48,354 nucleotides of DNA from Flavobacteriaceae bacterium (GTDB taxonomy: Bacteria > Bacteroidota > Bacteroidia > Flavobacteriales > Flavobacteriaceae): NCBI GenBank assembly GCA_018608625.1, contig JABAZC010000044.1:1-48354 (forward strand), read 5' to 3'. The notes under the pieces are model-generated. The model did no database searches. It was given only the letters and a program-made list of their open reading frames with translations, and had not been told where the DNA came from. Both the position numbers and the translations under genes were made by a program. The number at the start of each line of letters is the position of its first letter. The first letter of the stretch is position 1. Of this stretch, positions 1 to 48,354 are shown in pieces.

Positions 1-482
1 CCTGTGTAGTTTTTTCTTTCTACAAAAATGTGAACAGTTTCTCCATAGGTATAAATTCCAGCTCTCACTATTTTGCCATGTTCGTCTTTTTCAACCGTTG
101 GTTCCATATAAGACTTTGCGCCTCTTTTGGTCGTTTCTTCCCATGATTTTTTAGCGTCATTCACCCACAAAGCAACAACTTTCACCCCATCACCATGCTT
201 GGATAAATGTTCGTTCATCCATGAATCTTGATTAAGTGGAGTGGTTAACACGATTCTTATTTTATCTTGTTTAACAACATAAGATGCATAATCTTTACAT
301 CCCGTTTCTAATCCTTTATATGCATAGGATTGAAACCCAAAAGCAGTTTTGTAAAAGTGGGCTGCTTGTTTTGCATTACCTACAATAAATTCTACATAAT
401 CAGTTCCTAATAGCGGGAGAAAGTCTTTTGCATCTTTAAATATTTTTTCCAATCCGTACTCTACGTTTTTTATTTTACTCAT
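1..482 (-). CDS. hpd: 4-hydroxyphenylpyruvate dioxygenase, N-terminal part (cut by window edge)
   Basis: Reading the minus strand from the ATG at 482 gives an open frame to the window edge, about 160 residues starting MSKIKNVEYGLEKIF. The segments DFLPLLGTDYVEFIVGNAKQ and FYKTAFGFQSYAYKGLETG are typical of the first vicinal-oxygen-chelate half of HPPD. The enzyme turns 4-hydroxyphenylpyruvate into homogentisate, using Fe(II) and O2, in tyrosine breakdown. The iron ligands sit mostly in the C-terminal half, which lies outside the window and cannot be checked. It follows hmgA on the same strand with a 21-bp gap, so the two are probably cotranscribed as consecutive steps of one pathway. The call is firm because of sequence and neighbour. 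Confidence 0.9.
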   Translation of the reverse strand, partial: MSKIKNVEYGLEKIFKDAKDFLPLLGTDYVEFIVGNAKQAAHFYKTAFGFQSYAYKGLETGCKDYASYVVKQDKIRIVLTTPLNQDSWMNEHLSKHGDGVKVVALWVNDAKKSWEETTKRGAKSYMEPTVEKDEHGKIVRAGIYTYGETVHIFVERKNYT

Positions 483-503
483 TTCCGTAAATTTTTTATT
501 TTT

Positions 504-1664
504 TTATTTTGTAACCCAGGATTTATAATAATCTTCGTTTTGTAAATTCATGGCTTCTTCTGTCACCATTAATGGACTAAAAGTGTCCACCATCACAGCG
601 AGTTCTTGGGTTTCTTTTTTTCCAATACTTTTTTCCATTGAGCCTGGGTGTGGACCATGGGGAATTCCTGCGGGATGCAAGGTTACACTTCCTTTATTAA
701 CATCATTTCTACTCATAAAGTCACCATCTACATAATAAAGGACTTCATCCGAGTCGATATTAGAGTGGTTATAGGGTGCTGGTACCGATTTTGGATGGTA
801 ATCAAAAAGCCTTGGCACAAACGAACAAATGACAAACTTAGACGTCTCAAATGTTTGATGTACTGGAGGCGGTTGATGAATCATCCCAGTAATAGGTTCA
901 AAATCATGAATAGAGAACTTATAAGGGAAGTTATAGCCGTCCCAGCCCACCACACTAAAAGGGTGAGCAGCATAAATATATTCGTGAATTGTGTCTTGTT
1001 TTTTAACCTTTATAAGAAAGTCGCCTGATTCATTAAACGTTTCTAGTTCTGTAGGAGGGTGTAAATCTCTTTCAGAGTATGGGGCACCTTCTACATGCTG
1101 GCCAAACCAGTTTCGATAGCGTTTAGGTGTATAAATAGGACTTCTTGATTCCACTATGAACAGGCGGTTGTCTTCATCATTAAATTCGATTTGATAGATT
1201 ACCCCTCTAGGAATGACTAGATAATCTCCGTATTTGAAATCGATATTTCCCAGAAGTGTTCTTAACTTACCAGTTCCTTTGTGGACAAATAGTACTTCGT
1301 CTGAATCTGTGTTTTTATAAAAATAAGTTGTTAAGGACTCTTTTGGAGCCGCCAAACTTATTTGACAATCTTGATTAGCAAGTATACAAGTTCTGCTTTC
1401 TAAATAATCTGATTTAGGGGCTACTTCAAAACCTTCAAGTTTTAACGACTTCATATTTTTAGAAACTGCAATCTTTGGAGCGACATCGTAAGATTTTAAA
1501 ATCTTTTTGACTTGTGTGGGACGTTGGGTGTGGTACATCAATGACGACATCCCTTCAAACCCTATGGTGCCAAACAATTCTTCATAATAAAAATTGTCAT
1601 TATCGTCTTTAAAAATAGTGTGTCTCTTTGGAGGAATTTTTCCTAATGTATGATATCTAGGCAT
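504..1664 (-). CDS. hmgA: Homogentisate 1,2-dioxygenase
   Basis: A 386-residue bicupin protein that opens the aromatic ring of homogentisate to maleylacetoacetate. The C-terminal cupin carries the likely Fe(II) site: a His in PYNHSNIDSDE with Glu seven residues later, and a downstream His in HPAGIPHGPHPG. The N-terminal cupin repeats the frame as KNTDSDEVLFVHKG without the His, so it looks non-metal-binding. The protein is shorter than the roughly 430-445-residue human and proteobacterial enzymes, as usual for Bacteroidota forms. The ATG at 1664 begins MPRYHTLGKIPPKRH, a conserved start. It lies first in an hmgA-hpd unit and diverges from an Lrp-type gene at 1866, the natural candidate regulator. 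A -7-like element is at 1721-1728. Confidence 0.95.
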   Translation of the reverse strand: MPRYHTLGKIPPKRHTIFKDDNDNFYYEELFGTIGFEGMSSLMYHTQRPTQVKKILKSYDVAPKIAVSKNMKSLKLEGFEVAPKSDYLESRTCILANQDCQISLAAPKESLTTYFYKNTDSDEVLFVHKGTGKLRTLLGNIDFKYGDYLVIPRGVIYQIEFNDEDNRLFIVESRSPIYTPKRYRNWFGQHVEGAPYSERDLHPPTELETFNESGDFLIKVKKQDTIHEYIYAAHPFSVVGWDGYNFPYKFSIHDFEPITGMIHQPPPVHQTFETSKFVICSFVPRLFDYHPKSVPAPYNHSNIDSDEVLYYVDGDFMSRNDVNKGSVTLHPAGIPHGPHPGSMEKSIGKKETQELAVMVDTFSPLMVTEEAMNLQNEDYYKSWVTK

Positions 1665-1720
1665 ATTATTGCTGAAAAATTAAGTAGTTAATCAATAAGT
1701 AATTAAAATGATTATAAGAA

Positions 1721-1728
1721 CAAATATA
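1721..1728 (-). promoter_or_regulatory. Putative -7 element for hmgA-hpd
   Basis: The plus-strand CAAATATA reads TATATTTG on the minus strand, a match to the Bacteroidota TAnnTTTG box, 57 bp upstream of the hmgA ATG. No TTTG is seen at the expected -33 distance, so this is a half-supported promoter. Confidence 0.4.
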
Positions 1729-1792
1729 TATTTAATGCAAGTATAATGACCGTTTATTATTGAATCAGTTTTTAAATAAGAATATTTATATG

Positions 1793-1800
1793 TATTTTTG
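1793..1800 (+). promoter_or_regulatory. Putative -7 element for the Lrp-type gene
   Basis: TATTTTTG fits TAnnTTTG and lies 65 bp before the ATG at 1866. No clear -33 TTTG. The 200-bp divergent region 1665-1865 is very AT-rich and would also hold any Lrp binding sites, but I see no clean dyad. Confidence 0.35.
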
Positions 1801-1865
1801 AATAATTAAAGTGTTTTATTCTTTATGTAGCCAATTTTATAACTTTTTAACTATTTTCTTTCTAA

Positions 1866-2342
1866 ATGATTGATAAACTTGATAAGACAGATATTGAAAT
1901 TTTAAGGCTATTACAGCAAAATAGCAATCGTACCATAAAAAACATTGCTGACGTCTTAGGGATGACGACAACTCCTATTTTTGACCGTATTAAAAAACTA
2001 GAAAAAAAAGGATTTATAGATAAATATGCAGCTATTTTAAATTCTAGAATGTTGGGTTTGAAATTGACAGTATTTGTAGGAATTACTTTAAAAAATCACA
2101 CCAGAAGTTATTTAGAGAAATTTGTGACGACCATTAAAGGATTTACTGAAGTAGTTGAGTGTCACCGTGTATCCGGAAATTTTGATTATTTATTGAAACT
2201 GACTCTTGTTGATATTGAAGATTATGAACAGTTTATTTTAACCAAATTGGCTATTATAGCCGATGTGAATAATGTTCAAAGTTATGTAGCACTTTCTCAA
2301 AGTAAGTCAACGAATGAAGTCAATCTAGACCATTTGATGTAA
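1866..2342 (+). CDS. Lrp/AsnC family transcriptional regulator
   Basis: 158 residues. The N-terminal winged helix-turn-helix is clear: LDKTDIEILRLLQQNSNRTIKNIADVLG followed by a recognition helix around TTTPIFDRIKKLEKKGFI. The C-terminal half is an AsnC/RAM-type ligand-binding domain (VVECHRVSGNFDYLLKL). Such proteins form octamers and respond to amino acids. It is divergent from hmgA-hpd, so control of tyrosine or phenylalanine catabolism is the simplest inference; the effector is not visible in sequence. It ends 5 bp from the convergent gene at 2348, with no terminator between them. Confidence 0.9.
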   Translation: MIDKLDKTDIEILRLLQQNSNRTIKNIADVLGMTTTPIFDRIKKLEKKGFIDKYAAILNSRMLGLKLTVFVGITLKNHTRSYLEKFVTTIKGFTEVVECHRVSGNFDYLLKLTLVDIEDYEQFILTKLAIIADVNNVQSYVALSQSKSTNEVNLDHLM

Positions 2343-2347
2343 AACAC

Positions 2348-3001
2348 TTACTCTCTGAGTACAATCAAACTTGCTTTGTAACCCGTGGTCAATAGCCATT
2401 CGCCTGAAGCGATAAGAACATCACTTTCATTGTAAACTTTGAGCTGTGCCGTGTTGGGGCTAGAACTCCCTTCGTTAAGGGCAAAAAACTCAATAGTGTT
2501 TAGTCCCTTTTTTAATTCGACGTCAATGATATAAGCCGAGTTTCTCAGCGCGATATTAGGGTGAACTATGGCTTTATTTAATAATAACTTAATGCGATCA
2601 CCGTCTTCATATTCATGATCTCGACAAATTATTCGAATAAACTTTGATTTCGTTTTTATATCCCCTAAATAGTAATCGCGATCAAACTTAGATAAATCTT
2701 TCTGACCCTCTTTAAATTGTTGTTTTATTTCCCAAGTAGGGTCTACAACATCACGTGTTTCTGTAATGCCATACTCCTTTTTGGCAAATCCGTCAATTGG
2801 CTTAATATCCATGCTAATGGTAAACCCTTTATCTGTTAATCCAACAATAGGAGAGAGTTTGATTGGGTAACGCTCAGATAATTTACTTTTATCTAATGCA
2901 AATGCGTTCACTCTAAAATCTTCTTTTGCACGGTCTATTTGAGAAAAACCAGTCTGTTGCATTCCAATGACTAGTATTAGCAAAATTAAATATCGAATCA
3001 T
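2348..3001 (-). CDS. Secreted protein of unknown function
   Basis: 217 residues that I do not recognise as a named family. Residues 1-21 form a signal peptide (basic MIRY, hydrophobic LILLILVIGMQ, likely cleavage after GFSQ). No lipobox Cys, so a periplasmic or exported soluble protein is likely. The mature part has alternating hydrophobic residues that suggest beta structure, for example LKKGLNTIEFFALNEGSSSPN followed by a strand-rich C terminus, like a small beta-sandwich. No catalytic motif is seen. It stands alone, divergent from the dehydrogenase at 3195 and convergent with the Lrp-type gene. Function cannot be inferred. Confidence 0.75.
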   Translation of the reverse strand: MIRYLILLILVIGMQQTGFSQIDRAKEDFRVNAFALDKSKLSERYPIKLSPIVGLTDKGFTISMDIKPIDGFAKKEYGITETRDVVDPTWEIKQQFKEGQKDLSKFDRDYYLGDIKTKSKFIRIICRDHEYEDGDRIKLLLNKAIVHPNIALRNSAYIIDVELKKGLNTIEFFALNEGSSSPNTAQLKVYNESDVLIASGEWLLTTGYKASLIVLRE

Positions 3002-3194
3002 AAAACGTATTGGGCTTACTTAATTTGTAAAGATATAGTTTTGGTTATGAACTTCATAAAGCAGAGCAATAATTAAATCTTATTATAAAGATATTTCAAT
3101 AATCATTCCATTTCATAGTTTTAAGTTAAATAATCATAATTCATATTAACGTCCTCATTTTTTATATATCTTTAATTTTTAATAATTAATATTC

Positions 3195-6092
3195 TTGCTA
3201 ACATCTCTTACAGCCTTAAAAAATCAACTTTCAGGGGAACTATACGATAGTGACCTTGTCAAATCGTTATACGCCACAGATGCTTCGGTCTATCGAGAAT
3301 TGCCGTACGCTGTAGTAATTCCTAAGTCTATAAATGATGTTAAATCAGTTATTAAATTTGCACATTCAAATTCACTTTCTATCATTCCTAGAGCTGCAGG
3401 AACTTCTTTAGCAGGTCAATGCGTTGGAGATGGAATTGTGGTAGATGTATCTAAATACATGACAGAAATTTTAGAAATAAACACTCAAGAGCAATGGGTT
3501 CGGGTTCAACCTGGGGTCGTTCGCGATCAATTGAATGTATTTCTAAATCCTTACGGCTATTTTTTTGGTCCCAATACGTCTACGGCCAACCGATGTACTA
3601 TTGGTGGGATGGTTGGAAACAATTCGTGTGGATCGACGTCTATTGTTTATGGATCAACTCGTGATCACACATTAGCAGTTAAAGCATTATTAAGCGATGG
3701 GAGTTCGGTTACGTTTTCTTCCCTAACTAATAAAGAGTTTAATTTTAAGCTCAAAGAAGATTCTTTAGAAGGAGCTCTGTATAAACAGCTTTACTCTGAA
3801 CTTTCGGATCCTCAAATCCGGGAACAAATTGAATTAGGTTATCCAAAAGCGTCAATCTTTAGACGTAATACTGGTTATGCTGTAGATGCGTTGATGAATA
3901 CCAGTCCGTTTGAAGCTGCTAGCGAGGCTTTTAATTTCTCTAAATTAATATGTGGTTCTGAAGGAACTTTAGCTTTTATTACCGAATTAAAGCTTCAAAT
4001 TGTTCCATTACCAAAACCTTTTCAAGTCGTGTTGAATGCACACTTTAGTACCATTAATGAAAGTCTTCAAGCCACTCTAGTGGCAATGAAAATGTCGCCG
4101 ACGGCCTGTGAATTAATGGATAAAACAATATTAGACTGTACCAAAGATAATATAACTCAACAAAAAAACCGTTTTTTTGTTGAAGGAGATCCTGAAGCTA
4201 TTTTAATGATTGAATTTAGAGGCGACTCCATTGAAGCTGCAAAAGAGAAGGCGAACGATTTGGAATTGAGTCTTACAAAATTAAATCTTGGATATGCCTA
4301 TCGATTGGTGGAAGGTGCTGATTGTGAAAAAGTTTGGGATTTACGTAAAGCAGGATTAGGGCTACTAGCCAATATTCCGGGCGATGCAAAAGCGGTCGCT
4401 TGTATTGAAGATACAGCAGTTGCTGTTGAGGATTTACCTGAATACATAGAAGCTTTTACAGCGCTTATGAAATCCTATCATCAAAAAACAGTTTACTATG
4501 CCCATGCAGGCGCTGGAGAATTACATTTAAGACCTATTTTGAATCTAAAGTCATCAGTAGATATTGACTTATTTCGTTCCATTAGTGAAGCTTCCGCAAA
4601 ACTGGTTAAATACTTTAACGGTTCTCTTAGTGGTGAGCACGGAGATGGACGTGTTCGATCAGAGTTTATACCATTAGTTTTAGGGCATTCTAATTATCAG
4701 CTTCTAAAACGTATTAAATCAACTTGGGACCCTATAAATTTATTTAATCCTGGAAAAATTGTAGAAGCCGTTGCCATGGATAAAGACCTAAGATACGAAG
4801 CGGATGCTAAGGAGAAAGAAGTTGAAACTCTGTTTAATTTTGAATCCACAGGGGGGATTTTAAATACCGTCGAGAAATGTAATGGGTCTGGAGATTGCCG
4901 TAAATTAAGTTTTGCAGGAGGCACCATGTGTCCTAGTTACAGAGCAACCTTAGATGAAAAAGACTCAACTCGTGGACGTGCCAATGTTCTAAGAGAGTTT
5001 TTAACTCAAAACACAAAAGAAAATCCTTTTGATCATCCAGAAATTAAAAACGTAATGGACCTTTGTGTGTCTTGTAAAGCGTGTAAATCTGAATGCCCTT
5101 CAAATATAGATATGTCGACCTTGAAAGCTGAATTTTTATTTCAATATCAGAAAGTAAATCCTGTGTCACTTCGAAGTAAACTCATTGCACACAATGCAAG
5201 AATAAACGCTTTAGCCTATCGTTTCTCAGCTTTTTATAACGCTATCGGAAAAAGCTCTTGGTTTAAACGCGCTATAGGAGTTCACCCAGAAAGATCTCTT
5301 CCAACCCTAAAATCAACCACATTAAGACAGTGGTTTTCTAAGTACAAACAAGTAGAACAAGCTAAAGTGGTCTATTTGTTTTGTGATGAATACACCAATC
5401 ATTATGATCTTGAGATTGGGAAAAAAGCAATTGAATTACTTGTTAAGTTAGGGTATTCAGTTAAAATGCCAATCCATCCAGAAAGTGCAAGGGCCTATAT
5501 TTCTAAAGGTTTTTTAAATGAAGCTAAAGCAATTGCAACAGAAAACATTAAGTTATTTAGAACGCTTATTTCTAAAAACATGCCTTTGATTGGAATTGAA
5601 CCCTCGGCTATTTTAGGCTTTAGAGATGAATATCCAAATCTAGTAAATACAACTTTAAAGTTAGACGCTGATAAAGTGGCTCTAAATACGTTCACAATAG
5701 AAGAGTTTTTGTCTAATGAAATAGATCATTCTCGTATTGATGTTTCGCTTTTTTCAAAATCATCCAAAACCATTTACTACCACGGCCATTGCCATCAAAA
5801 AGCGTTGTCATCAAACTCTTATGCAGAAAGGATTTTAAGCCTCCCTAAAAACTTTACAGTACAAACGATTGATTCAGGTTGCTGTGGAATGGCAGGTTCG
5901 TTTGGATATGAGAAAGAACATTATGAATTAAGTCAGCAAATAGGTGAAGATCGTTTATTTTCAGCGTTGAGAACTGTAAAACCGGATGCGATCGTTGCAG
6001 CTTCAGGAACAAGTTGTAGGCATCAAATTAAGGATGGAGTCAATAAAACTGCATTACATCCTATTGAAGTTCTGTATAATGCTTTAAATTAG
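3195..6092 (+). CDS. FAD-binding and 4Fe-4S dehydrogenase with CCG domains (D-lactate/2-hydroxyacid type)
   Basis: 965 residues in three parts, resembling a fusion of glycolate-oxidase-like subunits (YdiJ-like). Residues about 1-270 form an FAD-binding PCMH fold (PRAAGTSLAGQ, GGMVGNNSCGS); about 270-520 the FAD-linked oxidase C domain (SGEHGDG). Around 560-640 are ferredoxin cysteines, including CVSCKACKSECPSN. The C-terminal part has heterodisulfide-reductase-like CCG motifs: GHCHQKAL near 860 and DSGCCGMAGSFGYEKEHYELS near 895. Expected reaction: oxidation of a D-2-hydroxyacid (lactate or 2-hydroxyglutarate), with electrons passed to a carrier or quinone; the substrate cannot be told from sequence. 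The start is a TTG, as an in-frame stop lies at 3183 with no ATG in between. It may be cotranscribed with the permease 4 bp downstream. Confidence 0.88.
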   Translation: MLTSLTALKNQLSGELYDSDLVKSLYATDASVYRELPYAVVIPKSINDVKSVIKFAHSNSLSIIPRAAGTSLAGQCVGDGIVVDVSKYMTEILEINTQEQWVRVQPGVVRDQLNVFLNPYGYFFGPNTSTANRCTIGGMVGNNSCGSTSIVYGSTRDHTLAVKALLSDGSSVTFSSLTNKEFNFKLKEDSLEGALYKQLYSELSDPQIREQIELGYPKASIFRRNTGYAVDALMNTSPFEAASEAFNFSKLICGSEGTLAFITELKLQIVPLPKPFQVVLNAHFSTINESLQATLVAMKMSPTACELMDKTILDCTKDNITQQKNRFFVEGDPEAILMIEFRGDSIEAAKEKANDLELSLTKLNLGYAYRLVEGADCEKVWDLRKAGLGLLANIPGDAKAVACIEDTAVAVEDLPEYIEAFTALMKSYHQKTVYYAHAGAGELHLRPILNLKSSVDIDLFRSISEASAKLVKYFNGSLSGEHGDGRVRSEFIPLVLGHSNYQLLKRIKSTWDPINLFNPGKIVEAVAMDKDLRYEADAKEKEVETLFNFESTGGILNTVEKCNGSGDCRKLSFAGGTMCPSYRATLDEKDSTRGRANVLREFLTQNTKENPFDHPEIKNVMDLCVSCKACKSECPSNIDMSTLKAEFLFQYQKVNPVSLRSKLIAHNARINALAYRFSAFYNAIGKSSWFKRAIGVHPERSLPTLKSTTLRQWFSKYKQVEQAKVVYLFCDEYTNHYDLEIGKKAIELLVKLGYSVKMPIHPESARAYISKGFLNEAKAIATENIKLFRTLISKNMPLIGIEPSAILGFRDEYPNLVNTTLKLDADKVALNTFTIEEFLSNEIDHSRIDVSLFSKSSKTIYYHGHCHQKALSSNSYAERILSLPKNFTVQTIDSGCCGMAGSFGYEKEHYELSQQIGEDRLFSALRTVKPDAIVAASGTSCRHQIKDGVNKTALHPIEVLYNALN

Positions 6093-6096
6093 TGCC

Positions 6097-6891
6097 ATGA
6101 ATTATATAGAGCTTATCGGCTATTTTGGCGCTTTGACTATTGGTGTTGTTATCGGTCTATTTGGAGGTGGAGGGTCTATACTCGCTGTCCCGGTATTTGT
6201 TTATTTATTTCATTTGAATCCTATACTGGCCACTAGTTATTCTTTGTTTGTAGTTGGTTGTTCTGCAGCTGTTGGAACCCTGATTAACATTAAAAAGAAA
6301 TTAATTGAATTCCAGACAGTCCTTGTATTTACAATTCCAGCATTGAGCTCTGTTTCACTAACTAGACGTTATTTAATTACAAACCTTCCTGATGTGGTTT
6401 TCGAGTCGGACTTGGTATTAATTACAAAAGAGATCGCATTGATGTTGATCTTTAGTTTAGTTATTATCGTATCGGCACTATCTATGCTAAAAAAGAATAG
6501 ACTACGCACTACAAAAAATATAAAAATTATAAATTATAATTCATTAATCGCCATCGGGCTAGGAGTTGGACTTCTAACAGGCTTGGTTGGAGCAGGAGGT
6601 GGGTTTGTCATTGTCCCTGCGTTAGTACTCTTTGCTGCTCTCGATATCAAACAAGCAGTCGCAACCTCCTTAATTATTATCACATTTAATGCACTTTTTG
6701 GCTTTCTTGCCGACGTGACACAAGTAGCTATTGATTGGCTTTTTCTTATAATTTTCACGTCGATTTCAGTCGTGGGCATATTAATAGGGTCCTATGTTTC
6801 AAACTTTACTCATGAAAAGTCTCTAAAAAAGAATTTTGCCCGCTTCATGCTTCTAATGGCTTTGCTTATTATTTATAATGAAGTTACGTAG
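6097..6891 (+). CDS. TauE/SafE family membrane permease
   Basis: 264 residues, almost all hydrophobic, with about eight predicted membrane helices. Two internal repeats each carry the family's glycine-rich motif: GLFGGGGSILAVPVF near residue 20 and GLVGAGGGFVIVPALV near 160, which shows the duplicated four-helix plan. Family members export sulfite, sulfoacetate or other small organic anions. It begins 4 bp after the dehydrogenase stop, so it may move that enzyme's substrate or product; this is inference from position only. The substrate is unknown. Confidence 0.85.
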   Translation: MNYIELIGYFGALTIGVVIGLFGGGGSILAVPVFVYLFHLNPILATSYSLFVVGCSAAVGTLINIKKKLIEFQTVLVFTIPALSSVSLTRRYLITNLPDVVFESDLVLITKEIALMLIFSLVIIVSALSMLKKNRLRTTKNIKIINYNSLIAIGLGVGLLTGLVGAGGGFVIVPALVLFAALDIKQAVATSLIIITFNALFGFLADVTQVAIDWLFLIIFTSISVVGILIGSYVSNFTHEKSLKKNFARFMLLMALLIIYNEVT

Positions 6892-6961
6892 TAATTAGCA
6901 GCATTTTCCTTGATTGTGCCATTAAATTATTTTCGATTCATTCTATTTTAAATTTTTGCAT

Positions 6962-6969
6962 TACATTTG
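6962..6969 (+). promoter_or_regulatory. Putative -7 element for the pyrR-pyrB-STAS-rnz unit
   Basis: TACATTTG matches TAnnTTTG exactly, 24 bp before the pyrR ATG. The same octamer recurs before ychF, sucD, the XRE gene and the M14 gene. No -33 TTTG at the right distance. It overlaps the left arm of the inverted repeat at 6968-6990. Confidence 0.55.
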
Positions 6970-6990
6970 TTGTAAGATTACGTTACAACA
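6968..6990. repeat. 23-bp inverted repeat at the pyrR start site (possible operator)
   Basis: Arms TGTTGTAA (6968-6975) and TTACAACA (6983-6990) are perfect complements around a 7-bp spacer. The repeat begins in the -7 box and runs across the expected start site to 2 bp before the pyrR ATG. As most of the left arm lies upstream of the expected start, a DNA operator is more likely than an RNA hairpin. Confidence 0.55.
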
Positions 6991-6992
6991 CT

Positions 6993-7532
6993 ATGAGTCA
7001 AAAAGTTTTACTTAACACCAAGGAAGTAAACATCATTCTCCACCGATTGGCTTGTCAACTGATTGAAAAACATATCGATTTTTCTAATACCGTTTTAATT
7101 GGCCTTCAGCCTAGAGGTGCTTTTTTGGCACAGCGTTTAAAAACGATGTTAACAGAAGACTATAATATCTCTGACATTAAACTAGGTCTTTTAGACATCA
7201 CGTTTTATAGAGATGATTTTAGACGTTCTGATAAATTACACGAAGCAAATTCAACTGAGATTGATTTTTTAATTGAAGACAAACAGGTTGTTTTTATTGA
7301 TGACGTATTGTATACCGGACGAAGTATTAGAGCTGCATTAACAGCGATCCAATCTTACGGACGACCTAAAGAAATTGAGTTGCTAACCCTTATAGACCGT
7401 CGATTTAGTAGACATTTACCGATACAGCCCGATTACCGCGGTCGACAAGTAGATGCTGTTAATGATGAAAAGGTATTAGTTAACTGGAAAGAAACAAGTG
7501 GCGAAGATGCCGTTTATTTAATAAATAATTAG
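6993..7532 (+). CDS. pyrR: PyrR-type uracil phosphoribosyltransferase / pyrimidine regulator
   Basis: 179 residues, normal length for PyrR. The PRPP-binding loop is clear (VVFIDDVLYTGRSIRAAL, near residues 94-111), and LQPRGAFLAQRL and LLTLIDRRFSRHLPIQPDYRG are PyrR-type segments. In Firmicutes PyrR binds leader RNA and lowers pyr transcription when UMP is high, and has weak UPRT activity. Here the leader is only about 20 nt and has no terminator/antiterminator pair, so RNA attenuation in the Bacillus manner has no visible target. It is followed 3 bp later by pyrB, which supports a pyrimidine role. Confidence 0.9.
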   Translation: MSQKVLLNTKEVNIILHRLACQLIEKHIDFSNTVLIGLQPRGAFLAQRLKTMLTEDYNISDIKLGLLDITFYRDDFRRSDKLHEANSTEIDFLIEDKQVVFIDDVLYTGRSIRAALTAIQSYGRPKEIELLTLIDRRFSRHLPIQPDYRGRQVDAVNDEKVLVNWKETSGEDAVYLINN

Positions 7533-7535
7533 ACC

Positions 7536-8462
7536 ATGAACGAACTGAGTGTTGATCATTTATTAGGAATAAAACATCTAAAAAACGATGATATTAACCT
7601 TATTTTTGATACTGCAGATCATTTTAAAAAAGTGATTAATCGCCCGATTAAAAAAGTTCCTTCCCTTAGAGATATTACAATTGCTAATCTGTTTTTTGAA
7701 AATTCAACGCGAACTAAATTATCATTTGAATTAGCACAAAAACGGTTGTCTGCCGACGTGATTAATTTTTCATCAGGACAATCCTCTTTAAATAAAGGAG
7801 AAACATTAATAGATACAGTGAATAACATACTGTCTATGAAAGTAGATATGGTTGTGATGCGTCATCCAAATCCAGGTGCCGCTAAATTTTTATCTAAGCA
7901 TGTAGATGCCAAAATAATTAATGCAGGGGATGGAGCCCATGAACATCCTACTCAAGCTCTTTTAGATACGTATTCTATTCGAGAGAAATATGGAGAAGTT
8001 AAAGGGAAAAAAGTGGTAATTGTAGGTGATATTTTACACAGTAGAGTTGCCTTGTCAAATATATTTGCACTTCAACTACAAGGCGCTAAAGTGATGGTGT
8101 GTGGACCAAAAACTTTAATTCCTAAGTATATAGATAAATTAGGTGTTAAAGTTGAAACCAATTTAATGAAGGCTTTAAACTGGTGTGATGTGGCTAATAT
8201 GCTCCGTGTTCAAAACGAACGAATGGATATTAGTTATTTCCCTTCCACAAGAGAATACGCGCAACAGTATGGGGTTACTAAAAACCTTTTAGAGTCTCTA
8301 GATAAAGAAATCACAATAATGCACCCAGGACCAATAAATAGAGGAGTTGAAATTACCAGTGAGGTTGCAGATTCAGATCAATCTATTATCCTTCATCAGG
8401 TCGAGAACGGCGTGGCCATACGAATGGCTGTGATCTATCTTTTAGCTTCTAAAATTCATTAA
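7536..8462 (+). CDS. pyrB: Aspartate carbamoyltransferase, catalytic subunit
   Basis: 308 residues, the usual length. The carbamoyl-phosphate motif STRT is at residues 57-60 (FFENSTRTKLSFE); HEHPTQALLDTYS and HPGPINRGVEI are the other signature segments. It joins carbamoyl phosphate and aspartate to form N-carbamoyl-aspartate, the first committed step of pyrimidine synthesis. No pyrI regulatory-chain gene follows; the next gene is the small STAS-like ORF 4 bp downstream. Lack of pyrI next door agrees with a class of trimeric enzymes regulated through other means, but pyrI could lie elsewhere. Confidence 0.96.
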   Translation: MNELSVDHLLGIKHLKNDDINLIFDTADHFKKVINRPIKKVPSLRDITIANLFFENSTRTKLSFELAQKRLSADVINFSSGQSSLNKGETLIDTVNNILSMKVDMVVMRHPNPGAAKFLSKHVDAKIINAGDGAHEHPTQALLDTYSIREKYGEVKGKKVVIVGDILHSRVALSNIFALQLQGAKVMVCGPKTLIPKYIDKLGVKVETNLMKALNWCDVANMLRVQNERMDISYFPSTREYAQQYGVTKNLLESLDKEITIMHPGPINRGVEITSEVADSDQSIILHQVENGVAIRMAVIYLLASKIH

Positions 8463-8466
8463 TATT

Positions 8467-8787
8467 ATGACGATTGAACACCACGGCACAACTGCCGTAA
8501 TTACTCAAGATAAAACAAGTTTAATAGAGTTTTTAAAGAAATTTTCTGTGCTTTATGAGCGTTTCAAATCAGAAGATGTTATTATCCATTTAATAGACAC
8601 TTCTGTTGGGGATATTGAGGATTTTTCGTCTCTAGCAAGCAAACACAACAGTGCCAAGCTAAGCTTTGTCGTTGTTAATGCTGACTTAAATCAAGAACAT
8701 TTTGAAAATTTAATCATTATTCCATCACTGCAAGAAGCTCATGATTTTATTGAGATGGAAGTGATGCAACGTGACTTAGGACTTTAA
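8467..8787 (+). CDS. Small STAS-like protein of unknown function
   Basis: 106 residues, cytoplasmic, no signal peptide. The layout (strand, helix FLKKFSVLYERFKSEDVIIHLID, helix DIEDFSSLASKHN, strand LSFVVVNADLN, and a final helix) resembles a STAS/anti-sigma-antagonist fold, but the central phosphorylatable Ser is not clear. From memory, homologs in this position in Flavobacteriaceae are often labelled 'ribonuclease Z' only because of the neighbouring gene; this ORF has no metallo-beta-lactamase motif, so that label would be wrong. It sits 4 bp after pyrB and 10 bp before rnz, and may affect either product or the RNase Z complex. Function unproven. Confidence 0.75.
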   Translation: MTIEHHGTTAVITQDKTSLIEFLKKFSVLYERFKSEDVIIHLIDTSVGDIEDFSSLASKHNSAKLSFVVVNADLNQEHFENLIIIPSLQEAHDFIEMEVMQRDLGL

Positions 8788-8797
8788 ATAAAATTCA

Positions 8798-9703
8798 GTG
8801 AAACTATCTATTCTAGGGTGCTATAGTGCAACCCCACGTATTATTGCGCATACGACTTCACAAGTTCTTGAGACAAGAGGGAATTTGTTTTTAATAGATT
8901 GTGGCGAAGGTACTCAAGTAGAACTTCGAAGGCATAAGATTAAATTTAATCAAATTAAACACGTTTTTATATCCCATTTGCACGGCGATCATTATTTTGG
9001 TTTGGTCGGGTTAATTTCTACTTTTAGATTACTAACTCGAGAAACAGATTTACATATATATGGCCCAAAAGGGTTAAAAGAACTGATTACTTTGCAAATG
9101 AAGCTTGCTGATTCATGGACAAATTTCAAACTTATATTTCATGAGTTGACCAGTAAATCATCAGAGCTGATTTTTGAAGATGAAAAAGTCACCGTACATA
9201 CCATCCCTTTAGATCACCGTATTTATACCAATGGGTTTTTATTTAAAGAAAAGCCCTTTGAACGTAAATTGCATGTTAGCAAAGCAGAAGATTTAAATAT
9301 TGATAAGGCTTATTACAGAAAACTGAAACAAGGGGACGATGTTGTTAATGAACAAGGTCACGTAATCTCCAATGAGTCAGTAACTTATAAAGGTAATCAG
9401 CCTAAGAGTTATGCTTTTTGTAGTGATACAGCCTACAAGGAAGCGATCATTCCAATCATAAAGGGCGTAGACGTTCTATACCACGAATCTACATTTTTGG
9501 AGTCGCATGCTAATTTATGTGCAAAAACAAAGCACTCAACAGCCAAGCAAGCTGCGACGATCGCTTTGAAAGCTAATGTTAAACAACTAATATTAGGTCA
9601 TTATTCAACTCGTTACGGAGGACTTGAAGGATTTAAAACAGAAGCATCTACTATTTTTAAAGACGTATTGCTTGCGGATGATGGAAAAGTTTTTGAATTC
9701 TAG
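8798..9703 (+). CDS. rnz: Ribonuclease Z (tRNA 3'-processing endonuclease)
   Basis: 301 residues, metallo-beta-lactamase fold. Zinc ligands are visible: HLHGDH at residues 60-65, the Asp in FCSDTAY near 210, and the His in LILGHYSTRYGG near 267. It cuts precursor tRNA 3' to the discriminator base so that CCA can be added. The start is GTG at 8798; MKLSILGCYSATP is the conserved N terminus, and no ATG precedes it in frame after the previous gene. It probably belongs to the pyrR-pyrB-STAS unit. The stop codon overlaps by 4 bp the stop of the convergent gene at 9700. Confidence 0.95.
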   Translation: MKLSILGCYSATPRIIAHTTSQVLETRGNLFLIDCGEGTQVELRRHKIKFNQIKHVFISHLHGDHYFGLVGLISTFRLLTRETDLHIYGPKGLKELITLQMKLADSWTNFKLIFHELTSKSSELIFEDEKVTVHTIPLDHRIYTNGFLFKEKPFERKLHVSKAEDLNIDKAYYRKLKQGDDVVNEQGHVISNESVTYKGNQPKSYAFCSDTAYKEAIIPIIKGVDVLYHESTFLESHANLCAKTKHSTAKQAATIALKANVKQLILGHYSTRYGGLEGFKTEASTIFKDVLLADDGKVFEF

Positions 9704-10473
9704 AACTTTTCAAATACTCCCAATCCAAATAATGCAAAATCATATTTAACAGGGTCTGTAGGGTCTAGTTTGCGCAAGCTTTGATCGAGTTCAGCTAGCG
9801 CTCTTGAGTCGTTCTGAGAACGGGTTAAAAGTCCCAATTTCCGAGCTACATTTCCCGAATGAACATCTAGCGGACATGACAATTGGGAGGGACTTAATTG
9901 AGACCATAATCCGAAATCTACTTTTGTGTCATTTGGTCGTACCATCCACCTTAAAAACATGTTGATACGCTTTGCTGCCGATTTTTTTAAAGGATCACTA
10001 ATGTGTTTTTGGGTGCGCTGAAGGTGTTCAATCTCAAAAAAATGATGTTTTAAATGATGAATTGCACTCTGTAAACTATCTTTTTCTGAATAGGTATTAA
10101 AAACGCCTTCCAATCCATTGTGATGAGTGTAGATATGTTTTAAACTCTCTATAAATTGCATACAGTCTAAGCCATTAAATGTTCGGTGTACAAATGATTT
10201 TAATCCCTCAAGATCTTTAGGCTGGTGTTGCATGACAAAGTCATAAGGCGCATGGTCCATTAATGCCATTAAGCGTTTGGCGTTATTGATAATGCTTTTT
10301 CGGTTTCCCCATGCTATGGTCGCCGTTAGAAATCCTGAAATTTCAATATCTTCTTTTAGTGAATAGCAATGAGGGATTTGAAGGGGGTCTGATCCAATAA
10401 AACCAGGCGTGTTGTACTGTACGACTTTAGAGTCTAAAAACGCTTTGAGTTCAGAATGATTTAATAAACCCAA
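9700..10473 (-). CDS. TIGR02757 family protein (DUF2400)
   Basis: 257 residues. Typical family segments include FLTATIAWGNRKSIINNAKRL near the N terminus and CPLDVHSGNVARKLGLL, then PVKYDFALFGLGVFEK at the C terminus. This helical family looks distantly related to helix-hairpin-helix DNA glycosylases, but the reaction is not established. The start must be TTG at 10473: an in-frame stop lies upstream at 10486-10488 with no ATG between, and the next Met is far downstream. It starts 1 nt after the ATPase gene stop, so the two are translationally linked. Its stop lies in a CTAG shared with the rnz stop. Confidence 0.88.
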   Translation of the reverse strand: MGLLNHSELKAFLDSKVVQYNTPGFIGSDPLQIPHCYSLKEDIEISGFLTATIAWGNRKSIINNAKRLMALMDHAPYDFVMQHQPKDLEGLKSFVHRTFNGLDCMQFIESLKHIYTHHNGLEGVFNTYSEKDSLQSAIHHLKHHFFEIEHLQRTQKHISDPLKKSAAKRINMFLRWMVRPNDTKVDFGLWSQLSPSQLSCPLDVHSGNVARKLGLLTRSQNDSRALAELDQSLRKLDPTDPVKYDFALFGLGVFEKF

Positions 10474-10474
10474 G

Positions 10475-11140
10475 CTAGATTGTTTTTACAAGTCCATCAC
10501 TCATGGTGATTTTTCGGTCAGCCATGTCAGCCAATTCATGATTATGAGTTACAATCACAAACGTTTGTCCAAACCGATCTCTTAATTTAAAAAAGAGTTG
10601 ATGAAGTTGTTCAGCCGATTCGCTATCTAAATTACCAGAAGGTTCATCTGCAAAAACTACAGAAGGGCTATTAATTAAAGCGCGAGCCACAGCAACACGT
10701 TGTTGTTCGCCCCCTGAAAGTTCATTCGGCTTGTGATTAATACGTTCTTTTAATCCTAAAAAACCTAACAATTCAAGGGCCATAGCTTCAGCATCTGTTT
10801 GTGATGTTCCTTTGATATATGCAGGGATACAAACATTTTCAAGTGCTGTAAATTCTGGAAGTAACTGATGAAATTGGAAAATAAACCCTAACTGCTCATT
10901 TCTAAATTTTGCTAAGGAGTTGCCTGAAAGCGAAGCAATGTTAATCCCATTGATTTCTAATAGGGTGTTGTCATGTTTGCTAGGTTGGTCTAAAGTTCCT
11001 AATAGCTGTAATAAGGTTGTTTTTCCGGCACCAGAAGCCCCAACAATAGAAACAATCTCACCTTGATTTATATTTAAATCCACGCCTTTAAGTACGTGAA
11101 GATGACTGTAATGTTTATGTAGTTGTTTGGCAATAATCAT
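10475..11140 (-). CDS. ABC transporter ATP-binding protein, LolD/MacB type
   Basis: 221 residues, a lone ATPase. Walker A GASGAGKT at 34-41, a Q-loop in [10 protein letters not shown] near 90, signature LSGGEQQR at 142-149, Walker B VVFADEPS near 162-169 and an H-loop THNH near 200. Length and motifs fit the LolD/FtsE/MacB group that works with FtsX-like permeases in lipoprotein release or efflux. No permease gene is adjacent, so the partner must be elsewhere. The ATG at 11140 gives the usual N terminus. It heads a two-gene unit with the TIGR02757 gene and diverges from msrA. Confidence 0.88.
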
Positions 11141-11231
11141 ATTGTGAAATTAAGATTTAAAGTCTTTATGTGCAATAATTAACAGTAATTTTAATTTATA
11201 GTTTACTAACTTTATCCAAAATTTAATAGAT

Positions 11232-11759
11232 ATGAAACGTGGCATATTTGCTGGAGGTTGTTTTTGGTGTACAGAAGCCGTATTTAACCGCCTTAAAGGA
11301 GTTAGTAATGTGAAATCAGGATATACTGGTGGGTTTATAAAGAACCCGCCCTATCGGGAAGTTTGTCAGGGGCGAACTGGTCACACAGAAGGAATATCGT
11401 TTGACTATGATGAAACTTTAGTTTCTTATGTTGACTTATTAGAAGTTTTTTTTGCAACTCACGACCCAACAACCCTGAATCGACAAGCAAATGATGTGGG
11501 AACTCAATACCGTTCAGCTATATTTTACACGGACATTGAGCAGTTCGAAATTGCAAAGGACTATATGAAATCTCTTGACGAAGCTAAGATTTTTACGAAT
11601 CCTATTGTCACCGAGTTAAGTCCTTTAGATGTGTTTTATGAGGCCGAAGTTGACCACGATAATTACTATGATTTAAATAGAAATCAACCCTATTGTACAT
11701 ATTTAATTGATCCAAAAATTAAAAAACTTACAACTCATTTTAATACATTACTGAAATAA
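11232..11759 (+). CDS. msrA: Peptide-methionine (S)-S-oxide reductase
   Basis: 175 residues, standard size. The active-site motif GGCFWC sits at residues 8-13 with the nucleophilic Cys at 10; SGYTGG, GHTEG and the C-terminal DHDNYYDLNRNQPYC agree with MsrA. It repairs S-oxidised methionine in proteins, regenerated by thioredoxin. No signal peptide, so cytoplasmic. MsrB is not fused or adjacent. A Cys near the C terminus (NQPYC) could be the resolving residue. The gene stands alone, convergent with the membrane protein gene at 11781. Confidence 0.95.
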   Translation: MKRGIFAGGCFWCTEAVFNRLKGVSNVKSGYTGGFIKNPPYREVCQGRTGHTEGISFDYDETLVSYVDLLEVFFATHDPTTLNRQANDVGTQYRSAIFYTDIEQFEIAKDYMKSLDEAKIFTNPIVTELSPLDVFYEAEVDHDNYYDLNRNQPYCTYLIDPKIKKLTTHFNTLLK

Positions 11760-11780
11760 TTAATGTACTCTTAAAAAAAA

Positions 11781-12305
11781 TTAGTCCTTTAAAAATTTAC
11801 CCAACCCAAAACGTCTTAGCATATTTTTCTCAAAGTTCCAGAAGAATTTAAACTGACCAAATAACCACCCAAAAACAACGAGCAAGAGTTGGTAAAAAAA
11901 CAGGCTGATTACAATGAATAAAATCCAATAAAAGAGAGGGTATAGGTTGTCTTTTGTAATGCCAATCCATTTAATAAAAGGACGACCAACAAAAACAGAT
12001 GAAGAACCTGTAAAAGCAAATACTATAAAAATTCGAATAAGTTCCCAACGTTGATCAACAACCCATTTGTTTTCTAATTTTTGAATTGTGTAGAGCACGA
12101 CCTTTAAAAAGAAATAATAAATACCAACGAATATGAAACTTGCGATAAGATAAGGGAGGAAATAAGAGTCCGCTGAATTAAACCAATTAGTGGGCGTTAA
12201 TTTAACTAACTTAAGGCTACTGTATCCAAGAAATAACACACCAATAAGCGGAAATAATAACTGCCAATTTTGCGTAATCTCCCAATTTTCCTTAAATTTC
12301 TTCAT
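11781..12305 (-). CDS. Small integral membrane protein (DUF6787-like)
   Basis: 174 residues with about four hydrophobic helices: near 15-33 (LLFPLIGVLFLGYSSLKLV), 49-70 (FLPYLIASFIFVGIYYFFL), 88-105 and 122-150. The opening MKKFKENWEITQNWQLLFPL and an internal KWVVDQRWELIRIFIVFAF look like two related halves, each with a W-containing turn before a helix, which suggests duplication. The resemblance to DUF6787 is from memory and not certain. No function can be given. It follows the serA terminator region on the same strand but is 133 bp away, so it is likely separate from the serCA operon. Confidence 0.7.
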   Translation of the reverse strand: MKKFKENWEITQNWQLLFPLIGVLFLGYSSLKLVKLTPTNWFNSADSYFLPYLIASFIFVGIYYFFLKVVLYTIQKLENKWVVDQRWELIRIFIVFAFTGSSSVFVGRPFIKWIGITKDNLYPLFYWILFIVISLFFYQLLLVVFGWLFGQFKFFWNFEKNMLRRFGLGKFLKD

Positions 12306-12387
12306 GTGACTTTAGTAAGTTTCAAATATACTACATCTGATTAATTTCAGTAAGGAACGTCTAATATAATTTGAAATATCTCATAAA

Positions 12388-12416
12388 TAAGCCCCAACAA
12401 AAAATTTTAGGGCTTA
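12388..12416 (-). terminator. Putative terminator after serA
   Basis: Inverted repeat TAAGCCC (12388-12394) / GGGCTTA (12410-12416) lies 23 bp beyond the serA stop. On the minus strand the hairpin is followed by a short T-rich run. The 15-nt loop and weak tail make it a moderate candidate. Confidence 0.5.
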
Positions 12417-12438
12417 ATTTCCAATCATTAATCAATCT

Positions 12439-13389
12439 TTACTTAAGAATCGATATAATTTGTGTCGCTAACTCAGACCCAATACGGTCTTGAGCTTGAT
12501 TGGTAGCTGCTCCAATATGTGGTGTTAATGAAATCTTAGAGTTCATTAATATTTGAACCGCTGGAGTTGGTTCGTTTTCAAATGTATCTAATCCTGCAAA
12601 CGATAATTTATTAGAGTCAAGTGCAGCGACTAAAGCCACTTCATTAACAACGCCACCACGAGCGGCATTAATTAATGCAGCACCCTCTTTCATCATATTT
12701 AGTTCTGCTTCTCCAATCACAAACTCTTTTTGTGCTGGGACATGTAACGTAATAAAATCAGATTCTTTTAAAACGGTTTCTTTAGAGACCGTTTTAATTT
12801 CAAAATCAATGGTTTGACCATCAAAGAACGCTAAAGAAATAGTTGTTTTTTCCATAAACGGATCAAAGGCAATCACTTTCATTCCAAGTCCTAAAGCCAT
12901 CTTTGCAGTGGCTTGACCAATACGGCCAAATCCAATAACTCCTAAAGTTTTACCTCGAAGTTCAGTTCCTTTAGCATAGGCTTTTTTAAGGTTCTTAAAT
13001 TTCTTTTCCCCGTCCAAAGGCATGTTTCTATTTGAATCATATAAGAAACGGACGCCTGAAAACAAGTGTGCGAATACCAGTTCAGCAACCGATTCTGAAG
13101 ATGCAGCTGGTGTGTTAATCACACTCAGTCCTTTTTCTCTTGCATAACTAACATCAATATTATCCATACCAACACCACCTCTTCCGATGATTTTTAGACC
13201 TGGACACGCATCTATAAGATCTTGTCTTACTGTTGTAGCGCTTCTTACCAAAAGGGCTACAATGTTTTCAGTATTAATAAAGTTTTCTAATTGCTCTTGT
13301 GCTACTGTGGTCGTTAAGACTTCAAATCCTGCAGCTGTTAAATCATCGATTCCACTTTGTGAAATTCCATCGTTAGCTAATATTTTCAT
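12439..13389 (-). CDS. serA: D-3-phosphoglycerate dehydrogenase (short form)
   Basis: 316 residues, a D-2-hydroxyacid dehydrogenase. Rossmann motif GFGRIGQ at 153-159; catalytic Arg in NAARGGVVNE, Glu in FENEPTP and His in LTPHIGAAT near the C terminus; GRGGVGMDNID near 69-79 is the substrate-loop region. It oxidises 3-phosphoglycerate to 3-phosphohydroxypyruvate. It lacks the ACT domain of E. coli-type SerA, so feedback inhibition by serine through that domain is not possible. Directly 5 bp after serC, which provides the next step, so the pathway assignment is strong. Confidence 0.92.
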   Translation of the reverse strand: MKILANDGISQSGIDDLTAAGFEVLTTTVAQEQLENFINTENIVALLVRSATTVRQDLIDACPGLKIIGRGGVGMDNIDVSYAREKGLSVINTPAASSESVAELVFAHLFSGVRFLYDSNRNMPLDGEKKFKNLKKAYAKGTELRGKTLGVIGFGRIGQATAKMALGLGMKVIAFDPFMEKTTISLAFFDGQTIDFEIKTVSKETVLKESDFITLHVPAQKEFVIGEAELNMMKEGAALINAARGGVVNEVALVAALDSNKLSFAGLDTFENEPTPAVQILMNSKISLTPHIGAATNQAQDRIGSELATQIISILK

Positions 13390-13394
13390 TTTTT

Positions 13395-14456
13395 TTATGC
13401 TTTACGTTCTAATTCACTCATTACTTCTACCAAGGTCTCTACGCTTCCTAATGGAAGTGCGTTATACATGGAAGCTCTGTAGCCTCCAACACTTCTGTGA
13501 CCATTTAGCCCATTAATACCAGCATCTTTCCACATCCCGTCAAAAGTGTCTTTTAATTTATCATCGGTCAATGAGAAAGTTGCATTCATTGTGGATCGAT
13601 CGGCAGTAGCTGCAAAACCTTTAAATAAGGGGTTTAAATCAATTTCAGAATACATTAAACGAGATTTTTTGAAGTTCTCCTTTTCGATGGCTTCAATTCC
13701 GCCAAGTCCTTTTAACCATTCTAGTGTTAACATAGATGTGTAGACTGCAAACACAGGAGGGGTATTAAACATACTGTCTTTACTAATTTGTACTTTGTAG
13801 TCCATCATTGATGGTATCTGTCTTGTTACTTTACCAAGAATATCTTCTTTAATAACGACAAGTGTTGTTCCTGCTGGCCCCATATTTTTTTGTGCGCCTG
13901 CGTAGATTAAATCAAACTTTGAAAAATCAAGAGAGCGTGAAAATATATCACTGCTCATGTCACACACTAAAGGGATGTCTAGTTTTGGAAACTCTTTCAT
14001 TTGAGTACCAAAAATCGTGTTATTTGAGGTACAGTGGAAATAGTCAAGATCTGAAGGTATTTTATAACCCTTGGGAATATAATTGAAATTAGCTTCTTTA
14101 GAAGATGCTACTTCTAAAACTTCCTGGTGCATTCTAGCCTCTTTGATTGCCTTGTCACTCCAAGTTCCTGTATTTAAGTAACCTGCACGGGTTTCTAGTA
14201 AGTTTAGAGCAACTGCCAAGAACTGAGTGTTTGCACCGCCTTGAAGAAATAAGGCTTTATAACCCTTTCCTTCCAGTCCTAATAACTCGATAGCAAGTGC
14301 TCTTGCATTTTCCATGACGTCAATAAATGCTTTACTTCGGTGTGAAATTTCAATTAGTGAAAGTCCATCATCAAAACTCAGTACTGCTTTGGCTGATTTC
14401 TCTAAAACTTCTTCAGGTAAAATACTAGGGCCTGCACTGAAATTATGTTTTTTCAT
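13395..14456 (-). CDS. serC: Phosphoserine aminotransferase
   Basis: 353 residues, class V aminotransferase. The PLP-binding Lys is K190 in YAGAQKNMGPAG; the N terminus KKHNFSAGPSILPEEVLE and C-terminal NGLNGHRSVGGYRASMYNA are hallmark segments. It converts phosphohydroxypyruvate plus glutamate to phosphoserine, and may also serve PLP synthesis. Upstream (14457-14561) I see a short inverted repeat ATGAAC/GTTCAT at 14472-14488 but no promoter box, so transcription may come from the acyl-CoA reductase gene. Confidence 0.96.
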   Translation of the reverse strand: MKKHNFSAGPSILPEEVLEKSAKAVLSFDDGLSLIEISHRSKAFIDVMENARALAIELLGLEGKGYKALFLQGGANTQFLAVALNLLETRAGYLNTGTWSDKAIKEARMHQEVLEVASSKEANFNYIPKGYKIPSDLDYFHCTSNNTIFGTQMKEFPKLDIPLVCDMSSDIFSRSLDFSKFDLIYAGAQKNMGPAGTTLVVIKEDILGKVTRQIPSMMDYKVQISKDSMFNTPPVFAVYTSMLTLEWLKGLGGIEAIEKENFKKSRLMYSEIDLNPLFKGFAATADRSTMNATFSLTDDKLKDTFDGMWKDAGINGLNGHRSVGGYRASMYNALPLGSVETLVEVMSELERKA

Positions 14457-14561
14457 TCTAAATTTTGTTGTATGAACGCTAGGTTCATGAGTATTAATTA
14501 ATCTAGCTATAAAGGTCTGAATTAATTGGAGATAATTTGATACGAAAATGCTAATTTTATG

Positions 14562-16044
<1,483 letters not shown>

Positions 16045-16066
16045 TTCATACGAAACATATTAAAAG

Positions 16067-16095
16067 AAGCCACGCAAACATGTGTGGCTTTTTTA
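16067..16095 (+). terminator. Intrinsic terminator of the ferredoxin gene
   Basis: Stem AAGCCAC (16067-16073) / GTGGCTT (16084-16090), extended inward by three more pairs including one G-U, leaving a 4-nt loop. A T-run reaches 16095. It lies 23 bp after the stop codon. Confidence 0.85.
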
Positions 16096-16305
16096 GTTTA
16101 GTGCACTAAAGTTATCTAATTATTAGTACGTTCAAAATAAGACCCTATAACTTTATTCACCCATACAAATCTATTTTAAATTTAAGTTGACTCGTACTTT
16201 TAATAATTTAAAGAGGAGATGATTGATCTCTCTAATCAGATTTCAAGTTGCTTTGTAACATATAAAGTAATTTATCTACTCATGTAAAGTATTGAATTAA
16301 ATAAT

Positions 16306-16313
16306 TACATTTG
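16306..16313 (+). promoter_or_regulatory. Putative -7 element for ychF
   Basis: TACATTTG, an exact TAnnTTTG match, ends 18 bp before the ychF ATG at 16332, giving a leader of about 10 nt. No -33 TTTG. The rest of 16096-16305 holds only an imperfect dyad (16212-16233) with no T-run. Confidence 0.5.
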
Positions 16314-16331
16314 CATTCAAATTTTTAAGAT

Positions 16332-17426
16332 ATGAAAGCAGGTATTGTTGGATTGCCAAATGTAGGAAAATCAACCCTTTTTAATTGTTTATCAAATGCG
16401 AAGGCACAAAGCGCAAATTTTCCATTTTGTACAATAGAACCTAATATAGGGGTTGTAAATGTTCCAGATCATCGATTGTCTAAACTAGAAGAGCTAGTTG
16501 TTCCTGAGCGTGTTATTCCTGCAACTGTTGAAATTGTAGATATTGCAGGGCTTGTAAAAGGAGCGAGCAAAGGAGAAGGTCTTGGAAATCAATTTTTAGG
16601 TAACATTCGTGAAACCGATGCGATACTTCATGTTTTACGTTGTTTTGATAATGATAATATTATTCATGTTGATGGAAATGTTAATCCCATCAGAGATAAG
16701 GAAACAATAGACATGGAGCTTCAATTAAAAGATTTGGAGACGACGGAGAAAAAATTAGAAAAAGTAAAACGTGCTTCCAGAACCGGTAACAAAGAGGCTC
16801 AGAAAGAAGAAGTTATTCTTTTGAAAATTAAAAATAATTTAGAAGCTGGAGTTTCAATTCGCTCGTTAGAATTTTCTGAAGATGACTATTTAGAATATGT
16901 TAAACCTTTACAGTTCATTACTGACAAACCAGTAATGTATGTCTGCAACGTAGACGAAAACTCAGCTGTATCAGGTAATTCTTATGTAGATCTTGTTAAA
17001 GAAAATGTTGCTAATGAAAATGCAGAAGTGTTAGTTCTTGCAGTAGGTACAGAAGCAGATATCAACGAATTAGATGATTATGAAGAACGTAAAATGTTTC
17101 TACAAGACATTGGCTTAGATGAGCCAGGTTCAGCAAAACTAATTCGTTCAGCTTACAAGCTACTGACCTTACAAACCTACTTTACTGCAGGCGTTAAGGA
17201 AGTTCGCGCATGGACTATTAATGTAGGAAGTTCAGCGCCACAAGCTGCAGGCGTTATTCACACTGATTTTGAAAAAGGATTTATACGTGCCGAAGTTATA
17301 GCTTATAATGATTTTGAGAGTTTTGGTTCTGAAGCTAAAGTTAAAGAAGCTGGAAAAATGCGAGTAGAAGGGAAAAATTACACTGTTAAGGATGGAGATG
17401 TAATGCATTTTCTTTTTAATGTGTAG
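16332..17426 (+). CDS. ychF: Redox-regulated ATPase YchF (Obg-like)
   Basis: 364 residues, normal length. P-loop GLPNVGKST at 7-15, switch [22 protein letters not shown] near 70-88, and the changed G4 motif CNVDEN in place of NKxD, which is the known reason these P-loop GTPase relatives prefer ATP. A coiled-coil helical hairpin spans about 130-190, and the C-terminal TGS-like domain ends with [21 protein letters not shown]. It binds ribosomes and is linked to oxidative stress responses in other bacteria. It is transcribed alone, between its own promoter and terminator. Confidence 0.97.
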
Positions 17427-17453
17427 TATAAAGTATACTAAATAATTTGGATG

Positions 17454-17484
17454 CCAATGTTCTGAACAACATTGGTTTTTTTTT
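17454..17484 (+). terminator. Intrinsic terminator of ychF
   Basis: Perfect 8-bp stem CCAATGTT (17454-17461) / AACATTGG (17468-17475), 6-nt loop and a run of nine T (17476-17484). Confidence 0.9.
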
Positions 17485-17559
17485 GTTAATTAATTTGTGT
17501 TTTAAAGGTTTTATTTTTTGTGCTGATGTGCTATATTAGCCCTTTGTCACTAAACTCAT

Positions 17560-19419
17560 ATGTCCCAAAATTCAGATTACACAGAAGATAATATTAGATC
17601 CCTCGATTGGAAGGAACACATTCGCATGCGTCCTGGTATGTATATTGGTAAACTAGGAGATGGTTCCTCAGCAGATGATGGAATATATATTCTTTTAAAA
17701 GAAGTCTTAGATAACTCTGTTGATGAGTTTGTCATGGGGGCTGGCAAAACGATAGAGATTTCCATTCAAGGAAGTAAAGTCATCGTGCGTGATTTTGGTC
17801 GTGGTATACCTTTAGGAAAAGTGGTTGATGTGGTTTCTAAAATGAACACGGGTGGAAAGTATGATTCTAGAGCCTTTAAAAAATCTGTTGGACTTAATGG
17901 GGTAGGAACCAAAGCAGTTAATGCATTGTCTTCATTTTTTAGAGTTGAATCTACAAGAGATGGGAAATCTGCTTCTGCAGAATTTTCTTCAGGGGTCTTA
18001 AACCAACAAGATTTACTTGATGACACAACACGACGCAAAGGAACAAAAGTTTCATTTATTCCAGATGAGGTTATCTTTAAAAATTATAAATACAGAACTG
18101 AATATGTAGCACGTATGCTTAAAAACTACGTGTATCTAAACCCAGGGCTTACCATATTATTTAACGGAGAAAAGTTCTTTAGTAAAAATGGTTTAAAAGA
18201 CCTTCTAGAAGACAATACGAATGCTACGGATATGACGTATCCAATTATTCATATTAAGGCAGAAGATATAGAAGTAGCACTTACGCATAGTAAAACACAA
18301 TACAGTGAAGAATACCATTCGTTTGTAAATGGACAAAACACTACACAAGGGGGGACGCATTTAGCGGCTTTTAGAGAAGCATTTGTTAGAACCATCCGTG
18401 AGTTTTACGGAAAAAACTATGAAGCTTCTGACATCAGAAAGTCCATTATATCTGCAATAGCGATTAAAGTAATGGAGCCTGTCTTTGAGAGTCAAACAAA
18501 AACAAAGCTAGGGTCAACTGATATGGGAGGAGATCTTCCAACTGTTAGAACCTTTATTAACGACTTTTTAAAAACACACTTAGATAATTTTTTACACAAA
18601 AACCCGGATACTGCCGAGGCCATACAGCGTAAAATTTTACAAGCGGAGCGTGAACGTAAAGAATTGTCGGGCATTCGTAAAATTGCAAGGGATCGCGCAA
18701 AGAAGTCCAGCCTTCATAATAAAAAACTAAGAGATTGTCGTGTTCACTTTGGAGACATTAAAAATGGACGTAATCTTGAATCTACACTATTTATAACTGA
18801 GGGAGATTCTGCTTCTGGTAGTATCACAAAATCAAGAGATGTAAATACGCAAGCTGTTTTTAGTTTAAAAGGAAAACCATTAAACTGCTATGGACTAACT
18901 AAAAAAATTGTTTATGAAAATGAAGAATTTAACCTTCTTCAGGCCGCATTAAACATCGAAGAATCAATAGAAGACCTACGTTACAATAACATTGTGATCG
19001 CTACAGATGCCGATGTTGATGGAATGCACATACGATTGTTGTTAATTACATTTTTTCTTCAGTTTTTTCCAGAGATTATTAAAGAAGGGCACCTATATAT
19101 ACTACAAACGCCTTTATTTAGGGTCCGAAATAAGAAAGAAACGATTTACTGCTATTCTGAAACTGAGCGCAGAAGTGCCGTTCAAAAGTTAAAACCCAAA
19201 CCTGAAATAACACGATTTAAGGGGTTAGGGGAAATTTCTCCTAATGAGTTTAAATATTTTATTGGTGAGAATATTCGCTTAGACCCAGTGATGTTAGATT
19301 CTGATATGACCATAGAGTCTTTACTTCAGTTTTATATGGGTAAAAATACACCTGACCGTCAAAAATTTATTATTGAAAATCTAAAAGTAGAATTAGATAT
19401 TATCGAAGAAGAGGTATGA
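17560..19419 (+). CDS. parE: DNA topoisomerase IV subunit B
   Basis: 619 residues. GHKL ATPase motifs: [12 protein letters not shown] near 48, [12 protein letters not shown] near 73, and [14 protein letters not shown] near 111. The TOPRIM domain has [10 protein letters not shown] near 410 and [12 protein letters not shown] near 485, with acidic metal-binding residues in place. Together with ParC it forms an A2B2 type IIA enzyme that decatenates daughter chromosomes. It is placed directly before the subunit A gene, with the ATG of parC inside its stop (ATGA overlap), so the subunits are translationally coupled. A topoisomerase IV role is preferred over gyrase because of gene pairing and the short subunit B. 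Confidence 0.94.
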
Positions 19420-22118
19420 TAGAAGAAAACCATGATATAGCAGCTAATCAGTTACCAGACAATCAGGAAACGATTACTCGAGTTACGGGAATGTTTAAAG
19501 ATTGGTTTTTAGATTACGCATCATATGTAATTTTAGAACGTGCAGTTCCCGCAATAGAAGATGGTTTTAAACCGGTACAGCGTAGAATCTTACATTCCAT
19601 GAAAGATCTTGACGATGGACGTTATAATAAGGTGGCCAATATTGTAGGGCACACCATGCAGTATCACCCGCACGGAGATGCCAGTATCGCTGATGCGATG
19701 GTTCAAATAGGACAAAAAGACTTATTAATTGATGCGCAGGGAAACTGGGGAAATGTTCTTACCGGTGATCGTGCTGCGGCTTCTAGATACATAGAAGCAC
19801 GACTGTCTAAATTTGCTTTAGAAGTCGTTTTCAATCCAAAGATTACAGAGTGGCAAGCCTCTTACGACGGGCGTCGTAAAGAGCCAATTAACCTTCCGGT
19901 AATGTTTCCATTGTTATTAGCTCAAGGGGCCGAAGGGATAGCAGTAGGGCTTTCTACAAAAGTATTGCCTCACAATTTTATTGAATTAATTGATGCCTCT
20001 GTAAAGCATCTACAAGGAAAGCGATTTACGATATTCCCTGATTTTGCAACCGGAGGAATTGCTGATTTTATAAATTATAATGACGGGCTACGTGGGGGTA
20101 AAGTACGCTGTAGAGCAAAAATATCTCAACTTAATAAAAATACATTAGTAATTACTGAAGTTCCATTTGGTACGACAACCTCTTCGCTTATCGACTCCAT
20201 TCTTAAAGCAAATGAGAAGGGGAAAATTCGAATAAAAAAAATTGAAGATAACACGGCTGCTGAAGTTGAAATACTAGTTCACCTTCCAGCTGGCATATCG
20301 CCAGACAAAACAATAGATGCATTGTTTGCTTTCACCTCATGTGAGAACTCAATCTCTCCATTAGGATGTGTGATTGAAGATAACAAGCCTTTGTTTGTTG
20401 GCGTCACAGAAATGTTGAGACGTTCTACCGACCACACGTTGGAGATGCTAAAGCAGGAATTAGAAATAAAACTAGGAGAGTTTGAAGAACAATGGCATTT
20501 TGCTTCTTTGGAGCGGATATTTATAGAAAATAGAATCTACCGTGATATAGAAGAAGAAGAAACTTGGCCAGGCGTAATTAGTGCTATAGACAGGGGGCTT
20601 AAGCCGCACATCCAACATTTAAAACGAGGTGTTACCGAAGAAGATATTGCTCGCTTAACAGAAATTCGAATTAAAAGAATTTCTAAGTTTGATATTGAAA
20701 AGGCACAACAAAAAATTGATGCATTAGAAGATCAAATTGCCGAAACAAAAGGATATTTAGCAAACCTTATCAACTATGCTATTGACTATTTTAAACGCTT
20801 AAAAACAAATTACGGAAAAGGGAGAGAACGTAAAACTGAAATAAGAACCTTTGATGATGTTGATGCAACGAAAGTAATTATCAGAAATACTAAGCTGTTC
20901 GTTAATAGAGAAGAAGGTTTTATAGGAACCGGTCTAAAGCGAGATGAATACGTATGTGACTGTAGTGATATTGACGATATTATTGTTTTTACCAAAGAAG
21001 GAAAAATGATGGTTACCAAAGTAGGAAATAAAACTTTTATTGGTAAGTATATCATTCATGTTGCTGTCTTTAAGAAAAAAGACTCTCGTACGATTTATAA
21101 TATGATTTATAAAGACGGAAAAGGAGGCGCTTCCTATATAAAACGATTTGCGGTTACAAGTATTACTCGAGATAGAGAGTATGACTTAACGAACGGAAAA
21201 TCGTCATCAGACACTCTGTATTTCTCTGCCAACCCAAATGGAGAAGGTGAAGTGGTGACGGTTTTGTTACGTCAAGTAGGGAGCATTAAAAAGCTTAAGT
21301 GGGATATTGATTTTGCAAGTATCAATATTAAGGGCAGAGTTTCCAAAGGAAATATTGTTACTAAAAACGCAATCAAGAGAATAGACCTCAAAGAAAAAGG
21401 GGTGAGTACACTTAAGCCTAGGAAAATATGGTTTGATGATACCATCCAGCGTTTAAACGTTGATGGTCGTGGAGATTTAGTTGGTGAATTTAGAGGGGAG
21501 GATCGCATTTTGATTATAACACAGTCAGGCATAGTTAAAACTATTGTTCCTGAAATTACTGTTCATTTTGATGATGATATGATTGTACTTGAAAAATGGA
21601 TTCCTAAAAAACCTATTTCAGCAATTTATTTTGATGGCGAAAAGCAAAAGCATTATGTGAAGCGTTTTCTTATCGAAAACGAAAGCAGGGAAGAGTGCTT
21701 TATTTCTGAACATGCTTCAAGTGTCCTAGAAATAGTGTCTACTGACTGGCGTCCTGTTGCTAAAGTTTCATTTGCCAAAGACAGGGGGAAAGACAGGCGT
21801 GAAGATCAAGAAATAGATATAGAACAGTTTATTGGTTTAAAGGGGGTCTCTGCTCTAGGAAATCAATTAACGAAGCTTAAAGTGAATCAAATTGATCTTA
21901 TAGAGTCTTTGGCTTATGACGCGCCAATTCAATTGAATGCCGATGAGATTGATGTGGTCGAGGAAGATGTATTGATACAATCGGAAAAGAAATCAGAAGT
22001 CATAAATGAAGTTGTACCGACACATGAAACGACTTCAATCGACAAAGTAGAGCAAGCTCCAAAAACAACTGACTCAGATCTTGATGTTAACGATGAAGGG
22101 CAGATCACATTGTTTTAG
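19416..22118 (+). CDS. parC: DNA topoisomerase IV subunit A
   Basis: 900 residues. The breakage-reunion domain covers about 25-480 with the catalytic Tyr at 125 ([12 protein letters not shown]). The quinolone-contact region reads [12 protein letters not shown]: the position equal to Ser83 of E. coli GyrA is Ala89, while the acidic residue is kept (Asp93). From memory this is common to the Bacteroidota ParC-type family, not a recent mutation. The C-terminal beta-pinwheel is divergent, without a clear GyrA box, which agrees with topoisomerase IV. The last 60 residues are acidic and low in complexity. The stop overlaps by 4 bp the stop of the convergent lipoprotein gene. Confidence 0.93.
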
Positions 22119-22486
22119 TTAATACGTGTCGCTTCTCCCTGACGTTTGTTTGTTTCTCCAACATACCCATATTCAAACCTGTATCTGTCTTTAGAGGTTG
22201 TAAGGATTTTTAAATGAATGTCTTTCTTTTCCGCAAGATTTTTTGGATTGATTGTTTTGAATATCATTTCACAATCATTAATCCAACGCACACTTGAAGA
22301 ATCAATAGTCCCTTTAAAGGTTTCAATCTGAATTTCGGATTCGCGAGAAAATTTAGAAGTATATAAAACACCATCTATAGTAATCTCACTTTTGTAAGTT
22401 CCTGTTTTAAAGTCATTACAATTTCGATTTATATCGTAACAACTAATTAATAAGGACAGGACCAATAGTAGGGCTATGTATTTCAT
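22115..22486 (-). CDS. Small putative lipoprotein
   Basis: 123 residues from the ATG at 22486 (MKYIALLLVLSLLISCYDINRN). Residues 1-16 are a type II signal peptide with lipobox LISC, so it is probably lipid-anchored and faces the periplasm or outer membrane. The mature part has CNDFKTGTYK, then repeated short strands (EITIDGVLYTSKFSRESEIQIE; VRWINDCEMIFKTIN), and ends [20 protein letters not shown], looking like a small beta-barrel or lipocalin-like domain; I do not recognise a named function. A longer start at 22519 is rejected because it would mask the signal peptide. It follows the XRE gene by 35 bp and is likely under the same promoter. Confidence 0.75.
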   Translation of the reverse strand: MKYIALLLVLSLLISCYDINRNCNDFKTGTYKSEITIDGVLYTSKFSRESEIQIETFKGTIDSSSVRWINDCEMIFKTINPKNLAEKKDIHLKILTTSKDRYRFEYGYVGETNKRQGEATRIN

Positions 22487-22521
22487 CTTACAAAAATACG
22501 AAACAGATTTAGTAATCAAAA

Positions 22522-22902
22522 TTATTTTTTGGTATTCATCTTGTAGTTCTTAAAACTCCCATCCTGGTAAAAAATCACAATTCTATCAATACCTTCTGAG
22601 TCGTTAATAACCGAGCTCGTTGATGGTTGAGTTTCTACTGGGGGCTTTGCTGCTCCAGGCTGATCAAGGGGAGTAGTATTATGAAGATTACCTTTACCGC
22701 TTAATAGCCATACAAGGTCAATTTCAGGAAACACCTGTAAAACTTTGTCTATAAAATCTAAACTAGGTTTATTTCGCCCGCTTAGAATATGAGAAATACT
22801 TGAGCGTTGAACGGAAATCTTTTCAGCAAAAACGGAGGCTGACAATTCATAATGTTTTAAAATTATTTCAAGGCGGGAGTTAAATCCAGTAGTATTAATC
22901 AT
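22522..22902 (-). CDS. XRE-family transcriptional regulator
   Basis: 126 residues. Residues about 5-65 form a helix-turn-helix of Cro/CI type: RLEIILKHYELSASVFAEKISVQRSSISHILSGRNKPSLDFIDKVLQVFP. Then comes a Pro/Ser/Thr-rich linker (about 82-104) and a short conserved-looking tail, DRIVIFYQDGSFKNYKM, that could be a dimer or ligand module. The promoter region holds dyads TTTACA-N2-TGTAAA that overlap this gene's own -7 box and start codon, so autorepression is very likely. It is divergent from the M14 peptidase gene, which carries three of the same dyads. No phage genes are near, so it is a host regulator and not a prophage repressor. Effector unknown. Confidence 0.85.
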   Translation of the reverse strand: MINTTGFNSRLEIILKHYELSASVFAEKISVQRSSISHILSGRNKPSLDFIDKVLQVFPEIDLVWLLSGKGNLHNTTPLDQPGAAKPPVETQPSTSSVINDSEGIDRIVIFYQDGSFKNYKMNTKK

Positions 22903-22904
22903 TG

Positions 22905-22918
22905 TTTACAAATGTAAA
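22905..22918. promoter_or_regulatory. Operator 1 (XRE-gene side)
   Basis: TTTACA-AA-TGTAAA, perfect arms, centre 22911.5, only 2 bp from the XRE start codon. A protein bound here would block the start of the transcript. Confidence 0.6.
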
Positions 22919-22929
22919 TGCGTTAGGGA

Positions 22930-22943
22930 GTTACAAATGTAAA
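22930..22943. promoter_or_regulatory. Operator 2 (XRE-gene side), overlapping the -7 box
   Basis: GTTACA-AA-TGTAAA, one mismatch to operator 1, centre 22936.5, 25 bp from operator 1. It contains the minus-strand -7 element of the XRE gene. A further half-site TTTACA is at 22957-22962. Confidence 0.6.
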
Positions 22944-22964
22944 TTTTAATTTTAACTTTACAAA
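22934..22964 (-). promoter_or_regulatory. Promoter of the XRE-lipoprotein unit (-33/-7)
   Basis: On the minus strand: TTTG (22964-22961), 19-bp spacer, TACATTTG (22941-22934). Both boxes and spacing fit the Bacteroidota consensus. The -7 box lies inside operator 2, so binding there and transcription should exclude each other. Confidence 0.65.
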
Positions 22965-23138
22965 ACAGAACAACTAAGTATCTGTTTTTGTGCGTAAATA
23001 AGCTTTAAGTGAATACTGTAATGTACTGATTTTAAGTATTTAATATTGGTAATAAACAATAGTCATTCGCTTTATTTTTCAATGAGTACATCTACGACCT
23101 AGTGATCGTAAATCTGTAAACAAAGAGCGGCCTATATT

Positions 23139-23154
23139 GTTTACAAGTGTAAAC
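23139..23154. promoter_or_regulatory. Operator 3 (peptidase side)
   Basis: GTTTACA-AG-TGTAAAC, 7-bp perfect arms, the strongest of the set, centre 23146.5, 77 bp before the M14 start codon at 23216. A half-site TGTAAAC occurs at 23115-23121. The stretch 22965-23110 between the two clusters shows nothing else I can name. Confidence 0.6.
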
Positions 23155-23162
23155 CTCATATT

Positions 23163-23178
23163 GTTTACAATTATAAAA
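23163..23178. promoter_or_regulatory. Operator 4 (peptidase side), at the -33 position
   Basis: GTTTACA-AT-TATAAAA, one mismatch in the right arm, centre 23170.5, 24 bp from operator 3. It occupies the place where a -33 box for the M14 gene would lie. Confidence 0.5.
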
Positions 23179-23186
23179 CCAATAAT

Positions 23187-23200
23187 GTTTACATTTGTAC
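23187..23200. promoter_or_regulatory. Operator 5 (peptidase side) with embedded -7 box
   Basis: GTTTACA-TT-TGTAC, centre 23194.5, 24 bp from operator 4. It contains TACATTTG (23190-23197), the predicted -7 element of the M14 gene on the plus strand, mirroring operator 2 at the XRE gene. Confidence 0.55.
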
Positions 23201-23215
23201 TATATCAAAAAATCC

Positions 23216-24382
23216 ATGTTTAATTCCACTTTATTTTTATATCAATACAAGTCTTTAAAGGCACATTCATTAAAGTCCAGGCATATTTCAAATTTACATA
23301 TTGAACCTCTTTTGAAGTTATTGTCTGATAAATTTGATGTGAGTGTTTTGGGGCATTCAGAAGCAGGACTGCCCATTCACGCAGTTAAAATTGGCTCAGG
23401 CTCGAAACGTATTTTAATGTGGTCTCAAATGCATGGCAATGAAAGCACCACTACAAAGGCGGTCTTTGACCTTTTTAATTATTTAGAATTAGATGATTTT
23501 AAAGCGTTTCTAAGCAGTTGTTCTTTATTTATAATACCTATGCTAAGTCCTGACGGTGCACTCGCTTATACACGCTCAAATTATAATCAAGTTGACTTAA
23601 ACAGGGATGCGATAAACAGATCTCAAATTGAAAGTAGGATTTTAAGATCTGCTTTTGATACTTTTAAGCCTAATTTTTGTTTTAATTTACATGGTCAGCG
23701 TACGATTTTCAGTGCTGGAAAATCTAATAATTCTTCTGTAATTAGCTTCTTATCACCTTCTGAAAATGAAGAGCGTTCCATCACAACGACTCGCAAAAAA
23801 TCAATGTCAATAATTAATTCTATGAATCGTGTACTTCAAATATATTTGCCTGATCAAATTGGACGTTACGATGATGATTTTAACCCAAATTGTGTTGGAG
23901 AACAATTTCAAACTCTAGGAGTCCCTACAATTCTTTTTGAAGCAGGGCACTATCCTAGAGATTACAACAGAGAAGAAACTCGTAAATACATTACATTATC
24001 GCTTTTTACCGCGCTTGATTACATATCAAATTATGATATCCACGGCGATGATTTCCAGAATTATTTTGATATTCCAGCAAATGAGAGGTTATTTAACGAT
24101 GTAATTATCAGAAATGCATTCCTTAATTCAAACAAGCCAACTGATTTTTGTGATATAGGAATTCAGTATAAAGAAGTATTGTCAAAGAATGAACTCATAT
24201 TTATTCCTACAATATGCTTTATCGGAGATTTATCAGATAAATATGGTCATTTTGAAATTAACGCCAATTTTAAGGCTGTATTTCATCCAGATTTTTCTGT
24301 ATTATCAGAAAACTGCGAAATCGATTTCTTATTTGTAGAATCAACAAGAATATCTCTATTTCCTGAAAATAACATAACATAA
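23216..24382 (+). CDS. M14-family zinc carboxypeptidase-like protein
   Basis: 388 residues from the ATG at 23216. The zinc site is visible: HGNE (first His and Glu of HxxE, near residue 85), a His in CFNLHGQ near 155, DLNRD (substrate Arg) between them, and the general-base Glu in ILFEAGHYPRD near 240. About 130 further residues form a C-terminal domain without known motif. No signal peptide, so it is cytoplasmic, like MpaA-type enzymes that trim murein peptides; the true substrate is unknown. A TTG at 23195 in frame is part of the -7 box and is not a start. Three operator-like dyads precede it, and an Lrp-type gene follows 68 bp later. Confidence 0.85.
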   Translation: MFNSTLFLYQYKSLKAHSLKSRHISNLHIEPLLKLLSDKFDVSVLGHSEAGLPIHAVKIGSGSKRILMWSQMHGNESTTTKAVFDLFNYLELDDFKAFLSSCSLFIIPMLSPDGALAYTRSNYNQVDLNRDAINRSQIESRILRSAFDTFKPNFCFNLHGQRTIFSAGKSNNSSVISFLSPSENEERSITTTRKKSMSIINSMNRVLQIYLPDQIGRYDDDFNPNCVGEQFQTLGVPTILFEAGHYPRDYNREETRKYITLSLFTALDYISNYDIHGDDFQNYFDIPANERLFNDVIIRNAFLNSNKPTDFCDIGIQYKEVLSKNELIFIPTICFIGDLSDKYGHFEINANFKAVFHPDFSVLSENCEIDFLFVESTRISLFPENNIT

Positions 24383-24450
24383 TACTATTTTTACTGCATA
24401 AAAAATATTAGTTTCGCTATGCAACAATTATTAATTAAATTTTAAACACA

Positions 24451-24930
24451 GTGGCTAAAGTTAAATTAGACGAAATCGATCATCAAATATTAGATATGCT
24501 GATCGATAATACAAGAATACCTTTTACAGATATCGCGAAAAAATTATTAATTTCTGCAGGAACAGTTCATGTAAGAGTAAAAAAGATGGAAGATGCTAAG
24601 ATAATCAAGGGCTCTTCATTAACCATTGACTATCAAAAGCTTGGTTACTCATTTATAGCTTACGTTGGCGTGTTTTTACAAAATACATCTCAAACTAAGT
24701 TTGTTTTAGAGCGTATTTACGAAATACCACATGTTACTGTTGCACACATCACAACAGGTAAGTTTAACATCTTTTGTAAAATTCGTGCGAAAAGCACAAC
24801 GCATGCAAAAGAGATTATATTTCAATTAGATGAAATTGAAGGAGTTTATCGTACTGAGACTATGATCTCTCTAGAAGAGAGTATCAACGACAAAAAACGA
24901 TTGATGCATTCTATATTTAATGATATGTAA
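24451..24930 (+). CDS. Lrp/AsnC family transcriptional regulator
   Basis: 159 residues, GTG start at 24451 (MAKVKLDEIDHQILDMLIDN). The N-terminal winged helix is clear (TDIAKKLLISAGTVHVRVKKMEDAKII) and the C-terminal RAM domain includes VTVAHITTGKFNIFCKIRAKS. It differs from the other Lrp-type protein at 1866 in the recognition helix. Upstream at 24395-24423 is a TGCATA/TATGCA repeat with a wide spacer, weak evidence for autoregulation. Nearby aroB and proline dehydrogenase make an amino-acid response plausible; the effector is unknown. It ends 14 bp from convergent aroB. Confidence 0.88.
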   Translation: MAKVKLDEIDHQILDMLIDNTRIPFTDIAKKLLISAGTVHVRVKKMEDAKIIKGSSLTIDYQKLGYSFIAYVGVFLQNTSQTKFVLERIYEIPHVTVAHITTGKFNIFCKIRAKSTTHAKEIIFQLDEIEGVYRTETMISLEESINDKKRLMHSIFNDM

Positions 24931-24944
24931 ATTTTAGGATTGTT

Positions 24945-26012
24945 TTATGAAGCATAATAATCAAAGGCTTTATATATCATATCATTATCTACAATCACAT
25001 CAATATTAGATTTTCCAATAGATTCTAGTAGAGCGTATTTAATATCTCCATGCGAATTCTTTTTATCATACTTCAAAAGCTCAATTATTGAGCTTTTGTC
25101 ATTTTCATTAAACTCTACAGGTCCATAAAGGTCTATGAATACTTTTTTGATTTGAAATAATTCTCGATCACTCAGTCCGCAAGTTTTTGTAGATAAGTAA
25201 GCTTCCATTACCATTCCTGCTGCAATTGCCTCCCCATGAAGTAGGGTTGTTTTAGTCTCACTTTCAAGATAATATGACTCTATGGCGTGCCCTATAGTAT
25301 GTCCAAAATTTAATTGCTTTCGTTCACCTAGTTCATTTGGATCTCTTTTTACAACTTCATTTTTTATGACAACAGATTCATGAATTAAACTCTCTAAATC
25401 ACTTATTTTTAGCTCTGATAAATGACTAAGACGTTTCCAGTAATTAGCATCTTTAATTAAGCCGTGTTTGAGCATTTCTGCCATCCCAGATCTCATTTCT
25501 GATTTTGACAATGTTTTTAAAAATGAAGTGTCAATTAATACCATTTCAGAGAAATTAATAACGCCTACTTGATTTTTAAGACTTCCCAAGTCAACACCTG
25601 TTTTGCCCCCGACCGAAGCATCCACCATGGCAAGTAAACTTGTAGGAACATTAATAAAACTAATACCGCGTTTAAAAGCGGATGCTATAAACCCCCCTAA
25701 GTCGGTAACAACACCACCTCCGAGGTTTATTAACAATGATTTACGATCGGCTTCTAATTCTGAAAGAGCATGCCAAACTTGAGTGCAAGTATCGAGGTTT
25801 TTATGTAGTTCACCGGCTTCCATTTCAATGATTTCAAATTCTGAGGAATAGCTAATATTAGACATGAACTCTGGAAGGCAGTAGTTATGGGTATTAGTAT
25901 CTACTAAAATAAATATTTTACTGAAATTAGAATGTTCTAAAAACGAATTTAGCTCAACATAGCATTGTTCATTAAAGTGAATAGAGTAACCTCCAGATTC
26001 AATAGATTTCAT
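24945..26012 (-). CDS. aroB: 3-dehydroquinate synthase
   Basis: 355 residues. NAD-binding GGGVVTDLGGFIASAFKRGI near 99-118, then NVPTSLLAMVDASVGGKTGVD. Metal ligands fit Glu in NEVVKRDPNE, His in NFGHTIGHAIES and His in LLHGEAIAAGM. It closes DAHP to 3-dehydroquinate, step two of the shikimate pathway. No other aro gene is next to it. It is divergent from proline dehydrogenase over 99 bp. I could not find a TAnnTTTG box on its strand. Confidence 0.97.
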   Translation of the reverse strand: MKSIESGGYSIHFNEQCYVELNSFLEHSNFSKIFILVDTNTHNYCLPEFMSNISYSSEFEIIEMEAGELHKNLDTCTQVWHALSELEADRKSLLINLGGGVVTDLGGFIASAFKRGISFINVPTSLLAMVDASVGGKTGVDLGSLKNQVGVINFSEMVLIDTSFLKTLSKSEMRSGMAEMLKHGLIKDANYWKRLSHLSELKISDLESLIHESVVIKNEVVKRDPNELGERKQLNFGHTIGHAIESYYLESETKTTLLHGEAIAAGMVMEAYLSTKTCGLSDRELFQIKKVFIDLYGPVEFNENDKSSIIELLKYDKKNSHGDIKYALLESIGKSNIDVIVDNDMIYKAFDYYAS

Positions 26013-26082
26013 AGTTATTTATGTCATATTTTAAGACTGTGAAATTAAGTAGAAATTTACAAATAATGTAATTAGTATTAAA

Positions 26083-26090
26083 TATATTTG
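26083..26090 (+). promoter_or_regulatory. Putative -7 element for proline dehydrogenase
   Basis: TATATTTG matches TAnnTTTG, 21 bp before the ATG at 26112. The in-frame TTG at 26088 is the end of this box, which argues against using it as start. Confidence 0.5.
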
Positions 26091-26111
26091 TCTTGGTTTA
26101 ATTATCTATTT

Positions 26112-27278
26112 ATGGGTATTGATTTTAATAATACTAAAGTTGCATTTCATCTAAAGTCAGATTCTGATCTGGAGCGTGCCTATTTTTTATTTAAAATGAT
26201 TTCCATAGAACCACTAGTAAGAATAGGGACAGCCGCTACCAATTTTGCTTTAAAAGCACATCTTCCAGTTGAGAGTTTAATTAGATCTACTGTGTTTGAT
26301 CATTTCTGTGGTGGAGTTAGTGAATTTGATTGCATTTCTAAAATCAATGAAATGCACAAAAGCCATGTATATAGCGTCTTAGATTATTCGGTTGAAGGAA
26401 AAGAAGATGAGGCTCAATTTGACTTGGCACTTCAAAAAACATTAGAATTAATTTTATTCTCCAAAAATAATGACGCCATGCCAATTGCGGTTTTTAAACC
26501 TACGGGCTTTGGGCGCTTTAAAATTTATCAAAAAGTAAGTGAAAAAATAGCTTTGTCTCCATCTGAATCAGAGGAATGGTCACGAATCAAGGAACGTTTT
26601 AATTTAGTTTGTGCTTCAGGAAAAATAAATAATATCAAAATTCTTATTGATGCAGAAGAAAGTTGGATCCAAAAAGCTGTTGATGATTTGATCTTAGAAA
26701 TGATGCAGCTCTACAACAAAGAATCTGTTATTGTATACAATACACTTCAAGCGTATCGTTGGGATCGTCTCGACTATTTAAAACAAATTCATTTAACTTC
26801 TAAAATGTTAAACTTCAAGCTAGGTTTCAAAGTGGTTCGAGGGGCTTACATGGAAAAGGAACGTTTGAGGGCTTCTAAGTTAGGATATAAATCTCCCATC
26901 TGTGAAACGAAAGTCATAACAGACGCCCTGTTTAATGATACCATAAAATTTATCTTAGAAAATTTAAATCAAATACATCCTTTTATTGGGACTCATAATG
27001 AGGAAAGTACTTCGATGGCTGTTCATTTAATGCAAGCTTCTAAGATTTCCAATAATGATACTAGGGTGTGGTTCGGTCAACTTTATGGCATGAGTGACCA
27101 CATCAGCTATAACTTAGCTGAAAATGGCTACAACGTGGCTAAATACGTGCCATTTGGACCTGTCAAAGACGTAATACCATACTTGATAAGGCGTGCGGAA
27201 GAGAACACATCAGTTGCTGGACAAACTTCAAGAGAATTGTCACTTATTAAAAAAGAAAGAAAACGTCGTAAAATCTAA
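26112..27278 (+). CDS. Proline dehydrogenase
   Basis: 388 residues from the ATG at 26112 (MGIDFNNTKVAFHLKSD). A PutA-like FAD (beta/alpha)8 barrel: VFKPTGFG near 133, ILIDAEESW near 183, FKVVRGAYMEKERLR near 245, and FGQLYGMSDHISYNLAENG with YVPFGPVKDVIPYLIRRAEEN near the C terminus, all signature segments. It oxidises proline to pyrroline-5-carboxylate, passing electrons to quinone; the P5C dehydrogenase is not fused and not adjacent. The neighbouring Lrp-type gene could respond to proline, which is inference. The stop overlaps by 4 bp the stop of the convergent gene. Confidence 0.93.
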   Translation: MGIDFNNTKVAFHLKSDSDLERAYFLFKMISIEPLVRIGTAATNFALKAHLPVESLIRSTVFDHFCGGVSEFDCISKINEMHKSHVYSVLDYSVEGKEDEAQFDLALQKTLELILFSKNNDAMPIAVFKPTGFGRFKIYQKVSEKIALSPSESEEWSRIKERFNLVCASGKINNIKILIDAEESWIQKAVDDLILEMMQLYNKESVIVYNTLQAYRWDRLDYLKQIHLTSKMLNFKLGFKVVRGAYMEKERLRASKLGYKSPICETKVITDALFNDTIKFILENLNQIHPFIGTHNEESTSMAVHLMQASKISNNDTRVWFGQLYGMSDHISYNLAENGYNVAKYVPFGPVKDVIPYLIRRAEENTSVAGQTSRELSLIKKERKRRKI

Positions 27279-27634
27279 AGAACAATAAGTGTCTTTATAC
27301 GCGCTATCGTTGTGCAGTTTTCTACAATCAGATCATATTTTTCACCTTCTACGTAATACGTTCTACAAGGAACTGATTTAGTGTCACTCTTACTAAAATT
27401 GATGTCTGCATTTTTAAATATAGAATGTAACGTTAGTGTGTCGATTATTTTAGAATTCAACTGCTCTTGAACCGATTCTGAATAGTGTGGTTTTTTTGTT
27501 TGAATATTTTTTAAAACTCGGGCATCGGGTCCGTATGAACAACTAGTCCTTTTTCCACTTAAGAAAAACACTAAAAACACCAAGCCTATAGAAAAGCCTC
27601 CCATATAGAAGCCAAAACGATGAACAATTTTCAT
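27275..27634 (-). CDS. Small membrane-anchored protein (DUF4258-like)
   Basis: 119 residues. One N-terminal membrane helix (about 8-27, FYMGGFSIGLVFLVFFLSGK) with the rest outside, containing three Cys (TSCSYGP, VPCRTYY, VENCTTI). The C-terminal part with YYVEGEKYDLIVENCTTIARIKTL reminds me of DUF4258-type small proteins, from memory only. It comes 9 bp after alanine dehydrogenase on the same strand and is probably cotranscribed. No function can be given. Confidence 0.7.
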   Translation of the reverse strand: MKIVHRFGFYMGGFSIGLVFLVFFLSGKRTSCSYGPDARVLKNIQTKKPHYSESVQEQLNSKIIDTLTLHSIFKNADINFSKSDTKSVPCRTYYVEGEKYDLIVENCTTIARIKTLIVL

Positions 27635-27643
27635 TTACTAATT

Positions 27644-28843
27644 TTAAAAGATTAAAAGATTGGCATCTCTACAGACTAAATCAAACCACTCGGCGATGGA
27701 TTTATTCGTTAAAATGCCGTGGTAAAAGTACAATCCATTTTTCAATCCTTTGTCAAATCTTAAAGAATTCTCAACCCCACCATCTTCAGCGATTTTTAAA
27801 AGGTAAGGCGTGAAGATATTACTCATTGATACTGAGGAGGTTCGAGCGTATCTTGAAGGGATATTAGGGACACAGTAATGTATGACATCATGCTTTATAA
27901 AAGTTGGATTGTCATGAGACGTCACTTCGCTAGTCTCAAAGCAGCCGCCCATATCAATGCTAACGTCTATAATAACTGCGCCAGACTTCATTTGCTCTAC
28001 AAGTGTTTCATCTACCAAAATAGGGGCCCTATTAGTTCCTTTTGCTGCCCCAATTGCAACATCACAACGCATTAATGCCTTTTGAAGGTTTTTGGGTTGC
28101 ATTGTAGAGGTGTATATCGTTCGCCCTAAATTTGACTGTAAGTTACGTAGTTTGGTTATAGAATTATCAAAAACACGAATATTAGCGCCTAAGCCTAGAG
28201 CAGATCGTGCTGCAAATTCTCCAACTGTTCCAGCTCCTATAATTACAACTTCAGTAGGAGGGACTCCACTTATATTTCCAAGCAGAAGTCCATTTCCTTC
28301 ATTTGTAATAGACATGATTTCTGAGGCAATTAGAATAGAAGCTGATCCTGCAATTTCGCTTAATTGTCGAACAGCAGGAAACGCGCCATCTTGATCTTTA
28401 ATGAATTCAAATCCTAAAGCTGTTATTCGTTTTTCAGAAAGCTTTTGGAAGTAATCTTTATGCTGCATTTTTATTTGAATTGCCGAAATTAGAAGTGCTT
28501 TTGGACTTAATAGGTCAATCTCCTGTAGTGTTGGTGGTTCAACTTTAAGTATAATTGGACAGCCAAAGACTTTGGCTCTGTCTTGAGTTATTTCGGCTCC
28601 AGCTTCACTATATTCATGATCATTAAAACTTGCATTATCTCCAGCCCCGGACTCAATGAGAACAAGGTTGCCATTACTAGTTAGTGCAGAGACTGCGTCT
28701 GGAGTAAGACAAACCCTTTTTTCTTGAAAAGAGTTTTCTTTGGGGATCCCAATAAACAAGGCTCCTTTTTCTTTTGAAATCTCTAAAGTCTCTTCTTTTG
28801 GAAGTAATTGTTCTCTTGTAAAAGGTGAAATTGGTTGGTCCAT
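27644..28843 (-). CDS. ald: Alanine dehydrogenase
   Basis: 399 residues, about 30 longer than the Bacillus enzyme because of an N-terminal extension. The catalytic opening GIPKENSFQEKRVCLTPDAV begins near residue 33; Rossmann segment VVIIGAGTVGEFAARSALGLGANIRVFD near 199-226; DVSIDMGGCFETSE and HYCVPNIPSRYARTSS follow. It interconverts alanine and pyruvate plus ammonia with NAD. Some related proteins are transhydrogenase alpha-subunits, but the lack of a pntB partner and the HYCVPNIP motif favour Ald. It may be read with tsaE and porX upstream (34-bp gap) and with the small membrane protein downstream. Confidence 0.88.
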   Translation of the reverse strand: MDQPISPFTREQLLPKEETLEISKEKGALFIGIPKENSFQEKRVCLTPDAVSALTSNGNLVLIESGAGDNASFNDHEYSEAGAEITQDRAKVFGCPIILKVEPPTLQEIDLLSPKALLISAIQIKMQHKDYFQKLSEKRITALGFEFIKDQDGAFPAVRQLSEIAGSASILIASEIMSITNEGNGLLLGNISGVPPTEVVIIGAGTVGEFAARSALGLGANIRVFDNSITKLRNLQSNLGRTIYTSTMQPKNLQKALMRCDVAIGAAKGTNRAPILVDETLVEQMKSGAVIIDVSIDMGGCFETSEVTSHDNPTFIKHDVIHYCVPNIPSRYARTSSVSMSNIFTPYLLKIAEDGGVENSLRFDKGLKNGLYFYHGILTNKSIAEWFDLVCRDANLLIF

Positions 28844-28877
28844 AGACTGTTATTAAAGTAACTAATTTACAATTATT

Positions 28878-29315
28878 TTATTGACCATCATGCAGATAGT
28901 TTTTTTCCGATATTTCAAGAATTCTCGATTCATCTTCAGCTATTGATAGAGTTATAATAGATACATCTTCAGGGATTAAGTCACTAATTTTGTCAGGCCA
29001 TTCAATAAAATTCCAGTATTCAGACCGAAAATACTCCTCAATCCCCATGTCTAAGGCTTCGTATTGATCATTGATCCTGTAAAAATCGAAGTGATAAACG
29101 AAATCATTCGTTACTTCGTATTTGTTAACAATTGAAAATGTGGGACTGGAGGTTTTATTGGTTCCTCCGAGTTCTTTAACGAGTGCGCTTATTAAGGTTG
29201 TTTTCCCACTCCCCATTTCTCCGTAAAACAAAATATTTTTTGATTTTACTTGATTTAGAATTGCCTTAGCAATGCGAGATAAGTCTTTTATTTTGTAGTG
29301 AATACTGGAGATCAT
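28878..29315 (-). CDS. tsaE: TsaE, tRNA threonylcarbamoyladenosine ATPase subunit
   Basis: 145 residues, normal size. Walker A GEMGSGKTTLI at about 32-42; SSPTFSIVNKYEV and HFDFYRI follow, and FIEWPDKI is the conserved TsaE tryptophan segment. It works with TsaB and TsaD to load threonylcarbamoyl onto A37 of ANN-decoding tRNAs. The porX stop and this start are directly adjacent (29316/29315), so translation is coupled. Confidence 0.94.
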   Translation of the reverse strand: MISSIHYKIKDLSRIAKAILNQVKSKNILFYGEMGSGKTTLISALVKELGGTNKTSSPTFSIVNKYEVTNDFVYHFDFYRINDQYEALDMGIEEYFRSEYWNFIEWPDKISDLIPEDVSIITLSIAEDESRILEISEKNYLHDGQ

Positions 29316-30866
29316 TTACCTTGGATTTAATATAGCGAAAGGGATGATAACTTCTTCTAGTGAAATACCTCCGTGTTGGTAGGTGTTCCTGAAATAACTA
29401 ACATAATGATTGTAATTATTTGGATATGCAAAAAACAGGTTATCTTTTGCAAAAATAAATGAGCTATTCATGGCTAATGATGGTAGGTATATTGATTTTG
29501 GATCTTTAACGGCCAAAACATCTTTATGCTCATAAGACAAACTCCTACCTGTTTTGTACCTTAGGTTAAGGCTAGTGTCTTTGTTCCCAACAACTTTAGA
29601 AGGGTTTTTAACATTAATAGTTCCATGGTCAGTAGTAATAATTAGTTTGAAATTAAGTTCTTTCGCTTGTTTAATTATTTCTAATAATGGGGAGTTATCA
29701 AACCAGCTTTTGGTAAGTGATCTATATCCCTTGTCATTAGCAGCTAGCTCTTTAAGTACTTCCATTTCAGTTTTAGCATGAGATAACATATCCACAAAGT
29801 TATATACCACGACCGTTAAGTCGTTTGAGGCTTTACTTTTAAATGATTCTGCTAGTTTTTGTCCAGCTTTTAAGTTGGTGATTTTAAAGTATTCATGCTT
29901 CAAGTTAGATAAGCCAAGGCGTTTTAATTGCGCTTCTAGAAATTGAGCTTCATATAAGTTTTTCCCACCTTCATCATTATCATTTCTCCAATATTGTGGG
30001 AACAATTTTTCCATTTCACTGGGCATTAATCCGGAAAATATAGCATTACGTGCATACTGGGTTGCGGTTGGGAGGATGCTAAAGTACAAACTGTCTTCTT
30101 GAACTTTATAGTAAGTATTTATGCTAGGTTCAAGCGCTTTCCACTGGTCATATCTAAGATTGTCAATAACGACTAGCAACGTCGGTTGATTTGTATTAAG
30201 TGTACCTGCTATTTTTTCTTTAAATAATGTATGGGACATAACAGGAGCTTGGTAATCTTCAAACCAACCTGGGTAGGATCTTTCTATGAACTTTCCGAAT
30301 TGCTGATTTGCTTCTGATTTTTGAGCCTCAAGAATTTCACTCATAGTTGGGTCGTTTGAGTTTTCTAACTCTAATTCCCAAAAAACGAGTTTTTTATATA
30401 ATTGCTCCCATTCTTTAAATGAGTTGATTTCATTAAGTTCCATTGATATTTTACGAAACTCTTGTAAATAATTAGAAGATATTTTTTCAGAAACTAAGCG
30501 ATTATGATCCAGATTCTTTTTGAGAGATAGAAGAATTTGATGAGGGTTTACAGGTTTAATTAAATAATCTGCTATTTTATTTCCAATGGCATCTTCCATT
30601 ATGTATTCCTCCTCACTTTTTGTAATCATAACAACAGGGAGTGTGGAATTTATTTCTTTTAGAGCAGAAAGCGTTTCCAAACCTGAAAGTCCGGGCATGT
30701 TTTCGTCTAAGAAAACGATATCAAAATCACTTTCATTTATTTGGTTTATTGCTTCAGTCCCACTTTTACAAGTGGTGACTACATAGTTTTTATTTTCAAG
30801 AAATAGGATGTGAGGCTTTAAAAACTCAATTTCGTCATCAACCCATAAAATATTTATATTCCCCAT
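29316..30866 (-). CDS. porX: PorX-type response regulator with PglZ/alkaline-phosphatase-like domain
   Basis: 516 residues from the ATG at 30866 (MGNINILWVDDEIEF); one codon earlier is a TTG, less likely. Residues 1-120 are a receiver domain: acidic pair in WVDDE, phospho-acceptor Asp in FLDENMPG near 53, and Lys in KPVNP. A helical linker (about 125-200) leads to a PglZ domain of the alkaline phosphatase superfamily: VVIDNLRYDQWK, FSGLMPSEM, ITTDHGTI and YQHGGISLEE with metal-binding Asp/His. PorX with the kinase PorY controls type IX secretion genes in Porphyromonas and Flavobacterium. No porY is adjacent. Its presence implies a T9SS in this organism. Confidence 0.93.
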   Translation of the reverse strand: MGNINILWVDDEIEFLKPHILFLENKNYVVTTCKSGTEAINQINESDFDIVFLDENMPGLSGLETLSALKEINSTLPVVMITKSEEEYIMEDAIGNKIADYLIKPVNPHQILLSLKKNLDHNRLVSEKISSNYLQEFRKISMELNEINSFKEWEQLYKKLVFWELELENSNDPTMSEILEAQKSEANQQFGKFIERSYPGWFEDYQAPVMSHTLFKEKIAGTLNTNQPTLLVVIDNLRYDQWKALEPSINTYYKVQEDSLYFSILPTATQYARNAIFSGLMPSEMEKLFPQYWRNDNDEGGKNLYEAQFLEAQLKRLGLSNLKHEYFKITNLKAGQKLAESFKSKASNDLTVVVYNFVDMLSHAKTEMEVLKELAANDKGYRSLTKSWFDNSPLLEIIKQAKELNFKLIITTDHGTINVKNPSKVVGNKDTSLNLRYKTGRSLSYEHKDVLAVKDPKSIYLPSLAMNSSFIFAKDNLFFAYPNNYNHYVSYFRNTYQHGGISLEEVIIPFAILNPR

Positions 30867-30968
30867 CAATTATCTTTTTTGTTAAGAATAGAAGTCCTTT
30901 GGTTTTAGTATTTTTACAAAGTAAAACTTTTAAAGTAAGTTTCAAGTATAAATTTAATACTATAAAGT

Positions 30969-32198
30969 TTGAATACTAACAACAAGCTTAAAATATTTAA
31001 CGATCCAATTTACGGATTTATTACAATCCCAAACACATTAATTTTTGATTTAATAGCTCATAGACATTTTCAGCGATTAAGGCGAATTTCACAGATGGGG
31101 CTTTCATATTTAGTGTATCCAGGAGCACATCATACAAGATTTCATCATGCGTTAGGTTGTTTGCATTTAATGCAAAATGCTGTCAGGATCCTGCAGTTTA
31201 AGGGGGTGAAGATTTCGAATTTGGAAAAAAATGGATTATATATAGCCATTTTACTTCATGATATCGGCCACGGACCATTTAGTCATGCGATGGAGCATAG
31301 TATTGTGGAAAACATAAGCCATGAATCTATTTCACTTAAATTCATGGAAGTACTTAATATTGAGTTTTATGGTGAGCTAGACACTGCTATTTCCATGTTT
31401 AAAGGCGAGTATCCTCGAAGGTTTTTTGGACAACTTATTTCAGGTCAATTAGACATCGATCGTTCAGACTATCTTAAAAGGGATAGTTTTTATACAGGGG
31501 TATCTGAAGGTAATATTAATAGCGAACGACTTATTTCAATGATGAATGTTGTTGACGATGATTTGGTTATTGAGGAGAAGGGGATTTATTCAGTAGAAAA
31601 GTTTTTAATGGCACGACGTCTGATGTATTGGCAAGTTTATCTACACAAAACAAGTTTGGTAGCCGAGCAGATGATCATGCGTGTTTTAAAACGTGCAAAG
31701 GACTTAACGCTGATGAATGTAAAACTGGAAACAAGTTCTGCTCTTAGTTTTTTTCTGAACAATTCTTGCGATGTCACTAATTTTAATACTGCTTCTTTAA
31801 ATCAGTTTTCATTATTAGATGACTACGATGTGATGTCAGCGCTCAAATCTTGGCAGTTTCATAGGGATTTTGTTCTTAGTAACCTTTCTAAGATGATTTT
31901 AAACAGGACGTTGCTCAAAATAAAATTTAAAAACAGTCCCGTCTCAGATTCCAAAGTGGAAGTAATGACACAAAAGATGATGGAAACTCACAAGTTAAGC
32001 TCTAAGGAAGCTGCTTATTTTGTGTTTAATGGATCCGTATCTAACTTAGCTTACGACCAAAAACAGGGTGGGCTTAAAATATTATACAAAAATGGAAAGA
32101 TCAAAGAAGTAATTAGTGCCTCTGATCACCTTTCTCTAAAAGTGTTATCTAAAACGGTCACAAAGCATTATATATGCTTTCCAGAGGATATTCTTTGA
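30969..32198 (+). CDS. HD-domain phosphohydrolase (dNTPase-like)
   Basis: 409 residues. Metal-binding residues are evident: His in HTRFHHALG near 54-62, HD pair in [16 protein letters not shown] near 94-109, and Asp in [12 protein letters not shown] near 161. The opening [15 protein letters not shown] is typical of YwfO-like HD hydrolases related to dGTP triphosphohydrolases. The start codon is TTG at 30969: a stop lies in frame at 30963 and the next ATG would delete the conserved opening. It lies 23 bp before lpxD, heading the lipid A group, a position known from memory for many Flavobacteriaceae. Substrate unknown. Confidence 0.88.
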
Positions 32199-32221
32199 TA
32201 TTTTTTTTTACTTTTGCATTA

Positions 32222-33250
32222 ATGAAATTTACAGCCAATCAAATATCAGACGTATTAAATGGAGAAGTTGTTGGGGACCCAACAACTGAAGTCCATACAC
32301 TTTCGAAAATTGAAGAAGGCTCATTAGGAGCACTAACCTTTTTAGCAAATCCTAAATACACCTCCCACATATACACGACAAAGGCCTCAGTAGTTATTGT
32401 CAATAATGATTTTGTTCCTAAAAAAAAATTAGACTTAACGCTTGTAAAGGTAGAAAATGCCTATTCCGCATTTTCCACACTTTTAGAATATTATAATTTA
32501 TCAAAAAACAATAAAGTAGGTATAGAATCTCCATTATTTATTTCTGATTCAGCTTCTTACGGAAAGGACGTTTATATTGGAGCATTTTCTCATATTGGTG
32601 ACCATGTTGTAATTGGAGATAATGTTAAAATATACCCAAATACTTTTATTGGAGACAATGTCACTATAGGATCTAACACAACTCTTTTTTCAGGAGTTAA
32701 AATATATTTTGATTGTATCATCGGGGCAAATTGTTATGTGAATTCGGGAGCTGTTATTGGAGCAGACGGATTTGGGTTTTCACCTGATGAAAATGGTGTT
32801 TATAAAAAAATCCCTCAAATTGGCAATGTTCTTTTAGAAGATTGTGTCGACATTGGCGCTGCTACAACTATTGATAGAGCCACATTAGGGTCTACTGTCA
32901 TCAAGAAAGGAGTGAAGCTTGATAATCAGGTACAAGTTGGACACAATGTAGTCATTGGAGAAAATACAGTTATCGCTGCACAAACAGGAATCGCCGGATC
33001 CACCAAAATAGGCGCTAATTGTCAAATTGGAGGTCAAGTAGGTATCGCAGGACATATATCTATAGGAGATAATGTTAGAATCGTCGGTCAGTCAGGAGTG
33101 ACTAAAAGTATTAAGTCTAATCAAACTATTAATGGAACTCCTGCTTTTAATAATGCTGACTTTAACAAGTCATATGTACACTTCAAAAACCTTCCAAAAT
33201 TAATAAAAGAGTTTAATTCATTAGAAAACATACTTAAAAATGATCTATAA
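32222..33250 (+). CDS. lpxD: UDP-3-O-acylglucosamine N-acyltransferase
   Basis: 342 residues from the ATG at 32222 ([20 protein letters not shown]); a longer frame from 32174 would overlap the upstream gene and is rejected. The N-terminal uridine-binding domain (about 1-100) precedes about ten hexapeptide repeats of a left-handed beta-helix (for example [16 protein letters not shown]), with the catalytic His in [10 protein letters not shown]. It adds the second 3-hydroxyacyl chain to UDP-3-O-acyl-glucosamine in lipid A synthesis. It overlaps lpxC-fabZ by 11 bp. A second LpxD-like gene lies at 36026. Confidence 0.94.
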
Positions 33251-34643
33251 AACTGAAGCTAAGCAGACTACGATTAGTAAAAAAGTTTCTTTAACAGGTG
33301 TGGGTCTTCATACAGGAAAGGAAGTTAAAATTAACTTTTTACCAGCAGAAATTAATGATGGGTATAAATTCCGTAGGATTGATTTGGAAGGACTTCCAAT
33401 AATTAATGCGGATGCTAGTTTAGTTACTAACACCCAAAGAGGAACTTGTTTAGAAAATAATGGTGTTACGATTCAAACTTGTGAACATGTACTCGCTGCG
33501 TTAGTAGGCCTAGAAATTGATAATGTAACTATAGAGCTAAATACTTCAGAACCCCCAATAATGGACGGATCTTCAAAGTATTTTATTGAAGCTTTAGAAT
33601 TGGCAGGCATTAAAGAATTAGAAGCTTTTAGAGAAGTTTTTATTGTAAAAGATGTGATTTCTTATGTAGACGAAGAATCAGGAAGTGAAATCACTATTAT
33701 TCCATCTGAAGAGTATCAAGTAACTACTATGGTTGATTTTGGAACTAAGGTTTTAGGAACTCAGAATGCCAACTTATTGCACCTATCAGATTTTAAGAAA
33801 GATATTTCTGACTCTCGAACATTTAGTTTTTTACACGAACTAGAAATGCTTTTAGAAAGAGGTTTAATTAAGGGTGGGGACTTAAACAATGCTATTGTTT
33901 ATGTAGATAAGCCTCTATCCGAAGAAACAATGGAGCGATTAAAGCTTGCTTTTAACAAAGAGTCAATCTCAGTAACTTCAAATGGTATTTTAGACAATCT
34001 TACATTGCATCATCCAAACGAAGCAGCTCGACATAAATTATTAGATGTCATTGGTGATCTTGCATTAATAGGTACTCGCATTCAGGGAAAGGTCATTGCG
34101 AATAAACCAGGACATTTTGTCAATACACAGTTTGCGAAAAAATTATCCAAGATAATTAAAATAGAGCGTCGTAATAAAGTTCCAAATATAGATTTGAATC
34201 AAACTCCTGTTATGGATGTTAATGCTATTATGGACATGCTACCACATCGCCCTCCTTTTTTGTTTGTTGATAAGGTATATGAGTTATCTTCTAACCATGT
34301 TATTGGTTGTAAAAATATAACGATGAACGAAACATTTTTTCAAGGCCATTTTCCAGGAGCGCCTGTAATGCCTGGAGTGCTTATTATTGAAGCCATGGCG
34401 CAAACAGGTGGTATCCTGGTATTAAATACCGTACCTGATCCAGAAAATTATCTTACTTTTTTCATGAAAATGGATAAAGTAAAATTTAAACAAAAAGTAG
34501 TACCTGGAGACACATTAATTTTTAAGTGTTCTTTGATTACTCCAATAAGAAGAGGAATCTGCCATATGCAGGGCTATGCTTATGCAAATGGAAAACTATG
34601 CGCAGAAGCCGAATTAATGGCTCAGATATCTAAAGTTAAATAA
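33240..34643 (+). CDS. Bifunctional LpxC deacetylase / FabZ dehydratase
   Basis: 467 residues, a fusion typical of Bacteroidota. Residues about 1-300 are LpxC (zinc-dependent UDP-3-O-acyl-GlcNAc deacetylase): [18 protein letters not shown] with a zinc His near 80, and the later [21 protein letters not shown]. Residues about 315-467 are Fab[38 protein letters not shown] with catalytic His and Glu. The two activities compete for 3-hydroxyacyl-ACP, so fusion may help balance lipid A and fatty acid supply. The start overlaps the lpxD end. Confidence 0.96.
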
Positions 34644-34664
34644 ATTGTTTAAAATAATTACATA

Positions 34665-35450
34665 ATGAATCAACCATTAGCTTACGTTCATCCAGGTGCA
34701 AAAATCGCCAAAAATGTGGTCATTGAACCTTTTACGACTATCAATAATAATGTTATCATTGGCGAAGGGACTTGGATCGGTTCAAACGTGACTATAATGG
34801 AAGGGGCTCGAATTGGTAAAAACTGTAGTATTTTTCCGGGTTCAGTAATTTCTGCAATGCCACAAGATTTAAAATATGATGATGAAGACACAACGGTTGT
34901 TATTGGAAACAATGTTACAATTAGAGAATGTGTTACGATCAATCGTGGAACTACCGATAAAATGAAAACAGTAATCGGAGATAATTGTTTAATAATGGCT
35001 TATTGCCATATTGCACATGATTGTAAGGTGGGAAAAAACTGTATTTTTTCAAACAACAGTACGCTAGCTGGACATACAACAGTTGGAGATTATGTGATAC
35101 TAGCTGGTATGGCTGCGGTACATCAATTTTGTTCGATTGGAAATCATTCATTCGTAACGGGTGGTTCATTAGTTAGAAAAGATGTTCCTCCTTATGTCAA
35201 AGCAGCTCGTGAACCTTTATCTTATGTTGGAATTAATTCTGTTGGATTGAGAAGAAGAGGATTTAGCTCAGAGAAAATCAAAGAAATACAAAATATATAT
35301 AGATTGCTTTATCAAAAAAATTATAACAACTCTCAGGCATGTGAGATTATTGAAGCTGAAATGGAAGCCACTCCAGAAAGAGATGAAATTTTACAATTCA
35401 TCAAAAATTCACATCGTGGAATTATGAAAGGATATTTTAAATCAAATTAA
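34665..35450 (+). CDS. lpxA: UDP-N-acetylglucosamine acyltransferase
   Basis: 261 residues, normal length. Left-handed beta-helix of hexapeptide repeats (IGEGTWIGSNVTIMEGARIG), then the LpxA segment SAMPQDLKYDDEDTTVVIGNNVTIRE, catalytic His in YCHIAHDCKVG, and a C-terminal helical part (NSVGLRRRGFSSEKIKEIQN). It carries out the first step of lipid A synthesis. Lies 21 bp after the lpxC-fabZ fusion in the same unit. Confidence 0.97.
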   Translation: MNQPLAYVHPGAKIAKNVVIEPFTTINNNVIIGEGTWIGSNVTIMEGARIGKNCSIFPGSVISAMPQDLKYDDEDTTVVIGNNVTIRECVTINRGTTDKMKTVIGDNCLIMAYCHIAHDCKVGKNCIFSNNSTLAGHTTVGDYVILAGMAAVHQFCSIGNHSFVTGGSLVRKDVPPYVKAAREPLSYVGINSVGLRRRGFSSEKIKEIQNIYRLLYQKNYNNSQACEIIEAEMEATPERDEILQFIKNSHRGIMKGYFKSN

Positions 35451-35457
35451 TACAATT

Positions 35458-36024
35458 ATGGCAAGTACATCAGATATTAGAAATGGATTGTGTATAAAAT
35501 ATAACCACGACATTTTTAAAGTTATTGAATTCTTACATGTTAAGCCTGGAAAAGGACCTGCATTTGTTAGAACAAAAATGAAGAGTGTTACTAACGGAAA
35601 AGTTATTGATAACACGTTTTCAGCTGGACATAAAATTGAAGAAGTACGAGTTGAAACACATAAATTTCAATATTTATATAATGACGGTGATACTTTCCAT
35701 TTTATGAATACTGCAGATTATTCTCAAATTGAATTACAAAAAGCAGTACTAGACAGTCCTGACTTAATGAAAGAGGGGGAAGTTGTGACACTGCTAATGA
35801 ATACAGAAGATAATTCCCCGCTGTCAGTAGACTTGCCTGCAAGTGTTATATTGGAAGTAATATCTACAGAACCTGGGATTAAAGGCAATACAGCAACTAA
35901 TGCCACTAAGCCTGCAACTGTTGAAACTGGAGCTACAGTGATGGTCCCTTTATTTATTAATGAGGGTGATAAAATTAAAGTAGAAACATCAAAAGGAACT
36001 TATAAAGAACGTATAAAATCATAA
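35458..36024 (+). CDS. efp: Translation elongation factor P
   Basis: 188 residues, three-domain EF-P. The modifiable Lys is K32 in HVKPGKGPAFVRTK, equal to Lys34 of E. coli; the residues after it match the unmodified or other-modified types no better than the lysylated type, so the modification cannot be told. It rescues ribosomes stalled at polyproline. It lies 7 bp after lpxA and 1 bp before the second lpxD-like gene, so it is part of the lipid A unit. Confidence 0.97.
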   Translation: MASTSDIRNGLCIKYNHDIFKVIEFLHVKPGKGPAFVRTKMKSVTNGKVIDNTFSAGHKIEEVRVETHKFQYLYNDGDTFHFMNTADYSQIELQKAVLDSPDLMKEGEVVTLLMNTEDNSPLSVDLPASVILEVISTEPGIKGNTATNATKPATVETGATVMVPLFINEGDKIKVETSKGTYKERIKS

Positions 36025-36025
36025 T

Positions 36026-36961
36026 ATGAAATTTCTACAATCGCATGCATTGAAAGACATTGCATCAATCATAGATTGTGAATTCATAGGAGATCCTTTA
36101 TTTGAAGTTTTAGGGATGAACGAAATACATGTAGTATCTGCAGGAGATATTGTATTTGTAGACCATCCAAAGTATTATGACAAAGCACTAAATTCAAAAG
36201 CGACCGTTATATTAATTAATAAAACTGTGCCTTGTCCTAAAGGAAAAGCATTATTAATTTCTGATGATCCTTTTAGAGACTTTAACACTCTTACAACACA
36301 TTTCAAACCTTTTCAACCTTCTTATCAATCGATTTCAGAATCCTCTGTTGTTGGTGAGGGAACAATCATACAACCCAATTGTTTTATTGGTAATAATGTA
36401 GAGATAGGGAAAAACTCTATTATTCACGCCAACGTTAGTATTTTTGATGATACAATAATCGGCGACAATGTGGTTATACAGTCTGGGACCGTCCTTGGTG
36501 GTAATGCATTTTATTACAAAAATAGACCTGAGGGATATGACCAATTAAAATCCAGTGGAAGGGTTGTTATTAATAACAATGTTCATATTGGAGCTTCTTG
36601 TACAATTGATCGCGGTGTCACTGGAGATACAACAATTGGAAATGGTACGAAATTAGACAACCTTATTCAAGTTGGTCACGACACACTAATTGGTGCGAAT
36701 TGTTTAATCGCATCCCAGAGTGGGATCGCTGGCTGTTGTATTATTGAAGATGATGTAACTATATGGGGTCAGGTTGGGACTAACAGTGGAATAACTATAG
36801 GATCTGGAGCCGTTATACTAGGCCAAACAGGGGTTACCAAATCGATTGAAGGTGGTAAAACTTATTTTGGGACTCCTATTGAAGAGTCTAGATCTAAACT
36901 TAAAGAACTTGCATTGCTTCGAAAACTACCAGAGATAATTAAAGAATTAAAAGAAAAATAG
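36026..36961 (+). CDS. LpxD-like N-acyltransferase, second copy
   Basis: 311 residues, related to LpxD but shorter and more diverged than the copy at 32222. An N-terminal domain (about 1-95) resembling the uridine-binding part is followed by hexapeptide repeats (IIQPNCFIGNNVEIGKNSIIH); the likely catalytic His is in IQVGHDTLIG near 225. It may act on a different UDP-sugar or acyl chain, or be a second LpxD. Its position after efp is conserved in relatives, from memory. It ends 92 bp before sucD. Confidence 0.88.
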   Translation: MKFLQSHALKDIASIIDCEFIGDPLFEVLGMNEIHVVSAGDIVFVDHPKYYDKALNSKATVILINKTVPCPKGKALLISDDPFRDFNTLTTHFKPFQPSYQSISESSVVGEGTIIQPNCFIGNNVEIGKNSIIHANVSIFDDTIIGDNVVIQSGTVLGGNAFYYKNRPEGYDQLKSSGRVVINNNVHIGASCTIDRGVTGDTTIGNGTKLDNLIQVGHDTLIGANCLIASQSGIAGCCIIEDDVTIWGQVGTNSGITIGSGAVILGQTGVTKSIEGGKTYFGTPIEESRSKLKELALLRKLPEIIKELKEK

Positions 36962-37011
36962 ACGGATAAAAATTTAAACTTTAAATCCTTTAAAATTTGT
37001 ATTCAAAAAAT

Positions 37012-37019
37012 TACATTTG
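37012..37019 (+). promoter_or_regulatory. Putative -7 element for sucD
   Basis: TACATTTG, exact TAnnTTTG match, 34 bp before the sucD ATG. The only nearby TTTG (36996-36999) is 12 bp away, too close for a -33 box. Confidence 0.5.
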
Positions 37020-37053
37020 CATCATTAATTTTAAATAATAAAATCAAAATCAA

Positions 37054-37929
37054 ATGAGTGTTTTAGTAAATAAAGATTCAAAAATAATTGTTCAAGGTTT
37101 CACAGGAAGTGAAGGAACATTCCATGCTTCTCAAATGATTGAGTATGGCACGAATGTAGTTGGAGGAGTAACACCTGGAAAAGGGGGGCAAACTCATTTG
37201 GAAAAACCTGTATTCAACACGGTTAAAGAAGCAGTAGACAAAGTGGCTGCAAATACGACTATTATATTTGTACCACCAGCATTTGCTGCGGATGCAATAA
37301 TGGAAGCTGCGGATGCAGGAATTGAAGTGATTATAACCATTACAGAAGGAATCCCAGTTGCAGACATGATTGTAGCTTCTGACTATATTAAAAATAAAGC
37401 ATGTCGTTTAGTTGGACCAAATTGTCCAGGAGTTATTACACCAGGGGAAGCCAAGGTTGGTATCATGCCAGGATTTGTATTTAAGAAAGGGACTGTTGGT
37501 ATCGTTTCTAAATCTGGAACCTTGACATATGAAGCAGCTGATCAAGTAGTAAAACAAGGTTTAGGAGTTACCACAGCTATCGGGATTGGCGGAGATCCTA
37601 TTATTGGAACATCGACTAAAGAAGCTGTTGAATTACTAATCAATGACCCTGAAACAGAATGTGTAGTAATGATTGGAGAAATTGGAGGTCAACTAGAAGG
37701 AGATGCTGCCAAATGGTATAAGAATAGTGGCAGTAAAAAACCAGTAGTTGGATTCATCGCTGGTGAAACTGCTCCTGCTGGGCGTACAATGGGTCATGCT
37801 GGAGCCATTGTTGGTGGAAGTGATGATACTGCACAAGCAAAAAAGCAAATTATGAAAGAATGTGGAATACATGTGGTTGAATCTCCTGCAGAAATAGGTA
37901 AAAAAGTTGCCGAAGTCCTGTCGAAATAA
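37054..37929 (+). CDS. sucD: Succinyl-CoA synthetase subunit alpha
   Basis: 291 residues, standard length. CoA-binding opening GFTGSEGTFHASQMIEYGTNVVGGV, then LVGPNCPGVITPGEAKVGIMPG, and the phospho-His in GRTMGHAGAIVGG near residue 248. It forms ATP or GTP from succinyl-CoA in the TCA cycle. sucC is not adjacent, so the two subunits are encoded apart, which is common in Bacteroidota. It has its own promoter box and a terminator, so it is likely monocistronic. Confidence 0.97.
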   Translation: MSVLVNKDSKIIVQGFTGSEGTFHASQMIEYGTNVVGGVTPGKGGQTHLEKPVFNTVKEAVDKVAANTTIIFVPPAFAADAIMEAADAGIEVIITITEGIPVADMIVASDYIKNKACRLVGPNCPGVITPGEAKVGIMPGFVFKKGTVGIVSKSGTLTYEAADQVVKQGLGVTTAIGIGGDPIIGTSTKEAVELLINDPETECVVMIGEIGGQLEGDAAKWYKNSGSKKPVVGFIAGETAPAGRTMGHAGAIVGGSDDTAQAKKQIMKECGIHVVESPAEIGKKVAEVLSK

Positions 37930-37949
37930 CTTTTTTTAGTAAATTGAAA

Positions 37950-37987
37950 AAACACCTCATAATATAATTATTGTGAGGCGTTTATTT
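37950..37987 (+). terminator. Intrinsic terminator of sucD
   Basis: CCTCATAATA (37955-37964) pairs with TATTGTGAGG (37969-37978) through ten pairs including one G-U, loop 4 nt. After one mismatch AAAC/GTTT extends the stem, and a T-rich tail follows. Confidence 0.75.
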
Positions 37988-38015
37988 TTGTAATCACAAT
38001 GTAAATCCATTTTAC

Positions 38016-38023
38016 TATCTTTG
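38016..38023 (+). promoter_or_regulatory. Putative -7 element for fabG
   Basis: TATCTTTG matches TAnnTTTG, 27 bp before the ATG at 38051. The in-frame TTG at 38021 is part of this box. No correctly spaced -33 TTTG. Confidence 0.5.
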
Positions 38024-38050
38024 AGAGATCAATTATTACATATTATATCT

Positions 38051-38797
38051 ATGAAACTATTAGAAGGAAAAACTGCAATTATTACGGGCGCTAGTCGAGG
38101 AATTGGAAAAGGTATTGCAACTGTTTTCTCTGAGCATGGAGCCAACGTTGCATTTACTTATAGTGCTTCCGTTGAAGCTGCAAAAGCTTTAGAAGCTGAG
38201 CTTCAAGTACATGGAACAATTGTAAAAGGATACCAAAGTAACGCCGCAAATTTTGATGATTCTCAAAAACTAGCAGAAGACGTTCTTGCTGATTTTGGAA
38301 GTATTGATATTTTAGTTAATAATGCAGGGATCACAAAAGACAACTTACTCATGCGAATGGGTGAAGCTGATTTTGACAAAGTGATTGAAGTAAACCTTAA
38401 GTCTGTTTTTAATATGACCAAAGCGGTACAACGTACCATGTTAAAACAACGTAAAGGATCTATTATAAACATGAGTTCGGTCGTCGGATTGAAGGGAAAT
38501 GCAGGTCAAACCAATTATGCAGCCTCTAAAGCTGGTATTATTGGATTTTCTAAATCTGTAGCCTTAGAACTTGGTTCTAGAAATATTAGAAGTAATGTAA
38601 TTGCTCCTGGATTTATAGAGACCGAAATGACTGCAAAATTAGATGAAGCAACCGTTGATGGATGGCGTGCAGGAATCCCACTAAAACGCGGTGGTTCACC
38701 TGAAGATATAGCAAATGCTTGTGTGTTTCTAGCAAGTGACCTTTCAGGCTATATAACTGGACAAACCATAAATGTCGATGGTGGCATGCTTACTTAA
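38051..38797 (+). CDS. fabG: 3-oxoacyl-ACP reductase
   Basis: 248 residues from the ATG at 38051 (MKLLEGKTAIITGASRGIGKG), the usual FabG size. Short-chain dehydrogenase motifs: TGASRGIG near 13-20, NNAG near 92, catalytic Ser in INMSSVVG, YAASK with Tyr and Lys near 157-161, and the C-terminal YITGQTINVDGGM. It reduces 3-oxoacyl-ACP with NADPH. It is followed 36 bp later by the VWA-like gene. Confidence 0.93.
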   Translation: MKLLEGKTAIITGASRGIGKGIATVFSEHGANVAFTYSASVEAAKALEAELQVHGTIVKGYQSNAANFDDSQKLAEDVLADFGSIDILVNNAGITKDNLLMRMGEADFDKVIEVNLKSVFNMTKAVQRTMLKQRKGSIINMSSVVGLKGNAGQTNYAASKAGIIGFSKSVALELGSRNIRSNVIAPGFIETEMTAKLDEATVDGWRAGIPLKRGGSPEDIANACVFLASDLSGYITGQTINVDGGMLT

Positions 38798-38833
38798 CTA
38801 GGTAAAAAGCAACTGCTTTTAATAACAGCATTT

Positions 38834-40867
38834 ATGATAACGATTCAAACTATATTATATATTTTAGGATCTGGAATTTTAGCGCTCTTTGTAGCGCTTT
38901 TTCAGTATATATATAAAATGAAACAGAATTGTATGAATTGGAGTTTAGCAACTCTAAGGTTTATTACAGTATTTTCATTGCTGCTTCTTATCATCAATCC
39001 TAAATTTGATAAAAATGTAATTAAGGAACTGAAGCCAACACTTGTAGTCGCTATAGATAACTCACAGTCTATTAGGTACTTAAACAAGGATAGCCTTTCA
39101 CGATTAGCCATTGAATCAATATTAGGCAACTCAGAGCTTTCTGAGAAGTATATTATTAAAACCTACAGTTTTGGAAAAAAGTTAAATCAAAATGATTCTT
39201 TAAATTTTAACGAAAAACAAACAAACATAACAAAGGCAATTCAGGATATTGAATCTATTTATGAGTCACAAATAGCCCCTATTGTATTAATATCCGATGG
39301 AAATCAAACGATTGGCACAAATTACGGATACGCATCAAAAGCGTTTAAACAAGCTGTATTCCCTCTTATTCTTGGAGACAGTATATTTAATACCGACCTG
39401 AAGCTTCAGCAAATAAACGTCAATAAATACGCTTATTTAAATAATAAATTTCCTGTTGAGATATTTTGTTCATACTCAGGAAACAAAACACTATTAACTG
39501 AGCTAACAATTTTATCTGGAAATGAAATAATTCACAAAGAACGTCTGGAGTTTTCACCCGAAGTCAATTCAAGAATAATTACTCCATTAATTAAAACAAC
39601 AAAAGTAGGTCAACAAACCTACCAGGTGTACTTAAAACCAATTGAAAATGAGAAAAATAAGGTAAATAACCTTAAGTACATCTCAGTAGAAACTATTGAT
39701 GAGTTTAGTAAAGTTGCTCTAATATCAACGATGTCTCACCCTGATATAGGAGCTTTAAAAACGTCTATTGAGACAAATAAACAACGACTTGTAGATATTT
39801 TAAAACCAGAAGAATTTATAGCCAGTAAAGAATCCTATGGGCTAGTTATTTTATACCAACCAAATACTGAATTTAAAGAGGTGTTTGAGCGGACTAATAA
39901 AATGAATAACAATATATTTATTATTGGTGGAGTATCTACACAGTGGCGTTTTTTAAATGAAATTCAGTCGGACTTTTATCAAGAAGTTACCGTTCAAAAT
40001 GAGTCGTTTCAAGGCAAGATCAATCTCGACTTCATGAATTTTAACAGCTCTGACTATCGCTTTACATCTCATCCTCCGTTGACAACTAAATTCGGGCAAG
40101 TTACTATTAACACACAATACGAAACTCTTTTGTATAAGTCTATAAATGGGATTTCAACTAATGATCCGTTATGGTTTACGTATGAAAATAATACAACAAG
40201 AAACTCTGTACTATTAGCTGAAAATCTATGGAAATGGCGAATGTATTCATTTCAACAAAACCTTAATTTTGTAACATTCGACTCATTTATAGCAAAAGTA
40301 ATTCAGTACCTAGACGTTAAAAACCTAGACAATCGTTTGATAGTAGATTATCAAACGATTTACGATGGGGGACAGGATTTAGAGATTTCAGCCCAGTATT
40401 TCAATAAAAATTATGAATTAGATTCAAATGCTGACATCGGTATAACGTTCCAAAATAATGAGACGGGACGTCAATTTGAATTTCCTATGATTACAGATTC
40501 ATATTCTTACAAACTTGATCTTGGTGTTTTAGACGCAGGGTCTTATTCGTTTGAAATTAAAGTCAATAAGGAATCTCACCGTGAGTCAGGTACAATTGAA
40601 ATCCTTAAATTTAATATCGAACAACAGTTTTTAAATGCAGATATTAACCAACTTAAACAACTTTCAGCAAACACAAACACTACAATTTATTTTGATACAC
40701 AAGTTAACCAACTAATTGAACAACTGACATCTGAAAATCGTTTTTATAGTATTCAGAAAATCACTAAAAAATCAGTATATTTGATAAATATTTCTTTCAT
40801 GTTGTTTTTATTATTCTCAACTTTAACAACTGAATGGTTAATTAGAAAGTATAACGGATTAATTTAA
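38834..40867 (+). CDS. VWA-like membrane protein of unknown function
   Basis: 677 residues. Two N-terminal helices (about 5-27 and 38-57) and one C-terminal helix (about 648-668) anchor a large periplasmic part. A von Willebrand A-like region starts near 72: VVAIDNSQSI gives the MIDAS DxSxS, followed by TNITKAI and IVLISDGNQTIG. The rest is beta-rich and Ig-like (for example EIFCSYSGNKTLLTELTILSG). The plan resembles BatA/BatB-like or glutamine-amidotransferase-like membrane proteins of Bacteroidota, with no assigned role. Next to it, 18 bp away, is the prohibitin-like gene; a joint membrane role is inference. Confidence 0.8.
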   Translation: MITIQTILYILGSGILALFVALFQYIYKMKQNCMNWSLATLRFITVFSLLLLIINPKFDKNVIKELKPTLVVAIDNSQSIRYLNKDSLSRLAIESILGNSELSEKYIIKTYSFGKKLNQNDSLNFNEKQTNITKAIQDIESIYESQIAPIVLISDGNQTIGTNYGYASKAFKQAVFPLILGDSIFNTDLKLQQINVNKYAYLNNKFPVEIFCSYSGNKTLLTELTILSGNEIIHKERLEFSPEVNSRIITPLIKTTKVGQQTYQVYLKPIENEKNKVNNLKYISVETIDEFSKVALISTMSHPDIGALKTSIETNKQRLVDILKPEEFIASKESYGLVILYQPNTEFKEVFERTNKMNNNIFIIGGVSTQWRFLNEIQSDFYQEVTVQNESFQGKINLDFMNFNSSDYRFTSHPPLTTKFGQVTINTQYETLLYKSINGISTNDPLWFTYENNTTRNSVLLAENLWKWRMYSFQQNLNFVTFDSFIAKVIQYLDVKNLDNRLIVDYQTIYDGGQDLEISAQYFNKNYELDSNADIGITFQNNETGRQFEFPMITDSYSYKLDLGVLDAGSYSFEIKVNKESHRESGTIEILKFNIEQQFLNADINQLKQLSANTNTTIYFDTQVNQLIEQLTSENRFYSIQKITKKSVYLINISFMLFLLFSTLTTEWLIRKYNGLI

Positions 40868-40885
40868 TAATTTAAATAAAAACAA

Positions 40886-41698
40886 ATGCAAAATCTACCC
40901 AAAATCGGACTCCCAATTATCATTATAGTTGGTGTGCTTTTTCTATTAATTTCTAAATCAGCTGTGACAATAGGCCCCGGAGAGGGTGGCGTATTATTTG
41001 AGCGTTTTGGAGATGGTATTGTAACTGACAAAACCTATGGAGAAGGTTTTCAGATTGTAGCACCATGGAACTCCATGTTAATTCAAAAAGTAAGACAACA
41101 ATCTATTTCAGATGAAATGAATGTCCTTTCAGTTAACGGGTTGGAAGTTACAGTAAATGGAACTATATGGTATGAACCAGAATATGAAAACCTTGGAAGT
41201 TTAATTAAAACAAAAGGGGAAGACTATGTGACGGAACTTTTAAACCCTGCTGTTAATGCAGCTGCTCGTAGTGTAGTTGGTCGTTACACACCTGAACAAT
41301 TATATTCTAGTAAGCGTGACGTCATTGAGCAAGAAATTCTTGATGAAGTTGTAACTTTATTAGATGGTCAATTTTTAAATGTAAAACGTATTTTAGTTGA
41401 AGATGTAACGCTTCCAAATACAATTAAAACTGCCATTGAAAGTAAACTAAAGCAAGAACAGGAATCTTTGGAGTATGAATTTAGATTAGTGACTGCTGAT
41501 AAGGAAGCTCAAAAAGTACGTATTGAAGCACAAGGTAAAGCAGATGCTAATAGGATTCTAAGTGCCTCTCTAAACGATCGTATCCTTCAAGATAAAGGAA
41601 TTGAAGCGACTGTTAAGTTGTCTGAATCTCCTAACAGTAAAGTCATCGTAATCGGTTCCGGAAAAAATGGATTACCTATTATATTAGGAAATCAATAA
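40886..41698 (+). CDS. Prohibitin-like SPFH/Band 7 membrane protein
   Basis: 270 residues. One N-terminal helix (about 6-26), SPFH domain (GPGEGGVLFERFGDGIV to about 190), and a coiled coil rich in Glu, Lys and Ala (KLKQEQESLEYEFRLVTADKEAQKVRIEAQGKADANRILSAS). Prohibitins form large membrane-bound rings that steady membrane protein complexes and regulate AAA proteases. The last codons belong to the first copy of a 49-bp tandem repeat (41691-41788), so the 3' end of this gene was duplicated. Confidence 0.9.
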   Translation: MQNLPKIGLPIIIIVGVLFLLISKSAVTIGPGEGGVLFERFGDGIVTDKTYGEGFQIVAPWNSMLIQKVRQQSISDEMNVLSVNGLEVTVNGTIWYEPEYENLGSLIKTKGEDYVTELLNPAVNAAARSVVGRYTPEQLYSSKRDVIEQEILDEVVTLLDGQFLNVKRILVEDVTLPNTIKTAIESKLKQEQESLEYEFRLVTADKEAQKVRIEAQGKADANRILSASLNDRILQDKGIEATVKLSESPNSKVIVIGSGKNGLPIILGNQ

Positions 41699-41788
41699 TT
41701 CCTAAGATATAGTTAGGTTTTAACTATTTATTTTATGAAATCAATAATTCTCAAATTATAGTTAGGTTTTTACTATTTATTTTATGAA
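41691..41788 (+). repeat. Tandem duplication, two 49-bp units
   Basis: Units 41691-41739 and 41740-41788 abut exactly and differ at about five of 49 positions. The left unit starts in the last codons of the prohibitin-like gene; both hold TAGTTAGGTTTT and CTATTTATTTTATGAA. The units lie immediately before the his leader and may contain its promoter, although no TAnnTTTG box is seen in them. Confidence 0.9.
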
Positions 41789-41811
41789 TATTTACAAAAT
41801 CTTTAATTTCA

Positions 41812-41874
41812 ATGAACACATTATTACTTATTCATCACCATCTTTCTACAACTAGCTATCAAGCAAGGTGTTAA
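41812..41874 (+). CDS. Histidine operon leader peptide
   Basis: A 20-codon ORF, too short for normal gene calling. It encodes MNTLLLIHHHLSTTSY and four more residues, with His codons CAT CAC CAT at 41833-41841 and TAA at 41872. Three His in a row ahead of a his operon, with a terminator between the ORF and hisG, is the classical layout of ribosome-mediated attenuation. When charged tRNA-His is scarce, the ribosome should stall at codons 8-10. No Shine-Dalgarno sequence is present, as is normal in this phylum. The leader shares no reading frame with hisG. Confidence 0.8.
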   Translation: MNTLLLIHHHLSTTSYQARC

Positions 41875-41916
41875 TGAGTTGAATAAATATTCTAAATCAT
41901 ATAAAAACCCGTTTGA
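41859..41916 (+). promoter_or_regulatory. Putative antiterminator of the his attenuator
   Basis: Bases 41859-41872 can pair with 41906-41916, the left arm of the terminator, by eleven pairs (one G-U) with bulges at 41865-41866 and 41869. The left strand is exactly the last five codons of the leader ORF, so a ribosome that reaches the stop would cover it, and one stalled at the His codons would leave it free. Confidence 0.55.
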
Positions 41917-41937
41917 GCAATCAAACGGGTTTTTTTT
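41903..41937 (+). terminator. Attenuator terminator before hisG
   Basis: Perfect 10-bp stem ACCCGTTTGA (41907-41916) / TCAAACGGGT (41921-41930), loop GCAA, extended by AAAA/TTTT, with a run of eight T (41930-41937). It lies between the leader stop and the hisG ATG, so it can only act on his operon transcripts or readthrough from the prohibitin-like gene. Confidence 0.9.
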
Positions 41938-41957
41938 ATCAAAATTTAAACATTATT

Positions 41958-42815
41958 ATGGAGACACTTAAAATTGCAGTTCAGAAGTCAGGACGACTAA
42001 AAGAAGACTCAATGAAACTATTAAAAGATATTGGGGTTTCAATAGATAACGGAAAAGACCAACTGAAGGCAAGGGCATCAAATTTTCCAATTGAGGTTTT
42101 TTTTCTTAGAAACGGGGACATTCCCCAGTATTTAAAAGATGGTGTTATAGATGCTGCTATTATTGGTAACAATATCCTTGTTGAAAAAGTACCGTCTATT
42201 GAATCTATTTGCAATCTCGGATTTTCAAAATGCAGAGTGTCCATTGCAGTGCCAAAAGGAATAAATTATGAATCACTTAATGATTTAGAAGGCAAGCAAA
42301 TCGCCACTTCTTATCCGAATACTGTGAATGCTTTTTTGAATAAAAATCAGATAAAAGCCAATATTCACGTCATTAATGGCTCCGTAGAAATTGCACCAAA
42401 TATCGGCTTGGCTGATGCCATTGTTGACATCGTTTCAACTGGTGGAACTCTCTTTAAAAATAATCTAATTGAAAAGGATGTTATTCTAAAGTCTGAAGCT
42501 GTTTTAGCAGTATCCCCTTCAATTCAAACGGCTCAAGAAGCAATTTTAAATAAAATTAAATTCCGGATTAAATCCGTACTCAAAGGGCAGTCTTCTAAAT
42601 ATGTTCTTCTAAATGCACCAAATGATAGCCTCGAGGCAATTATAACACTGTTACCAGGAATGAAAAGCCCAACAGTACTTCCATTGGCTGAATCTGGATG
42701 GAGCTCCGTACACAGCGTCATTGATAAACATCAGTTTTGGGATATTATCGACGATCTAAAAGCACTGGGAGCAGAAGGGATCCTTATTTGTCCAATCGAA
42801 AAAATGGTTCTTTAA
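41958..42815 (+). CDS. hisG: ATP phosphoribosyltransferase, long form
   Basis: 285 residues from the ATG at 41958 (METLKIAVQKSGRLKEDSMKLL). The longer frame from 41913 starts inside the terminator stem and is rejected. DAAIIGNNIL near 65 and ADAIVDIVSTGGTLFKNNLIE near 155 are the PRPP-site segments; the last 75 residues form the regulatory HisG C domain (LLPGMKSPTVLPLAESGWSSVHSVID), so this is the hexameric, histidine-inhibited type that needs no HisZ. It carries out the first step of histidine synthesis. hisD starts at its stop (TAATG). Confidence 0.97.
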   Translation: METLKIAVQKSGRLKEDSMKLLKDIGVSIDNGKDQLKARASNFPIEVFFLRNGDIPQYLKDGVIDAAIIGNNILVEKVPSIESICNLGFSKCRVSIAVPKGINYESLNDLEGKQIATSYPNTVNAFLNKNQIKANIHVINGSVEIAPNIGLADAIVDIVSTGGTLFKNNLIEKDVILKSEAVLAVSPSIQTAQEAILNKIKFRIKSVLKGQSSKYVLLNAPNDSLEAIITLLPGMKSPTVLPLAESGWSSVHSVIDKHQFWDIIDDLKALGAEGILICPIEKMVL

Positions 42816-44110
42816 TGACTTCAATTACTAAATACCCACCAATTTCCACTTGGAATAAACTGTTACAACGACCTACAAAGTCTGTTGAAGCAATTGAATC
42901 TGTTGTTGATGTTGTTTTTGCTGCCGTAAAATCAGAAGGCGATATGGCCATTAGCCGCTACACTAAACAATTTGATAAGGTTTATTTAGAACAGTTTTTG
43001 GTGTCCAATAAAGAAGTGGATACAGCCATTAGCTTCGTTAGTGAGGAACTAAAACAAGCGATAAAACAAGCAAAGTCAAATATTGAAACCTTTCATACAG
43101 CTCAAAAAACCAATAAGGTTGATGTCGAAACACAACTAGGTGTGCGTTGTTGGCAAGAGAAACGACCTATTGAATCCGTAGGTTTATACATTCCAGGGGG
43201 AACGGCGCCCTTGTTTTCAACCGTATTAATGCTAGGCGTACCCGCTACACTAGCTGGTTGTAAAGAAATTATTCTTTGTACCCCTCCAAATTCGGAAGGA
43301 ACTATTGCTAATGAAATTCTATATACAGCGGCCTTGTGTGGTATTAAAACCATTATTAAAGTAGGGGGGATTCAGGCCATTGCTGGTTTAACTTTTGGAA
43401 CTAAACAAATTCCAAAAGTCTCCAAGATATTTGGACCAGGGAATCAATATGTGACCGTTGCCAAACAATTAGCAACAAAATTTGGAGTCGCTATTGATAT
43501 GCCAGCGGGGCCAAGTGAGCTGTTAGTCATGGCGGATGCAACTGCGAATCCCGCATTTATTGCATCGGATTTATTAAGTCAAGCAGAGCACGGAATTGAC
43601 AGCCAAGTGATCTTAGTCTCAACAAATGAAAGAACGCTTATAGAAACAGCTAAACAACTCAGCATACAAACGCAATTACTGGATCGTCAATCCATTATTG
43701 AAAAGGCGCTTGAGAACAAAAAATTAATATTAGTGAATTCAGATCAAGTAGCCGTAGACCTAATCAATTACTACGGACCTGAACACTACATATTATGTAC
43801 TAAAAACAATGCCTTTTTTGTCGATAAGGTTATTAATGCAGGCTCTGTATTTATAGGTCCATATACACCTGAAAGTGCAGGTGACTATGCCTCTGGCACC
43901 AATCACACCTTACCTACAAATGGGTATGCTAAAGCGTACTCTGGGGTTGGCTTAGATAGCTTTTTGAAAAATATCACCTTTCAAGAAATAACAAAAGAGG
44001 GGTTGATAACCATTGGGAATACAATCGAGCTCATGGCAGAAGCCGAAGGGTTGATGGCTCATAAAAATTCGGTGACCATCCGTTTAAAATCTATAGATGA
44101 TGAATCTTAA
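42815..44110 (+). CDS. hisD: Histidinol dehydrogenase
   Basis: 431 residues from the ATG at 42815, which shares one base with the hisG stop. An earlier frame (42737) runs inside hisG and is rejected. Signature segments: VGLYIPGGTAPLFSTVLMLGVPA near 118, GPGNQYVTVAKQ, MPAGPSELLVMAD, the Zn-site region LLSQAEHGIDSQVILVS, and SAGDYASGTNHTLPT. It oxidises histidinol to histidine with NAD in two steps, the last step of the pathway. hisC overlaps its end. Confidence 0.97.
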   Translation: MTSITKYPPISTWNKLLQRPTKSVEAIESVVDVVFAAVKSEGDMAISRYTKQFDKVYLEQFLVSNKEVDTAISFVSEELKQAIKQAKSNIETFHTAQKTNKVDVETQLGVRCWQEKRPIESVGLYIPGGTAPLFSTVLMLGVPATLAGCKEIILCTPPNSEGTIANEILYTAALCGIKTIIKVGGIQAIAGLTFGTKQIPKVSKIFGPGNQYVTVAKQLATKFGVAIDMPAGPSELLVMADATANPAFIASDLLSQAEHGIDSQVILVSTNERTLIETAKQLSIQTQLLDRQSIIEKALENKKLILVNSDQVAVDLINYYGPEHYILCTKNNAFFVDKVINAGSVFIGPYTPESAGDYASGTNHTLPTNGYAKAYSGVGLDSFLKNITFQEITKEGLITIGNTIELMAEAEGLMAHKNSVTIRLKSIDDES

Positions 44111-45134
44111 TAATTTAATTCGAAAAAATATAAAGGCGATGAAACCCTATTCGTCGGCCCGAGATGAATTTAAAGATCTTAAGGCAGATATGGTGTTTTT
44201 AGACGCGAATGAAAACCCGTTTGAAACAACTTTAAATAGGTATCCAGATCCGCAACAGACAGCCCTCAAAGAACTGATTTCGAAACAAAAGGAATTACCT
44301 ATTAATCAAGTGTTATTGGGGAATGGGAGTGATGAAGTATTGGATTTAATTGTTAGGGCTTTTTGTGAACCTAATCAAGACAGCATCCTTACTTTGCTAC
44401 CAACTTACGGCATGTATAGTGTCTTGGCACAGCTAAATTCAATAGAAAATATTGAAGTCTCTTTAAGTAAAGACTTTAACATCAATGTAGATCAAGTATT
44501 AAAACAAGTGAAGCCGAGCACTAAACTACTATTTATATGCTCACCCAATAATCCGTCAGGAAATATAATGGATGTCAATGCCGTAACACGGCTTTTGAAG
44601 GCATTTGATGGCCTAGTTGTTATAGACGAAGCCTATATTGATTTTACGACTATTGAGAGTTGGATGCAACATTTAAATACGTTTCCTAATTTGATTGTAA
44701 CACAAACCTTGTCAAAAGCTTATGGTTTGGCTGGAATTCGATTGGGAACTTGCTACGCTTCCAAAGAAATTATAGCGGTATTAAACAAAATAAAGCCGCC
44801 CTATAACATCAATTCACTCACACAGCAAGCAGCTATTGAAGCACTTCAAAACAATGAAGTTTCTGACCAGGTATCTTCGATTCTTAGAGAACGCGAAAAA
44901 TTAGCTAATGCCTTAGCCTCGTGCTTTTTTGTAAAAAAAATATACCCTTCAGACGCAAACTTTATTTTGATAAAAGTAGATGATGCCAATAAACGCTACG
45001 ATGAACTCCTTAGACATGGCATAGTAATAAGAAATAGAACCACGCAATTAGGCTGTGAAAACTGCCTCAGGATTTCTCTAGGAACTCCTGCAGAAAACAA
45101 ACAATTATTAACACTTTTAAATACGTTGAAATGA
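44100..45134 (+). CDS. hisC: Histidinol-phosphate aminotransferase
   Basis: 344 residues from the second ATG of ATGATG (44100); the first at 44097 is equally open. Class I/II aminotransferase with LDANENPF near 35, [30 protein letters not shown] and the PLP Lys in [14 protein letters not shown] near 208. It uses glutamate to aminate imidazole-acetol phosphate. Overlaps hisD (11 or 14 bp) and ends in an ATGA overlap with hisB. Confidence 0.96.
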
Positions 45135-46267
45135 AGCCAGTATTATTTATAGATCGAGACGGCACTCTTGTTCGAGAACCTGCAGATGAACAGATAGATT
45201 CTTTTGATAAATTGGAATTCTATCCTGGGGTATTTTCTAATTTGAAAAAGATTTGTGATGAATTAAATTATGAAATCGTGATGATCACCAACCAAGATGG
45301 CCTTGGAACAGACGCTTATCCAGAATCCAGCTTTTGGCCAGTTCATAATTTCATGTTAGATGCATTTAAAAATGAAGGGATTGTGTTTGACAACCAATTG
45401 ATAGACCGCACCTTTGCTAAAGATAATGCACCGACACGAAAACCACAAACAGGGCTATTAACTGCTTACTTTTCAGAGGTCTATGATTTAAAAAACTCTT
45501 TTGTGATCGGCGATCGCTTGACAGATATAGAATTGGCAAAAAACGTAGGGTGTCAGGGAATTTTTATGAATGATGAAACGCATTTAGGAATCAATGAGAT
45601 TTCGGTTAAGCAGGAAGAACTAACCCCTTATATCTCCTTAGAAACCAATAGTTGGGAATCGGTCTATGCATTTTTAAAAGCGGAACAACGCGTGGGAAAT
45701 ATCACTCGTAATACCAATGAAACTAAAATTGACATCACGCTTAATTTGGATGGAACTGGAAAAAGTAATATCTACACTGGAATTGCTTTTTTTGATCATA
45801 TGCTTGACCAAATTGCCCGTCATGGACAAATGGATTTAGACCTAAAAGTAATTGGCGATTTAGAAGTCGATGAACACCACACGATTGAAGATACTGCAAT
45901 TGCATTAGGGAATTTATTTCATACCGTTTTAGGATCCAAGCTTGGAATTGAACGCTATGGTTTTTGCCTTCCTATGGATGATTGTCTTGCACAAGTAGCC
46001 ATTGATTTTGGAGGTCGGAATTGTTTGGTTTGGGAGGCCGATTTTAAACGCGAATACGTCGGTAAAATGCCAACTGAAATGTTTATGCATTTCTTTAAAT
46101 CCTTTACTGATGGCGCAAAATGTAATATGAATATAAAAGCAGAAGGCACAAATGAGCACCATAAAATTGAAGCTATATTTAAAGCGTTTGCGAAAGCAAT
46201 TAAAATGGCTGTCAAAAGAGATCTAAATAAAATGATTTTACCTTCAACAAAAGGAACTTTAGAATAG
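45131..46267 (+). CDS. hisB: Bifunctional histidinol-phosphatase / imidazoleglycerol-phosphate dehydratase
   Basis: 378 residues. The N-terminal HAD phosphatase (about 1-165) has DRDGTL at the start with the nucleophile Asp, and [12 protein letters not shown]. The C-terminal IGPD part (about 185-378) has [31 protein letters not shown] and [15 protein letters not shown] with Mn-binding His. The fusion is as in E. coli HisB. It supplies steps seven and nine. Starts in the hisC stop; hisH begins with no gap. Confidence 0.97.
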
Positions 46268-46849
46268 ATGAACGTTATAATAATCGATTACGGAGCAGGA
46301 AATATACAGAGTATTCAATTTGCATTACAGCGGTTGGGTATAACGGCTGTATTATCAAATAATCCAGAACTAATTCAGGGTGCGGACAAGGTAATTTTTC
46401 CAGGAGTGGGTGAGGCCAGCCAGGCCATGCAGATGCTGAAAAATTCTAAGCTTGACGCTCTAATTCCTAATTTAAAACAAGAGGTTTTGGGTATATGCTT
46501 AGGTATGCAATTGCTTTGTAAGCACTCTGAAGAAGGGGATACTAAAGGACTTGGAGTCTTTGATGTGAACGTGAAGCGGTTTACAAATGCCGTTAAAGTT
46601 CCGCATATGGGTTGGAATACCATTTACAACCAAAATTCGGACTTGCTCATAAACATCCCTCAAAACAGCTATATGTACTCCGTACATAGTTATTATGCAG
46701 GATTGACCGAACAAACTATAGCGAGTTCAAACTATGAACATGAATTTTCAGCGGCCCTGCAATCCAATAATTTTTATGGGGTGCAATTTCATCCCGAAAA
46801 AAGCAGTAAAGACGGGTCTCAATTATTACAGAATTTTTTAAACTTATAA
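46268..46849 (+). CDS. hisH: Imidazole glycerol phosphate synthase, glutaminase subunit
   Basis: 193 residues, class I glutamine amidotransferase. Nucleophilic Cys in [10 protein letters not shown] near 78, and the His/Glu pair in [10 protein letters not shown] near 176-178; VPHMGWN is a HisH marker. It makes ammonia for HisF. hisA lies between the two subunit genes, the usual H-A-F order. Confidence 0.97.
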
Positions 46850-46850
46850 C

Positions 46851-47579
46851 ATGCGAATTATACCAGCAATAGACATCATAAACGGACAATGCGTTCGCCT
46901 TACTAAAGGAGATTATAGCACCAAGAAAGTCTATAATGAAAACCCTTTAGAAGTGGCAAAGATGTTTGAAGACGTGGGAATTGAATGCCTTCACGTCGTA
47001 GATTTGGATGGTGCCAAGGCTAAGCACATCATAAATTATAAGTTCTTAGAATCGATTGCTAACAACACCAATTTAAAAATTGATTTTGGGGGCGGTTTAA
47101 AATCTGATGAGGATTTGAAAATTGCATTTAATTCTGGAGCCCAACAAGTAACAGGAGGGAGTATTGCTGTTAAAAATCAAGAACTATTTCTTAACTGGCT
47201 AGAAATCTATGGTGCTGATAAAATCGTATTGGGCGCCGATTGTTTAGATCATAAAATTGCCATTCAGGGGTGGCAAGAAGAAAGCGATAAAGAGGTTAGT
47301 GAATTTATAAGCTCCTATGTCAATAAAGGGATCTCATATGTGATTTGTACAGATATCTCAAAGGACGGAATGCTTCAAGGTCCCTCATTTGAGTTGTACC
47401 AAACCCTCTTAAAATCGACTCCACCTTTTAAACTAATAGCCTCTGGGGGTATTTCTTGTTTTGATGAACTTCCCAAATTAAAAGAATTGGGCTGTGAAGG
47501 GGTTATAATAGGAAAAGCCATTTATGAAGGAAAGATCAGCTTAAAGCAATTGGAGTCCTATCAATTAAACCAGCTCTAG
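46851..47579 (+). CDS. hisA: Phosphoribosylformimino-AICAR phosphate isomerase
   Basis: 242 residues, (beta/alpha)8 barrel. The catalytic Asp8 is in [14 protein letters not shown]; the second acid is in [14 protein letters not shown] near 168; phosphate loops DFGGGLKS and [11 protein letters not shown] are present. It opens the ProFAR ring. Gap of one base after hisH, two before hisF. Confidence 0.97.
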
Positions 47580-47581
47580 TT

Positions 47582-48337
47582 ATGTTAGCAAAACGAATCA
47601 TACCTTGTCTAGATATTAAAAATGGACGTACTGTAAAAGGGGTTAACTTTTTAAACCTTAGAGATGCTGGTGATCCCGTCGCTTTGGCAAAACAATATGC
47701 CATTAATGGCGCTGACGAATTGGTGTTTTTAGACATTTCAGCCACATTAGAATCGCGATCAACAACCGTAGAAATGGTTCGTAATGTGGCTGCACAAATA
47801 GACATTCCTTTCACTGTTGGTGGAGGCGTGAGTACCAAAGAAGGGGTAGAGCAGCTTTTGAAATCAGGCGCGGATAAAGTAGGCGTTAATTCGGCAGCCA
47901 TCAAACGTCCCAACCTTATAAATGAGTTATCTCTGGCCTTTGGGAGCCAATGCATAGTCGTGGCTATCGATGCTAAGGAAATAGAGGGGAAGTGGCGCGT
48001 TCATTTGGCCGGAGGGACCATTCCTACAGACTTGGATTTATTTGAATGGGCCAAAGAAGTTGAAACCCGCGGGGCAGGTGAAATTCTATTCACTTCTATG
48101 AACAACGATGGCGTAAAAACGGGCTTTGCAAACCAAGCTTTGGCGCAACTATCAGAAACGGTCAACATTCCAATAATTGCATCTGGAGGTGCTGGGGCTA
48201 TGTCACATTTTGAAACGGTCTTTAAAGAAGGAAAAGCAGATGCCGCATTGGCCGCAAGCGTTTTTCATTTTGGAGAAATAGACATTAAAGAATTAAAACA
48301 AGAATTACAATCAAAACAAATTAACATACGACTCTAA
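47582..48337 (+). CDS. hisF: Imidazole glycerol phosphate synthase, cyclase subunit
   Basis: 251 residues, barrel related to HisA. Catalytic Asp11 in [17 protein letters not shown] and Asp in VVAIDAKE near 129; [10 protein letters not shown] and [12 protein letters not shown] are the phosphate loops. It cyclises PRFAR with ammonia from HisH, giving IGP and AICAR. Its stop TAA shares a base with the next ATG (TAATG). Confidence 0.97.
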
Positions 48338-48354
48338 TGGATATCAAGTATAAC
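48337..48354 (+). CDS. hisI: Start of hisIE (cut by window edge)
   Basis: An ATG overlapping the hisF stop opens MDIKYN to the window end. Only six codons are seen. The position after hisF and the opening residues fit the bifunctional phosphoribosyl-AMP cyclohydrolase / phosphoribosyl-ATP pyrophosphatase, the one his function not otherwise in this operon. Call is by context. Confidence 0.6.

Follow-up and report, generated by a model that had tools for sequence, protein, structure and literature searches.

The window, the whole 48,354-nucleotide stretch of Flavobacteriaceae DNA analysed here, carries a his operon in which profile matches place hisG, hisD, hisC, hisB, hisH, hisA and hisF in this order. 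The features of the window that are listed below with coordinates around hisG lie on the forward strand. The first gene of the operon, hisG (41958–42815), matches TIGR00070 and TIGR03455 over the cut-off. On its 5′ side and on the same strand lies an SPFH/prohibitin-like gene that ends at 41698 and has a weak match to HflK, below the cut-off. Between this gene and the hisG ATG at 41958 sit a leader ORF and a hairpin. The initial annotation had read these elements as a complete candidate histidine attenuator, and this observation as a whole is confirmed, including the coordinates and the order of ORF, antiterminator strand, terminator and hisG. A 49-bp tandem duplication of 2.4 copies (41672–41788) covers the end of the SPFH/prohibitin-like gene and reaches into the leader promoter. 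The sequence GTTAGGTTT occurs twice in the window and once in each of the eight near relatives that were checked.

The leader peptide ORF (41812–41874) starts with the ATG at 41812, encodes MNTLLLIHHHLSTTSYQARC and ends with TAA at 41872–41874. The 20 codons and the CAT CAC CAT at codons 8–10 (41833–41841) that had been pointed out earlier are seen in the sequence, and the operon is hence preceded by a short leader ORF rich in codons for the amino acid of the pathway. An intrinsic terminator lies between this leader and the first gene. Its hairpin (41903–41934; –18.4 kcal/mol) has a GCAA loop and a T-run that is shared with the right arm. Hairpin and T-run agree with the earlier description, which had counted 10 bp, and the stem reaches 14 bp once A-U pairs using the T-run are counted. 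The region 41813–41945 as a whole has a folding z-score of –4.47, and none of 200 shuffles is equally stable. The antiterminator left strand, Q (41859–41869), is formed by the final leader codons and is a near copy of the terminator right arm. In the family, the leader tail has the consensus CTCAAGCGAGGTGA and resembles the terminator right arm TCAARCGGGTT, so that both are able to pair with the left arm. In the window, duplex computation gives part of the terminator left arm (41907–41916) as the alternative partner of Q, with 9 pairs (6+3) and –8.5 kcal/mol. The pairing first proposed is therefore borne out, if not its length of 11 pairs; the description of its left strand as exactly the last five codons is near but not literal, as its first nucleotide is the last one of codon 16.

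Comparison with relatives had been set beforehand as a test of the attenuator, and its outcome did not refute the proposal. The family sample comprises 149 Flavobacteriaceae genomes including the window’s own, of which 123 contain HisG, and upstream DNA was taken for all 123. An ORF of 10–30 codons that has two or more His between codons 5 and 13 precedes hisG at 122 of these 123 loci, the window included; the leaders of L048 and L055 need GTG start codons for this. At the sole miss, L009, a contig end cuts the locus and the terminator is still present. The 122 leaders contain 2–6 His each, and the His run is kept, with HHH in 105 leaders and at least HH in 118, in a search that itself required two His. 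We also applied a stricter test, which demands at least three His within 8 residues and a terminator no more than 70 nt after the ORF, in the last 260 nt before hisG. Such an ORF with its terminator is found at 115 of 123 family loci and in none of the 123 reverse complements or 369 dinucleotide shuffles, whereas the ORF alone is found at 118 of 123 loci, 2 of 123 reverse complements and 4 of 369 shuffles. Conservation in the family measured against these controls places the leader with its terminator far beyond chance. A second set, the best 80 of at least 508 candidate loci from named genomes, partly overlaps the 123-locus sample and includes Algibacter, Polaribacter, Winogradskyella, Olleya and other genera, which point to Flavobacteriaceae as the family. 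At all 80 of these best loci, the leader ORF has two or more His in codons 5–13; 78 show the leader-plus-terminator pattern, and the other two have the same leader and, by eye, a variant terminator. Among the matches listed, the nearest named HisG proteins (85–87% identity) come from metagenome-assembled genomes, mostly labelled Flavobacteriaceae, with one Formosa sp. One such genome labelled Rhodobacteraceae (L127) has a HisG 86% identical to that of the window behind a Flavobacteriaceae-type leader, and is perhaps a mislabelled or mixed bin.

Alignment A1 comprises the 122 family leaders, and the permutation and shuffle tests made on it ignore relatedness. The terminator helix is 97.9% paired over the 122 sequences, with changes on both sides in 7 of 12 pairs. 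The antiterminator pairing is also kept among the relatives: 87.0% of its cells are paired, compared with 21–49% when it is slid by 1–3 columns, and its covariation score of 0.136 is matched by none of 500 shuffles. In the same alignment, its 5 both-side-changed pairs (reached by 67 of 500 shuffles) and its 18 further pair types (reached by 53 of 500) are not unusual. The most telling antiterminator pair joins columns 53 and 133, because column 133 lies in the terminator loop and is left unexplained by the terminator helix. These columns are paired in 76 of 118 sequences (A-U 29, G-C 20, U-A 19), compared with 50.3 (sd 4.6, maximum 67) in 5000 shuffles. Both positions are readable in 57 of the 80 named loci and pair in 46 of these 57, a count without a control. 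Moreover, the leaders’ own Q:T5 duplexes have a mean energy of –12.76 kcal/mol, compared with –11.70 kcal/mol for permuted partners (0 of 2000 permutations). A consensus fold of the whole of A1 recovers the terminator alone. A short motif like CAACATAT, which might be a pause site, stands between the post-stop strand and the terminator in 103 of 122 leaders, counted with a loose pattern and no control.

The initial annotation had described two helices. Both are supported, but that model is incomplete, as it misses a conserved third helix. In the window, duplex computation places the 5′ strand of this helix, N, at 41828–41841 and its 3′ strand, P, at 41874–41886, from the last base of the stop codon on, and both are conserved in the family. 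The window’s own helix is weak, with –6.4 kcal/mol for 41812–41845 with 41872–41902. Across the family, the post-stop sequence ATGTATTGAATAAA is complementary to the codons that open the leader, often TTTATTCAATTACAT, and in clades with other early codons the partner changes too, as in L098, where UUUUUACAUCACC faces GGUGUAUGUGAAAAA. The leaders’ own N:P duplexes have a mean of –10.17 kcal/mol, compared with –7.78 kcal/mol (sd 0.22) for permuted partners (0 of 2000 permutations), and the own duplex beats dissimilar partners in 102 of 122 leaders. For the comparison pairings N:Q, Q:P and P:T5, own partners have no advantage over permuted ones; the unintended pairings H:P (6/2000) and N:T5 (7/2000) also beat permutations, by 0.2–0.3 kcal/mol. 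In one fixed register, 66.6% of the N:P cells are paired and 13 of 15 pairs show changes on both sides. Taken with the terminator, N:P has 79.0% of cells paired and a covariation score of 0.168, compared with 29–48% and 0.065–0.096 in structures slid by 1–3 columns; the 20 both-side-changed pairs, against 11–19 in the slid structures, are a weak argument by count alone.

N:P encloses the Q strand and shares no strand with the antiterminator, and the two can thus coexist only as a pseudoknot. In the trp attenuator of E. coli, the position of the ribosome selects between protector, antiterminator and terminator helices. The hisG leader resembles this system in having candidates for all three, with a choice that would likewise be set by the ribosome. 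Whereas the trp protector shares strand 2 with the antiterminator, however, the third helix described here shares none and encloses the left strand. By analogy, we infer that N:P serves as a protector and/or a pause hairpin, and would be like trp 1:2 in role, not in wiring.

Upstream of the leader start, alignment with relatives identifies a candidate –7 box, AATATTTA (41787–41794), a degenerate form of TAnnTTTG. It scores 4 of 6 against this motif, the lowest of the 122 leaders, and the window is one of 8 without a relaxed box. The same place reads AATATTTG in L002, which belongs to the same genus, and in L124–L129 and L140. The –7 box is taken to lie at –12 to –5 (PMC9723704). For the window, a transcription start near 41799 and a 5′UTR of about 13 nt are estimated from the alignment with relatives. 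In 45 of 122 leaders, the 45 nt before the leader start contain a full TAnnTTTG; shuffles give 3.8 on average, and a control stretch located farther upstream contains it in 3 of 121 cases. The relaxed box is found before 114 of 122 leader starts; here shuffles give 17.5, and the control stretch contains it in 16 of 121 cases.

The 5′UTRs estimated from relaxed boxes (n = 114) fall at 0–7 nt in 41 leaders, at 10–18 nt in 72 and at 29 nt in one; exact boxes (n = 45) give 21 at 0–7 nt, 22 at 13–20 nt and two at 29–31 nt. UTRs longer than about 33 nt are outside the detectable range of these estimates. In the 14 leaders with more than one relaxed box, the estimate uses the nearest, and using the farthest instead preserves both groups of 5′UTRs. 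Some leaders are therefore predicted from their –7 boxes to be nearly leaderless, and the predicted 5′UTRs of about 0–7 or 10–18 nt offer a concrete lead as to how a leader could be initiated without a Shine-Dalgarno sequence. In F. johnsoniae, by comparison, leaders longer than 10 nt are reported for 87% of those transcripts that have a probable promoter (PMC6847099), and leaderless mRNAs make up 5.5% in F. psychrophilum (PMC9723704). An A at –3 has been described as a Kozak-like preference (PMC6847099). In the family leaders, A is the most frequent base at –3 (71 of 122) but also everywhere else from –1 to –6, and the window leader has T at –3.

The spacing of the leader can be set against the dimensions of a ribosome, whose footprint extends about 12–13 nt ahead of the A-site codon. 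In the 122 leaders, the distance from the start of the last His codon in the run to the first base of Q has a median of 15 nt (IQR 15–16), and that from the start of Q to the stop codon a median of 12 nt (IQR 11–12), Q having been sought only within 24 nt before the stop. With this footprint, a stalled ribosome would just free Q, and a ribosome at the stop codon would cover it. In the window, a ribosome on the His codons leaves the transcript from 41849 to the left arm, and the free transcript 41849–41917 folds into an extended antiterminator of –11.6 kcal/mol. If a ribosome occupies the stop codon instead, the sequence left free (from 41887) has an energy of 0.0 until the terminator forms, and then of –18.9 kcal/mol. 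These computed values, –11.6 against 0.0 kcal/mol, fit the earlier proposal that stalling frees the strand and that a ribosome at the stop codon hides it. By computation, the antiterminator and the terminator are mutually exclusive, with opposite outcomes for a stalled and a finished ribosome. At equilibrium the terminator wins even in the stalled state, with –25.2 kcal/mol for 41849–41936. As the terminator is favoured in all states once its right arm has been made, the choice must be kinetic and fall during transcription.

The attenuator interpretation of the initial annotation is thus supported, on the basis of the sequence parts, their conservation and covariation, the computed energies and the spacing. 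We consider it very probable that the element controls the his operon by ribosome-mediated transcription attenuation in response to charged histidyl-tRNA. Where transcription starts, that the leader is translated, that ribosomes stall on it and that this affects hisG are inferred, and we propose the following mechanism. When His-tRNA is scarce, the ribosome would stall at the His codons, cover the leader start and break the N:P helix. It would leave Q free to pair with the terminator left arm as soon as this is made, and RNA polymerase would read into hisG. When His-tRNA is ample, the ribosome would run on to the stop codon and there mask both Q and the beginning of P, which would let the terminator form. 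Without a ribosome, N:P would form first and probably disfavour the antiterminator and/or pause RNA polymerase.

A hairpin between two genes on the same strand could also be the ordinary terminator of the upstream SPFH/prohibitin-like gene, accompanied by a chance ORF. We find this scarcely credible in view of the conservation of the His ORF, the spacing and the antiterminator pairing, the empty controls for leader plus terminator (0/123 and 0/369) and the –7-like boxes near the leader ATG (114/122, against 16/121 further upstream). Structure conserved at the RNA level would likewise be expected of a histidine-binding riboswitch or a protein-bound 5′ element with an untranslated ORF. Against such an element, the ORF keeps its start, His runs and stop at near-fixed spacing while its other codons vary, and no Rfam family is found at threshold in the window or at the leaders of 13 relatives; we regard it as very improbable.

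A further alternative leaves the attenuator itself in place. In this case, N:P and the antiterminator would together form an H-type pseudoknot, and an untranslated leader would be read through. The loops estimated between N, Q, P and T5, with medians of 11, 2 and 16 nt over the 121 of 122 loci with an N:P duplex of –6 kcal/mol or better, are not obviously prohibitive. By analogy with trp, however, an untranslated leader would terminate, and we consider the pseudoknot variant unlikely.

The preferred reading, an attenuator in which N:P has a protector and/or pausing role, can be compared with known leaders. The enterobacterial his leader contains seven His codons in a row and a ladder of stems. 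The element described here shares with it a short leader ORF with consecutive His codons and alternative antiterminator and terminator structures before hisG, but differs in having 2–6 His per leader, fewer stems and a very short predicted 5′UTR. RF00514, which we take to be the Rfam family of the enterobacterial his operon leader, is absent from the 23 Rfam matches that the window gives with E up to 10. All 23 are below their cut-offs, and by E-value a Streptococcus sRNA and PyrR rank first. The 23 include leaders of the Leu, Thr and Trp types and no His leader. No Rfam family reaches its gathering score in the window, nor at the leaders of 13 relatives, for which the only match is an SRP RNA elsewhere in L204. 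Vitreschak 2004 reportedly mentions attenuators in Bacteroidetes/Chlorobi in its abstract.

The initial annotation had called his attenuation established in Enterobacteria, which omits both Rfam’s Bacteroidetes Trp leader RF01692 and a mention of leader-peptide attenuation, together with a hisG 5′ element, in Flavobacteriaceae (PMC9723704). The former, Bacteroid-trp, is the Bacteroidete tryptophan peptide leader of Weinberg 2010 (PMC2864571). It resembles the hisG leader in its phylum and in being, by Rfam’s description, a peptide leader RNA, but is a Trp and not a His leader. The hisG leader is absent among the window’s matches to RF01692 with E up to 10, and the trpE leader of the window’s own genome matches this family over its full length with 43.1 bits (E 0.011), below the gathering score of 49. 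For F. psychrophilum, strong indications of leader-peptide attenuation before amino-acid operons were reported in 2021, together with a structured 5′ element before hisG that is conserved in other Flavobacteriaceae genera and has no Rfam match (PMC9723704). This element resembles ours as a structured element upstream of hisG, and the main-text passages concerned give no anatomy. In Bacteroides thetaiotaomicron, short ORFs in long 5′UTRs have been likened to leader peptides that act in attenuation; a hypothetical gene serves as the example, and the term ‘his operon’ is absent from the main text (PMC7366714). The anatomy given here was not found described in the text available of PMC4833913, PMC9723704, PMC7366714, PMC6847099, PMC2864571 and PMC6429828, most subscription papers lying outside the search. 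In kind, this is classical ribosome-mediated attenuation, to which the present analysis contributes the anatomy with its third helix, the covariation, the breadth and the prediction of a very short 5′UTR.

Outside the family, 116 loci from 39 families, chosen by hand or ranking, were examined in a phylum sample of 252 genomes with HisG. A His-rich ORF precedes hisG at 69 of these 116 loci and is joined by a terminator at 38, in 11 families. In the controls, the ORF and the ORF with terminator were found in 2 and 0 of 116 reverse complements and in 12 and 0 of 348 shuffles. No such ORF was found in 20 of the 39 families examined, among them f17 (9 of 9 loci). His leaders with differing terminators thus recur in several families of the phylum, the terminator sequence varying by family, as in AGGCTTACC and ACCCCGGC. 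At 22 of 32 chosen loci with leader and terminator, the pre-terminator stretch pairs with the left arm at z < –2.

One family, f23, has a His-rich ORF before hisG at 16 of 16 loci (L205–L210, L215, L217, L220, L223, L228, L304, L306, L307, L317 and L318), none with an intrinsic terminator by the strict test. The spacer to hisG contains 3–10% G and 19–31% C, like a Rho site, the hisG start being misplaced at some loci; a G-poor, Rho-like spacer seems to stand in place of the intrinsic terminator. In several f23 loci, the His codons lie within predicted hairpin arms. In L207, L208, L215 and L317, the start codon follows TATATTTG by 4–5 nt, and the leader therefore looks leaderless. At the f3 loci L273, L278 and L279, where the strict test finds no intrinsic terminator, the last His codons and the following bases can by eye form a hairpin (CATCGCC with GGCGAT).

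Attenuation requires a ribosome that starts promptly behind RNA polymerase. As the phylum does without Shine-Dalgarno sequences (PMC6847099), the hisG leader is a clean natural test of initiation and of transcription-translation coupling. It is possible, though we would not favour it, that the attenuator follows a design peculiar to the phylum, with a near-leaderless leader peptide, tail codons that copy the terminator right arm and a conserved helix around the tail. If this were true, the ribosome would load without a Shine-Dalgarno sequence as soon as the RNA emerges, and the helix around the tail, possibly as an H-type pseudoknot with the antiterminator, would set the outcome in the absence of a ribosome. 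The element is compact and, present at 122 of 123 sampled Flavobacteriaceae hisG genes, provides more than 100 natural variants. The hisG leader could become an Rfam family and a reporter of His-tRNA charging.

In the window’s own genome, leader peptides followed by a terminator also precede trpE (MNFTLNNIWWWNSRKIKS, with WWW) and pheA (MINANYIFYSFYYFFFRKEIVALCV, rich in F/Y), and no leader with a terminator was found in about 340 nt upstream of ilvD. L324 and L326 of this genome carry pheA and trpE, and L324 also has a SAM-II riboswitch (RF01726). Covariance model R1 was used to look for the element before other genes as well. Its strongest matches, in the rows compared with HisG positions, stand just before hisG. 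At E 0.01 the model is unspecific, as at least 138 of 149 genomes match, compared with 123 with HisG, many of them with several weak matches. An extra match in G138 is a second copy at a contig end. The extra match in G052 has a terminator and lacks a His ORF, and the weaker matches in G111 and G025 lack a His leader. In G027 (L359), the his leader and then the first hisG codons are kept, there is no HisG match and the next long ORFs listed do not look like HisG; here the operon seems to have been lost and the attenuator left behind.
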